Below, in pieces: positions 1 through 44,620 of a DNA stretch of 44,620 bases. The number at the start of each line of letters is the position of its first letter. Positions within the stretch are counted from its first letter, which is position 1. Source of the stretch: Chitinophagales bacterium (GTDB lineage: Bacteria > Bacteroidota > Bacteroidia > Chitinophagales > UBA2359); assembly GCA_020629005.1 (NCBI GenBank), contig JAHDEE010000011.1, positions 11,882-56,501 of the forward strand. The letters run 5' to 3'. Below the pieces are notes generated by a model. That model was not told the DNA's origin. It did no database searches and was given only the letters and a program-made list of their open reading frames with translations. The position numbers and the translations under genes are program-made.

Positions 1-103
1 AGGTTTCAGGACCAGTGCCTTGTTCGACGACAAACAATTGATGCTCACCTACCTTAACAAAGCTGCCCTTTTCTTTCCATTTAGCTGCAGTCCATCTTCT
101 CAT
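1..103 (-). CDS. Alpha/beta hydrolase, N-terminal fragment (runs off window start)
   Basis: Reading leftward from an ATG at 103, the first 34 codons are open to the window edge. They begin MRRWTAAKWKEKGSF and continue with GEHQLFVVEQGTGPET. A small N-terminal strand followed by a G-x-H-x-L-F-V-V-E-Q-G-x-G-P stretch is how many soluble alpha/beta hydrolases of the haloalkane-dehalogenase-like group begin, just before the oxyanion HG motif. The catalytic Ser, Asp and His lie outside the window, so the substrate cannot be judged. The gene is divergent from the iron-type operon starting at 211, and the 107 bp between them holds two palindromes that could control both directions. A plus-strand frame (2-109) is also open but resembles nothing, and I prefer the minus-strand reading. 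Confidence 0.7.
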   Translation of the reverse strand, partial: MRRWTAAKWKEKGSFVKVGEHQLFVVEQGTGPET

Positions 104-139
104 AACTAAAAGTAAGGAAGTTCGACGAAAAGGAAGCGC

Positions 140-162
140 TTATTTAGAATCTTTCTAAATAA
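140..162. promoter_or_regulatory. Perfect 10-bp dyad, putative metal-regulator operator (site 1)
   Basis: The arms TTATTTAGAA (140-149) and TTCTAAATAA (153-162) are exact reverse complements around a 3-bp centre, and a C-G pair at 139/163 extends the dyad. AT-rich dyads of this length upstream of imelysin and TonB-receptor genes suggest a Fur- or DtxR-family operator. That assignment is inferred from the downstream genes, not from a matched consensus. The site lies 49 bp upstream of the DUF4856 start codon and 37 bp upstream of the divergent hydrolase start. Confidence 0.65.
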
Positions 163-181
163 GGCGTACATTAGCGTCTTC

Positions 182-204
182 TTATTTAGAATTGATCCAA
201 ATAA
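182..204. promoter_or_regulatory. Second, imperfect copy of the operator dyad (site 2)
   Basis: TTATTTAGA (182-190) faces TCCAAATAA (196-204), pairing at 8 of 9 positions. Like site 1 it spans 23 bp and shares the same left arm. Its centre is 42 bp from the centre of site 1, about four helical turns, so the two sites present the same DNA face. It ends 6 bp before the ATG at 211, where bound repressor would block transcription or initiation. Confidence 0.6.
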
Positions 205-210
205 CGCTAA

Positions 211-1317
211 ATGAAGTCAGCCAAATTAGTCCCAATGCTTCTGACATCACTGGTATTTCTGGCCGTGTGGACCGGATGTTCCAAAGAAGAGGATGCCTAT
301 GTAATTCCTGATACTTACAACTTTGATAACGTCAATTATACAGGGCAGCTACAGCGTATTTCGATGCTAAATGAGATGAAAGCCTACATGAGTCTGGCAA
401 GTAATAACGGTTTTGTGCTTGATGCTGACCGCCTGAAGGCGATGTATAGTAACGACATGGAAGCAGCTCAATGGAGTGGAAACTACGATGATTCCAAACA
501 ATTGAAGTCGAAGACTTTTGAAGGGGTGCGAGATGATTTTGCTTTCTGTTTTGATCGTATTGCCGAAGCCAGCCAAAGCACAGTTCCTTCGAGTAATGGA
601 CAAGCTGGAAGAGTACAAAGCACGGTTAACCCCGACAAGACCTATTTGTTGGATGCCAACGGACTTGAGCAGGCTCAAATCATTCAAAAGGGCCTGATGG
701 GTGCTTGCTTTTACTATCAGGCCACAGCCGTATATATGGGCGCTGAAAAGATGAGTGCTGATAACAGTTATCGGGAAGAAGGTTCTGCTACCTTGATGGA
801 ACACTATTGGGATGAAGCCTTTGGATATCTGGGACTGCCTACAGATTATCCAACAAATGTAGAGGGGCTTCAGTTTTGGGGTTCTTATCTCGAAAAAAGA
901 AATGCGGTACTGGAAAACCGAGAGGATTTGTACAATTCCTTGATTAAGGGTAGAGCTGCTATTAGTGCGAATCTGCTGGGGGATCGGGACGAAGCCATTG
1001 AGACTGCCCGACATGAATGGGAAAAACTTGTAGTCGCTTGTGCGCTGCACTACCTAAATGACAGCTATGAGCACTTTGAGGATTTGGCTTTGAAGGCCCA
1101 CGGTTTGTCTGAAGCTATCGGATTCATCTACAGTCTTCAATTCAATCCTTCGAAAAGAATCACCAATCAACGTGTTGAACATTATCTGGCTGCAATAGGT
1201 GGAGCTGCTTCATTCCCTGAAATGAATCTTTATGCTACAAGCAAGGAGGACCTATTGCAGGTTCGGGATGAACTAGCTGCTGATTACGGATTCGAAGAAC
1301 TAAAATCGGACTTTTGA
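211..1317 (+). CDS. DUF4856 lipoprotein, first gene of iron-type operon
   Basis: This is a 368-residue predicted lipoprotein. It has a hydrophobic signal (residues 7-20) and a lipobox ending at Cys23 (VWTGCSKEED). The family-typical start of the mature domain is YNFDNVNYTGQLQRISMLNEM, and a HYWDEAFGYLG motif sits at residues 198-208. DUF4856 proteins are alpha-helical, of unproven function, and in Bacteroidota are commonly found beside imelysin and TonB-receptor genes in loci thought to respond to iron. Here the stop overlaps the imelysin start by one base (TGATG), which implies translational coupling. The start at 211 directly follows two palindromic operator-like sites. Family assignment is firm; a role in metal uptake is inferred from neighbours. 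Confidence 0.85.
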   Translation: MKSAKLVPMLLTSLVFLAVWTGCSKEEDAYVIPDTYNFDNVNYTGQLQRISMLNEMKAYMSLASNNGFVLDADRLKAMYSNDMEAAQWSGNYDDSKQLKSKTFEGVRDDFAFCFDRIAEASQSTVPSSNGQAGRVQSTVNPDKTYLLDANGLEQAQIIQKGLMGACFYYQATAVYMGAEKMSADNSYREEGSATLMEHYWDEAFGYLGLPTDYPTNVEGLQFWGSYLEKRNAVLENREDLYNSLIKGRAAISANLLGDRDEAIETARHEWEKLVVACALHYLNDSYEHFEDLALKAHGLSEAIGFIYSLQFNPSKRITNQRVEHYLAAIGGAASFPEMNLYATSKEDLLQVRDELAADYGFEELKSDF

Positions 1318-2420
1318 TGTCGAAGCTTTTGTACGGTTTCTTGCTGTCCCTAACAGGACTGTACTTTTGTTCTTGCGGAAGTGACAATGGTCCTGTCAAT
1401 TCCTGCGGAGCTGACTACGATCAAGTTGCCCTTTTTTCCAATTATGTTGAGCAGTTGATTATTCCCAATTACGAGAATTTTCATGAAGATCTGCAGGCCT
1501 TATCTCTCGCGATGGATGATCTTTCGGCCATGGGCAATCAGGAAAATTTACTGCTTGTACAGGAGAAGTTTAGGACAGCTTATAAATCCTGGCAGTGGGT
1601 GGCTGGCTTTCAATTTGGACCGGCAGACGAACAGGAGCTGAGAAGCAGCTGCAACAATTTCCCTGCAAACCGGGATCAGATTGAATTTATTCTTGCCGGA
1701 GGTGATTTCGACCCTGGTTTGAGCGAGCAATATGAGCGAGGATTTCCTGCCTTGGATTATCTACTGTTCAAGAATGATGCTGAATGGGTTTTGTCAGAGC
1801 TTGAAGGCAATTCGCAATTCTCTATTTACATGTTCGGCATTATCGAGTTGATGCTCTCGAGAAGTGAGGCTACTTTGCAAGCCTGGCGGGGAGAATACGG
1901 CGATAATTTTCTGACCAATACGGGTTCAGCTGCCGGCTCTTCACTTAGCTTATTGATCAATAACTTGAGCAAGCAATACGAGCGCATAAAATCTGAGAAG
2001 ATTGGTTTGCCTTCTGGGGAGTTGACCCTACAGTTCACCTATCCAGAGCGAGTAGAGGCCGTACACAGCGGACTTTCTCTGGCATTGTTGCAAGAAAGTT
2101 TGAAAGCCAGCAAGTACCAATTTGAGGGTAGATCTCGCCTGGGAAGCCAAGGAATGGGACTGGCAGAATACCTTGAGTATGTGAATGCAAAGAAAGGGGA
2201 CCAGGCATTGAAGACTGTGATTCTGGATCAATATGATTTAGCCCTTCAAGAAGTAGCATCTCTAGCTGAGCCGCTCTCCGAAACGATTGAGAACAACACC
2301 AGTTCTGTGGTCGATACCTACAACGAGATTTCACAACAAGTGATCCATTTAAAGACAGACATGCCGTCTGTACTATGTGTTTCCATTACTTATGTGGACA
2401 ACCCTAGCGACAGCGATTAG
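1317..2420 (+). CDS. Imelysin-family (peptidase M75-like) lipoprotein
   Basis: This is a 367-residue protein with a lipoprotein signal ending near Cys20 (LYFCSCGSDNG). The mature part is helical, with the imelysin-type start VEQLIIPNYENF (44-55) and the hallmark RGFPALDYLLF (141-151). Imelysin-like proteins are periplasmic or outer-membrane proteins tied to iron uptake. Some bind metals, and despite the M75 name most are not shown to be proteases. I chose ATG 1317, which overlaps the previous stop by one base; the TTG at 1314 is an alternative. The 3' end overlaps the next gene by up to 44 bp. The coupled order DUF4856-imelysin-HTTM-TonB receptor suggests the four proteins work on one substrate. 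Confidence 0.88.
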   Translation: MSKLLYGFLLSLTGLYFCSCGSDNGPVNSCGADYDQVALFSNYVEQLIIPNYENFHEDLQALSLAMDDLSAMGNQENLLLVQEKFRTAYKSWQWVAGFQFGPADEQELRSSCNNFPANRDQIEFILAGGDFDPGLSEQYERGFPALDYLLFKNDAEWVLSELEGNSQFSIYMFGIIELMLSRSEATLQAWRGEYGDNFLTNTGSAAGSSLSLLINNLSKQYERIKSEKIGLPSGELTLQFTYPERVEAVHSGLSLALLQESLKASKYQFEGRSRLGSQGMGLAEYLEYVNAKKGDQALKTVILDQYDLALQEVASLAEPLSETIENNTSSVVDTYNEISQQVIHLKTDMPSVLCVSITYVDNPSDSD

Positions 2421-3738
2421 ACGTGAAGTGGGCATCGCGCCACTGATCACATTCCGAATCTGCTTTGGCGCCTTGATGCTCCTCGCTTGTGTGCGATTTG
2501 TCTTTGAAGGCTGGATCGAAGAATTGTATATCAAACCTGGTTTCTTTTTTAAGTATTATGGCTTTGAATGGGTAACTGTGCTATCGCCTGTGGGCATGTA
2601 TGGGTTGCTATCACTCATCGGCATTTTCTCAGTGATGATCATGCTAGGTCTTTTCTATCGGCTGGCTGCCATTGGGTTTTTCTTCTCTTTCTGCTACCTG
2701 GAGTTAATTGATGCGAGCAACTATCTCAACCACTATTATCTGGTCTGCATCTTCAGCTTCATGCTGATCTTTCTTCCCGCAAATGCCAGTTTTAGTCTGG
2801 ATGTTTTGCGTAAACCGGAGATCAGACTTTATCGAATTCCCCAATGGATGACCGGGGCCCTGATGGCTCAGCTGGCCATAGTTTATAGTTTTGCCGGGCT
2901 TGCCAAACTGAGTCCCGACTGGCTCTTTCACGCACGACCTTTAAGCATTTGGTTCGCTGAGCGATCCCAAATGCCGCTGATCGGGCCACTATTGAGCTGG
3001 CCATACAGCGCCTACATAGCGAGCTGGTTTGCAGCAATTTATGATTGTTCAATTGCCTGTTGGCTATTGATCCCCAGTACGAGAAAAGTTGCTTACGTGT
3101 TTGTGCTGGTATTCCACTTGCTTACCTGGCTGTTCTTTAACATCGGACTGTTTCCCTTGATCATGATCTTGTCGACGCTGGTATTCTTTCCTGCTCCGTA
3201 TCATGAGTGCTTTCTAAGTAAGATTGGCTTTCGAGGCACTGCGGGTCGCTTGCCCAGGCAGTGTATTGTTCCTGGAAAATATATTGCTGTTATCTTTGCC
3301 TGCTTGTTGTTTGTGCAAACGCTTATGCCACTTCGACATCTGCTCTATCCTGGCTCCTGTCTTTGGACGGAGGAGGGCTACCGATTCAGTTGGAGAGTGA
3401 TGCTGGTGGAGAAGTCCGGGCATGCCACATTCCGGGTAAGTGATAAGGCGCAAGGACGGCATACTGAAATCAGAAATAACCAATACCTAACAGACTTTCA
3501 AGAAAAGCAGATGAGCATTCAACCGGATTTTATCTTACAGTTTGCACACCGTATAGCCGAGGAGTACCGAACAAAGCACGGCATGTCCGATCCGATTGTG
3601 AGGGTAGACGCCTTTGTATCTCTCAATGGGCGCAGTAGCAGACGTTTGATCGATCCGAAGGTGAATCTTGCAAAGGAAAGGGCGAGCTTATACCCAAAGT
3701 CATGGATACTCGCGAGAGATAAAACAAGCGAGCTATGA
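2377..3738 (+). CDS. HTTM-domain (vitamin K gamma-carboxylase-like) membrane protein
   Basis: This is a 453-residue integral membrane protein with roughly seven to eight hydrophobic helices in the first 310 residues. It is followed by a soluble tail of about 140 residues. The early segment (PLITFRICFGALMLLACVRF, then a Tyr/Phe-rich loop and SNYLNHYYL) is characteristic of HTTM proteins, which resemble the membrane part of vitamin K-dependent gamma-carboxylase. The listed start is GTG 2377; ATG 2392 is an equally plausible start five codons later. Both lie inside the imelysin gene, and the stop overlaps the receptor start as ATGA. HTTM genes recur in Bacteroidota imelysin/TonB loci, but their biochemical job there is unknown. 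Whether it modifies, oxidises or transports something cannot be read from the sequence. Confidence 0.82.
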   Translation: MFPLLMWTTLATAIRREVGIAPLITFRICFGALMLLACVRFVFEGWIEELYIKPGFFFKYYGFEWVTVLSPVGMYGLLSLIGIFSVMIMLGLFYRLAAIGFFFSFCYLELIDASNYLNHYYLVCIFSFMLIFLPANASFSLDVLRKPEIRLYRIPQWMTGALMAQLAIVYSFAGLAKLSPDWLFHARPLSIWFAERSQMPLIGPLLSWPYSAYIASWFAAIYDCSIACWLLIPSTRKVAYVFVLVFHLLTWLFFNIGLFPLIMILSTLVFFPAPYHECFLSKIGFRGTAGRLPRQCIVPGKYIAVIFACLLFVQTLMPLRHLLYPGSCLWTEEGYRFSWRVMLVEKSGHATFRVSDKAQGRHTEIRNNQYLTDFQEKQMSIQPDFILQFAHRIAEEYRTKHGMSDPIVRVDAFVSLNGRSSRRLIDPKVNLAKERASLYPKSWILARDKTSEL

Positions 3739-6137
3739 GGATAAGAATGGCAATAACGGTGCTGCTGTTTCTTTGTTCTCTGTCCGTTTCTGCTCAGACA
3801 ATAACCGGAACCGTGCTTGGTGCAGAAGAGGGCCATCCAATTGTGGGTGCGACTGTGTTCCTTGCACCCACAGGAACGCTTACAGAAACGGATGAATCGG
3901 GAAGTTTTGAGTTGCGAAATCCAGAAAAGGGACCGCAAAAACTTAGCGTATTCAAGCAAGGTTATAGCACTTTGGACAGCTTGTTGACTGGGGCTGAAAA
4001 TCATCAACTCACTTTGGTTTTACACCCATTGAATGAGACGCTGGAAACAGTGGTAGTAGAGGATAAAAACGAACAATTAGAGTTAAGGAAGTTAAGAAAG
4101 GTAGAAGGCACTGCTATCTACGCAGCAAAGAAAAGCGAGGTGATCAATATAGAGCGTATACTCGCCAATAAAGCTACGAATAATGCCAGACAGGTTTACA
4201 AAGCGATAGCCGGACTGAATATTTGGGAGAGTGATGCAGCAGGATTGCAATTAAATATAGGGGCAAGGGGTTTAGATCCTGTCAGAACCTCCAATTTCAA
4301 TACCCGACAAAACGGTTATGACATCAGTGCTGACGCACTTGGCTACCCTGAAAGCTATTACACCCCTCCCACTCAGGCATTGAAAAAGATTGAGATTGTT
4401 CGGGGTGCCGCCTCTTTGCAATATGGTCCGCAGTTCGGCGGGCTGCTCAACTTTGTATTCAAAGAAGCTTCGAAAAAAAAGATTGCATTCGAGAGCGAAC
4501 AAACCCTGGGTTCTTACGGCTTTCTTTCCAGCTTCAACCGACTTAGCGGAAGTCTGGGAACCTGGTCCTACAATGGATTCTATCAGTACAAAACTGGAAA
4601 TTCCTGGAGGGACAATTCCGACTTTGAACAACATAACGCACATCTTGATTTGGGCACCCAGATAGGAAAAAGGCTGGCACTCAAGACCGAATACACCTAT
4701 ATGCAATACCTTGCTCAGCAAGCCGGAGGGCTGGTAGATTTTGAGTTTCCGCAACTGGCTCGACAATCAAAGCGAAACAGAAATTGGTTTAAGGTAAATT
4801 GGAATCTATTCGCTCTGCATCTTGATTTGAAGCTGAGCGATAAAACCAAGCTGAACAATCGAAGCTTCTTTCTTTCTGCTCAGCGGGAAGCATTGGGTGA
4901 ACTGGGACCAATCAACCGTCCAGATCCGATGAGGGAACGAGATTTGATTCGTGGCAAGTACCAAAACTTTGGCAATGAAACGCGCCTAATTACCAGATAC
5001 CAGCTGCTTGGTAAAATGGCTACATTGGTCCTTGGTACTCGATTCTACCAAGGGTACACTACTAATGAGCAAGGGAATGCCGGCGATGGAAGCGATGCTA
5101 ACTTTAGCTTTCTTCATCCCGAGGATCTGGAAAAGTCTTCCTACGAATTCCCAAGTAGGAACCTGTCCTTTTTCTTCGAGCATTTGTACTTGCTTTCCGA
5201 CAGACTTTCAATTACTCCAGGTGCTCGATTTGAGATCATCAAGACTAGTTCTGATGGCTATTACAAGCAAAGATTCATTTCCGGAGGTGAAGTGGTCTTT
5301 GAGCAACGATTTGAAGACCAGAAGGAGAATCAAAGACAGCTATTGCTTTTGGGTCTGGGATTGAGTTACCAATTGAGCGATCAATTGGAGGCATATGCTA
5401 ATGCATCTCAAAATTATCGCTCGATTAACTTTAGCGACCTCGCAGTGGTGAATCCAAACATGATAATTGACAGTCTCATGCAAGATGAGCGAGGCTACAA
5501 TGTCGACCTCGGATTGCGTGGCAAACTGGCCAAAGAGCGGATCAGCTTTGATTGCAGTTTGTTCCTGCTGGACTATGCCAACAGAATTGGAATTGCAGAG
5601 CTCATCATAGACGATCCAGCTATAGGAGAAAAGGCAGTAGCCTATAGAACAAATGTAGGCGATGCCCGAATACTTGGCCTGGAATCCTACGGGGAATATT
5701 CAATCAATGCTTGGGCAGATGTGCAGCCAAAGGTCTTCACAAACTTTTCAATTCTCAGGGGAAAGTATCTAGACGGGTCATCTTCAATTGTGGATAATGA
5801 CGTTGAGCTGGTACCGCCCCTTAGTGCCAAGCTTGGACTAAATCTTTCTTTTCGCAAGCTGGCTGTCGAATACCAATTCTCTTTTGTGGGAGAACACTTT
5901 AGCGATGCAACCAATGCAGTGCAGGTTGCTGATGCTACAAGAGGAGTGATTCCTAGCTACAGCGTTCAAGATCTTTCAGCGAGCTATTCGTGGAAAAGTC
6001 TCGGCTTTTCAGCCAGCATCAATAATGTCTGGGATCAGCGTTACTTTACAAGAAGAGCTAGCGGCTACCCAGGGCCAGGAATCATTCCGGCCGAGGGTCG
6101 CGCTTGTTATTTCAGTATTTCTTGCAATCTGGAATAA
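3735..6137 (+). CDS. TonB-dependent outer-membrane receptor, FecA-like
   Basis: This is an 800-residue outer-membrane receptor. A signal peptide ends near Ala20 (LFLCSLSVSA-QT). A carboxypeptidase-regulatory-like domain follows (about 22-100), then a TonB-box-like ETVVVED (104-110). The plug domain (about 130-245) carries the conserved NIGARGLDPVRTSNFNTRQN and IEIVRGAASLQYGPQFGG segments. The rest is a beta-barrel. The plug resembles ferric-dicitrate (FecA) type receptors more than SusC types, and no SusD partner is present. As last gene of the operon it would move a ferric chelate or other metal complex across the outer membrane, with the two lipoproteins and the HTTM protein as partners. 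The ligand is not established. Its stop is 6 bp from the convergent stop of the next gene. Confidence 0.9.
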   Translation: MRIRMAITVLLFLCSLSVSAQTITGTVLGAEEGHPIVGATVFLAPTGTLTETDESGSFELRNPEKGPQKLSVFKQGYSTLDSLLTGAENHQLTLVLHPLNETLETVVVEDKNEQLELRKLRKVEGTAIYAAKKSEVINIERILANKATNNARQVYKAIAGLNIWESDAAGLQLNIGARGLDPVRTSNFNTRQNGYDISADALGYPESYYTPPTQALKKIEIVRGAASLQYGPQFGGLLNFVFKEASKKKIAFESEQTLGSYGFLSSFNRLSGSLGTWSYNGFYQYKTGNSWRDNSDFEQHNAHLDLGTQIGKRLALKTEYTYMQYLAQQAGGLVDFEFPQLARQSKRNRNWFKVNWNLFALHLDLKLSDKTKLNNRSFFLSAQREALGELGPINRPDPMRERDLIRGKYQNFGNETRLITRYQLLGKMATLVLGTRFYQGYTTNEQGNAGDGSDANFSFLHPEDLEKSSYEFPSRNLSFFFEHLYLLSDRLSITPGARFEIIKTSSDGYYKQRFISGGEVVFEQRFEDQKENQRQLLLLGLGLSYQLSDQLEAYANASQNYRSINFSDLAVVNPNMIIDSLMQDERGYNVDLGLRGKLAKERISFDCSLFLLDYANRIGIAELIIDDPAIGEKAVAYRTNVGDARILGLESYGEYSINAWADVQPKVFTNFSILRGKYLDGSSSIVDNDVELVPPLSAKLGLNLSFRKLAVEYQFSFVGEHFSDATNAVQVADATRGVIPSYSVQDLSASYSWKSLGFSASINNVWDQRYFTRRASGYPGPGIIPAEGRACYFSISCNLE

Positions 6138-6143
6138 CGAGCA

Positions 6144-7214
6144 TCAATAATCAGAATCGATGATCATCATCATTCTCGACTGCCGGAACCTGCCCTTTGC
6201 ATTGCGAAGGGTCATTTCGAAGAGGTAATTTCCCGCTGGCAGATCATCTTTGGCCTGATTTCGATCAAACTGTACATTATATTCTCCAGCTCGAAGCTGA
6301 CGATGCACCAATTGCTCCACCAGTTCGCCCGCCGGATTGAAAACAGATAAGGTCACCATGCCGGATTCCTTTAGCGAAAAGGATATATCTGTAGTGGAGC
6401 TACATGGATTGGGAAAGTTTTGACCAAGCTCAAAGTACTGCTTTCCCTCTCCTATTTGTATCGAGGTTCCGGTTCCTAACATATCCAGTCCAATACAAAA
6501 ATCAGCGGTGAGACTGTTAGGATAATCGCTGGAATCGAAAGTCATCATCAAAGATTGTGCGTTGTTAAACAGCCCATCCGTAGTCAGGTCTACTGGGTTG
6601 TCCCCGTAATCCGCATAATCATCAATCTCTGTGTATACCAGCGTCTTCAATGCATCCGGTACGTACATTTGTGAGAGAAAGGTGCTACTTGGATCCTTGC
6701 TACCATCGATTTCCCCGCCTGGCATAAAACCCAAATGTACGTCGAAATGGAAGTGAGTGGCACGACCCGGATACCAGCCCGGGAATTTGGTCTCAAATAC
6801 GCACTCTCCGGCTTGATTTGTTTGCCGATAGCCTCTGAAGTAGCTACCATCTGTACCATCTTCGGGATTTCCCTGGGCGGTGGAAAATTGAGAGTAAACT
6901 CCTCTATGATCACAATGCCAAAGATTTACCACTGCATCTGGCACCGGTTCGCAATTCTGCACACCAAGTACCTTGAAACGTACCTGTAAGGGCAAGCCCG
7001 GCCTACCCTCAGAAATATCCAATCGGTCATATTCCGGATCGAGATAAAAAGGGCCACCCGTATGCACTGGCTGAAGCACGCAATCAAAAGGTGGCTTTGG
7101 AGAGGCCTGGAGAGATTGCGAAGTAAGCTTATCGAGTCCGGACAAAATGAAAGGACCTGAAATCAAGCCGACTCCTGCGCGTTTCAAAAATTCTTTTCTG
7201 TTAATTGGTTTCAT
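6144..7214 (-). CDS. Secreted intradiol ring-cleavage dioxygenase-like protein with T9SS sorting domain
   Basis: Read from ATG 7214 (MKPINRKEFLKRAG), the protein has 356 residues; upstream codons to 7298 look non-coding. An N-terminal signal (about 1-35) has a basic RKEFLKR stretch but no twin Arg. The catalytic domain keeps all four ferric ligands expected for the protocatechuate 3,4-dioxygenase fold: Tyr107 in HRGVYSQF, Tyr148 in GWYPGRATHFHF, and His154 and His156. It also has the substrate-side motif GPFY. The family opens catechol-type rings between the hydroxyls. The C-terminal region (FELGQNFPNPCSST, then VFNPAGELV) is a type A T9SS sorting domain, so the enzyme should be outside the cell. 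No ring-degradation operon surrounds it. The substrate is unknown; lignin-like or other phenolics are only a guess. Confidence 0.85.
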   Translation of the reverse strand: MKPINRKEFLKRAGVGLISGPFILSGLDKLTSQSLQASPKPPFDCVLQPVHTGGPFYLDPEYDRLDISEGRPGLPLQVRFKVLGVQNCEPVPDAVVNLWHCDHRGVYSQFSTAQGNPEDGTDGSYFRGYRQTNQAGECVFETKFPGWYPGRATHFHFDVHLGFMPGGEIDGSKDPSSTFLSQMYVPDALKTLVYTEIDDYADYGDNPVDLTTDGLFNNAQSLMMTFDSSDYPNSLTADFCIGLDMLGTGTSIQIGEGKQYFELGQNFPNPCSSTTDISFSLKESGMVTLSVFNPAGELVEQLVHRQLRAGEYNVQFDRNQAKDDLPAGNYLFEMTLRNAKGRFRQSRMMMIIDSDY

Positions 7215-7285
7215 AGTTCTAGGCTTTATAAGCACAAATTTCGTGCTCGAATGAATGGGGAGGGCTGGTTTAGCTAAGATTGCAG

Positions 7286-7331
7286 AACCTTGCTCCATTT
7301 GCAGGAAATGAGCTGAAAACGGAGCAAGGTT
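7286..7331 (-). terminator. Stem-loop after coiled-coil gene, terminator-like
   Basis: An exact 11-bp inverted repeat (AACCTTGCTCC at 7286-7296, GGAGCAAGGTT at 7321-7331) encloses a 24-nt loop, 9 bp beyond the minus-strand stop at 7341. No T-run follows on the minus strand, so it may be a processing or 3'-protecting hairpin, not a classical intrinsic terminator. It also lies in the 5' region of the dioxygenase gene. Confidence 0.45.
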
Positions 7332-7340
7332 TCCGGATAG

Positions 7341-8588
7341 CTATTTAAGATTGTTTCTTTTTAGCCTAAGCTGGGAGATTATTTCCCGCTGGGCCAAAAT
7401 CTGTATTTCCTTTCTGGCTTGTTCCGAGATATTCTCTGCCACTTCATTTTCGTCTTTCACAATTTTGATGCGATCCTTTTGGTTGTCGCCTCTCATTTTG
7501 GACATGTCCTTTTCTACCGAAGAAATCTGATCATTGAGGCTGGAAACCTGCCGCTGCAGTTCTTCCAGATTTGCCTTTTCTGCAACATGCCTGGTTTCGT
7601 CAGAAAATTCAAGCACTTCGACAAGGTACGATTGTGTATGGACCAATGCCTCGGTGGCTGTACGATCTGCATACAATCCTTCTAGCTCCTTTTGCTTATC
7701 CTCCAATTGTTTCTCTCGGTCCGCGATCGACTTTTCATTCTCTTTGATATTGCCTTTAAGCTTTGCCTGACGATCCATCAGCTTTTCTCCTTCCTTCTGC
7801 AGTTTGTCCATATCTTTTTCAGAGGCTCCAATAGCATTGTCCAAACCAGCTCCTGATTGCTCTACAGCAAAGTTGTAGAGGAATTTTTCAAAGGGTTCTT
7901 TCAATTCCACAGCGCTGTGTTGCGAAACATAACCCTCTGCAGTATTCGCAAACAGCGTTATCGAGGCGCCACGGTTCCCCTTTCCAATGATGGTATAGAA
8001 ATCGATCGTATCCGCATGCAGACTGCTAATCTCGGCGTTATCAGACAGGTCTTCACCTCTATGTCCTTTAATCCCAGAAGGCTTGGTTCCCGCTTTCTTC
8101 ATCACTTTCTTCCAGGATTTGGAGACGTCCCGATCAGAAGCATAGGGCATTTCGACTTTGAATCCATCGTGAGATCCCTGACTCATGTTCATCGTAACCG
8201 GCTTTACGTGGATCACCGCATAGGCCCCAGATTCCTCTGGCTTTTCCACCTTCTTTGCCTTTGTGTCCGAAACTGCCTCTTTTAGCATATCTGGAGCAGC
8301 ATCAGGACTTGACTCCGGCGCCCGCTCTTTTAGTGACTGTGGAGCTGGAGGCGAGACATCTTCAGGCGAAGACTCCGGCATTGGTGGCGGCGGAGGAGGA
8401 GGTGGTGGTGGCTCCGCAGCTGCATTTGGAAATGGGCCTGAAGGGGCCATTTCGAGGGACGAAGGCTGCTCCTGCAATTCTTTATTTACTTCCTCTGTAG
8501 AAGCTTCAATAGCTCGTTCCTGGGCCATGGTATACAGGGAGGAACAGCACATAAAAAAAGCACAACAAAGGATCAATAGGTTTTTCAT
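7341..8588 (-). CDS. Exported coiled-coil protein with polyproline tract, unknown function
   Basis: This 415-residue protein belongs to no family I can name. I start at ATG 8588 because a clear signal peptide follows (MKNLLILCCAFFMCCSS...AQE); the frame upstream to 8957 lacks coding character. Residues 20-105 are low complexity, rich in Pro, Glu, Ser and Ala, with ten consecutive prolines. A compact central domain follows (about 110-210; VIHVKPVTMNM, YTIIGKGNRGASITLFANT). After that comes a long charged coiled coil (about 225-405) rich in Lys, Glu and Asp, ending LRLKRNNLK. The layout suggests a periplasmic protein with an extended rod and a flexible wall-spanning linker. It is divergent from the phosphoesterase gene, and a stem-loop follows its stop. 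Confidence 0.7.
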   Translation of the reverse strand: MKNLLILCCAFFMCCSSLYTMAQERAIEASTEEVNKELQEQPSSLEMAPSGPFPNAAAEPPPPPPPPPPMPESSPEDVSPPAPQSLKERAPESSPDAAPDMLKEAVSDTKAKKVEKPEESGAYAVIHVKPVTMNMSQGSHDGFKVEMPYASDRDVSKSWKKVMKKAGTKPSGIKGHRGEDLSDNAEISSLHADTIDFYTIIGKGNRGASITLFANTAEGYVSQHSAVELKEPFEKFLYNFAVEQSGAGLDNAIGASEKDMDKLQKEGEKLMDRQAKLKGNIKENEKSIADREKQLEDKQKELEGLYADRTATEALVHTQSYLVEVLEFSDETRHVAEKANLEELQRQVSSLNDQISSVEKDMSKMRGDNQKDRIKIVKDENEVAENISEQARKEIQILAQREIISQLRLKRNNLK

Positions 8589-8682
8589 ACGTTCTTGATT
8601 AGTGAGAGTGGGTGTTTCACTGGTAAAGGTAACGAATTGACACCTATTTAGGTTGGGCAAGGTAGCTCTGAAAGTGGCGCAG

Positions 8683-8702
8683 AAAAAGCATTTTTGCTTT
8701 TT
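8683..8702. other. Small A/T-flanked hairpin in divergent promoter region
   Basis: AAAAAGCA (8683-8690) and TGCTTTTT (8695-8702) pair exactly around a TTTT loop. It has the look of a bidirectional weak terminator but sits between two divergent starts (8588 minus and 8785 plus), so a regulatory or insulating role is equally possible. The evidence is only the base pairing. Confidence 0.35.
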
Positions 8703-8784
8703 TGAAAACACCTGAACACAAAAATGCAGGCTGATTTCTTTAACTTCAGCGCTAGTGCATTCGCTCACCCAATTCAAACCCGCG

Positions 8785-11139
8785 ATGAAAATCCAAGTCA
8801 ACCTCTTTCTTCTTCTTTGTATTTCCCTACAAATCCTTGCACAAAATATCTCCGTTGATCCGTACTTGCAGGATGCAAATCCTAATTCGATCCGAATAAT
8901 GTGGGAAACGGACGCTGCGGCAGAAAGTGTGGTAGAATATGGTAGTACGACAGCCATGGAAAATACTGCTACAGGCAGCTCCGAAGAGATTTGGGATGGC
9001 CACTTTGTACATGAGGTACAACTGACGGGTCTAGAGAGATTTACAACCTACTATTATCGAGTAAAGTCTGGCCCAGCCCAAGCCGGTCCCTTTGTTTTCA
9101 AGACACCGCCTTTTGCGACGGATGAACAGGATTTTCGATTCGTCGCGATGAGCGATATGCAAAAAGACAATTCCAATCCTAACAAGTTTTCAGAAGTAGT
9201 GCAAGAAGGGGTGGTAAGATATCTCTCAGAGCAATATGGCGGAGGCACCTCTGATCAAATCGGGCTGGTGCTCATTCCCGGAGATCTTGTAGTAAATGGT
9301 CTAGATTATGGCTCCTGGAAAAGCGACTTTTTTGATCCAGCTCATCCGCTGTTTACAGGTGTGCCTTTCTATCCGGTGCTCGGAAACCATGAAATCAACA
9401 CCGGCTTCTATTTTAGCTACTTTCACCTACCTGACAACGGCCCTGAAGGATTAGAAGAGCATTGCTGGCATAAGGATTATTCGAACACTCGCTTCATTGG
9501 CCTTGATAGTAATTTTCCTTTCAATACCGAAGAGCAAATAGATTGGCTGCAAACGGTTTTAGACGACACATGTGAGAATCCTGATATCGATTTTGTATTT
9601 GCAGAGCTTCACCATCCACACAAATCTGAGCTATGGGTGCCAGGGGAAACTGACTTCACTGGTTTGGTAATCGAACGTTTGGAAAATTTTACAGAGCAAT
9701 GCGGCAAGCCGAGCATTCACTTCTTTGGGCATACGCATGGTTACTCCCGTGGCCAATCTCAAGACCACAAACATCTTTGGGTAAATGTAGCCACTGCAGG
9801 CGGGTCCATCGATCGCTGGGGAGAATTCCAACAGGCCGATTACGACATGTTCTCAAAATCACAGGATGAGTGGGGCTTTGTGGAAGTGGATGTAGAAGCG
9901 GGAGATGATCCAAAATTCACCCTGCGCAGAGTAAGTCGGGGAAATGAAGATACGCCCAGAGACAATGAAATCACCGACGTAATCACCGTTACTAAGGAGC
10001 TTAACAAGCCTACAACTCCAAACAGCTTATACCCGATCAATCAGGAAGTTCCCATCGATTGTGTAATACTTACTGCTAATGGTTTCAGCACTGGGATTTC
10101 TTCTGAACATGGTGCAGCACAATGGCAGGTATCTACTGATTGTACGGATTTCAGCTCCCCCGTGGCAGAATCCTGGAAGCAACATGAAAACTGGTTCTTC
10201 AATGAAGATACTCAGGCAGGAGATGATCTAACTGACGAAAAGATTCAGGGTCTGGAAGCAGGGCAGGACTATTGCTGGAGAGTTCGCTATCGCGACAGGC
10301 AACTAAATTGGAGCGACTGGTCTGAACCAGCGAGCTTTAGCACTACAGCAAGTAATAACACAAACCTGTTGCAAAATCCAGGTGCTGAGGATGGAGAAAT
10401 CGGCTGGCAGGCGCTGGAAGGCAGTATTGAGATTTTGACAGATGGAGAATGTGATGGCATCAGTCCCTATCAGGGAGATTACTATTTCGCTGTCGGCGGT
10501 ATCTGCAACGATGCCGCATTTGGTGAGGCTTCGCAGTTTGTGGACCTCTCCCAATACGCTGACCAAATCGATGCAGGCAACTTCATAGTGAGTTACGGAG
10601 GCTACCTATCCAATTTCAATGGATCTGACATTCCAGATATGATGCTTAGATTTTGGGATGCAGAAGAGCAATTAATCGGAATCACAGAGGCGATATCCAG
10701 CACCAATTCCTCCTGGACTCTTGTTGAGTCTTCCGGTCCGATTCTCGCAGGAACCCGTAAAGTTGAAGTACTCCTGCATGGCACAAGGATCAATGGTCTG
10801 GACAACGATAGCTATTTTGACAATCTCTTCTTCCGAATTGGAGGAGCTGAAAGCGATTGCGACAATCTGCCAATCAGCATTCAGGAGGCAAAGCAGGACA
10901 AATTGCTCTTCAGCCCGAACCCTGCGCTGGATGGAACAATGCTAGAACTTCCAAATGGAAATCTCGGCTTGATGGACGTTCAGGTTCGGAATCAACTGGG
11001 ACAGCTGGTATTAGAATACAAAGCTGAATCTGGCAGTTCTTTGTATATCGATCGAGGAGATTTGTCAGCCGGAATCTATCAAGTGATGGTCAAGCAGAAT
11101 GGCCTTCCAATGGCAAACAGTAAGCTGATCTTTCAGTAG
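8785..11139 (+). CDS. Secreted purple-acid-phosphatase-like metallophosphoesterase with T9SS domain
   Basis: ATG 8785 opens a signal peptide (MKIQVNLFLLLCISLQILAQ), giving 784 residues. A fibronectin-like domain (about 24-110; DPYLQDANPNSIRIMWET) precedes a calcineurin-like phosphoesterase domain (about 117-335), the order seen in purple acid phosphatases. Visible metal motifs are Asp124, GD at 166-167, GNHE at 200-203, HH at 276-277 and GHTH at 315-318. The usual D-x-H of the first motif reads D-M-Q here. A second fibronectin-like part (PTTPNSLYPINQ onward) and a galactose-binding-like region (NLLQNPGAEDG onward) follow. The end is a T9SS sorting domain (LLFSPNPALDG). It probably releases phosphate from extracellular esters or nucleotides; the substrate is not predictable. 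Confidence 0.85.
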   Translation: MKIQVNLFLLLCISLQILAQNISVDPYLQDANPNSIRIMWETDAAAESVVEYGSTTAMENTATGSSEEIWDGHFVHEVQLTGLERFTTYYYRVKSGPAQAGPFVFKTPPFATDEQDFRFVAMSDMQKDNSNPNKFSEVVQEGVVRYLSEQYGGGTSDQIGLVLIPGDLVVNGLDYGSWKSDFFDPAHPLFTGVPFYPVLGNHEINTGFYFSYFHLPDNGPEGLEEHCWHKDYSNTRFIGLDSNFPFNTEEQIDWLQTVLDDTCENPDIDFVFAELHHPHKSELWVPGETDFTGLVIERLENFTEQCGKPSIHFFGHTHGYSRGQSQDHKHLWVNVATAGGSIDRWGEFQQADYDMFSKSQDEWGFVEVDVEAGDDPKFTLRRVSRGNEDTPRDNEITDVITVTKELNKPTTPNSLYPINQEVPIDCVILTANGFSTGISSEHGAAQWQVSTDCTDFSSPVAESWKQHENWFFNEDTQAGDDLTDEKIQGLEAGQDYCWRVRYRDRQLNWSDWSEPASFSTTASNNTNLLQNPGAEDGEIGWQALEGSIEILTDGECDGISPYQGDYYFAVGGICNDAAFGEASQFVDLSQYADQIDAGNFIVSYGGYLSNFNGSDIPDMMLRFWDAEEQLIGITEAISSTNSSWTLVESSGPILAGTRKVEVLLHGTRINGLDNDSYFDNLFFRIGGAESDCDNLPISIQEAKQDKLLFSPNPALDGTMLELPNGNLGLMDVQVRNQLGQLVLEYKAESGSSLYIDRGDLSAGIYQVMVKQNGLPMANSKLIFQ

Positions 11140-11178
11140 TCTCTGACGAAAATAATGGCAAGTGCCCTGGTAGCCTGC

Positions 11179-11571
11179 CTATTTATTCTTCTTTTTCCTG
11201 GCCGCCTCGCGGGCTTGCTTTCGTTCTGCCTTAAGCCGCTCTTCTTCCAGCAGTTGCTTATTGAAGTCCAGACATCGCAAAACCCAGGATTCCAGCGAGG
11301 CATCATTGTCAATGCCTTCTCCATCTAGATACACAAAGCCTTTCATTGGCCTTCCTGTAAAATCCATAACGGAACAGCCCGGCAGTTTAATAGCTTCGGC
11401 ATATTGATCTTTTCCCACCCGGGCGGTCATCTTTTCTCCAAGGACACCAACACACATTTTGTTGTTGACCATCAAGGCCAATCCACCCATCATTTTCTTT
11501 TCTTCGAAAGCTACCTTTCGCTCTTGCAGCACACGTCGAAGCCGATCAGCAAGCAATTCACTGTAGGCCAT
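11179..11571 (-). CDS. TfoX N-terminal-domain protein
   Basis: This is a 130-residue protein. Residues 1-105 match the N-terminal domain of TfoX/Sxy: a helix (MAYSELLADRLRRVL), then the KKMMGGLALMVNNKMCVGV core and MTARVGKDQY. A strongly charged Lys/Arg/Ala/Glu tail follows (LLEEERLKAERKQ). In gammaproteobacteria TfoX/Sxy helps switch on competence genes together with CRP, but stand-alone N-domains are widespread in Bacteroidota and have no proven role. The C-terminal TfoX domain is missing, so the competence function should not be carried over. Its stop lies 39 bp from the convergent phosphoesterase stop. Confidence 0.85.
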   Translation of the reverse strand: MAYSELLADRLRRVLQERKVAFEEKKMMGGLALMVNNKMCVGVLGEKMTARVGKDQYAEAIKLPGCSVMDFTGRPMKGFVYLDGEGIDNDASLESWVLRCLDFNKQLLEEERLKAERKQAREAARKKKNK

Positions 11572-11622
11572 AAGTCATGGGTTTAGGATCAGCCAGAAAT
11601 TACTTTTGCCAAACAATTGGTT

Positions 11623-12606
11623 TTAAAACAATCCCTTTTTGAAACTGAAGTCACCCTCTCCAATGATATATCCCTCGTGGTATATCTCTGTATTGTAAGT
11701 GCCTTCTACAAAAGGGAAGTTCTGTTCCCAAAACATACAGTAGCGATCCTGAGAATTGTTGTAATCGATAGTAGCCTTGGTACTGTATTGACGGTCTTCA
11801 CCAGTCTTGGCATAAGTAAAGGTTCCTGAGCCTAGAGACTCAACAGCAAGGGTAGAGCCTTCCGGGCTAATAATTCTCAAAAGGATATCCTTAGGACCGC
11901 TTGTCGCAATTCTGTTTTCCATAATATCAAAACAGACCTTTACCTTCTCTACTTTTTTATAATTGTCTTCATTGACCTCTTTGCCATTCTTTTTGAAGCG
12001 AATACCACTGGCCTTCACCGCGCTTGCATTCAAGACCGAACCAGTGGCCACAGTGGCCTCCAATTGCTGCTTATCCATTTCCAGTGTTTCCTTTTCCGCC
12101 TGCTGTGCGAAGTATTCCGTTTCCACGCTGTCCTTCAAAGCGTATACCTTCTGAGTCACCGTTTCTTTATAAAGAATGGTGTCTCGAAGTCTCATATTCT
12201 CAGCCTGTAAGGCTTCAATCTGCTGGCGATAAGATTCGGAAGTACCACGAAGTACTTCTATCAGTTTCCGAGCTTCGCTCAGTTCCTTCCGGCCTACATT
12301 CTTCTTGCTCAATAGACGATTAATCTCGCTCTTTTGCTCATCCATCTTGAGTTCGATTTCGGTAAGCTGCTCAGCCAGGCCGGTATTTTCTTGCTTCAAT
12401 TGTTCGATCACTTCTACCGCATCATTGAGCTCCACCTTCACCTGATCACGCTCTGCCTCCAAACTGCCTCTCAATTGTGCAGTCTCCGCAGCAAACTTCT
12501 TCTTTTCTGATCTGTTCTTCCAAATAAGAAAGGCGTTTATTCCCAGCAGAAGCAGAATCAAAATGATGTAGAAGATCTTTTTTCCAGAACCATTTTCTTC
12601 ACTCAT
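11623..12606 (-). CDS. Membrane-anchored coiled-coil protein, unknown function
   Basis: This is a 327-residue protein with a short polar N-terminus and one transmembrane helix (about 11-29, FYIILILLLLGINAFLIW). A long coiled coil follows (about 32-190), with heptads rich in Glu, Gln, Lys and Leu. The C-terminal domain (about 200-327) is beta-rich and ends GEGDFSFKKGLF. I recognise no enzyme motif. Proteins of this shape in Bacteroidota are sometimes labelled SMC-like only because of the coiled coil; there is no Walker motif, so that label would be wrong. It stands alone, with 255 bp of unremarkable sequence between it and the divergent methyltransferase. Confidence 0.7.
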   Translation of the reverse strand: MSEENGSGKKIFYIILILLLLGINAFLIWKNRSEKKKFAAETAQLRGSLEAERDQVKVELNDAVEVIEQLKQENTGLAEQLTEIELKMDEQKSEINRLLSKKNVGRKELSEARKLIEVLRGTSESYRQQIEALQAENMRLRDTILYKETVTQKVYALKDSVETEYFAQQAEKETLEMDKQQLEATVATGSVLNASAVKASGIRFKKNGKEVNEDNYKKVEKVKVCFDIMENRIATSGPKDILLRIISPEGSTLAVESLGSGTFTYAKTGEDRQYSTKATIDYNNSQDRYCMFWEQNFPFVEGTYNTEIYHEGYIIGEGDFSFKKGLF

Positions 12607-12861
12607 AGCACCAACATTAATAATCTAAATTGTGTTTACAACCAACAATTTGGCCTAACAAAGTTGAAAAAGCAGGGCTTTCACAGCGCAATTGTCTAGC
12701 TTTGCTTTTTAGCACTGGCAAAGCTACAAATTTGGGAAAATTATCAACTCGGTTGAAGCTCAAATCCTTAGCGTCAATTTTCGCGCCAAAATCATGCCGT
12801 TCAATTTTGGACAAGATAGGAGGATTGCCGCAATTATCCAATTAGTAACATTTAATTAATT

Positions 12862-13446
12862 ATGTCTCAACTAGATAGTGAATTTTGGAACGAGAGATAC
12901 CATTCAAACAAGACCGGATGGGACATTGGTCATATAAGTACACCAATCAAGGAATATGTAGACCAACTGACAAACAAGCGTTTGAACATACTAATACCCG
13001 GATGCGGAAATGCACACGAAGCCGCATATCTCTTTGAGCAGGGCTTCACAAAAGTCCATCTTTTAGACTGGGCCGAAGCCCCTCTTGAGGACTTTGCGAA
13101 ACGCTTCCCGGATTTCCCAAAGCAGCAGCTGATCCAGGAGGATTTCTTCAAACATCAGGGCAACTACGATCTCATATTCGAGCAAACCTTCTTTTGCGCC
13201 ATTGATCCTTCGATGCGCGCAGCATATGCAAAGCAAATGCACAAATTACTAAGAGCCGGGGGCCGACTTGTAGGCCTGCTATTCGATGCACCAATGTACG
13301 AAGATCGCCCTCCATACGGAGGAACCAAAGAAGAATACAAAACCTATTTCTCTAATTTATTTACCTTTACGGTATTCGATGATTGCCACAATAGCATCCC
13401 TCCCAGAGCTGGCAATGAACTATTCATCAACCTAAAGAAAATTTAA
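12862..13446 (+). CDS. SAM-dependent methyltransferase, thiopurine-methyltransferase (TPMT) family
   Basis: This is a 194-residue class I methyltransferase. SEFWNERYHSNKTGWDIG (6-23) is the family-typical aromatic N-terminal clamp. The SAM-binding motif I is LIPGCGNAHEA (44-54), followed by an acidic end of strand 2 (LLDWAEAPLEDF) and DLIFEQTFFCAIDP (103-116). A PPYGGTKEEY segment is also typical of TPMT-like bacterial enzymes. The family methylates sulfur, selenium, tellurium or halide acceptors; the acceptor here is unknown. One base separates its stop from the exonuclease start, so the two are likely co-transcribed, although no functional link is evident. Confidence 0.87.
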   Translation: MSQLDSEFWNERYHSNKTGWDIGHISTPIKEYVDQLTNKRLNILIPGCGNAHEAAYLFEQGFTKVHLLDWAEAPLEDFAKRFPDFPKQQLIQEDFFKHQGNYDLIFEQTFFCAIDPSMRAAYAKQMHKLLRAGGRLVGLLFDAPMYEDRPPYGGTKEEYKTYFSNLFTFTVFDDCHNSIPPRAGNELFINLKKI

Positions 13447-13447
13447 T

Positions 13448-14161
13448 ATGCTTAAAAACCTTGACCTGTCGACGGTCGTTTGTCTGGACATTGAAACTGT
13501 TCCTGGCCATGCCTCATTTGCTGAGCTGGATGCTGTGATGCAGGAGAATTGGGCCAAGAAAGCGGAACGAATGAAAATTCCGGACAGCTCTGCCGACGAA
13601 CTCTATTTTGACAAAGCAGGCATCTTCGCTGAATACGGCAAGATCATTTGCATCACGGTTGGAATCTTTGCCAATAGCGGCACAAAAATTCGCCTCAAGT
13701 CCTTTGCCGGCGATGATGAAAAAGCACTTTTGCAAGATTTTTTCAGTACCATGAGCAAGGTGCTCAATAGCCCAACCTACAAGATTTGCGGTCACAATAT
13801 CAAAGAATTCGATATCCCCTGGATTTGCCGTCGTGCCGTAATCCATGGTTTGGAATTGCCCCGCTCCCTGGACGTCGGCGGTAAGAAACCTTGGGAAGTA
13901 CCCTACATGGACACGATGGAATTATGGAAATTTGGCGATCGCAAAAGCTTCGTCTCACTCAAACTGCTAACTCACCTACTCGGCATTCCTAGCCCCAAAG
14001 ACGACATCGATGGCAGCGAAGTGGCTGGTGTTTACTGGCTAGAAGAGGACCTTCCCCGCATTGTGCGTTACTGCGAAAAAGATGTTGCCGCAGTTTGCCA
14101 ATTGCTATTACGGCTACAAAACAAAGAGCTGCTCCCAGATGAACAAATAGTAATTGTTTAG
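13448..14161 (+). CDS. Predicted 3'-5' exonuclease, PolB-exonuclease-like (DnaQ fold)
   Basis: This 237-residue protein carries the DEDD exonuclease motifs: ExoI as CLDIETVPG with Asp14 and Glu16, ExoII as CGHNIKEFDIPW with Asp122, and ExoIII around RYCEKDVAAV with Asp212. The fold and order match the family described as related to the exonuclease domain of PolB, found widely in Bacteroidota. It probably trims DNA or RNA 3' ends. It has no polymerase domain. Its last sense codon reaches the boundary of the 600-bp repeat element: the TAG stop (14159-14161) is made from the element's own terminal TTAGGAGC. The native C-terminus may therefore have been altered by the insertion. Confidence 0.87.
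   Translation: MLKNLDLSTVVCLDIETVPGHASFAELDAVMQENWAKKAERMKIPDSSADELYFDKAGIFAEYGKIICITVGIFANSGTKIRLKSFAGDDEKALLQDFFSTMSKVLNSPTYKICGHNIKEFDIPWICRRAVIHGLELPRSLDVGGKKPWEVPYMDTMELWKFGDRKSFVSLKLLTHLLGIPSPKDDIDGSEVAGVYWLEEDLPRIVRYCEKDVAAVCQLLLRLQNKELLPDEQIVIV
14151..14157. repeat. Left copy of 7-bp target-site duplication
   Basis: TAATTGT directly abuts the outer end of the left inverted repeat at 14158 and recurs exactly at 14758-14764. It forms part of the last codons of the exonuclease gene. Confidence 0.7.
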
Positions 14162-14219
14162 GAGCGAAACAAATCCCAGCGCGGAAACGGCTTGCCCGTG
14201 CTCTGTTCCAATGCAACTA

Positions 14220-14300
14220 CCGTATGCCTGTTCCTGCTCTTGCCTGAGGGTCTCTCCTATCGTCGAGCCCCTCCGGCAAGGCAGTCACCACGGCATACGG
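14220..14300. repeat. Long imperfect hairpin inside left end of the element
   Basis: The outer arms CCGTATGCC (14220-14228) and GGCATACGG (14292-14300) are exact complements. CTGC (14234-14237) pairs with GCAG (14281-14284). An inner 16-bp stem (14239-14254 with 14265-14280) pairs at 14 positions around a 10-nt loop. The middle portion has mismatches. Such a stem could be a transposase-recognition structure or form in RNA read through from the exonuclease gene. Confidence 0.7.
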
Positions 14301-14359
14301 CAGCTGCATTTCCTCGTCGCCCGGGGCTATTTTGAACCTGATTTCGCACGAGGGTATAG

Positions 14360-14421
14360 TTTTGGGTTTTGGGTTTTGGGTTTTGGTTTTGGGTTTTGGG
14401 TTTTTGGTTTTGGGTTTTGGG
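14360..14421 (+). repeat. (TTTTGGG)n tract, nine units, potential G-quadruplex
   Basis: There are nine consecutive units, seven exactly TTTTGGG, with TTTTGG as unit four and TTTTTGG as unit seven. Seven GGG runs separated by T4 satisfy the usual G-quadruplex pattern on the plus strand. All three plus-strand frames are open simply because the unit has no stop. I treat the tract as non-coding, in the centre of the mobile element. Confidence 0.85.
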
Positions 14422-14604
14422 TTCCAACACACAAGTCCGAAGCCTGTACACATACTCCTCTCTCTTCCGTTTCTCGCCTCTCTACCGTCGATCGGTTCTT
14501 TAACCCAACTCGCTTCGACCAAGAAAATCTCTGATTCAGCAAAGGCCTTTATCACCACTCGCCACGAACGACATCTGCTGCAGAATAGCCCAGATAGAAA
14601 TGGA

Positions 14605-14704
14605 AATGGAGGCGCCGCTCAGCCGCTGAGTCGCTCCACAGCATTGGCTGCATTAGCAAGACAATGATGTGGATGCAGCGAAGCAGCTGAGCGGTGCCTC
14701 CATT
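14605..14704. repeat. Long imperfect hairpin inside right end of the element
   Basis: The arms 14605-14623 (AATGGAGGCGCCGCTCAGC) and 14686-14704 pair over 19 positions, 18 Watson-Crick plus one G-T. Weaker pairing continues inward (CCACA and CATTG blocks). It occupies the same relative place as the left hairpin but has a different sequence, so the element ends share structure more than stem sequence. Confidence 0.7.
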
Positions 14705-14757
14705 GGAATGGATAGCTGGGAGACCGGCAACGCGCTGGAATGACTTTTCGCTCCTAA

Positions 14758-14764
14758 TAATTGT
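14758..14764. repeat. Right copy of 7-bp target-site duplication
   Basis: TAATTGT directly follows the end of the right inverted repeat at 14757 and is identical to 14151-14157. Joining the flanks at one copy would restore an uninterrupted reading frame through the end of the exonuclease gene. Confidence 0.7.
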
Positions 14765-14852
14765 TATTGTTTACAATGATTATCGGAATCAAATTGAGGG
14801 CGAGGGAGGTGAGGCTGACATTCTTTTGGGTTATCCGCAAGCTAATACACTG

Positions 14853-14879
14853 AGGGACAGAGATTCAATAACTGTCCCT
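14853..14879 (-). terminator. Short stem-loop overlapping aminotransferase stop
   Basis: AGGGACAG (14853-14860) and CTGTCCCT (14872-14879) pair exactly around an 11-nt loop, at the 3' end of the minus-strand glycan operon. No T-run follows on the minus strand, so termination activity is uncertain. The rest of 14765-14877 shows nothing else. Confidence 0.4.
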
Positions 14880-16020
14880 AAACCAACTCCCTGGCCGATT
14901 TCACCGACTCCCGCACCGCCTCAATCACATAATCGACTTCCTCATCCAGCAGTTGGGAATATAGTGGCAGCGTAATCGTGCTATCCCCGATTCGCTCCGT
15001 TACGGGCAATTGTCCCCTCCGGAATTGATATTTTTCCCTGTAGTAACGGTATAGGTGAGTCGCTCTGTAATTTACCGCTACACCTACATCTCGGGTCTGC
15101 AACTCATCCAATACTGTATCCCGAATTGCAGGATTAACCCAGATGGTAAAGATGTGTCTTGCATGCTTTGTTTCGGGAAGAGCAATTGGAAAGTCAACAC
15201 CCTGTGTTTGTGTAAATGCCTGCTCGTACCTGGCTGATATCTTTTGCTTTATGTCCAGATACTTAGCCAACCTATCCATCTGATTTACAAGTAAAGCTGC
15301 TTGAATATTACTCATATTAAACTTGTAACCAAGGAAATCCAATTCATAGTGCTGATACCGCTTGCCATGTCTTTGCGCAGCATGTTTGTTGACTCCCTGG
15401 ATACGTGCTTTTGAGAGCCATTCATACATCCGCTGCTGCTTGCAAATGATGGCCCCTCCTTCACCTGCGGTCATGTTTTTGGTAGCGTAAAAACTGAAAC
15501 AGGCTGCATCAGAAAACATACCAGGGCGATAGCCATCACGCTCACTTTCAATGGCATGACAGGCATCTTCAATAATGGCCAGACCATGCCGATCGGCTAT
15601 GCGTTTCAACTGCTTCATGTCGATCATTTGCCCATAGAGATGCACAGGGATGATGGCCTTGGTGTAAGGGGTGATAGCAGACTCAATCAAAGACAGATCG
15701 ATGTTGCCGGTTTCCGATTCAACATCAACATATACTGGCTTTGCACCTGTTCGTTCTATGGCATGACTGGTACCTAAAAAGCTCATTGCCGTGGTGATGA
15801 CTTCGTGTCCCTGACCAATATCAAAATATTTGAGGCAGAGAAACAGACTGTTGGTACAAGAATTAGTCCCAATGGCAAATGGACTTCCCATCAATTCCGC
15901 AAAGCGGCGCTCGAATTCTTCGACCACGCTTCCCGTAGTCAGAAACATGGAGTTCAACACTTCCATACAGGCAGCTTTGTCCACTTCGTTCAGGTTGTGT
16001 TTGTAGAAGGCTACTTTCAT
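14878..16020 (-). CDS. DegT/DnrJ/EryC1/StrS-type sugar aminotransferase
   Basis: From ATG 16020 (MKVAFYKHNL) the protein has 380 residues, normal for the family; the 20 codons upstream to 16080 are not convincing. It is a fold-type I PLP enzyme. IGTNSCTNSLFLCL (50-63) forms the phosphate-binding turn, IIEDACHAIE (149-158) holds the ring-binding Asp152, and FSFYATKNMTAGEGG (175-189) carries the Schiff-base Lys181. The family transaminates keto-sugar nucleotides to make amino sugars for O-antigens, glycans or antibiotics. It is the last gene of a minus-strand operon, 11 bp behind the WbqC-like gene. It probably makes an amino sugar, or a related amine, for a surface glycan; the exact sugar is not deducible. 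Confidence 0.9.
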   Translation of the reverse strand: MKVAFYKHNLNEVDKAACMEVLNSMFLTTGSVVEEFERRFAELMGSPFAIGTNSCTNSLFLCLKYFDIGQGHEVITTAMSFLGTSHAIERTGAKPVYVDVESETGNIDLSLIESAITPYTKAIIPVHLYGQMIDMKQLKRIADRHGLAIIEDACHAIESERDGYRPGMFSDAACFSFYATKNMTAGEGGAIICKQQRMYEWLSKARIQGVNKHAAQRHGKRYQHYELDFLGYKFNMSNIQAALLVNQMDRLAKYLDIKQKISARYEQAFTQTQGVDFPIALPETKHARHIFTIWVNPAIRDTVLDELQTRDVGVAVNYRATHLYRYYREKYQFRRGQLPVTERIGDSTITLPLYSQLLDEEVDYVIEAVRESVKSARELV

Positions 16021-16031
16021 TGCGAAAAGTT

Positions 16032-16742
16032 TTATGCTGAATGACCACTTCGTAGTATGGACAAAGACTCCGGACCACAATTAAACAAGAGATCAACAAT
16101 GCTAAGGTAAGGCATAAATGTCGCTCCCTGCTGCGGATATTGTGGATGCTGATATTGCTGAAAATGAAGCTTGATACCTTTTTCCTCGAAAGCCTTCGCG
16201 TTTATGTAATTGACAGCACTCGCACCCGTTAGATAATCAGTAGCTTCCAGGGATTGACAGATCTCTACAAGGCGCCCAGTAGCGTCAGTGGAGCGAACCT
16301 CTAAGTCAGAGCTACGCAGAATTTCGGTATTCTCAATTTTCAACATCTTTACAAACATGCTCACTTGATCCATGTCTAATTCACTGAGGAATCGGTAGGG
16401 CTTGTGAAACTGTTGCCAGATGGCCTCATAGAAATCGAAGAAGTAGGGACAATGATAATAGCTTTCGAGAATCAGTTCCTTATGCCTGCGTTGCCATGGC
16501 CGGTCGTAGGATATTTCTATGTCCTTGATCTTTGCATGGTACCTTCCTTTGCTCTTGACAGGGACTGATAAGAGGGTCTTTTCGCCGCCAATTCCTTTGA
16601 TGTAGTTGCGATTTCGCCAGTCTCGCCTGGTATACTGCACATCATCGAGAAACACAAAGGTGTCGGATCTCGAGAGTTGATCGAAATAGCCTAGCCAGGG
16701 AAGGTAGGAAGGTTGCAGTATGACGACGGTTTTCTGTAACAT
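16032..16742 (-). CDS. WbqC-like family protein
   Basis: This is a 236-residue protein with the WbqC signature at its start: VVILQPSYLPWLGYFDQL (5-22), then DTFVFLDDVQYTRRDWRNRN. Later LLSVPV and TDYLTGASAVNYI are also typical. WbqC-like proteins occur in O-antigen and polysaccharide loci and are suspected to act in modified-sugar synthesis, often beside DegT aminotransferases; the reaction is not settled. I start at ATG 16742, 20 bp after the glycosyltransferase stop; a TTG five codons upstream is possible. The pairing with the aminotransferase supports a joint role in one amino-sugar step. Confidence 0.88.
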   Translation of the reverse strand: MLQKTVVILQPSYLPWLGYFDQLSRSDTFVFLDDVQYTRRDWRNRNYIKGIGGEKTLLSVPVKSKGRYHAKIKDIEISYDRPWQRRHKELILESYYHCPYFFDFYEAIWQQFHKPYRFLSELDMDQVSMFVKMLKIENTEILRSSDLEVRSTDATGRLVEICQSLEATDYLTGASAVNYINAKAFEEKGIKLHFQQYQHPQYPQQGATFMPYLSIVDLLFNCGPESLSILRSGHSA

Positions 16743-16762
16743 TTTATGAGCACTCAATTGGT

Positions 16763-17680
16763 CTAAAGACCCAGGGTTCGACCTATGATAAATTCCGGAC
16801 GGCCAGAGCCCTGAAGCTTTTGATGGAAGCGATATCTCGCCAGCAGCGCAATCGCCCAGATCAGGAAACTGGTCATTAGTCCAGACCAGAAAAGTAGCAT
16901 TGCGGTTGCAAACTGAAGGGAGGTGATAAATGGCAGCAACAAACTCAAGAGCGAAAGCAATAGGGTAAAACCTCCCAGTCTGAAAATGTAGGATGGAATT
17001 CGGTCACCAAAAGCGGTAAAGGCAGTGTGGGTAAGGCGAAAGAGTTTGCCTGCCGTGTATTTGGTTTCTCCATACGCTCTGGGATCTCGATTGATTTCCA
17101 CTGCTGTCTGTGTAAAGCCAACGTAGGCAAAGATGCCTGCATAGAATTTATGCTCCCCTCTCCATTGCCGCACGGCTTCCCAGACCGGTTTTCTGAAGAT
17201 TCGAAGAATGGATTGATTGCCTGGAATGGGTAAGCCTGAGGCCTTTCGAATGATCCACCAAAAGAGGCTTCCCAGGGCACTGCGAATGGAACTGACATGG
17301 CGTTTTGCGCGAATCCCATGAACAATGTCAAAGCCCTTTTGAAGCTCATGAAACAATTTTGGAATTTCCTCGGGAGGATCCTGCTGATCTCCATCCATTA
17401 GCAGGAAATATTCCCCATTTGCTTGTTGCAGACCCGCCGATATTGCTTGATGGTGACCAAAATTTCGGCTGAGCGCCACTAGCTTAAAATTGGGATTAGA
17501 GCGGTGCAACTCCTCTATTCTTGCTATGCTGTGATCGCTGCTTCCATCATCAACGAAGAAGACCTGCCAATCGAGCATAGGCAATTCATTTAGCATGACC
17601 AGGCTGATTCGTTCTGCTAGAGGTCGAATGTTTTCTTGTTCGTTAAATACTGGAATGATGATAGCAAGCTGCTCCCTCAT
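16763..17680 (-). CDS. GT2 glycosyltransferase with two C-terminal membrane helices (DPM1/GtrB-like)
   Basis: This is a 305-residue GT-A enzyme. IIIPVFNEQENIRP (7-20) is the family start, VDDGSSD (43-49) holds the nucleotide-binding Asps, and MDGDQQDPPEEIP (95-107) holds the metal-binding DxD. Two hydrophobic helices lie near the end (about 229-255 and 260-285). This layout is that of polyprenyl-phosphate glycosyltransferases such as GtrB, which load a sugar onto undecaprenyl phosphate at the inner membrane. First gene of the operon with WbqC and the aminotransferase, it likely delivers the sugar they make to a lipid carrier. The downstream acceptor is unknown; uppP at 21807 recycles the same carrier pool. 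Confidence 0.9.
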   Translation of the reverse strand: MREQLAIIIPVFNEQENIRPLAERISLVMLNELPMLDWQVFFVDDGSSDHSIARIEELHRSNPNFKLVALSRNFGHHQAISAGLQQANGEYFLLMDGDQQDPPEEIPKLFHELQKGFDIVHGIRAKRHVSSIRSALGSLFWWIIRKASGLPIPGNQSILRIFRKPVWEAVRQWRGEHKFYAGIFAYVGFTQTAVEINRDPRAYGETKYTAGKLFRLTHTAFTAFGDRIPSYIFRLGGFTLLLSLLSLLLPFITSLQFATAMLLFWSGLMTSFLIWAIALLARYRFHQKLQGSGRPEFIIGRTLGL

Positions 17681-17710
17681 GGCGGCAAATATAAGAACTC
17701 TGCCTTAGCC

Positions 17711-17765
17711 AAAATGAAAAAGGCAGCGGGATGTGGCGCCATAATTGCACCAGCTCCCGCTGCCT
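17711..17765 (-). terminator. Intrinsic terminator of the LVIVD protein gene
   Basis: AGGCAGCGGG (17721-17730) and CCCGCTGCCT (17756-17765) are exact complements. On the minus strand the stem is followed by a T-rich run (complement of the A-rich 17711-17720). It begins 67 bp beyond the stop at 17833. The 25-nt loop is long and itself contains the palindrome TGGCGCCA. It also insulates the glycan operon starting at 17680. Confidence 0.7.
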
Positions 17766-17832
17766 ATTCCGTCTGTTGGTTTTCACAAGGAAAGTGATTC
17801 TGCCCAACGAATGTAGAAACTCGCGTTCGATT

Positions 17833-20244
17833 CTAACGGATCATCAACCTTCCGGCCTGCAGCTGTCCTTGCCTATCAGCAACCTGGTAGCAATACAATC
17901 CTTGTGGTAGATGCCCAACACGTACTTTTGTGCTAGCTTGATTTAGACGTTTTTGAAGTACTAAGTGCCCCATTGAGTTGAACAGTCGGAAGAATGTTCC
18001 ATTTGCAAAGCGATTTTCCTGAGAAACATGGACAAAATCAGATGTCGGATTGGGCGAAACAACAATATCCTGGTCAAGTAATTCTTCCTCTACAGTAACC
18101 GGCCAGGGATCGTCCTCGATTATTTGCACGAAGTCAACACCGGCTTCTACCAGATGCCCGGTATCAGCCTCATCACCTGTTTCAAAGACAAGAACCATGT
18201 TTTCTGTCAGTTCGATTTCCTCCTTCAGATAAAACTCCCTTTCTGACCACTGACTCAACATCGGATCATTTGGTCCTGCTATATCCAGTACCTGTGAGGT
18301 GATACCGTTTTCAATACGAACGGTTAAAAAGTCGTTCGGATCGCCACTGCCCGCAACTCCTCCATTGTTAAAAAACCAACGATGAAATGTCAGCTTAGGG
18401 CTATTGTAGTTGCTAAGATCGAAGACTGGAGAAGTCAGTATGGTGACTCCATCATCCACATCATCTCCGCCTGCATTTTGTCCACTGGCCTGATTTCCTG
18501 TCACCATGGCAAAGTCTCCCAGATCCCCTTCGACATCTACATTGGCATTGGAGAAATTGTTGCCATAGAACGTTCCTGAAGGTACTGCACGTTCCCAGAT
18601 TCCGGCAACAGCATCACCAGATACCGACCATCCAAAATCGAGCACAAAATCATCGTAATAACCTTCTTGCAGTTCAATCACAAAGTCCTCCTCGCCTGAA
18701 ATCAGATCTTCAGCCAGGATTTCACGAGTTACATAGCCCCATTTACCCACCATAATATCGTAGGTGCCAGACACGAAAGTAGATAGTTCGTAATTGCCGA
18801 GCACATTGGTGGTGGCTTCCCGCACGATTTCACCATTTACAAAGTATACAACAGCATCTTCCACGTTATCCCCTGAGTCACTTATCACCTTTCCGTTCAG
18901 CACAAAATTTGGAAGTGGTTCTAGCTCAACTTCGATATTGGTGATCTCTCCATGCTCTAGCTCAATACCTTCCACTGTCTTGGGTTCAAAGCCAGGTTTG
19001 GAAAAGGATACGGAGTAAGTTCCAGCGAGCGCAATTCCTGTTTTAAAAGCTCCAAAAAGATTAGATCTCTCTGTTTGATCATCAGACACAATCTGTATTT
19101 CAGCAGAAGAAATTGGAACACCATCCTGAGCACTAACTACGGTACCTTCCAGATAACAGGCTCTTTTATAGGTTGGAGCAAATACGCTAAGCCCGGCTTG
19201 CATATCTGAAATAAGAATATTGCCGGAAGGAAGGTAAGGATATACACCCCAGGTCCCACTGAAGCCATCACCGGCAACGCCAGGACTCGTATCAAAATAC
19301 CCCACTTCTACCAGATTGTCAGGATAGGTGGCATCATGTACGATTACTCCATCTCGATACCATGAAGTCAATAACCAATTGTCTAACACAAAGGCATTGT
19401 GTGGAACAGATCCAAGTCCCGGATCAGATTGAATCTTATCTACAAGCTTCATGTCGTAAATATCCCTAACATCGTATGCAGCTACAAAGCCGCTGCTTAC
19501 TTCATCTGTCGTGTAGATATAGTCTCCTGCGTCGTCAAGCCAACAGTTATGGGTAAAACTCCCAGGTGTTTCAATAGAACTTAAGACAACAGGTGAAGCT
19601 TTCACCCGCACATCAATTACAGTAAGATTGCCGGCGTATACTTCACCTGCCCATAGTGTGTCCCCTCTTACGTAGCCATCATGTATATATTCTTCATCGT
19701 AGACCCCTACAACAGGTGGTTCTGTGAAATTCTCTTTGACATCCAGGATGATCGCTCCACCTTCTCCATAATCTGCACCAAATATGTAGGCGAATCCATT
19801 TTCGTCCATGAAGATATTGTGGGCAGAATTCCATATCACGCTTCCGGAGCCATTGTAGGTATGCACCTCAATATCAGTAGGCAACTCGCTCAAGTCAATG
19901 ATCGTTAATCCGTTGCTGTTTTGCTCATTCTCATTTTCGTTGATCACATAAGCGAATTGCCCCCAAACCTTCATATCTCTCCAGGTAGTGTTTACCCCCG
20001 GGATAAAATGCAGTTCTTCCGGACTTGTAGGGTCCGTTACATCAAGTATGTAGGTTCCAGCCTGGGCTCCGACTATTGCATATTCATTACCAAAGGGGTC
20101 GGCATAGGCCCAGATATCGCTAACCTCTTGATTGTTCGCAAAATCTATATTACCCATGAGTTCCAGGCCCAATTGGGCTTGAACTTTGGCGGAGCAAAGT
20201 ATTAACAAAGTGCAGGCAAGAAAAAGGGTGTATAAGTTTCTCAT
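17833..20244 (-). CDS. Secreted LVIVD-repeat 'choice-of-anchor B' protein with T9SS domain
   Basis: Read from ATG 20244 (MRNLYTLFLACTLLILCSAKVQAQ, a signal peptide), the protein has 803 residues. The first half is a beta-propeller of LVIVD-type blades (EYAIVGAQAGTYILDVTDP, NSNGLTIIDLSELP, AGNLTVIDVRVKASP) as in 'choice-of-anchor B' proteins. Two carboxypeptidase-regulatory-like beta domains follow (YLEGTVVSAQDGVPIS and FVLNGKVISDSGDNVED). Next is a jelly-roll-like region (FVLDFGWSVSGDAVAG onward). The end is a type A T9SS sorting domain (DIVVSPNPTSDFVHV to RLMIR). It is an extracellular binding or adhesion protein, not obviously an enzyme. A terminator follows, so it is probably monocistronic. 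Confidence 0.85.
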   Translation of the reverse strand: MRNLYTLFLACTLLILCSAKVQAQLGLELMGNIDFANNQEVSDIWAYADPFGNEYAIVGAQAGTYILDVTDPTSPEELHFIPGVNTTWRDMKVWGQFAYVINENENEQNSNGLTIIDLSELPTDIEVHTYNGSGSVIWNSAHNIFMDENGFAYIFGADYGEGGAIILDVKENFTEPPVVGVYDEEYIHDGYVRGDTLWAGEVYAGNLTVIDVRVKASPVVLSSIETPGSFTHNCWLDDAGDYIYTTDEVSSGFVAAYDVRDIYDMKLVDKIQSDPGLGSVPHNAFVLDNWLLTSWYRDGVIVHDATYPDNLVEVGYFDTSPGVAGDGFSGTWGVYPYLPSGNILISDMQAGLSVFAPTYKRACYLEGTVVSAQDGVPISSAEIQIVSDDQTERSNLFGAFKTGIALAGTYSVSFSKPGFEPKTVEGIELEHGEITNIEVELEPLPNFVLNGKVISDSGDNVEDAVVYFVNGEIVREATTNVLGNYELSTFVSGTYDIMVGKWGYVTREILAEDLISGEEDFVIELQEGYYDDFVLDFGWSVSGDAVAGIWERAVPSGTFYGNNFSNANVDVEGDLGDFAMVTGNQASGQNAGGDDVDDGVTILTSPVFDLSNYNSPKLTFHRWFFNNGGVAGSGDPNDFLTVRIENGITSQVLDIAGPNDPMLSQWSEREFYLKEEIELTENMVLVFETGDEADTGHLVEAGVDFVQIIEDDPWPVTVEEELLDQDIVVSPNPTSDFVHVSQENRFANGTFFRLFNSMGHLVLQKRLNQASTKVRVGHLPQGLYCYQVADRQGQLQAGRLMIR

Positions 20245-20612
20245 TTTGGGTGAATAGTTTTGTGTTAAGGCGCATATCCGATCTTGGCGGACGCACAAAT
20301 TTACGAGACCTGAAATTTTATCTTAGTGAATGCAAGACAAACAAGCACTCTCGCAAAGGCGAACAGTGCCGATTACGCAGGCTTGTAAGTTTGCAGACTA
20401 AGCGGCGGGAACTAGCGAACCTTTTGCCTCCAATTTGCATGGCGAAATTTTTCTGTATAATTGCGTGAGCCAATTGTGGGGTCAGGTGTAGAAGGGAGTA
20501 TAGGACCATAAAACAGCACGATTTAAATTCTATGACATTGCAGGTTGTCATGTTATTTTTGGCTCCTAAATCCGTAGTTTTGCCCTGATTGTAAGGCCCA
20601 TAGTAATTCGAA
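20245..20612. other. Divergent intergenic region with two TAnnTTTG-like boxes
   Basis: These 368 bp separate the LVIVD protein and ftsX and hold no convincing gene. Two -7-type boxes match the Bacteroidota TAnnTTTG pattern. TAAATTTG on the minus strand (20296-20303) is 52 bp upstream of the LVIVD start. TAGTTTTG on the plus strand (20575-20582) is 31 bp before the ftsX start. Neither has a well-spaced TTG element upstream. A short dyad (ATGACA at 20532-20537, TGTCAT at 20546-20551) lies just upstream of the ftsX box. These are pattern matches only. Confidence 0.35.
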
Positions 20613-21470
20613 ATGAGCGAAACCAAAAAGTCCAGACCTTCCTACTTTTATTCCATAATCAGCATAACACTGGTATTGTTCATTTTGGGCATGATTGGAT
20701 TGATCATCAGTCAGGCCAACTCATTGACTACCCATTTTCGTGAAAACCTGGAGTTTACCTTGATTCTAGAGGACGATGTAAAAGATAAGGAGCTGGAGAA
20801 GTTCATCAAGTCAGTGGAAAGTAAGGCTTATGTTAAATCGTCAAATTACACTTCTAAAGATCAAGCCGCTAAGCGTTTTGCCGAAGAATTTGATGAGGAT
20901 TTTCTTGAGATTCTGGGCGAAAACCCGCTCTTCGCTTCCTTGAGCATCTTTATGAAATCCTCTTATGCGAATTCTGACAGTATAACCTGGATTGAAAGAG
21001 AATTATTGGCCAAAAAGGAGGTTAAGGAGGTCTTTTATCAAGAAGGACTGGTCGACCTCGTAAACGCCAACGTTCGCAAACTCAGTCTGATTCTTCTCTT
21101 GATATCTGCTTTATTCCTCTTCATGGCATTTACACTAATTGACAATACGATCAGATTGGCCATGTTCTCAGATCGCTTTCTGATCAAGAGCATGCAAATG
21201 GTCGGAGCCACCAGAGCCAAAGTAACCAGACCATTCATGCGCCGCAGCTTGATTAATGGTCTTGTCAGTGGTTTGCTTGCGGTTTTTTGTTTAGTATTAC
21301 TGCTGTATTTCCTGCAGAACAATATGCCTGAATTGGCCAAGCTGCAAACTAAACGTAACTTTGTGGCGGTTTGTGTTGGGATTATGCTCACAGGAATACT
21401 GATTTCATTTCTAAGTACCAGATCCGCTGTGCTGAAATACTTAAAAAGCGAATTGGACGATTTGTACTAA
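20613..21470 (+). CDS. ftsX: Cell division ABC permease FtsX
   Basis: This is a 285-residue inner-membrane protein. Transmembrane helix 1 is at about 11-33, an exported domain spans about 35-155, and three helices follow at about 157-178, 213-235 and 250-268. The conserved cytoplasmic MQMVGATRAKVTRPF (194-208) carries the FtsX-type VGAT motif, and the exported part ends with the typical VDLVNANVRKLS. With the ATPase FtsE, FtsX forms a type VII ABC-like complex that activates peptidoglycan hydrolases at the septum. ftsE is not in this window, as is usual in Bacteroidota where ftsX leads a block with DUF3098 and uppP. The downstream gene follows after 30 bp. Confidence 0.92.
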   Translation: MSETKKSRPSYFYSIISITLVLFILGMIGLIISQANSLTTHFRENLEFTLILEDDVKDKELEKFIKSVESKAYVKSSNYTSKDQAAKRFAEEFDEDFLEILGENPLFASLSIFMKSSYANSDSITWIERELLAKKEVKEVFYQEGLVDLVNANVRKLSLILLLISALFLFMAFTLIDNTIRLAMFSDRFLIKSMQMVGATRAKVTRPFMRRSLINGLVSGLLAVFCLVLLLYFLQNNMPELAKLQTKRNFVAVCVGIMLTGILISFLSTRSAVLKYLKSELDDLY

Positions 21471-21500
21471 TTCCCTTTGCCATTAACTTCTGAATACAAT

Positions 21501-21800
21501 ATGAAAAATCAATATAAGCATCATTTCCTGCTAAAAAAGCAGAACTACCTGATAATGATCGTAGGCTGTTGTATCATGGCACTCGGCTACATAATGATGA
21601 TTGGTGGTGGAGCTAGCAATCCGATGGAATATCCTGTGGATACCTTGTACGGTTTCAGAAATACAGTACTGGCACCGATGTTGGTTTTGCTTGGACTGGC
21701 GACTCAAGTGGTGGCTATCTTTTGGGGCGGCAAGCAGGCAAAGGCTGATCACAAGGAAGAGGATCTGTTGGCCAGCACCATTGACAGAGATAAAGCATAA
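21501..21800 (+). CDS. DUF3098 small membrane protein
   Basis: This is a 99-residue protein from ATG 21501 (MKNQYKHHFLLKKQNY). Two transmembrane helices (about 18-36 and 59-79) flank a short loop with the family-typical DTLYGFRNTVLAPMLVLLG. The C-terminus is charged (KADHKEEDLLAS). A TTG at 21477 would add eight residues and looks worse. DUF3098 proteins are restricted to Bacteroidota and sit between ftsX and uppP with high consistency. A role in division or envelope assembly is inferred only from that. Confidence 0.85.
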   Translation: MKNQYKHHFLLKKQNYLIMIVGCCIMALGYIMMIGGGASNPMEYPVDTLYGFRNTVLAPMLVLLGLATQVVAIFWGGKQAKADHKEEDLLASTIDRDKA

Positions 21801-21806
21801 GAGTCG

Positions 21807-22595
21807 ATGTCAATAATCCAGGCAATTTTGCTGGGCATACTGCAAGGCCTAACCGAGTTTTTGCCTGTAAGCAGTAGTGGCCATATCGAGCTTGGAAAAT
21901 ACCTGCTCAATATCCAAACAACCGAAGACCTTACCTTTTCAGTGCTCGTACATGGCGCAACGGTACTAAGTATTGTAATCATCTTTTGGCGGGATATTTT
22001 TGACTTGTTCAAGGCCCTTTTTACTTTCAAGTACACTGAAGAAACCGCTTACATTGTTAAATTATTTCTTTCCATGATACCTATTGGAATGGTTGGCTTG
22101 TTATGGAAAGATCAACTTGAGTCTTTCTTTGCGGGGAATATAGTACTGGTTGGCTGTTGCTTGCTTTTTACAGCAGCATTACTGCTTCTGACAAGATTCG
22201 AAAAGACTCCCGGCAGAGAAGTCAGCTTCCTTGATTCCGTGCTAATTGGACTTTCTCAGGCCATAGCAGTATTACCCGGAATAAGCCGATCAGGTGCAAC
22301 GATCAGCACCGCGCTTGCGCTAGGTGTTTCCAGAGAAAAAGCCGCTAAGTTTTCATTTCTCATGGTACTTGCCCCTATCATAGGAGCGAATCTTGTGGAA
22401 ATGAAAGACATGGCTGAAACAGGCTTTGCCTCTTCGCTGAGCCCTTCAGTGATGATTGCTGGCTTTCTGGCTGCTTTTCTCTCCGGCCTCCTGGCCTGCA
22501 ACCTTATGTTGAAACTCGTGAAGGAAGGGAGGATCATCTATTTTGCTGCTTATTGCGCTATTGTTGGAATCCTGGCGATTGTCTCCGGATTATAG
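21807..22595 (+). CDS. uppP: Undecaprenyl-diphosphatase UppP/BacA
   Basis: This is a 262-residue multi-pass inner-membrane enzyme that removes a phosphate from undecaprenyl diphosphate to regenerate the lipid carrier for peptidoglycan and surface glycans. The first motif GILQGLTEFLPVSSSGH (10-26) carries Glu17, the Ser cluster and His26. The second, LPGISRSGATIS (156-167), carries the catalytic-pocket Arg161. Length and motif spacing are normal. It follows the DUF3098 gene by 6 bp, so ftsX-DUF3098-uppP is one operon. In many relatives truB comes next, but here a convergent T9SS cargo gene ends 23 bp downstream. Confidence 0.95.
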   Translation: MSIIQAILLGILQGLTEFLPVSSSGHIELGKYLLNIQTTEDLTFSVLVHGATVLSIVIIFWRDIFDLFKALFTFKYTEETAYIVKLFLSMIPIGMVGLLWKDQLESFFAGNIVLVGCCLLFTAALLLLTRFEKTPGREVSFLDSVLIGLSQAIAVLPGISRSGATISTALALGVSREKAAKFSFLMVLAPIIGANLVEMKDMAETGFASSLSPSVMIAGFLAAFLSGLLACNLMLKLVKEGRIIYFAAYCAIVGILAIVSGL

Positions 22596-22618
22596 CAGCT
22601 AAACTCTTCTTCCGGATC

Positions 22619-23797
22619 TTATTTGACTGAGATCATCTTGACAAAGCTCTCGAATTCAGAGCTGATGCTCAGTATGTAGAGTCCGGGAACCAGCCCATCA
22701 ATCGAAATACTTGTAGAACCTGCGTCCATGGAACAAGTTCCCTGACTAAGCACTTTTCCATCCAGACTGCTTAGCATATATTGTGTTCCGCCTGAAGGCA
22801 ATAATCCTTGAACAAATAATAAGCCTTTTGCGGGCTGTGGATAGATAGAAATTCTGCTTTGATCTACTTCCGGGATCGACACCCCGAATCCATCAACGCC
22901 AGTGTAAAACAGCTGCTGCCGACGCTCGTCCAGATATTCACCAGTGGCAAAATCCAGCACTTGATGAGTCAGAAATACCAGATTGGAACAGGTATCAAAT
23001 AAATAGTTGCTTTTGCGAATGGCAGCAACTTCACCATTACCATATGACTGGTTGATTACGTAGTTAAGCTGTTGTTCGTCATCGTAGAAGTACAGATTAG
23101 CAAGACTTGTGACCTCCTCACCATTGATGATTTCATAAGTCGTCCAATTATTGAGCTGACCAAAACTATTGAATACTCTGGAAGATCTAAGTTTTCCAAT
23201 CCACTCACCATCTTCATACGAATAAGTCCATTGCTGTCCAAAAGCCCCAGATTCATGGTACAAGCTCAAAACGATTTTTTCGGTCCATTGCAACTCACCA
23301 TCTATAGCTTCCTCCACTTTATGTTCTGATAAATTTCCAGAATCATCGTAGATATAGTCGAATTTTCGTTTCGAGAGTATTAGTTCATCTTCAGCTGGAC
23401 TGTAAGAAAAATCCCTTTGTTCGATCAACTGCCCTTCCTCATTATAATCAGATTCGGAGCGAAGGAATTCTGTCCAAATTGCTCCGTTCCAGGATTGATA
23501 GCGATAAACTTCTTGTTGTCCCGCTTCATTGTACTCAAAGAAAGTTCTGTAACTGTTGACAAACTGTTCAAATTCCGAGTTCCAATACTGGCCGACTCTT
23601 GAAGCTAAGGAGTAATTCTCGTTGTAGATCAGGGTATCTTTTCCAGTTAGAAACCATTCATCGTCTTGCCAGGTGCGAATTTCCTCGTAGTTATTGAGGA
23701 AGATGATATTGTCTCCTTCAGTGGGGCAGTCTCCATACTGCGCAAAAAGAGTTGTAGAACAAAGGAAACCGAACAATAGAAATGCCAACAATCTCAT
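22619..23797 (-). CDS. T9SS-secreted protein with YD-like repeats, unknown function
   Basis: This is a 392-residue exported protein with signal peptide MRLLAFLLFGFLCSTTLFAQ. The mature part is built of about seven short beta-hairpin repeats of the form (F/Y)-x-Y-(N/D)-(E/D)-x-G-(Q/N)-L, for example FFEYNEAGQQEVYRY, ESDYNEEGQLIEQR and DYIYDDSGNLSEHK. These resemble YD/RHS-type strands and are spaced 20-40 residues apart. The last 85 residues (ISIYPQPAKGLLFVQGL to FVKMISVK) form a T9SS sorting domain. There is no enzyme motif; a surface binding role is likely. It is convergent with uppP and has its own 5' region of 115 bp with a 14-bp palindrome. Confidence 0.8.
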   Translation of the reverse strand: MRLLAFLLFGFLCSTTLFAQYGDCPTEGDNIIFLNNYEEIRTWQDDEWFLTGKDTLIYNENYSLASRVGQYWNSEFEQFVNSYRTFFEYNEAGQQEVYRYQSWNGAIWTEFLRSESDYNEEGQLIEQRDFSYSPAEDELILSKRKFDYIYDDSGNLSEHKVEEAIDGELQWTEKIVLSLYHESGAFGQQWTYSYEDGEWIGKLRSSRVFNSFGQLNNWTTYEIINGEEVTSLANLYFYDDEQQLNYVINQSYGNGEVAAIRKSNYLFDTCSNLVFLTHQVLDFATGEYLDERRQQLFYTGVDGFGVSIPEVDQSRISIYPQPAKGLLFVQGLLPSGGTQYMLSSLDGKVLSQGTCSMDAGSTSISIDGLVPGLYILSISSEFESFVKMISVK

Positions 23798-23830
23798 AGT
23801 AAATTGCTTTATTCTCTCAAAATGAACTTA

Positions 23831-23844
23831 AGCGGAATTCCGCT
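23831..23844. promoter_or_regulatory. Perfect 14-bp palindrome upstream of T9SS gene
   Basis: AGCGGAATTCCGCT is fully self-complementary, 33 bp before the start at 23797 and 68 bp beyond the ftcD stop. It has no loop and no T-run, so it is more like a protein-binding site than a terminator. It may be chance. Confidence 0.3.
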
Positions 23845-23912
23845 ATACTAAATACCAATCTCCCTAATGGGAAACGCCTAACAATAATATTGGTCACTTT
23901 TAGCAACATGTC

Positions 23913-25592
23913 CTAGACCTTTGCACGCACAACTTGTAACACTTCTTGCTCCCATGCGTCAATGGATTCGAGCATCTCTTTTCCTTCAGCAAGTTTCCGC
24001 TCGACATAAGCTTTGTCATCTAATCCACCGACATTGATCTGCACATTAAGAAAGGCCCCATGGACTGCGGCTCGAATGCACAGTGCTCCAACTCCTGCAT
24101 CAGAAACTGAATTCGGATTACCTGAGTTCGCCATAAAGGTGATCAATTCTCGACTTTGCATGCAAACCTGCATTACTTCAAATGGCACTTCAATAGCCTC
24201 AACAGTGGCAGCATTCAGGGCTGCGCTTCGAACTAACTTCTCCTGATCAGATTTCTTGGGTAACTGCATTGCCGCCATTATTTTGTTGAAAGCTGCAGTG
24301 TCAGCATCAACCAAAGAGAGTAGTCTATCGGATAATTGCTGTCCTTTTTCTGCCCAGTCCGAGAATTCCTCCCAGCGATCATCCCAGCCACGCTTATGCG
24401 ACGAAAGATTTGCCACCATGGTTCCCAGACTTACCCCCAGCGCCCCTACATATGCTGAGATTGAGCCTCCACCAGGAGCAGGAGACTCTGAAGCTGTCTC
24501 TTCGGCAAAGGCCTTCAACTGCATATCGACGAGTCCGAGACCACTGTTGCGAAGCTTATATTCAATGATATTTTCTGCCGGATCAAATGGGGCTAGCTCA
24601 TCAAGTCCCATCGTCTTGACGGCAATACGAATCAGTTCATCATTGGGAACACCTGTAGATCGTTTTTGCTTTTTTAGAAAATAGCGACCAGCTTCCAGCA
24701 TAGACTTTAAAGGAATGAGCCCTACAAGCTCGGAACCAGTAACACGCATACCTCTTCGGGCAGCGCTGTTTACACATTCATCGAAGGCTATATGCACTGG
24801 TGTAGTCTCAATATCGGTTAAGTTCATCGATATCTGAGCAAGACCATACTCTTCAATGAACCAACCTATGCCTTTGACGGCCTTACAGATTCCAGGAATT
24901 CTCACCGCATTGCCCTGCTCGTCTCTTACAATCTTGCCATTGATTGGATCTCCTTCTCTTTTGATTCGCCCCTTTTCTCTTACGTCAAAGGCTACAGAGT
25001 TGGCCCTGCGCACGGAAGTGGTGTTCAAATTAACATTGAAGGCGACTAAGAAACCTCGGGCTCCAATAGCAATATTACCGGATCTTGGATTGAATTTTGT
25101 CGGACCGAAGTCCGGCTGCCATTCAGGTTTTTGAATTTTCTGAGCTATGCCTTCGTATTCCCCCGCTCGAATATCAGCAAGATTTCGCCGATGATCTGCC
25201 TTTGAGGCAGCCTCGTACAGGTAGACCGGAATATCCAGCTCCCTTCCTACTCTCTCTCCAAGTCGCTCTGCATAGGGAACCAACTCATCAACAGTAATTC
25301 CACTGATTGGGACCAGAGGGCAAACATCAGTGGCTCCAAATCTGGGATGCTCTCCGCTATGCAGAGACATATCAATCAACTCACTGGCCTTGCTGATTGC
25401 TAAAAATGCCGCCTCAATGACCGGTTCTGGCTCACCAGCAAACGTGACGACTGTCCTGTTTGTTGATTTTCCGGGATCTACATCGAGCAGCTGTACTCCC
25501 TCCACCGACTTTATCTCTGATGTAATCTGTTCGATGATGGACATGTCCACTCCTTCGCTGAAGTTTGGAACACATTCGATAAGGACTGCCAT
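23913..25592 (-). CDS. ftcD: Fused glutamate formimidoyltransferase / formimidoyl-THF cyclodeaminase
   Basis: This is a 559-residue bifunctional enzyme from ATG 25592 (MAVLIECVPNFSEG). The formimidoyltransferase part (about 1-330) has the folate-pocket motif LHSGEHPRFGATDVCP, with His82 at the position of the catalytic His of mammalian FTCD. The cyclodeaminase part (about 355-559) shows SPAPGGGSISAYVGALG (370-386) and VDADTAAFN (428-436). The enzyme moves the formimino group from formiminoglutamate to tetrahydrofolate and closes it to 5,10-methenyl-THF, ending histidine breakdown. No hutH, hutU or hutI gene is nearby, so the gene stands apart from the rest of the pathway. The fused form, normal length and motifs make this confident. 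Confidence 0.95.
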   Translation of the reverse strand: MAVLIECVPNFSEGVDMSIIEQITSEIKSVEGVQLLDVDPGKSTNRTVVTFAGEPEPVIEAAFLAISKASELIDMSLHSGEHPRFGATDVCPLVPISGITVDELVPYAERLGERVGRELDIPVYLYEAASKADHRRNLADIRAGEYEGIAQKIQKPEWQPDFGPTKFNPRSGNIAIGARGFLVAFNVNLNTTSVRRANSVAFDVREKGRIKREGDPINGKIVRDEQGNAVRIPGICKAVKGIGWFIEEYGLAQISMNLTDIETTPVHIAFDECVNSAARRGMRVTGSELVGLIPLKSMLEAGRYFLKKQKRSTGVPNDELIRIAVKTMGLDELAPFDPAENIIEYKLRNSGLGLVDMQLKAFAEETASESPAPGGGSISAYVGALGVSLGTMVANLSSHKRGWDDRWEEFSDWAEKGQQLSDRLLSLVDADTAAFNKIMAAMQLPKKSDQEKLVRSAALNAATVEAIEVPFEVMQVCMQSRELITFMANSGNPNSVSDAGVGALCIRAAVHGAFLNVQINVGGLDDKAYVERKLAEGKEMLESIDAWEQEVLQVVRAKV

Positions 25593-25607
25593 AGATAATT
25601 TTTGCTG

Positions 25608-25615
25608 CAAAGCTA
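25608..25615 (-). promoter_or_regulatory. TAnnTTTG-type -7 box for ftcD
   Basis: The minus strand reads TAGCTTTG 15 bp upstream of the ftcD start. No TTG at the expected distance upstream was found. It would give a very short leader. Confidence 0.35.
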
Positions 25616-25698
25616 CAAAATTGGTTTTTGGAAATTCCGGCTTTTGATGAGCCAGAATTCGAATGCATTTGCAAAGACATTTCGAAGGCCGTTGTCCC

Positions 25699-25727
25699 TT
25701 GTTTTATGCAATATGCACTTAAATTTG
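25699..25727 (+). promoter_or_regulatory. Bacteroidota-type promoter for the ATP-grasp gene
   Basis: TTG (25699-25701) and TAAATTTG (25720-25727) are separated by 18 bp, matching the TTG-N17-23-TAnnTTTG pattern of Bacteroidota housekeeping promoters. The start codon at 25750 is 22 bp downstream of the -7 box. Confidence 0.55.
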
Positions 25728-25749
25728 CAACAGAATCTACTAGCAAAAT

Positions 25750-26703
25750 ATGCAAAACAGTGAAAGAGCATTGGTGAGAATCGTGAAACAGGTGTGCAAC
25801 AAACACCTGATCAATCTGCAATGCATGTCTGGAGATTGGATACTAAGATTGGAAAAGGACCAACGGATAAGGTTTATCTACGGTTACAAGTTTGATTTAA
25901 ATGGAGCTGCATGTTTGCTGGTGGCTGATGACAAATGCGCAACATATGATGTGCTGAGTCTGGTTGGCATACCAGCAGTACCACATCATCTGTTTCTAAA
26001 GCCTGAGCTGTTTTCCTACATCGGAGCGAAGGGAAATTGGGAGAAGGTTCTTGAATTGGTTGAGCAATGGGGTTTTCCAATTGTCTGCAAAAGCAATCTC
26101 GGAACGGGTGGAAAGCAGGTGTACTTTGTCAACAATCAGCAGGAACTTGAACAGAGCTTTCAGGAATTATTTGTCAATAATCGTGGAGTCGCCATAGCCC
26201 CGTATCTTTCAATCAAAGATGAATTGCGATTTGTGTTATTGCAGGGCGAAACCCTCATTGCATATCGCAAAATTCGACCTGATTTAATCGGCGACGGCAG
26301 ATCAAGTTTTCTTGAATTATTAGATCAATTACTCAAGGAAAGAAAGGCAAGACTTAAGCCTTCGGATCTGTATCAAAGCCCTTATTTTTTTGACAAGGTT
26401 CTCGCAGATGGAGAAGTGTTTCCACTTCATCAATTGCACAATCTGGGAAAAGGGGCAATCCCAGAGAGAATTGAACATCCGGAAGCAGAAGACCTGGCCA
26501 AAAGGGCTGCAGCAGCGATCGGACTACAATTCGGATCAGTAGACATTGTTATTGACCAAACGGGTAAACTTGCTGTGCTTGAAATAAACTCTGGAGTCAT
26601 GATGGAAGCATTGAGTGTGCGGCTCGATGCGGGTGGAGATCTGGCATTTGAGGTTTATGAGAAAGCCACTCTGGCTATGTTCCCTGATGCTACTGTGGAT
26701 TGA
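25750..26703 (+). CDS. ATP-grasp ligase-like protein, substrate unknown
   Basis: This is a 317-residue protein of the ATP-grasp superfamily (carboxylate-amine ligases). The pre-ATP region (1-100) is followed by FPIVCKSNLGTGGKQVYFV (109-127), the Lys and Gly-rich loop over ATP. IRPDLIGDGRSSFLEL (175-190) resembles the segment found in cyanophycin synthetase, GshF and MurE-adjacent ATP-grasp enzymes. AVLEINSGVMMEAL (275-288) holds the metal-binding Glu and Asn. There is no partner peptide or amino-acid-carrier gene beside it, so neither substrate can be named. It is divergent from ftcD, has a clear promoter, and stands alone before a terminator. Confidence 0.85.
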   Translation: MQNSERALVRIVKQVCNKHLINLQCMSGDWILRLEKDQRIRFIYGYKFDLNGAACLLVADDKCATYDVLSLVGIPAVPHHLFLKPELFSYIGAKGNWEKVLELVEQWGFPIVCKSNLGTGGKQVYFVNNQQELEQSFQELFVNNRGVAIAPYLSIKDELRFVLLQGETLIAYRKIRPDLIGDGRSSFLELLDQLLKERKARLKPSDLYQSPYFFDKVLADGEVFPLHQLHNLGKGAIPERIEHPEAEDLAKRAAAAIGLQFGSVDIVIDQTGKLAVLEINSGVMMEALSVRLDAGGDLAFEVYEKATLAMFPDATVD

Positions 26704-26768
26704 AAATTCTTCTCTTTAATTGCACTTCAGGATCTCCACTTAGGTTTTTCGCTGCAATGGCTCAATGC

Positions 26769-26805
26769 AAAAAAGGTCCCTGAAGCATTGCTGCTTCAGG
26801 GACCT
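26769..26805 (-). terminator. Strong intrinsic terminator of the giant surface-protein gene
   Basis: A perfect 14-bp stem (26774-26787 with 26792-26805; core GGTCCCTGAAGCA) closes a 4-nt loop. On the minus strand it is followed by six T residues (complement of 26769-26774). It lies 46 bp past the stop at 26851 and is also positioned to stop plus-strand read-through from the ATP-grasp gene. Confidence 0.9.
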
Positions 26806-26850
26806 GAATTAAATCTGTTCTAACAACAAAACAGGACAAGGCCTGATTTG

Positions 26851-29800
26851 CTACTGTTTGATAACTTTGTGCATCATTGAATGTTGCTGACCAGAAATTT
26901 TGAGGAAGTATACTCCCTGGCTGTAAGCGCTCAAGTCGAGACTTAGCGTATTGACTCCCATTTCTGCCCTGGTAATTTTGGCACTTATTAGCCTTCCAGT
27001 AGCATCAAACATTTGCAGTTCAACTTCTGCATTTACTCCATAGCTGAATGTTACTACCACCTTATCCTTGGCCGGTTGCGGTACTACCGAAAGAATCTGC
27101 GGAAGATATAGCTCCCGTGACAAAGTCAAACGGTCCAATTCCCTACGCATAGAGTTGCTGGTCACTTCCTCCAGCTTGTAGTAAACATGCCCTGAGCCAG
27201 TGTATGGGTCCAAATGTTGATAGTGAAACTCTGTACTAGGAGTCCCTTGAGCAGGCACAGCATAAATATCTTCAAAGTCGAATCCATCGATTGATCGACT
27301 GAGGACAAAACTCTCTACTTCTCTCTCTCCTGAGCTTATCCATGTAAGTAGATTTCCCTCATCTCGCTTTATTCCATGGAAACTAATCAATTGCAAATCC
27401 AACTTGATGCAATCAGTCGGTGTTTCCGCAACCTCAAGCACACATCCATCGGCTGAAGTGAGTGAATACTGATAGGAAACTCCAGAAGTAAGTGGACCAA
27501 TTTCGAAGCTATTCTCGACCACTCCATTGTAGTCGCCTGTCACTGTCACAGGTTCATTAACTGCGACAATGACCATGTAGGTCTCCCCACTCGTTTCGCA
27601 AATTATCTCATTGCTAACCTGCAATGTGCAGTCTCTTACTTCAATAATGGCAGTATCTTCGTCATCCTCCATAATAGAAGGGTCAGCAGAAGCAGAGCCA
27701 TTGTCGGGACTTGAATCGGGATCGGTTTGATCTGAAGCCACTACCTCAGCAAAATTGACAATCTCACCTTCAGTGGCAGTTACTTCTGCCAGAATTTCCA
27801 GCAACTCTGTTTTACCTGCCGCCAGCGTACCAATTGTCCACAGTCCGGATTGAGCATCGTAATTGTTTGAGCTTGCGTCAAGAAGATTGAGGCCTTCAGG
27901 AAGCAGGTCTTTTACAACCAGACCCGTAGCCTCGATTGAACTTTCGTTGGTTACCGAAATAGTGTATATGATTAGCTCATCGCTCAGCGGTGTTGGATTC
28001 GAAACCGTCTTCGTCAGGCTGATGTCTGCAAGCGGATCTGGAATCGAAACATCCTCAACTTCGATCACTGCAATTGCTTCATCATCCTCTCCTTGATTCG
28101 GATCGCTTGGATCAGGATTCTCCGAAGAATTGTTAGGAGTAGAATTTGGATCGGCCTGATCAGCACTGATCACCTCAGCAAGATTTAGAATGGCACCCTC
28201 GATTGCTGTTATTTGCACAACAATATTTAGATAGGCAGTTTGCCCGGCTTCCAATTCCTCTATCTTCCAGATACCTTGTTCGCGATCCCAGGTTTCCGAG
28301 TCGGCAGAGACAAACTGAGTTCCGGCAGGTAGCAGGTCTTGCACAACTACACCTGTGGCCAAGCCAGGGCCTGCATTGCTTACAGATAGCTGGTAAGTAA
28401 TCTGCTCTCCAGTAGCAGCACTCTGCACGCTTGCAACTTTCGTTATACTGAGGTCCGCCAGCTCCTTGATAATCGCAATCAATGCTGTGTCATGGTCGTC
28501 TTCATCTCCATTTGCGCCGCTGGTTTCATCATCTTTGACTTCGCCATCATTGTCATTACTAGTATCGGAAACAGAATCAATATCCACAATGGGATTTCCT
28601 AGTTCGTCTTCTGCTGAGGTGATCTCTGCAAAGTTCTGCAACTCGCCATTGGCTACTGCTTCATCTAATATCACCGTGATATTCACGCTAGCAGATTGTC
28701 CAGCTTCGATGGGACCTGGAATCACTGTGACAGGATATTCATTGTCTAACTGCCAATTGCTGTCTTGAAGCGTAAAGGCTTCCGGCAAGTAGTCAATAAT
28801 CCCAACATTGTAGACAGCGGCATTGCCCTGGTTAAAGACTTCTATCGTATACACAACCAGATCGCCCGGACTCACCACTCCTGCTTGTCCCTCTGCGAGT
28901 GTCTTCTGCAGTGCAAGGTCGAATACCTGCGTATCGGTGATCGAAATCACTTGTTCATCCGAATCGTCTTCATCTCCCAGGCTGTTGTCAGTCTCGTTGT
29001 CAATAATTGGACCGTCATTATCTGGGTTCGTATCTGCATTAGAATCCACATCAGGAGGATGATTTCCATCTTCATCCTGAGCATCTGCAATTTCCGCTAT
29101 ATTTTGCTGTTCACCTGCTCCAGAAAGCACAGCAAAAGTAATTTGAATCCGCTCGCTTGCTCCTGGGGCAATCGGGCCTGAGATAGTCGTCTGGGCCAAT
29201 CCATTGTTCAAGATCCAATCAGCATCAGCAAGAGAAAGGCCTTGAGGAATGTAATCTACAATCTGTACATTGTGTGCTGCGATATCACCCTGATTGTAAA
29301 CCGTAATATCGAAGGTTACTGCTTCACCAACTGATACCAAGGGAGCTTGACCTTCTGCAAGACTTTTCACAAGAGCTAAATCGAAGATTGCTGGATTGAC
29401 TTCAAGTGCTTCAAAGTCATGATCATCTTCATCACCTTCGTTTCCATCTATTGTGTCGTCAATGGCAGTGCCGTCGTTATCCGGATTATTATCAGGTGTG
29501 GAATCCTGATCAAAAGCAGAGTTTCCATTTATATCTTCGGCATCGCTGATCTCAGCAAAATTCAAATGCTCACCTGCAGAAGTGATAGTGCAAGTAATCG
29601 GTATCGCAACACTTGTTCCTGGCCCGATAGGACCTGAAATCGTGAACCAGGCTTGATCTCCAATCAGACCCCAATCGCTGTCGTTGAGAGCCAGTCCATT
29701 AGGCAGGTAATCAACCAGATCAATTTGCGTAGCTGCGACATTACCCTGATTTAGGACTGTGATAATAAAGGTGACTTCATCACCTACAAACCAGGAATTC

Positions 29801-32800
29801 GGTTGCCCCGAAGCCAATTGCTTTATCAGCGCAAGGTCGAAATATTCTTCTTCTTCAACTTCGTCAACCATAATTACCTCTAAATCACTGTCATCCTCAT
29901 CGCCTTGCGTACCGTCTGTACTATCGTCGATAACCGGACCATCATTATCAGAGTCAAAGTCCGGATCTGAGTCGATATCATCCGGATCGTTTCCAATAGG
30001 ATCTTCAGCACCTGCAATTTCCGCAAAATTCGTGATTTGTCCTGCTGAGATAATGGTGCAAGTGATTGGAATGGCAATACTATTGCCTGGTTCGAGAGGT
30101 CCCTCGAAAGTCATTAGGGCTTGATCTTCTACCGAAGTCCAATCACTATCACTTAACACAAGTTCCACTGGCAAATGATCAACGATTTCAATTGCATGTG
30201 CATCTACATTACCTTGATTGAAGACTGTGATGACAAAGGTCACCTCATCACCGACTTCGAAGCTACTCGTTTGATTTGACGCCAATTGTTTGACCAATGC
30301 CAAATCGAAGATGGGTTCAACTGGTTCCGACACCACGGTCAATTGCTCCAGGTCACTATCATCTTCATCCCCATCAGTACCATCCGTACTGTTGTCAACG
30401 GCGGGTCCATCATTATTCGGATCATCATCAGAAGTGGAGTCCGAATCTTCGTGATGATTTCCGGATTCATCTTGGGCATCCGCAATTTCGGACAAATTCA
30501 CGATCGTTCCGGAAGTTGCCGTTACTTCAAAAGTAATTGGCACTATTCCGCTGCCACCTGGGGAGATCGGACCTGGTAAGGTGAAAGATGCTACTCCATT
30601 CTCAGTAGACCAATCTTCATCCACCAATATCAAACCATCAGGTATGTAGTCCAGAATTCTAATATTGTGTGCTGCTATCGATCCTTGATTGTAGACAGTG
30701 TGGATAAAGGTAATTTCATCTCCTACAGAGACCACATTTGACTGACCAGCTGCCAGCGTTTTTGTGAGAGCCAAATCAAAGTTCGGGCTGACGAATATCT
30801 CCGCAGGATCACTGTCGTCCTCATCCGAACCTGCATCTGCATCACCTGGACTGCCTGTCCCATCCCCGTCAATTGCGTCATCAGAGCTAGTGCTGGGTGC
30901 TCCACCCGGGTCATTGTTCGGGTTATTGTCAGGGGTACTGTCAATATCTTCGGGATGTTCACCATCGACATCCAGCGCATCTGAGATTTCGGCAATATTG
31001 GACAGGCTACCGGAAGTACCTACAACAAGCATTGTCACCTCAATATCTATTTGCTCATTTGGCAACAGTGGTCCATCAATGGTGGTCGTAGCAGTTTGCC
31101 CATCTGAAGAGGACCAATCTGAGTCGGCCAGTTGCAATCCCGACGGAATGTAGTCTACTACTTCGATTTGATATGCTTCGACCGTACCCTGGTTGTATAC
31201 CGAGATAGTATAGCTGACCAGGTCTCCCGAACTAACCGTCGACGTCTGTCCTGCTGATAATGATTTTGTAAGAGCGAGATCAAAACTGTAGAGTTGAAGA
31301 CTAGCCGGATCACTATCATCCTCGTCCGTCGCTGCCTCTACGCCACCTGTTGCACCAGTACCGTCGCCCTGCACTGCATTATCGGCTTCACTTTCTGGCT
31401 GCCCACCGGCATCATTATCTGGATTGCTGTCAGCGGTACTGTCATGGTCTTGAAGAATTTCACCATTTTCATCTTCAGCATGTGAAATTTCAGCAAAGTT
31501 TGTCAGTTGCTGACTGTCACCATTCACTCGCAAGGTAATTGGCACCTCCGTCGAGGCACCTGCCTCAAGCGGACCTGGAATATTTGTATTCGCTATCGAA
31601 CCATCCCCGGTCCAATCATTGTCTGCCAGATCCAGACCGGAAGGAATGTAGTCAACTATGTTTACATTATAAGCCGGCAAATCTCCTTGATTGTATACGG
31701 TGATTGTGAATGTAGCGAGTTCGCCACTTGCAACAAACGGACTTTGTCCTTCAGCCAATGTCTTCGTCAATGCCAAATCAAATATCTGCTCATCTACTTC
31801 GTCCTGAACAGTTATAGTTTCAAAGTCCTGGTCATCTTCATCTCCGTTTGTACCAGCTGTTTCATCATTTACTGCAGGACCATCGTTGTCTGGATTGCCA
31901 TCAGGGTTTGAGTCAGCGTCTGGTGGATGATTTCCAAATTCATCTGAAAAATTCATTATCTCTGCAAGGTTGCTTATGTCCCCTGTCATACTGGAAGTTA
32001 CTGTTAACGTGATCTCAACGAGTTCCTGACCTCCAGCAGGAATTGGCCCATCCAGGCTAGCAATCGCATCAGCTCCAAATTCAGTCCATTCGCTATCATT
32101 TAGCATCAATCCATCTGGTATATAGTCGATAATCTCCACATCATATACGTCTTGCATGCCCTGATTAAACACTGTAATTACAAAGGTAACATCCTCTCCA
32201 GGTAGCACTACTGCATCTTCTCCTTGAGCAAGCGTTTTGGTTAGTGCAAGGTCAAAATCTTCTTCGTTCTGTTCTTCATCCTGAATCGTAACCAACTCAG
32301 GGTCGTGGTCGTCTTCATCGCTAGCAGCATCTGAGGAACCTGTAGTTCCTGTGCCATCACCGCCCGTTTGATCGTTAGAAGAACCATTTGGATCACCTCC
32401 CGAGTCATTAGTAGGATCAGCGTCCGGAGTACTATCATGGTCATTCGGATGCGCACCATTAATATCCTGTGCATCAGCTACTTCTGCGTAGTTAATCAAA
32501 GAACCGCTGTCCGCCGAAACTGTCATCGTGATTTGTACCGATGCTGAAGAACCTGCTTCAATTGGTCCCGGAATGGTGATTTCTGCCTGGTCTCCATTCA
32601 AGGACCACTCGCTATCACTTAATGTCATTCCTATAGGGATGTAGTCAACAACATGTACATCAAATGCATCGATGGTACCCTGATTGAAAATGCTTATCGT
32701 ATAGGTAACATCGTCTCCTGTAGAAACAATAGATTCCTGTCCAGCACTGAGGGTCTTGACCAAGGCTAGATCGAAAACTTCTTCTGCATTTTCAATTGTA

Positions 32801-35800
32801 ATGATTGCAGGATCATGATCATCTTCGTCTCCCATTGCAGTATCACCACCTGGAACTCCAGTTCCGTCACCTGTAACTACATCGTCCGAGTTTCCTCCTG
32901 CGGTACCTCCCGCATCATTTCCATTTGTATTGTCGGGACGGCTATCTACATCTTCAGGGTGTTCGCCTTCCACATTCTGAGCAGAACTAATTTCAGCGTA
33001 GTTCACCAACGAGCCGTTTTCCGTCTCAGTAACAGTAAACATGATATCGATCGAAATACTGCTTCCAGGATCTAGTGGTCCAGGTATTAAATATGTAGGA
33101 GCCCCTGGAACAGGAATCCAATCGGCATCTGTCAATAACATTCCGTCAGGAATGTAGTCAACAATGGAAATGTTGTATGCAGCTACATTACCTTGATTGA
33201 ATACTGTGATTGTATACTCTACCTCGTCTCCTGTGCTCACATAGCTTGATTGACCATCTGCAAGCTCTTTAGTCAATGCCAAATCAAAAGGCTCCTGCAA
33301 ATGCACAGTAGCCGGATCACTGTCATCTTCATCAGATGCAGCTTCATCATCCCCAGGCTGCCCGGAACCATCACCATTAATGCTATCATCCGATTCTGAC
33401 TCCGGATTCCCTCCAGCATCATTTCCTAGAATAATGTCAGGAGTACTATCAACATCGCTCGGGTGAGCGCCTGTTTCATCTTCTGCATCTGTGATTTCTG
33501 CAACGTTCGTCAGGGATCCGGCAGAAGCAGTAACGGTCAATCTGATTTCAAAGGTGCTGCTCTCTCCTGCAGGAATAGGTCCAGGGAGTGTTGTGATCGC
33601 ATTTGGCCCTACGGCAGTCCAGTTTTCATCACTCAGTATTAGCCCATCAGGAATTATGTCTACAATATCTACATTATAGGCGTCTATGGTACCCTGATTA
33701 TAAACAGTAATTATGTAGCTGACAAGGTCTCCTGTCGATACAAGAGCTGGCTGTCCTGGAGCTAGCATTTTTGTCAGGGCAAGATCAAATCGATCCACCA
33801 CAGAAATGACAGCAGGATCATGATCATCTTCATCACCATTGCTTCCGTCAATGCTGTTATCGGTGACCGGGCCATCGTTCGCGTCATCAGAATCAGCCGT
33901 ACTATCAATATCGTCAAGATGATTACCTCTTCCATCCTGCGCATCTGCGATTTCAGCGAAATTTGTAAGATCTCCAGCTTCAGTTACGGTGACCGTTATG
34001 TTAATAGTCTCCTGCTCCATTGGTGAAATTGGTCCAGTCAAAGTGATTGTTGCATCTGTTCCTACTGCAGTCCAATTAGGATCATTCAAAACAAGTCCCG
34101 ATGGCAAATAGTCCACTAGTACAATATCCGTAGCATCAATGTTACCCTGATTCTCCACAATCAGCGTGTAAGTAACATCTTCTCCCAGTTCTACCTGAGC
34201 TGCCTGTCCTTCTGCCAGCACCTTAGTCAGTGCCAGGTCAAAGACCTCTCCTACCAGAATTGATTCAGGATCATGATCATCTTCATCAGTCCCAGCTTCA
34301 GAATCTCCTGGAAGTCCAGTCCCATCACCGGAAGTCTCATTATCGGCTGCTGAATCAGGTGCACCACCAGCGTCATTTTGCGAGTCCGTATCCGCCGAGC
34401 TGTCTTCATCTTGAGGATGCTCACCGTTGGCATCCTCTGCATCTGCTATTTCTGCATAGTTAACCAGCTCCCCAGGGAGTGCGCTCGGCTCAACTTGTAG
34501 TGTGATCTCCACAAAGTCAATGCCGCCAAACGCGGGTATCGGTCCTTCGATTACTGTCATAGCATCCGATCCTACCTGTGTCCAGTCGGAATCGTTCAAA
34601 ATCAAACCGGAGGGGATGTAGTCGATGATACTCACATTGTAGGCATCAACACTCCCCTGATTGGTGATCGTGATCATATAGTCCACATCCTCACCTGGCA
34701 GTATAGAGGGCTGTTGACCAGGTGACAGTGTCTTTGTCAGCGCAAGGTCAAATATTGCTACCGTAACCGAAGCAGGGTCATGATCGTCTTCATCGTTGTA
34801 ATCATTTTCCTCTCCAGGTGATCCGGTAGCATCTCCGTCGATTGCATCATCTGAATCAGTCCCAAGCATTCCACCGGCGTCATTTCCGTTATTGTTGTCC
34901 GCAACACTATCGGCATCAGTTGGGTGATCACCTGCCTCGTCTTCAGCATCACTGATTTCCGCGAAGTTTATCAACGCTCCTCCACTAGCTTGAGTTGTAA
35001 CCATAAGAGTGATATCTACAGTAGTACTGGAACCAGCCAAAATTGGTCCCTCCAAAACCGTATTCGCTTGCGAACCGTTGGAGTTCCAATCAGTATCCTG
35101 CAGAGTCAAGCCAGCAGGCAGATAGTCCGTGATCAGTACATTGTAGGCATCGACATTGCCCTGGTTGTAAACAGTGATGGTGAAGTTCACTTCATCACCA
35201 ATCGAGACTACAGAAGATTGATCAACAGCAAGGCTCTTGGTTAGTGCCAAGTCAAACACCTCCACAAAAACTGTTGCGGGGTCATGATCATCCTGATCTC
35301 CAAATGAACCGTCAGTGATATTGTCTTCTACCGAGCCATCATTATCTGGATCCAAATCCGGCGTTGAATCAATGTCTTCGCCAGGGTTACCATCTTGATC
35401 GAGGGCAGACGCCACTTCTGCAAAGTTTGTCACCGGTCCTGCAGCCGCCGCCGAAGTAACCGTCAAGGTTATGTCAACAGAAATCTGCTGACCTCGGGGC
35501 AAAACTTCTGACAGTTGATAGAGTGCGTTTGGACCAACTGCTTGCCAATCAGCATCATTAAGTGAAAAACCTGCGGGAATATAATCTATGATCTCGACGG
35601 CATATGCATCCATATCACCCTGGTTGAAGATAGTGATTGTAAAGGTAACATCATCACCGTCTGTGACACTGGCGCTTTGACCATCAGCAAGAGTCTTCAT
35701 CAGTGCTAAATCGAAGATGCAGGCTTCTTCCAACACTTGTATAGCGGTGGACTCTCCAGTACAGCCGTTGCTGTCTTCAAAGATTGCATGATAAAAACCT

Positions 35801-38800
35801 GGCTCCGTGGCTATAAAGTTTTGCAGGCTACCAGACTGTTGTTCAATTCCATCCAAATACCAGGTTACGTTTGAAAGATTAATCGCACCAAGACTAAGTT
35901 CAACGGATTCATCAGAACATTTGGGATTGTTGCCTTGCAAGAGCACTTGCGGCATTAGCTCCGGGAAGAAATTCACTTGTGTGGCCAAGGATGGACCGGA
36001 ACAACCAGCAGCCGTCACTCCTTCTACTGTATAGGAACCTGGCACTTCGGCCAGAAGTACGGGACTTGTGGCACCTGCGATTGGCAGACCGTCCAGGAAC
36101 CATTGAAGAGCAGCATACTGTCCTGCTACATTCAGTACTACCTCTCCCCCTGGACAGGACTCTGTCAGCCCTTGAATCAGGATTACAGGTGTTGGGTTCT
36201 CTGCAACAGTAACTTCAATTTCATTGAAAGTGCTGGAACACCCGTAACTGTCCAATACTTCTACCCAATAACTTCCTGCTACACTCGCTATCAAATAATC
36301 AGCGCTCTGCAGCGGAATTAGTTCCCCCTCAAAGTACCAGTTATACGAATCAAATCCAGGACTTGCTTGTAGTGTTACTTGTTGCCCTTCACAGAGCGCC
36401 GGCTCCCCTTGTGCAGTTAGACTTCCTTCCGGCAAAGGGTGAACAATCAACGAAGCTTCGTTACTGGCTCCCGAACAGCTTTCACTGTCTCTCACAACTA
36501 CAAGATACTGCCCGGGAACGCCGGTCAAATATTCATTTGTAGTTCCTTGTTGAACAATTATTCCATCGTTGTAAAATGTGTAAAATTCAAATCCAGGTGT
36601 GGCAGTCAGAATTGTTTGCTCGCCCTCACAGATCTCCGCCTCAGCAATAGACAGGTTGGGTTCTGGAAGTGGATTAACATTAACCTGTACACTTTTTGTA
36701 CTGCTGCAGCCATCAGCATTTGTTACTTCTACTGTGTAGGTTGTGCTCTGCGTAGGCATTGCAATAGGGTCAGCGCAATCGGTACAAGTGAGTGTACCAT
36801 CATCAGGAGTCCATGAGTAAACACTACCACCAGATGCAGTCAATTGCGTAGATTCTCCGAAACAAAACTCATTATCAAGAACATCTAAATCTATCACAGG
36901 ATGTGAATATAAGTCCACCTGAACTGCAGGGCTTGTTGCCGAGCAACCGTTTGCGTCTGTAACACTGACACTATAGACCCCATCCTGATTTGCTTCAAAG
37001 AGATTGAGCGGGCCAGACTGCAATAGCAAAACTCCATTTAAATACCAATCATATTGATCATAGCCAGGAGTTCCTTCCAGTAGCAGTGGGCTATCTTCCT
37101 GGCAAAGTGTAAAGTCATCCTCCGAAGTAATCTCTGGGAAAGGTAGCGGATTGACCACAACTTCAAACGAGGTCGTAGTTCCGCTACATCCGCTCAAATC
37201 GTCAACGAATACTGTATAGAGTCCGCTTTCTGAGGCCTGATATACAGATGCTGCAGCTCCAGGAATTAAGAATCCATCTTTGTACCATTGGTATTGTGCA
37301 TAGGTACCGATAACCGTTAGCAATACTTCTCCACCTTCGCAAAATGTTGTGGGACCTTGTGCATAGATGAAGGGTTTAGGTTGTGGAAGCACTTCAATCA
37401 AGATTTCGGTGGTAGTACCCACGCAGCCAGAAGCATCTCTAACCTCCACTACAACTGTCGAAGTGGATGTAACCACTAATGAAGCTGTAGTTCCAGATTG
37501 TGCTAAAACTCCATCAACGAAGAAATTGTAATTATCAAAGCCCGCATCGATCTCGATACTTATTTCACCCGGATCGCAGAAAGTAGCTGGCCCGTTCAAC
37601 ACGTAGCCAGGCTGTGGATTCGGATTTACCGTGACAGAAACGATTTCAGAAGTACTAGTACAACCATTAGCGTCTGTCACTACAACGGTATAGTCTCCCA
37701 TTACCTGCGCAAAGTACTGGTCATTGGCCCCTGTCTGTACGAGTGTTGTGCCATTAAGGATAAAATCGTAGTTCAGAGCATCTGCCGGAGTGGCAGTCAG
37801 TAACACTTGCTTTCCTTCACAAAAAGTAGTTGGGGCAGAGGCTGTCAGTTCGGCTGCTGGCAAATCATGCACTACGACCTCTATTGTTGCTGTTGGGATA
37901 TCACAATACGTCCCGGTAACCAGAGCGTAATAAGTACCAGATTGCTCAGGCGCAAAGCATCTGCTGTCTTCCCCGTTTAGCGGATTATCTGTCAAGTGGT
38001 CAGGGTTAAGTGGATCAGTTGCTTGATACCATTGATAAGCAGCCCAGGTTTCCGTGACGCATAGTTCAAGTGATTCGCCCTGACAAACTTCCGGGTAATT
38101 GCTTTCGTCAATACCTGGCAATTCTGAAGGGGTGTAACCAGCATCCAAATAATAGAGACACTCATTGTCTCCCACCGTGACTATGGCAGTTTGCCCTGTC
38201 AAAGCATTTGCGTCACTATTGTTAGTATCTGAAACAGACCCATTGGAGACCGTATATTGTAAGCCGGATGGTGAATTAAATATCAGATAATATGAATCAT
38301 TTGGCGGTACCTCATCAAACAAGTAGTATCCTTGCCCATTTGTGACCTGAGATCCAAGATAAGTTCCATCATCCGTATATAGTGCTACTGCAACACCTGA
38401 TAACGGACTTTCATCAAGATCCTGCAGTCCGTTATTATTACAATCCACCCAGGTTGTATCACCCAAACATGCATAACAAGGATCTTCAATTACCAGCCAT
38501 GGCTGCGAGGTTCCGGGGCAAGTACCAGGTGTACTGGCTTTTACAAAATACTCTCCTGCACTTGTTACATCATAGGTATTGAGTGGCCCGGCCTGCACAA
38601 CTATATCTGGTCCAGCTGGGTTACTGACATAGAAAGTATAGGCGGCAAATCCCGGAGTTGCTGCGATTTGTACGGGAGCTCCGGAGGCACAAACGCTTGT
38701 TGCTCCACTTTCAATCTCAACTTCTGCCGGAGGGAGCGCTTGCACGAATATATCGTCCGTAAACACACAACCTCCAGGCAAGGTCATTGTCACCGTGTAG

Positions 38801-41800
38801 GTGATATTAGACTCGACACATGCTTTGACTTTGTCCGAATCGCTATTATCCAGATAAAGCTCTGGAGTCCAGGAAATTTCAACATTGCTAAGATCGTCAA
38901 AAGGCGGATCAAAGCTGATAGTCGTGCATTCTCCGGTACACACTTCCTGATCTGGTCCGAGATCCAACACGTAATCTGCCAAATTGTAAATGGCAAAACC
39001 CTCTGTATAGTTAGCACAAATTCCATATTGTGCCTGAATGCCAAAGATTGCAGGACCGACAAAGTTCTCTGTTGGCGACAGGTTGATCGTTCCATCACCG
39101 TTGTCAGTATATATCAACTCTTCTACATCCTGTCCCAGAAAGAAGTGCTCGTAGGTTTCGCAGTAGGGTAGGTCGACTCCATTGGCATCACAGAGACCGA
39201 TGGCATTGCCAATTTCTCTCACCGCATTGGGCTTGATATCGTCTACCAGATGGACAAGGGAATGACATTCGCAAGACGAATCAAAAGATATCTCTGCCAA
39301 TAAAGGACATGCGTTGTTGATTGGTATCGACATCGTCGAACTGAACAGAATGTCTTCACCTGCCAAGACAGACAGCAGCTGAGTTTCGGTAGCAAGTAGA
39401 GGATCTATACTCGGATCCAGAAGACTATTGCCATCAATATCCTGGTAGATGTCTACCAGTACATTCTTGTTCAAATAGTCTGCACCAATATTGTTTAACA
39501 AGATATCATATGAAAGACTAATCTCATCTGGATTCTCTGAACATTCATCATACACGGTCATTGATTGAAGGGCCAGTGCAGGTACCACAAATAAATCCAC
39601 AATGGAGTTTCTTCCTTGTTCAACGAAAACCGAACAGAGTTCATTAGTCTCGACACAAGTAATTCCATCTACTCTGCTTCGTATGCTAACCTGCATGGGA
39701 TAATTGCCACATTCTGCTGAAGGATCAAAGTCTGCCTCAAAGGAGAAATTAAATAGCTCAGCCTCGCCCAAACCCGCAGGGATATCCATCAAAATTTCCC
39801 ACAAGCCACTTGCATTCTGCGTCACCACAACGTTATCCGGAACAAAGCCTGCCGGAGTATTGTAGTTGATGGTTCCTGGCACGTAATCGACTCCTTCAGG
39901 TATTACCAATTTTATCGTAGACTGACTATCACTCTCGGTGGTTTGTGAAAGATTGACTGCCGTGACATTGACAAGCGACTCTCCTTCGCAGTTAACTTCT
40001 ACTGGATCTGCAAAAGTCACAAACTGAGCAAAATCCTCAGGATCAGCGCCATCTACTACCAGTGGCTGGCTGACTTCAAGACTGGTTGGCGTAGCAAAGC
40101 CGCAAGCATCGTATCCGACTACGTCGAATCGGAAAGGCGTACCAGAAGTAAATCCATCACAGTTTGTCCTTGCCTTGAACTTGATGGCAAGTTTGTTAGA
40201 GTCTGTACTTTCTGCATTGAATTCGAAGACTCCAGGAATTCCATTTGCTGTGAGCCAGGCATCAACATTCGAAATATCTGTACTGAGCTGCTCTCCATAA
40301 GCTCCTACAGCTGCTAGAGTAGGATCATTTGCAAAAGGCACAAATGGCGATTGCACTGCCGGTCCGAAGGGATAGGCAACCTGCCAGGTACCAGCAATCG
40401 GCTCTACCCCAGGAGTCGGAAAGAAAAAGTTAAACAGCTGACTTCCGTTTCGTCCCTCTTTGACATTTTTGATTAGGATCGTATATTCAAATTCGTCGCA
40501 AAGCTGAACCGGTGGGGTTGGTTCTTCATAGACAGAAATCTGCAAATCTGAGGGAACAAAGGAGTATAGATAAGAAAGCTGACTTTCGGCACATGCCTCT
40601 GCCGAAAAACCTGCAACGTTCAGATCTGCACGAACATCAGGTTCCAGGCAGCCGGAAAAGACCGTTAGGCTAATTTCTGCTGTAGGCACTCCTGCCGGGC
40701 AAAACAGGAGTCGGGTTTCGATATCCAATTCCCAACATTCTGTTGCGGCCAGATCTCCATTGAATTCAATTAGGTATGTATTTTCTGTCGCTGTGCTGCC
40801 TGTCGCCGTAAACGTATAGGGAAGTCCTGAGATGGCATCCGTAGTTGTTTCCAAAGCGATATTGTATGGTAAGGTGATAGTGGCACCAATATTTTGATGC
40901 ACGTAATCATTTGCAGCATCATTGCAAACTGTTATCCTGTTAACTTCTGTATCACCAGAGGAGATCAGCACAGGTATAGATACTATGCCATCAAGTGGCG
41001 AAGGTGCGCTGGTATTGTTTATCGGGTTGAAGTTTGTGGAAGTAGAAAGGCTCTCGCAGGATAACTGCTGCTCAAAGTATTCCCACTCTACGCCAGTATA
41101 ATCAGGCGTGAGGGGGCAGGCTATTCCTAGTCTATACTTTAGCGTCCAGACATCAGCACTTGCGCAGCCGATTCCAAGCTCTCCGAAATTTGTAGCTGGA
41201 GGCGACATACCATTGGCACTGAAGTACATCTTCCCGGTATTTCCAACATCACTGAAGCAATAGTCTTTCCCGGCTATGAGCGGACAAGAAACGTTTGTGG
41301 TGCTATCGGGAGTCAAATCATATACGGTACCATCGGGCTGGATGACCTGAGCGGTCCCATCCTCATAATACGTTCCTTCGAGAATTGGCACCCCGGCATA
41401 CTTAATTATGTCAAAAATCCGGTATTCGTCTTCATACCAATTGGGTGGTAGGGCACCAACGGATAGTGTATGTGTAACATCTATGAAGCAGTCATTGACA
41501 TCATAAACTAAGTTCGGAGAAACGACGGGATCATGAAATCTGATCGGGTCATATTCCGCGCATGGAGCAGCATGATAATAGCTGCCATCGGGTAAAGCTT
41601 CACTGACATAGATAAATGATCTAAAATTAGGATTGTCACCGTCATCAGCGGGAATTGTGGCCTTGATAGGAAACCTGACATCCACGCAAATACTATCTCC
41701 AGGTGCCAGTTCACTAGCGCTTCCAAAACAAGAAGAATCGTGAAAGCGGAGATATTGCCTTGTTCTCCTATTGCCGTTTGTAACCGCACCAGGAGCTGTC

Positions 41801-44229
41801 CATGGATAAGTATTGCAATCCGTTAGATCCACTACGGAGTTGTTTGCAACATCATAATATGTCACTGTATAATCTGTCGGTGTTTCCGGATAAGAATTCA
41901 GTCCATTCATATATCCCAATTTCCCCGTACTTGGATCATAAAAGTAGAGATACAGATTCAGTCGATCCATGACAAGTGGCACATTTACATCATAGCACAC
42001 GTGCACATCCATAGTGTCACAATCGAGGGCATAACTTGGATTATCCGCTGTACTGACAGAGAGCTCCGTTGAGCCATCACAGCTGGTGCCATAATCATTT
42101 CTCAGTGCAGACTGATTCCTTGTATTCATACGGCAACCTGGACCGCAACCTTCATAATCGACTTGCACTGGAAAGGATTCGCAGGCCACTATTGTCTCGC
42201 AAGTACAGCTAGCATCCAGGCACTCCTGAATGACCCTGAAGTTTACATTTCCCCATTCAACCGGACGTAGGCAGGCATCCAGGGCCATATCGAAACTGTA
42301 ATTATGTCTGCCGGGATCGGCGCTTCCAAGATCAATAATTATTACCCTTCGAGAGCTGTCAGCAGGTGCGTCGGGAAATGAATCGGAAATGATCGCAGTG
42401 GCATTGTCATAGGTTTGACCGTCAAAGGTCAGCGTTCCATCGATCAGTTCGTAATCCTCATTCATATACTTGTTTCCCGAAACCGTCACTTCCAAATAAG
42501 TACGCGAATCTGAACAGCCGTTGATATTTTGCTCGGTATAGGTATATGCAAAGCCGAAGTTTGTGATAGCAGGTAAATCTCCGGTTCCGCTTTGATTGAA
42601 ATCTACATGCGTAAAATCAAAGCCCATAATTCCTGTATAGCCCGGACCCGGTGTGCCCCGAGTCTCATCAAAGATATCAGTAGCATAGTCATCCTCGGTA
42701 TGATAATCTGTAACTCCGTAGATGATTGCAGTGGGCGTGGGATCGAACTGATCATCGATATCAAACAGATTGCCGCAGTGGCGAGTACCGCTAAGCGTAA
42801 AGTCATCAAAAGCACAGGAAATAGTTTCGCAAATACTTCCATCCTGACAAATCACATCGAAGCTGAGCGTTCCTGTGATTTGATTACCATAGGGAAGATC
42901 ATTGAAGAGTCCATCATCATCTGTCGCTTCCAATCCCAAATCAGGACCATCGGGATCTAAGACCAGTGCATCAAAATCAAAGTATAGAGTGTCTCCCGAA
43001 AGGGTGTACTCAGAACCTGCATTCAAGACAGTGTTGCCTAATGTAACTTCTTTCAAAGTCATGATATTGCTGCTACAGAGTTTGCGAATCATAAAATTTA
43101 GATCGTTGAGAATTCCACCCTCAGGGTTGGTGATTGCTGGGTTTGGCACATCCAAACTCCACTGAAATATGGCTTCTTGCCCGCAGAGGGTTGGTTCTTG
43201 TACAAGTAGCAGCTGCGCCTCAGGATCTGCCCCAAAATTTGGATTGATTTTGATAGAACCTACCTGAGTTGGTTCATTCGCTTCGCATTGCTGCTCAAGG
43301 CAACCGTAAGTGGCTTGATAGCTCATAAAGTACTGCGCATCGCTGGGGCAGGACTCAAAAGTGTAGCAGAGTTCTATCTCTACTCGTTCATTCTCGTTGA
43401 ACAGGTTATCATTTGGTCCCACCGTTGGACCTCCTGTATTTGCAGGAAAGTAGGAATTGTCAATCGCGATGGTATAGGTACGGCTTGCCGGGTCATAAAC
43501 CTCATCTGTGTAAGCCATCTGGTTGACTGAAATACTGGCAAGCGTCATGCCTGCTCCCAACTGAACACCGGAAACCGAAAAGTCGAATTCAGAAACATAA
43601 GCATCAAAACCATCTTGCGAAACTATTACAGTCTGACATTTGGTTTCTCCGAAATTTTGAAACACCAGATTTACCGGGTCAACATTGGGATTGATATTCA
43701 ATACCGGCGAGGAGAAAGCACCATCAAACTCATCCTCAATGGCAAAGTCCTGAACACAAAAATTATTGGCTGGGTCAACATACGAGATCTGATAATTGAC
43801 TAACTGCAAATCAGTTGCTGAGCTGAAATCGCAGTCGGCTTGTACCCCGATATAGATCACGTTGCTGCTAAACTGGTCCAGATTACTCAATAGGAATTCG
43901 GGATTTTGCGGATCTGAATCGCTCACCAGCGAAATGGAGGTATTTTCGTAAATGGATTCTTGAAATCCTGCATATTGCATACCATCAGGTAGTTGAGCCG
44001 TGAGGCTGACGCCTTGCAGTTGATCTGCAGCAGGAGTAAAAACCAATAGCGCAAGTGTATCCGGAACTCCGCATAGCACCAGAGAATCAGTTTGTGCAAA
44101 GCCCGGAACATATCTGAGGTCATAGACCTCAATAAAATCGCAGTCCTGTGCTTGCATGGATTGAGAGAATAGTGAAAGTAACACGCATAGGAATGCTGTT
44201 ACCAACAATTGCAGTCGGTGTAATGTCAT
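26851..44229 (-). CDS. Giant (5,792-residue) secreted DUF11-repeat surface protein with T9SS domain
   Basis: A single uninterrupted frame of 17.4 kb starts at ATG 44229 with a signal peptide (MTLHRLQLLVTAFLCVLLSL, cut near QAQ). Domains in order are as follows. A beta-rich Cys-containing region occupies residues 30-1915. An SdrD-B-like domain (about 1916-2035; NNNGLQDLDESPLSGVAVAL) follows. About ten Ig/PKD-like repeats fill 2036-2838. Fifteen FDLAL-type DUF11 repeats fill 2839-5256. Two ordinary DUF11 repeats (ADLSITKVAS, ADISLTKTVS) fill 5257-5530. A T9SS type A sorting domain (about 5707-5792; LSVVPQPAKDKVVV) ends the protein. DUF11 repeats are beta-sandwich stalk modules of surface proteins. 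The Asp-rich linkers suggest calcium binding. Likely roles are adhesion, cell-cell contact or gliding, all inferred. No enzymatic motif was seen. A strong terminator follows. Confidence 0.9.
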   Translation of the reverse strand: MTLHRLQLLVTAFLCVLLSLFSQSMQAQDCDFIEVYDLRYVPGFAQTDSLVLCGVPDTLALLVFTPAADQLQGVSLTAQLPDGMQYAGFQESIYENTSISLVSDSDPQNPEFLLSNLDQFSSNVIYIGVQADCDFSSATDLQLVNYQISYVDPANNFCVQDFAIEDEFDGAFSSPVLNINPNVDPVNLVFQNFGETKCQTVIVSQDGFDAYVSEFDFSVSGVQLGAGMTLASISVNQMAYTDEVYDPASRTYTIAIDNSYFPANTGGPTVGPNDNLFNENERVEIELCYTFESCPSDAQYFMSYQATYGCLEQQCEANEPTQVGSIKINPNFGADPEAQLLLVQEPTLCGQEAIFQWSLDVPNPAITNPEGGILNDLNFMIRKLCSSNIMTLKEVTLGNTVLNAGSEYTLSGDTLYFDFDALVLDPDGPDLGLEATDDDGLFNDLPYGNQITGTLSFDVICQDGSICETISCAFDDFTLSGTRHCGNLFDIDDQFDPTPTAIIYGVTDYHTEDDYATDIFDETRGTPGPGYTGIMGFDFTHVDFNQSGTGDLPAITNFGFAYTYTEQNINGCSDSRTYLEVTVSGNKYMNEDYELIDGTLTFDGQTYDNATAIISDSFPDAPADSSRRVIIIDLGSADPGRHNYSFDMALDACLRPVEWGNVNFRVIQECLDASCTCETIVACESFPVQVDYEGCGPGCRMNTRNQSALRNDYGTSCDGSTELSVSTADNPSYALDCDTMDVHVCYDVNVPLVMDRLNLYLYFYDPSTGKLGYMNGLNSYPETPTDYTVTYYDVANNSVVDLTDCNTYPWTAPGAVTNGNRRTRQYLRFHDSSCFGSASELAPGDSICVDVRFPIKATIPADDGDNPNFRSFIYVSEALPDGSYYHAAPCAEYDPIRFHDPVVSPNLVYDVNDCFIDVTHTLSVGALPPNWYEDEYRIFDIIKYAGVPILEGTYYEDGTAQVIQPDGTVYDLTPDSTTNVSCPLIAGKDYCFSDVGNTGKMYFSANGMSPPATNFGELGIGCASADVWTLKYRLGIACPLTPDYTGVEWEYFEQQLSCESLSTSTNFNPINNTSAPSPLDGIVSIPVLISSGDTEVNRITVCNDAANDYVHQNIGATITLPYNIALETTTDAISGLPYTFTATGSTATENTYLIEFNGDLAATECWELDIETRLLFCPAGVPTAEISLTVFSGCLEPDVRADLNVAGFSAEACAESQLSYLYSFVPSDLQISVYEEPTPPVQLCDEFEYTILIKNVKEGRNGSQLFNFFFPTPGVEPIAGTWQVAYPFGPAVQSPFVPFANDPTLAAVGAYGEQLSTDISNVDAWLTANGIPGVFEFNAESTDSNKLAIKFKARTNCDGFTSGTPFRFDVVGYDACGFATPTSLEVSQPLVVDGADPEDFAQFVTFADPVEVNCEGESLVNVTAVNLSQTTESDSQSTIKLVIPEGVDYVPGTINYNTPAGFVPDNVVVTQNASGLWEILMDIPAGLGEAELFNFSFEADFDPSAECGNYPMQVSIRSRVDGITCVETNELCSVFVEQGRNSIVDLFVVPALALQSMTVYDECSENPDEISLSYDILLNNIGADYLNKNVLVDIYQDIDGNSLLDPSIDPLLATETQLLSVLAGEDILFSSTMSIPINNACPLLAEISFDSSCECHSLVHLVDDIKPNAVREIGNAIGLCDANGVDLPYCETYEHFFLGQDVEELIYTDNGDGTINLSPTENFVGPAIFGIQAQYGICANYTEGFAIYNLADYVLDLGPDQEVCTGECTTISFDPPFDDLSNVEISWTPELYLDNSDSDKVKACVESNITYTVTMTLPGGCVFTDDIFVQALPPAEVEIESGATSVCASGAPVQIAATPGFAAYTFYVSNPAGPDIVVQAGPLNTYDVTSAGEYFVKASTPGTCPGTSQPWLVIEDPCYACLGDTTWVDCNNNGLQDLDESPLSGVAVALYTDDGTYLGSQVTNGQGYYLFDEVPPNDSYYLIFNSPSGLQYTVSNGSVSDTNNSDANALTGQTAIVTVGDNECLYYLDAGYTPSELPGIDESNYPEVCQGESLELCVTETWAAYQWYQATDPLNPDHLTDNPLNGEDSRCFAPEQSGTYYALVTGTYCDIPTATIEVVVHDLPAAELTASAPTTFCEGKQVLLTATPADALNYDFILNGTTLVQTGANDQYFAQVMGDYTVVVTDANGCTSTSEIVSVTVNPNPQPGYVLNGPATFCDPGEISIEIDAGFDNYNFFVDGVLAQSGTTASLVVTSTSTVVVEVRDASGCVGTTTEILIEVLPQPKPFIYAQGPTTFCEGGEVLLTVIGTYAQYQWYKDGFLIPGAAASVYQASESGLYTVFVDDLSGCSGTTTSFEVVVNPLPFPEITSEDDFTLCQEDSPLLLEGTPGYDQYDWYLNGVLLLQSGPLNLFEANQDGVYSVSVTDANGCSATSPAVQVDLYSHPVIDLDVLDNEFCFGESTQLTASGGSVYSWTPDDGTLTCTDCADPIAMPTQSTTYTVEVTNADGCSSTKSVQVNVNPLPEPNLSIAEAEICEGEQTILTATPGFEFYTFYNDGIIVQQGTTNEYLTGVPGQYLVVVRDSESCSGASNEASLIVHPLPEGSLTAQGEPALCEGQQVTLQASPGFDSYNWYFEGELIPLQSADYLIASVAGSYWVEVLDSYGCSSTFNEIEVTVAENPTPVILIQGLTESCPGGEVVLNVAGQYAALQWFLDGLPIAGATSPVLLAEVPGSYTVEGVTAAGCSGPSLATQVNFFPELMPQVLLQGNNPKCSDESVELSLGAINLSNVTWYLDGIEQQSGSLQNFIATEPGFYHAIFEDSNGCTGESTAIQVLEEACIFDLALMKTLADGQSASVTDGDDVTFTITIFNQGDMDAYAVEIIDYIPAGFSLNDADWQAVGPNALYQLSEVLPRGQQISVDITLTVTSAAAAGPVTNFAEVASALDQDGNPGEDIDSTPDLDPDNDGSVEDNITDGSFGDQDDHDPATVFVEVFDLALTKSLAVDQSSVVSIGDEVNFTITVYNQGNVDAYNVLITDYLPAGLTLQDTDWNSNGSQANTVLEGPILAGSSTTVDITLMVTTQASGGALINFAEISDAEDEAGDHPTDADSVADNNNGNDAGGMLGTDSDDAIDGDATGSPGEENDYNDEDDHDPASVTVAIFDLALTKTLSPGQQPSILPGEDVDYMITITNQGSVDAYNVSIIDYIPSGLILNDSDWTQVGSDAMTVIEGPIPAFGGIDFVEITLQVEPSALPGELVNYAEIADAEDANGEHPQDEDSSADTDSQNDAGGAPDSAADNETSGDGTGLPGDSEAGTDEDDHDPESILVGEVFDLALTKVLAEGQAAQVELGEDVTYTLIVENQGNIDATDIVLVDYLPSGLVLNDPNWTAVGTDATITLTGPISPMEQETINITVTVTEAGDLTNFAEIADAQDGRGNHLDDIDSTADSDDANDGPVTDNSIDGSNGDEDDHDPAVISVVDRFDLALTKMLAPGQPALVSTGDLVSYIITVYNQGTIDAYNVDIVDIIPDGLILSDENWTAVGPNAITTLPGPIPAGESSTFEIRLTVTASAGSLTNVAEITDAEDETGAHPSDVDSTPDIILGNDAGGNPESESDDSINGDGSGQPGDDEAASDEDDSDPATVHLQEPFDLALTKELADGQSSYVSTGDEVEYTITVFNQGNVAAYNISIVDYIPDGMLLTDADWIPVPGAPTYLIPGPLDPGSSISIDIMFTVTETENGSLVNYAEISSAQNVEGEHPEDVDSRPDNTNGNDAGGTAGGNSDDVVTGDGTGVPGGDTAMGDEDDHDPAIITIENAEEVFDLALVKTLSAGQESIVSTGDDVTYTISIFNQGTIDAFDVHVVDYIPIGMTLSDSEWSLNGDQAEITIPGPIEAGSSASVQITMTVSADSGSLINYAEVADAQDINGAHPNDHDSTPDADPTNDSGGDPNGSSNDQTGGDGTGTTGSSDAASDEDDHDPELVTIQDEEQNEEDFDLALTKTLAQGEDAVVLPGEDVTFVITVFNQGMQDVYDVEIIDYIPDGLMLNDSEWTEFGADAIASLDGPIPAGGQELVEITLTVTSSMTGDISNLAEIMNFSDEFGNHPPDADSNPDGNPDNDGPAVNDETAGTNGDEDDQDFETITVQDEVDEQIFDLALTKTLAEGQSPFVASGELATFTITVYNQGDLPAYNVNIVDYIPSGLDLADNDWTGDGSIANTNIPGPLEAGASTEVPITLRVNGDSQQLTNFAEISHAEDENGEILQDHDSTADSNPDNDAGGQPESEADNAVQGDGTGATGGVEAATDEDDSDPASLQLYSFDLALTKSLSAGQTSTVSSGDLVSYTISVYNQGTVEAYQIEVVDYIPSGLQLADSDWSSSDGQTATTTIDGPLLPNEQIDIEVTMLVVGTSGSLSNIAEISDALDVDGEHPEDIDSTPDNNPNNDPGGAPSTSSDDAIDGDGTGSPGDADAGSDEDDSDPAEIFVSPNFDLALTKTLAAGQSNVVSVGDEITFIHTVYNQGSIAAHNIRILDYIPDGLILVDEDWSTENGVASFTLPGPISPGGSGIVPITFEVTATSGTIVNLSEIADAQDESGNHHEDSDSTSDDDPNNDGPAVDNSTDGTDGDEDDSDLEQLTVVSEPVEPIFDLALVKQLASNQTSSFEVGDEVTFVITVFNQGNVDAHAIEIVDHLPVELVLSDSDWTSVEDQALMTFEGPLEPGNSIAIPITCTIISAGQITNFAEIAGAEDPIGNDPDDIDSDPDFDSDNDGPVIDDSTDGTQGDEDDSDLEVIMVDEVEEEEYFDLALIKQLASGQPNSWFVGDEVTFIITVLNQGNVAATQIDLVDYLPNGLALNDSDWGLIGDQAWFTISGPIGPGTSVAIPITCTITSAGEHLNFAEISDAEDINGNSAFDQDSTPDNNPDNDGTAIDDTIDGNEGDEDDHDFEALEVNPAIFDLALVKSLAEGQAPLVSVGEAVTFDITVYNQGDIAAHNVQIVDYIPQGLSLADADWILNNGLAQTTISGPIAPGASERIQITFAVLSGAGEQQNIAEIADAQDEDGNHPPDVDSNADTNPDNDGPIIDNETDNSLGDEDDSDEQVISITDTQVFDLALQKTLAEGQAGVVSPGDLVVYTIEVFNQGNAAVYNVGIIDYLPEAFTLQDSNWQLDNEYPVTVIPGPIEAGQSASVNITVILDEAVANGELQNFAEITSAEDELGNPIVDIDSVSDTSNDNDGEVKDDETSGANGDEDDHDTALIAIIKELADLSITKVASVQSAATGEQITYQLSVSNAGPGLATGVVVQDLLPAGTQFVSADSETWDREQGIWKIEELEAGQTAYLNIVVQITAIEGAILNLAEVISADQADPNSTPNNSSENPDPSDPNQGEDDEAIAVIEVEDVSIPDPLADISLTKTVSNPTPLSDELIIYTISVTNESSIEATGLVVKDLLPEGLNLLDASSNNYDAQSGLWTIGTLAAGKTELLEILAEVTATEGEIVNFAEVVASDQTDPDSSPDNGSASADPSIMEDDEDTAIIEVRDCTLQVSNEIICETSGETYMVIVAVNEPVTVTGDYNGVVENSFEIGPLTSGVSYQYSLTSADGCVLEVAETPTDCIKLDLQLISFHGIKRDEGNLLTWISSGEREVESFVLSRSIDGFDFEDIYAVPAQGTPSTEFHYQHLDPYTGSGHVYYKLEEVTSNSMRRELDRLTLSRELYLPQILSVVPQPAKDKVVVTFSYGVNAEVELQMFDATGRLISAKITRAEMGVNTLSLDLSAYSQGVYFLKISGQQHSMMHKVIKQ
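28462..35715 (-). repeat. Fifteen tandem FDLAL-type DUF11 repeats inside the giant gene
   Basis: Each unit is about 161 residues (about 484 bp). It begins FDLAL(T/V)K-L-x-x-GQ, continues with V-(S/T)-x-G-D-x-V-x-(F/Y)-x-I-x-V-(F/Y)-NQG, YIP-x-G-x-x-L-x-D-x-(D/N)-W, GPI and NFAEI-x-(D/S)A, and ends in an Asp-rich tail closing with DEDD(H/S)DP. Tails come in a short form (NDGP...TDG..GDEDD) and a long form (NDAGG...GDGTG.PG...DEDD). In N- to C-terminal order they are S-L-L-S-L-L-L-S-L-L-S-S-S-S-S. Repeats diverge at DNA level, so this is an old array. Confidence 0.9.
35716..38124 (-). repeat. About ten Ig/PKD-like repeats inside the giant gene
   Basis: Units of about 80 residues share a first Cys in an xFCEG-type motif, a (Y/W)-x-W-Y or Y-x-F-Y core followed by a short L-x-x-G loop, and a second Cys in (N/S)-GC-(S/T). 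They usually end V-x-V-x-P-x-P. The paired Cys imply one disulfide per domain, in contrast with the almost Cys-free DUF11 array that follows. Confidence 0.8.
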
Positions 44230-44620
44230 GGTTTACGTTTTGAGTAAGCAGATTAATACAAACAGTACAGCTGAATCCAGACGTAGTGTTGAAATCCGAA
44301 GACAGAATCATTGCTTGCAAAGCGATGTATTATTGCAGCAAGTATGCAAAAGGACTGCCAAGCTGAAGAAATCAGACGACGTAGCCTAGCAGCACCCGAC
44401 TACACATACACAACAAAGATAATGTCATTTTGTGCCTTGAGCTGAGTCTATTGCAATTCCGATTTCAGTGAAAATGTGTACAAGTCTTGCCCATCAAAGT
44501 AATGACAGTTTTGCAGGACTGGAGGCAGGCCCTAGTGCTGCGTAAACAAAGTTCGTAACACCTTTTAGGAGCTTATCTTTTTGTCAGACGAGGCGCGAGG
44601 AGGGAGCATAGCCTTAGCTA
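44230..44620. other. Upstream region of the giant gene, with probable start of an intergenic repeat at the edge
   Basis: There are 391 bp without a convincing gene. The minus strand reads TATCTTTG at 44414-44421, a TAnnTTTG-like box 184 bp upstream of the giant gene's start, without a well-spaced TTG element. The last 43 bp (44578-44620) are purine-rich and end in TAGCCTTAGCTA, where TAGC and GCTA begin an inverted repeat cut by the window edge. I suspect a dispersed intergenic repeat but cannot show a second copy here. Confidence 0.3.

Follow-up and report, generated by a model that had tools for sequence, protein, structure and literature searches.

What is the gene-free stretch of approximately 600 bp that lies between two convergent genes at positions 14158-14757 of the window (the whole 44,620-nucleotide stretch of DNA that was analyzed)? 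The original prediction was a single miniature inverted-repeat transposable element (MITE), bounded by a 7-bp target duplication, mobilized in trans by a DDE transposase and not matched to a named family. We found that it does have a named family. The "600-bp element" is almost certainly two separate units of Flavo-1 (Rfam RF01705), one from each of two related subtypes, L and R, arranged head-outward in the intergenic gap, with an unrelated tract of 7-bp period between them (Table 1). The best explanation overall, which we consider likely, is that this is a pair of independently acquired Flavo-1 units belonging to a hyperexpanded, folded, REP-like variant of the family.

Table 1. Features of the locus, and Y1 transposase genes found elsewhere in the same genome (positions in the window unless a locus is named)
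Feature	Position	Strand	Remarks
Predicted 3'-5' exonuclease gene (PF10108), upstream neighbor	13448..14161	+	TAG stop inside terminus of L unit
TAATTGT, left copy	14151-14157		Within last codons of exonuclease gene
Flavo-1-family unit, L subtype	14158..14363	-	Element positions 1-185 match dozens of solitary copies
Left "terminal inverted repeat", TTAGGAGCGAAA	14158-14169		Conserved 3' terminus of L unit, read on the other strand (terminal profile, 120 units)
Core hairpin of L unit, 143 nt, starts TCAAAATAGCC	14193..14335	-	Covariance model R1, 153.8 bits
Tract of 7-bp period, GTTTTGG x 9.4	14359..14423		On 5' side of L unit; outside both units
Flavo-1-family unit, R subtype	14552..14757	+	3' end TTTCGCTCC-TAA at 14757
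Core hairpin of R unit	14581..14720	+	RF01705 match 14583-14726
Right "terminal inverted repeat", TTTCGCTCCTAA	14746-14757		Conserved 3' terminus of R unit (terminal profile, 120 units)
TAATTGT, right copy	14758-14764
DegT/DnrJ/EryC1 aminotransferase gene (PF01041), downstream, convergent neighbor	14878..16080	-
Y1_Tnp gene, L051	339-884
Y1_Tnp gene, L052	1365-1913
Y1_Tnp gene, L053	1396-1941

The individual features on which the prediction was built are present in the DNA. The outer 12 bp are exact inverted repeats of each other, TAATTGT occurs exactly on both flanks, the TTTTGGG tract lies in the middle, and each end contains a hairpin of its own (14210-14310 and 14589-14720; z about -10 relative to shuffled sequence). 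Genome searches also bore out the proposal that the ends are REP-like, that is, a gene-free, dispersed repeat in very many copies. The similarity of the two ends over about 65 bp is real too, but it is the family resemblance of two related units.

The reading of these features as one element did not hold. We searched the genome to which the window belongs (G000; 6.89 Mb in 456 contigs) and found each end by itself dozens of times, mostly solitary and in two subtypes, but no second copy of the full 600 bp. The flanking repeat is compatible with chance. The left TAATTGT is contained in the end of the exonuclease gene (ATA GTA ATT GTT TAG), and there was no flank-to-flank direct repeat beyond chance, and so no signal of target duplication, over 120 units. 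Because the flanks of the family are AT-rich, random pairs of units share a 7-bp repeat at rates of 0.8% (same offset) and 3.4% (any offset). Our sample contained nine close pairs, and the unread remainder of the genome has more, so a single repeat of this type is unsurprising. Target duplication was absent at the other close pairs with flanks that were read, and the interiors of other close divergent pairs were unrelated, some of them containing ordinary genes. Neither the 1.5 Mb that we read nor searches of the remainder with end-based patterns and models revealed a full insertion sequence that had both ends in common with the pair, leaving mobilization by a DDE transposase unsupported. We also considered a composite transposon with cargo, but close pairs with longer interiors flank ordinary host genes and have no common content. 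An origin of pairs by duplication and inversion was rejected as well: similarity within close pairs did not exceed that between random units (0.54 vs 0.59).

A second species of the same genus (G001) lacks a unit at the orthologous site. The two genes that enclose the pair in the window are convergent neighbors there too (the exonuclease is 80% identical), but they enclose no unit. The intergenic gap itself cannot be aligned, and both insertion in G000 and loss in G001 fit. The gap in G001 (L134 1440-1505) contains a different repeat, AGTGCTRCGYAAAC to GTTTACGGAGCACT-like, and repeats of this type have about 35 matches in 1.5 Mb of G000.

Assignment to Flavo-1, a family already known (PMC2864571), is based on both sequence and structure. 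In a search of 701 bases the R unit matched RF01705 with 33.6 bits (E 2.9e-5). Its long stem probably explains why this falls short of the curated 42 bits. A sister copy (L027) scored 46.5 bits, above the gathering score of 42 bits. Rfam gave no match for the L subtype, whose kinship is based on its alignment with R units and on cross-hits between the L and R covariance models. Aligned copies from this genome form these two related subtypes, and the L and R units of the window are 54% identical overall. Canonical Flavo-1 copies found by pattern search in Flavobacterium, Chryseobacterium and relatives share the core and likewise end in AGCTCC-TAAA; in Flavobacterium the 3' ending is GATAGCGGG-aat-AGCTCC-TAAA. 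A consensus structure with compensatory changes (below) further indicates membership in the family. As a genome-wide probe, RF01705 was almost blind in this genus (6 weak matches), and for this reason we built our own covariance models from L and R units. Exact patterns of the core gave no match for the L subtype in a collection of genome contigs (own genome excluded) and none for the R subtype in a collection of viral contigs.

When Flavo-1 was catalogued in 2010, it was listed as a probable RNA to which no function could be assigned; its Rfam type is sRNA. Our limited search of later literature found no added function for Flavo-1, nor any mention of a long variant with two subtypes, of these copy numbers or of the rule on direct neighbors described below. 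A lineage-specific, hyperexpanded variant of Flavo-1 is our best reading of the long two-subtype form.

The units are abundant in this genome. The L model matched at least 150 places and the R model 148. Local reading identified 149 units in 1.50 Mb, a sample partly chosen for unit content; a more even sample had 48 units in 574 kb, which extrapolates to about 570 per genome. The units are dispersed, mostly solitary and intergenic, with a density of approximately 1 per 10-12 kb. TTAGGAGCGAAA with at most one mismatch occurred 318 times in G000, compared to 48 times for the reversed control. Each unit consists of a long hairpin, in which internal loops are conserved, between two dissimilar ends. 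The 3' end is sharp, TTTCGCTCC followed by WAAWAAW with almost no G or C (terminal profile of 120 units), and the 5' end is weak and CGCG-like; the AT-rich motif is at one end only. In the window, the 3' end of the L unit (TTTCGCTCC-TAA) is at 14158 and its weak 5' end is near 14358-14363.

Other repeats occur close to the units. Tracts of 7-bp period, made of many different heptamers (TTTTGGG, CTCTTTA, ATCACAG, ATCCCAA, GTTTTTA), were found on the 5' side of Flavo-1 units, as at 14359-14423 of the window and in G000 contigs C151, C182, C57, C83 and C409. Such tracts were in 12/141 of the 5' flanks, 2/141 of the 3' flanks and 4/1500 random windows. Beside canonical Flavo-1 of Flavobacterium they were found in only 2/58 cases, which is unconvincing. 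Three intergenic repeats of G000, GCCCGGCGTGACGTCCCCGTCGCGCCGACAGCTTGG, GTAAAAACCCAATTGGGAGTCTTCAACGGTCGC and TTTTCGATGATTGGTGGAGCCAATAAATAGT (e.g., in the flanks of L031, L032 and L013), were within 400 bp of a Flavo-1 unit in 15/28, 9/12 and 4/4 cases, respectively. Draft contigs often end in or beside a unit (C170, C175, C182, C188, C193, C161), as though sequencing or assembly failed at the hairpins.

Related genomes contain units in variable numbers. There are more than 100 in G001, where the sequence after the 3' terminus is A-rich, and about 40 in a genome of another genus (G006); in most other relatives no units were detectable with the R1 model. Several units are at the same intergenic place in G000 and G001, and other sites are not shared. 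At candidate orthologous sites with poor flank alignments, the unit is on opposite strands in the two species (G000 C437:14980/G001 C414:18253; C23:12198/C127:10455; L012/C135:945).

We found that the fold of the units is conserved and that it is specific to one strand. The core hairpins of the L and R units have predicted folding energies of -81.4 kcal/mol (z -10.2 relative to shuffled sequence) and -77.4 kcal/mol (z -10.1), and both fold better on the AATAGCC-to-TTTCGCTCC strand than on the opposite strand. Model R1, applied to 102 units of G000, gave 4127 paired cells, of which 97.7% were standard pairs, and 36/41 pairs had changes on both sides. Compensated cells numbered 1240, compared to 324 in shuffles, and the covariation score was 0.80, compared to 0.19 in shuffles and at most 0.10 with the partner slid. 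The fold thus persists copy after copy while the sequence changes. It also persists at orthologous sites: in each of four orthologous pairs from G000 and G001, 7-9 base pairs were changed on both sides and kept, and these orthologs rank high, mostly not first, among all comparisons.

The kinds of mismatch tolerated identify the strand. A structure formed on both strands would give equal numbers of G-U and A-C combinations. Instead, G-U and U-G occurred 191 times and A-C and C-A twice in the 102 units of G000; the alignment was fitted to a model that leans toward pairing, a lean far too small to account for 191 to 2. The counts in G001 were 152 and 6. Folding is therefore a property of the Flavo-1 strand, whether in the form of RNA or of single-stranded DNA. 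Correction of cruciforms or quasi-palindromes as the source of the compensatory changes is contradicted by the excess of G-U and by the kept internal loops.

How might such units spread? Tentatively, we suggest a REP-like route, with retention of the units in folded form; it is the mechanism with most support, from the dispersal of the units, the empty site, the missing duplication, the AT-rich motif at a single end and the Y1 genes described below. In this scheme, each unit would be recognized as a folded single strand and inserted beside AT-rich sequence without duplication of the target. Units that came to lie close together in direct orientation would be lost, as the intervening stretch was excised or deleted, so that only inverted neighbors such as the L/R pair would remain. 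The spreading enzyme could be an IS200-like (Y1) transposase, although we regard this as a doubtful candidate lead. All three Y1_Tnp (IS200-like) genes of G000 (Table 1) are within 0.7 kb of a Flavo-1 unit. By a rough estimate about a fifth of genes adjoin a unit, so the chance of finding all three Y1 genes adjacent to one is roughly 1%. We found no Y1 transposase in G001 or G006 despite their many units, indicating that Y1 is not needed now or that the copy is missing or lost. A further point against is that target sites of IS200/IS605 elements lie on the 5' side, and the strand favored by G-U pairs is opposite to the strand that would carry the AT-rich motif 5'. The units found at the same place in both species fit retention better than active movement.

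The main rival to the REP-like variant is a cis-acting RNA. The units could be functional structured RNAs or RNA elements, present in hundreds per genome with dispersal secondary, and could act in cis on read-through transcripts, e.g., where genes converge, by protecting the 3' ends of mRNAs or trimming them. This explanation accounts for retention and for the base-pairing data above: G-U is tolerated and at some positions preferred, A-C is excluded, and the fold is kept between orthologs. Placement of the units is also in its favor. Gaps between convergent genes are enriched for units (27/76 units vs 34/193 gaps, p 0.002), and the sharp end lies next to the 3' ends of genes (median distance 49 bp). 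The sRNA type given in Rfam is a further point for it. However, a cis-acting RNA does not explain indifference to the direction of genes. Units in tandem contexts had no preferred orientation relative to genes (16 vs 16), and we rejected the idea that genes set the orientation. A promoter for an sRNA of its own was likewise rejected, since the terminal profile of 120 units had no conserved upstream sequence. Some shared sites, moreover, may have the unit on opposite strands in the two species. The literature is equivocal on expression of Flavo-1 as RNA: in F. psychrophilum, Flavo-1 hits fell in sense and antisense alike and were often outside transcribed regions (PMC9723704). Overall, we consider a primary function as RNA possible but unlikely.

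The orientation of neighboring units bears on a possible DNA-level function. Successive units less than 5 kb apart in G000, counted without contigs that had been fetched for their pairs, were divergent in 18 cases, convergent in 8 and direct in none. The corresponding numbers in G001 were 6, 5 and 0, and the two species together stand at 37 to 0 against the same direction. Two other repeat families of G000 that have close neighbors did not follow this rule. Among 84 Flavo-1 hits on a complete chromosome of Flavobacterium, 39/83 neighbors shared direction, as expected by chance, indicating that the rule belongs to the present lineage. An alternation of orientation along the whole chromosome was rejected. 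In G000, units 5-20 kb apart were inverted in 45 cases and direct in 19, but the bias was reversed in G001 beyond 10 kb (2 vs 8), and we kept only the rule for distances below 5 kb. Two R-subtype units of G000 (C425:7278 and 13236) are approximately 6 kb apart in the same direction with equal model scores, and may stem from a recent local duplication.

The rule would be explained by loss of the DNA that separates direct copies, whether by a dedicated enzyme, ordinary recombination or slippage. It is improbable, in our estimation, that the genus-wide absence of direct neighbors below 5 kb and the selection on the fold together imply genome-wide excision machinery that recognizes structure. If they did, Flavo-1, a widespread orphan "RNA" family, would gain a function at the level of DNA.

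A more specific version, that the units are recombination sites used as folded single strands in the manner of attC, with direct neighbors excised and inverted ones staying, seems to us quite improbable. It fits the structure-first, sequence-poor conservation on one strand and the complete lack of close direct neighbors, which distinguishes the units from the two other repeat families. Ordinary selection against direct repeats would look identical, however, and the rule is absent in Flavobacterium. The core boxes of integron attC sites are GTTRRRY/RYYYAAC. We saw no GTT/AAC-type core boxes in the units, the conserved termini of which differ, and the units are dispersed and form no arrays. Finally, the perfect 12-bp ends, the exact 7-bp flanking repeat and the congener site without the element speak for a single MITE with DDE transposition, but this is very improbable, given the missing second copy, the two different and mostly solitary end subtypes, the other close pairs without duplication and with unrelated interiors, and the 0.8-3.4% rate at which a pair acquires such a repeat by chance.

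Whether Flavo-1 is an RNA, a mobile DNA or a recombination site becomes directly testable in this genus. Its genomes have hundreds of copies each, in two subtypes and with sharp ends; the folding strand is defined, shared and empty sites exist in two species, and close neighbors obey the orientation rule.

The units resemble several known systems to different degrees. They share with Flavo-1 (RF01705) the AATAGCC, GATAG and GGAAAT / GGATAGC.GG core, a hairpin on the same strand, a 3' end of GCTCC followed by AT-rich sequence, and many intergenic copies in Bacteroidota with no fixed orientation to genes. They differ in having a much longer stem (about 140 compared to 76 model positions), an additional tail of ~25 nt before GCTCC and two subtypes, with L going undetected by the Rfam model. 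They also reach ~570 copies in one genome and have no neighbor in direct orientation within 5 kb. MITEs are likewise gene-free, with inverted ends and a flanking repeat, the latter at one site here; unlike MITEs, the units have no family of full-length copies, no matched ends and no target duplication elsewhere. Like integron attC sites, they conserve structure on one strand while the sequence varies, but the conserved letters differ and the units are dispersed. REPs and BIMEs, with their RAYT transposases, resemble the units in number (hundreds), in lying outside genes, commonly between convergent ones, and in being foldable and gene-free. Close neighbors in BIMEs are in alternating orientation (PMC2817692), as they are here, and a Y1 transposase is found beside units in this genome, though none was found in G001 or G006. 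The units are dispersed extragenic palindromes in more than 100 copies, as REPs are. A REP is 20-40 bp long and carries a tag such as GTAG (PMC3733652). The present units do not have that length or a GTAG or CGTC tag, and their terminus reads GGAGCGAA from the other strand. Unlike REPs, they are ~200 bp long with internal loops, their mobility is shown only indirectly, and they are carried by a congener without Y1.
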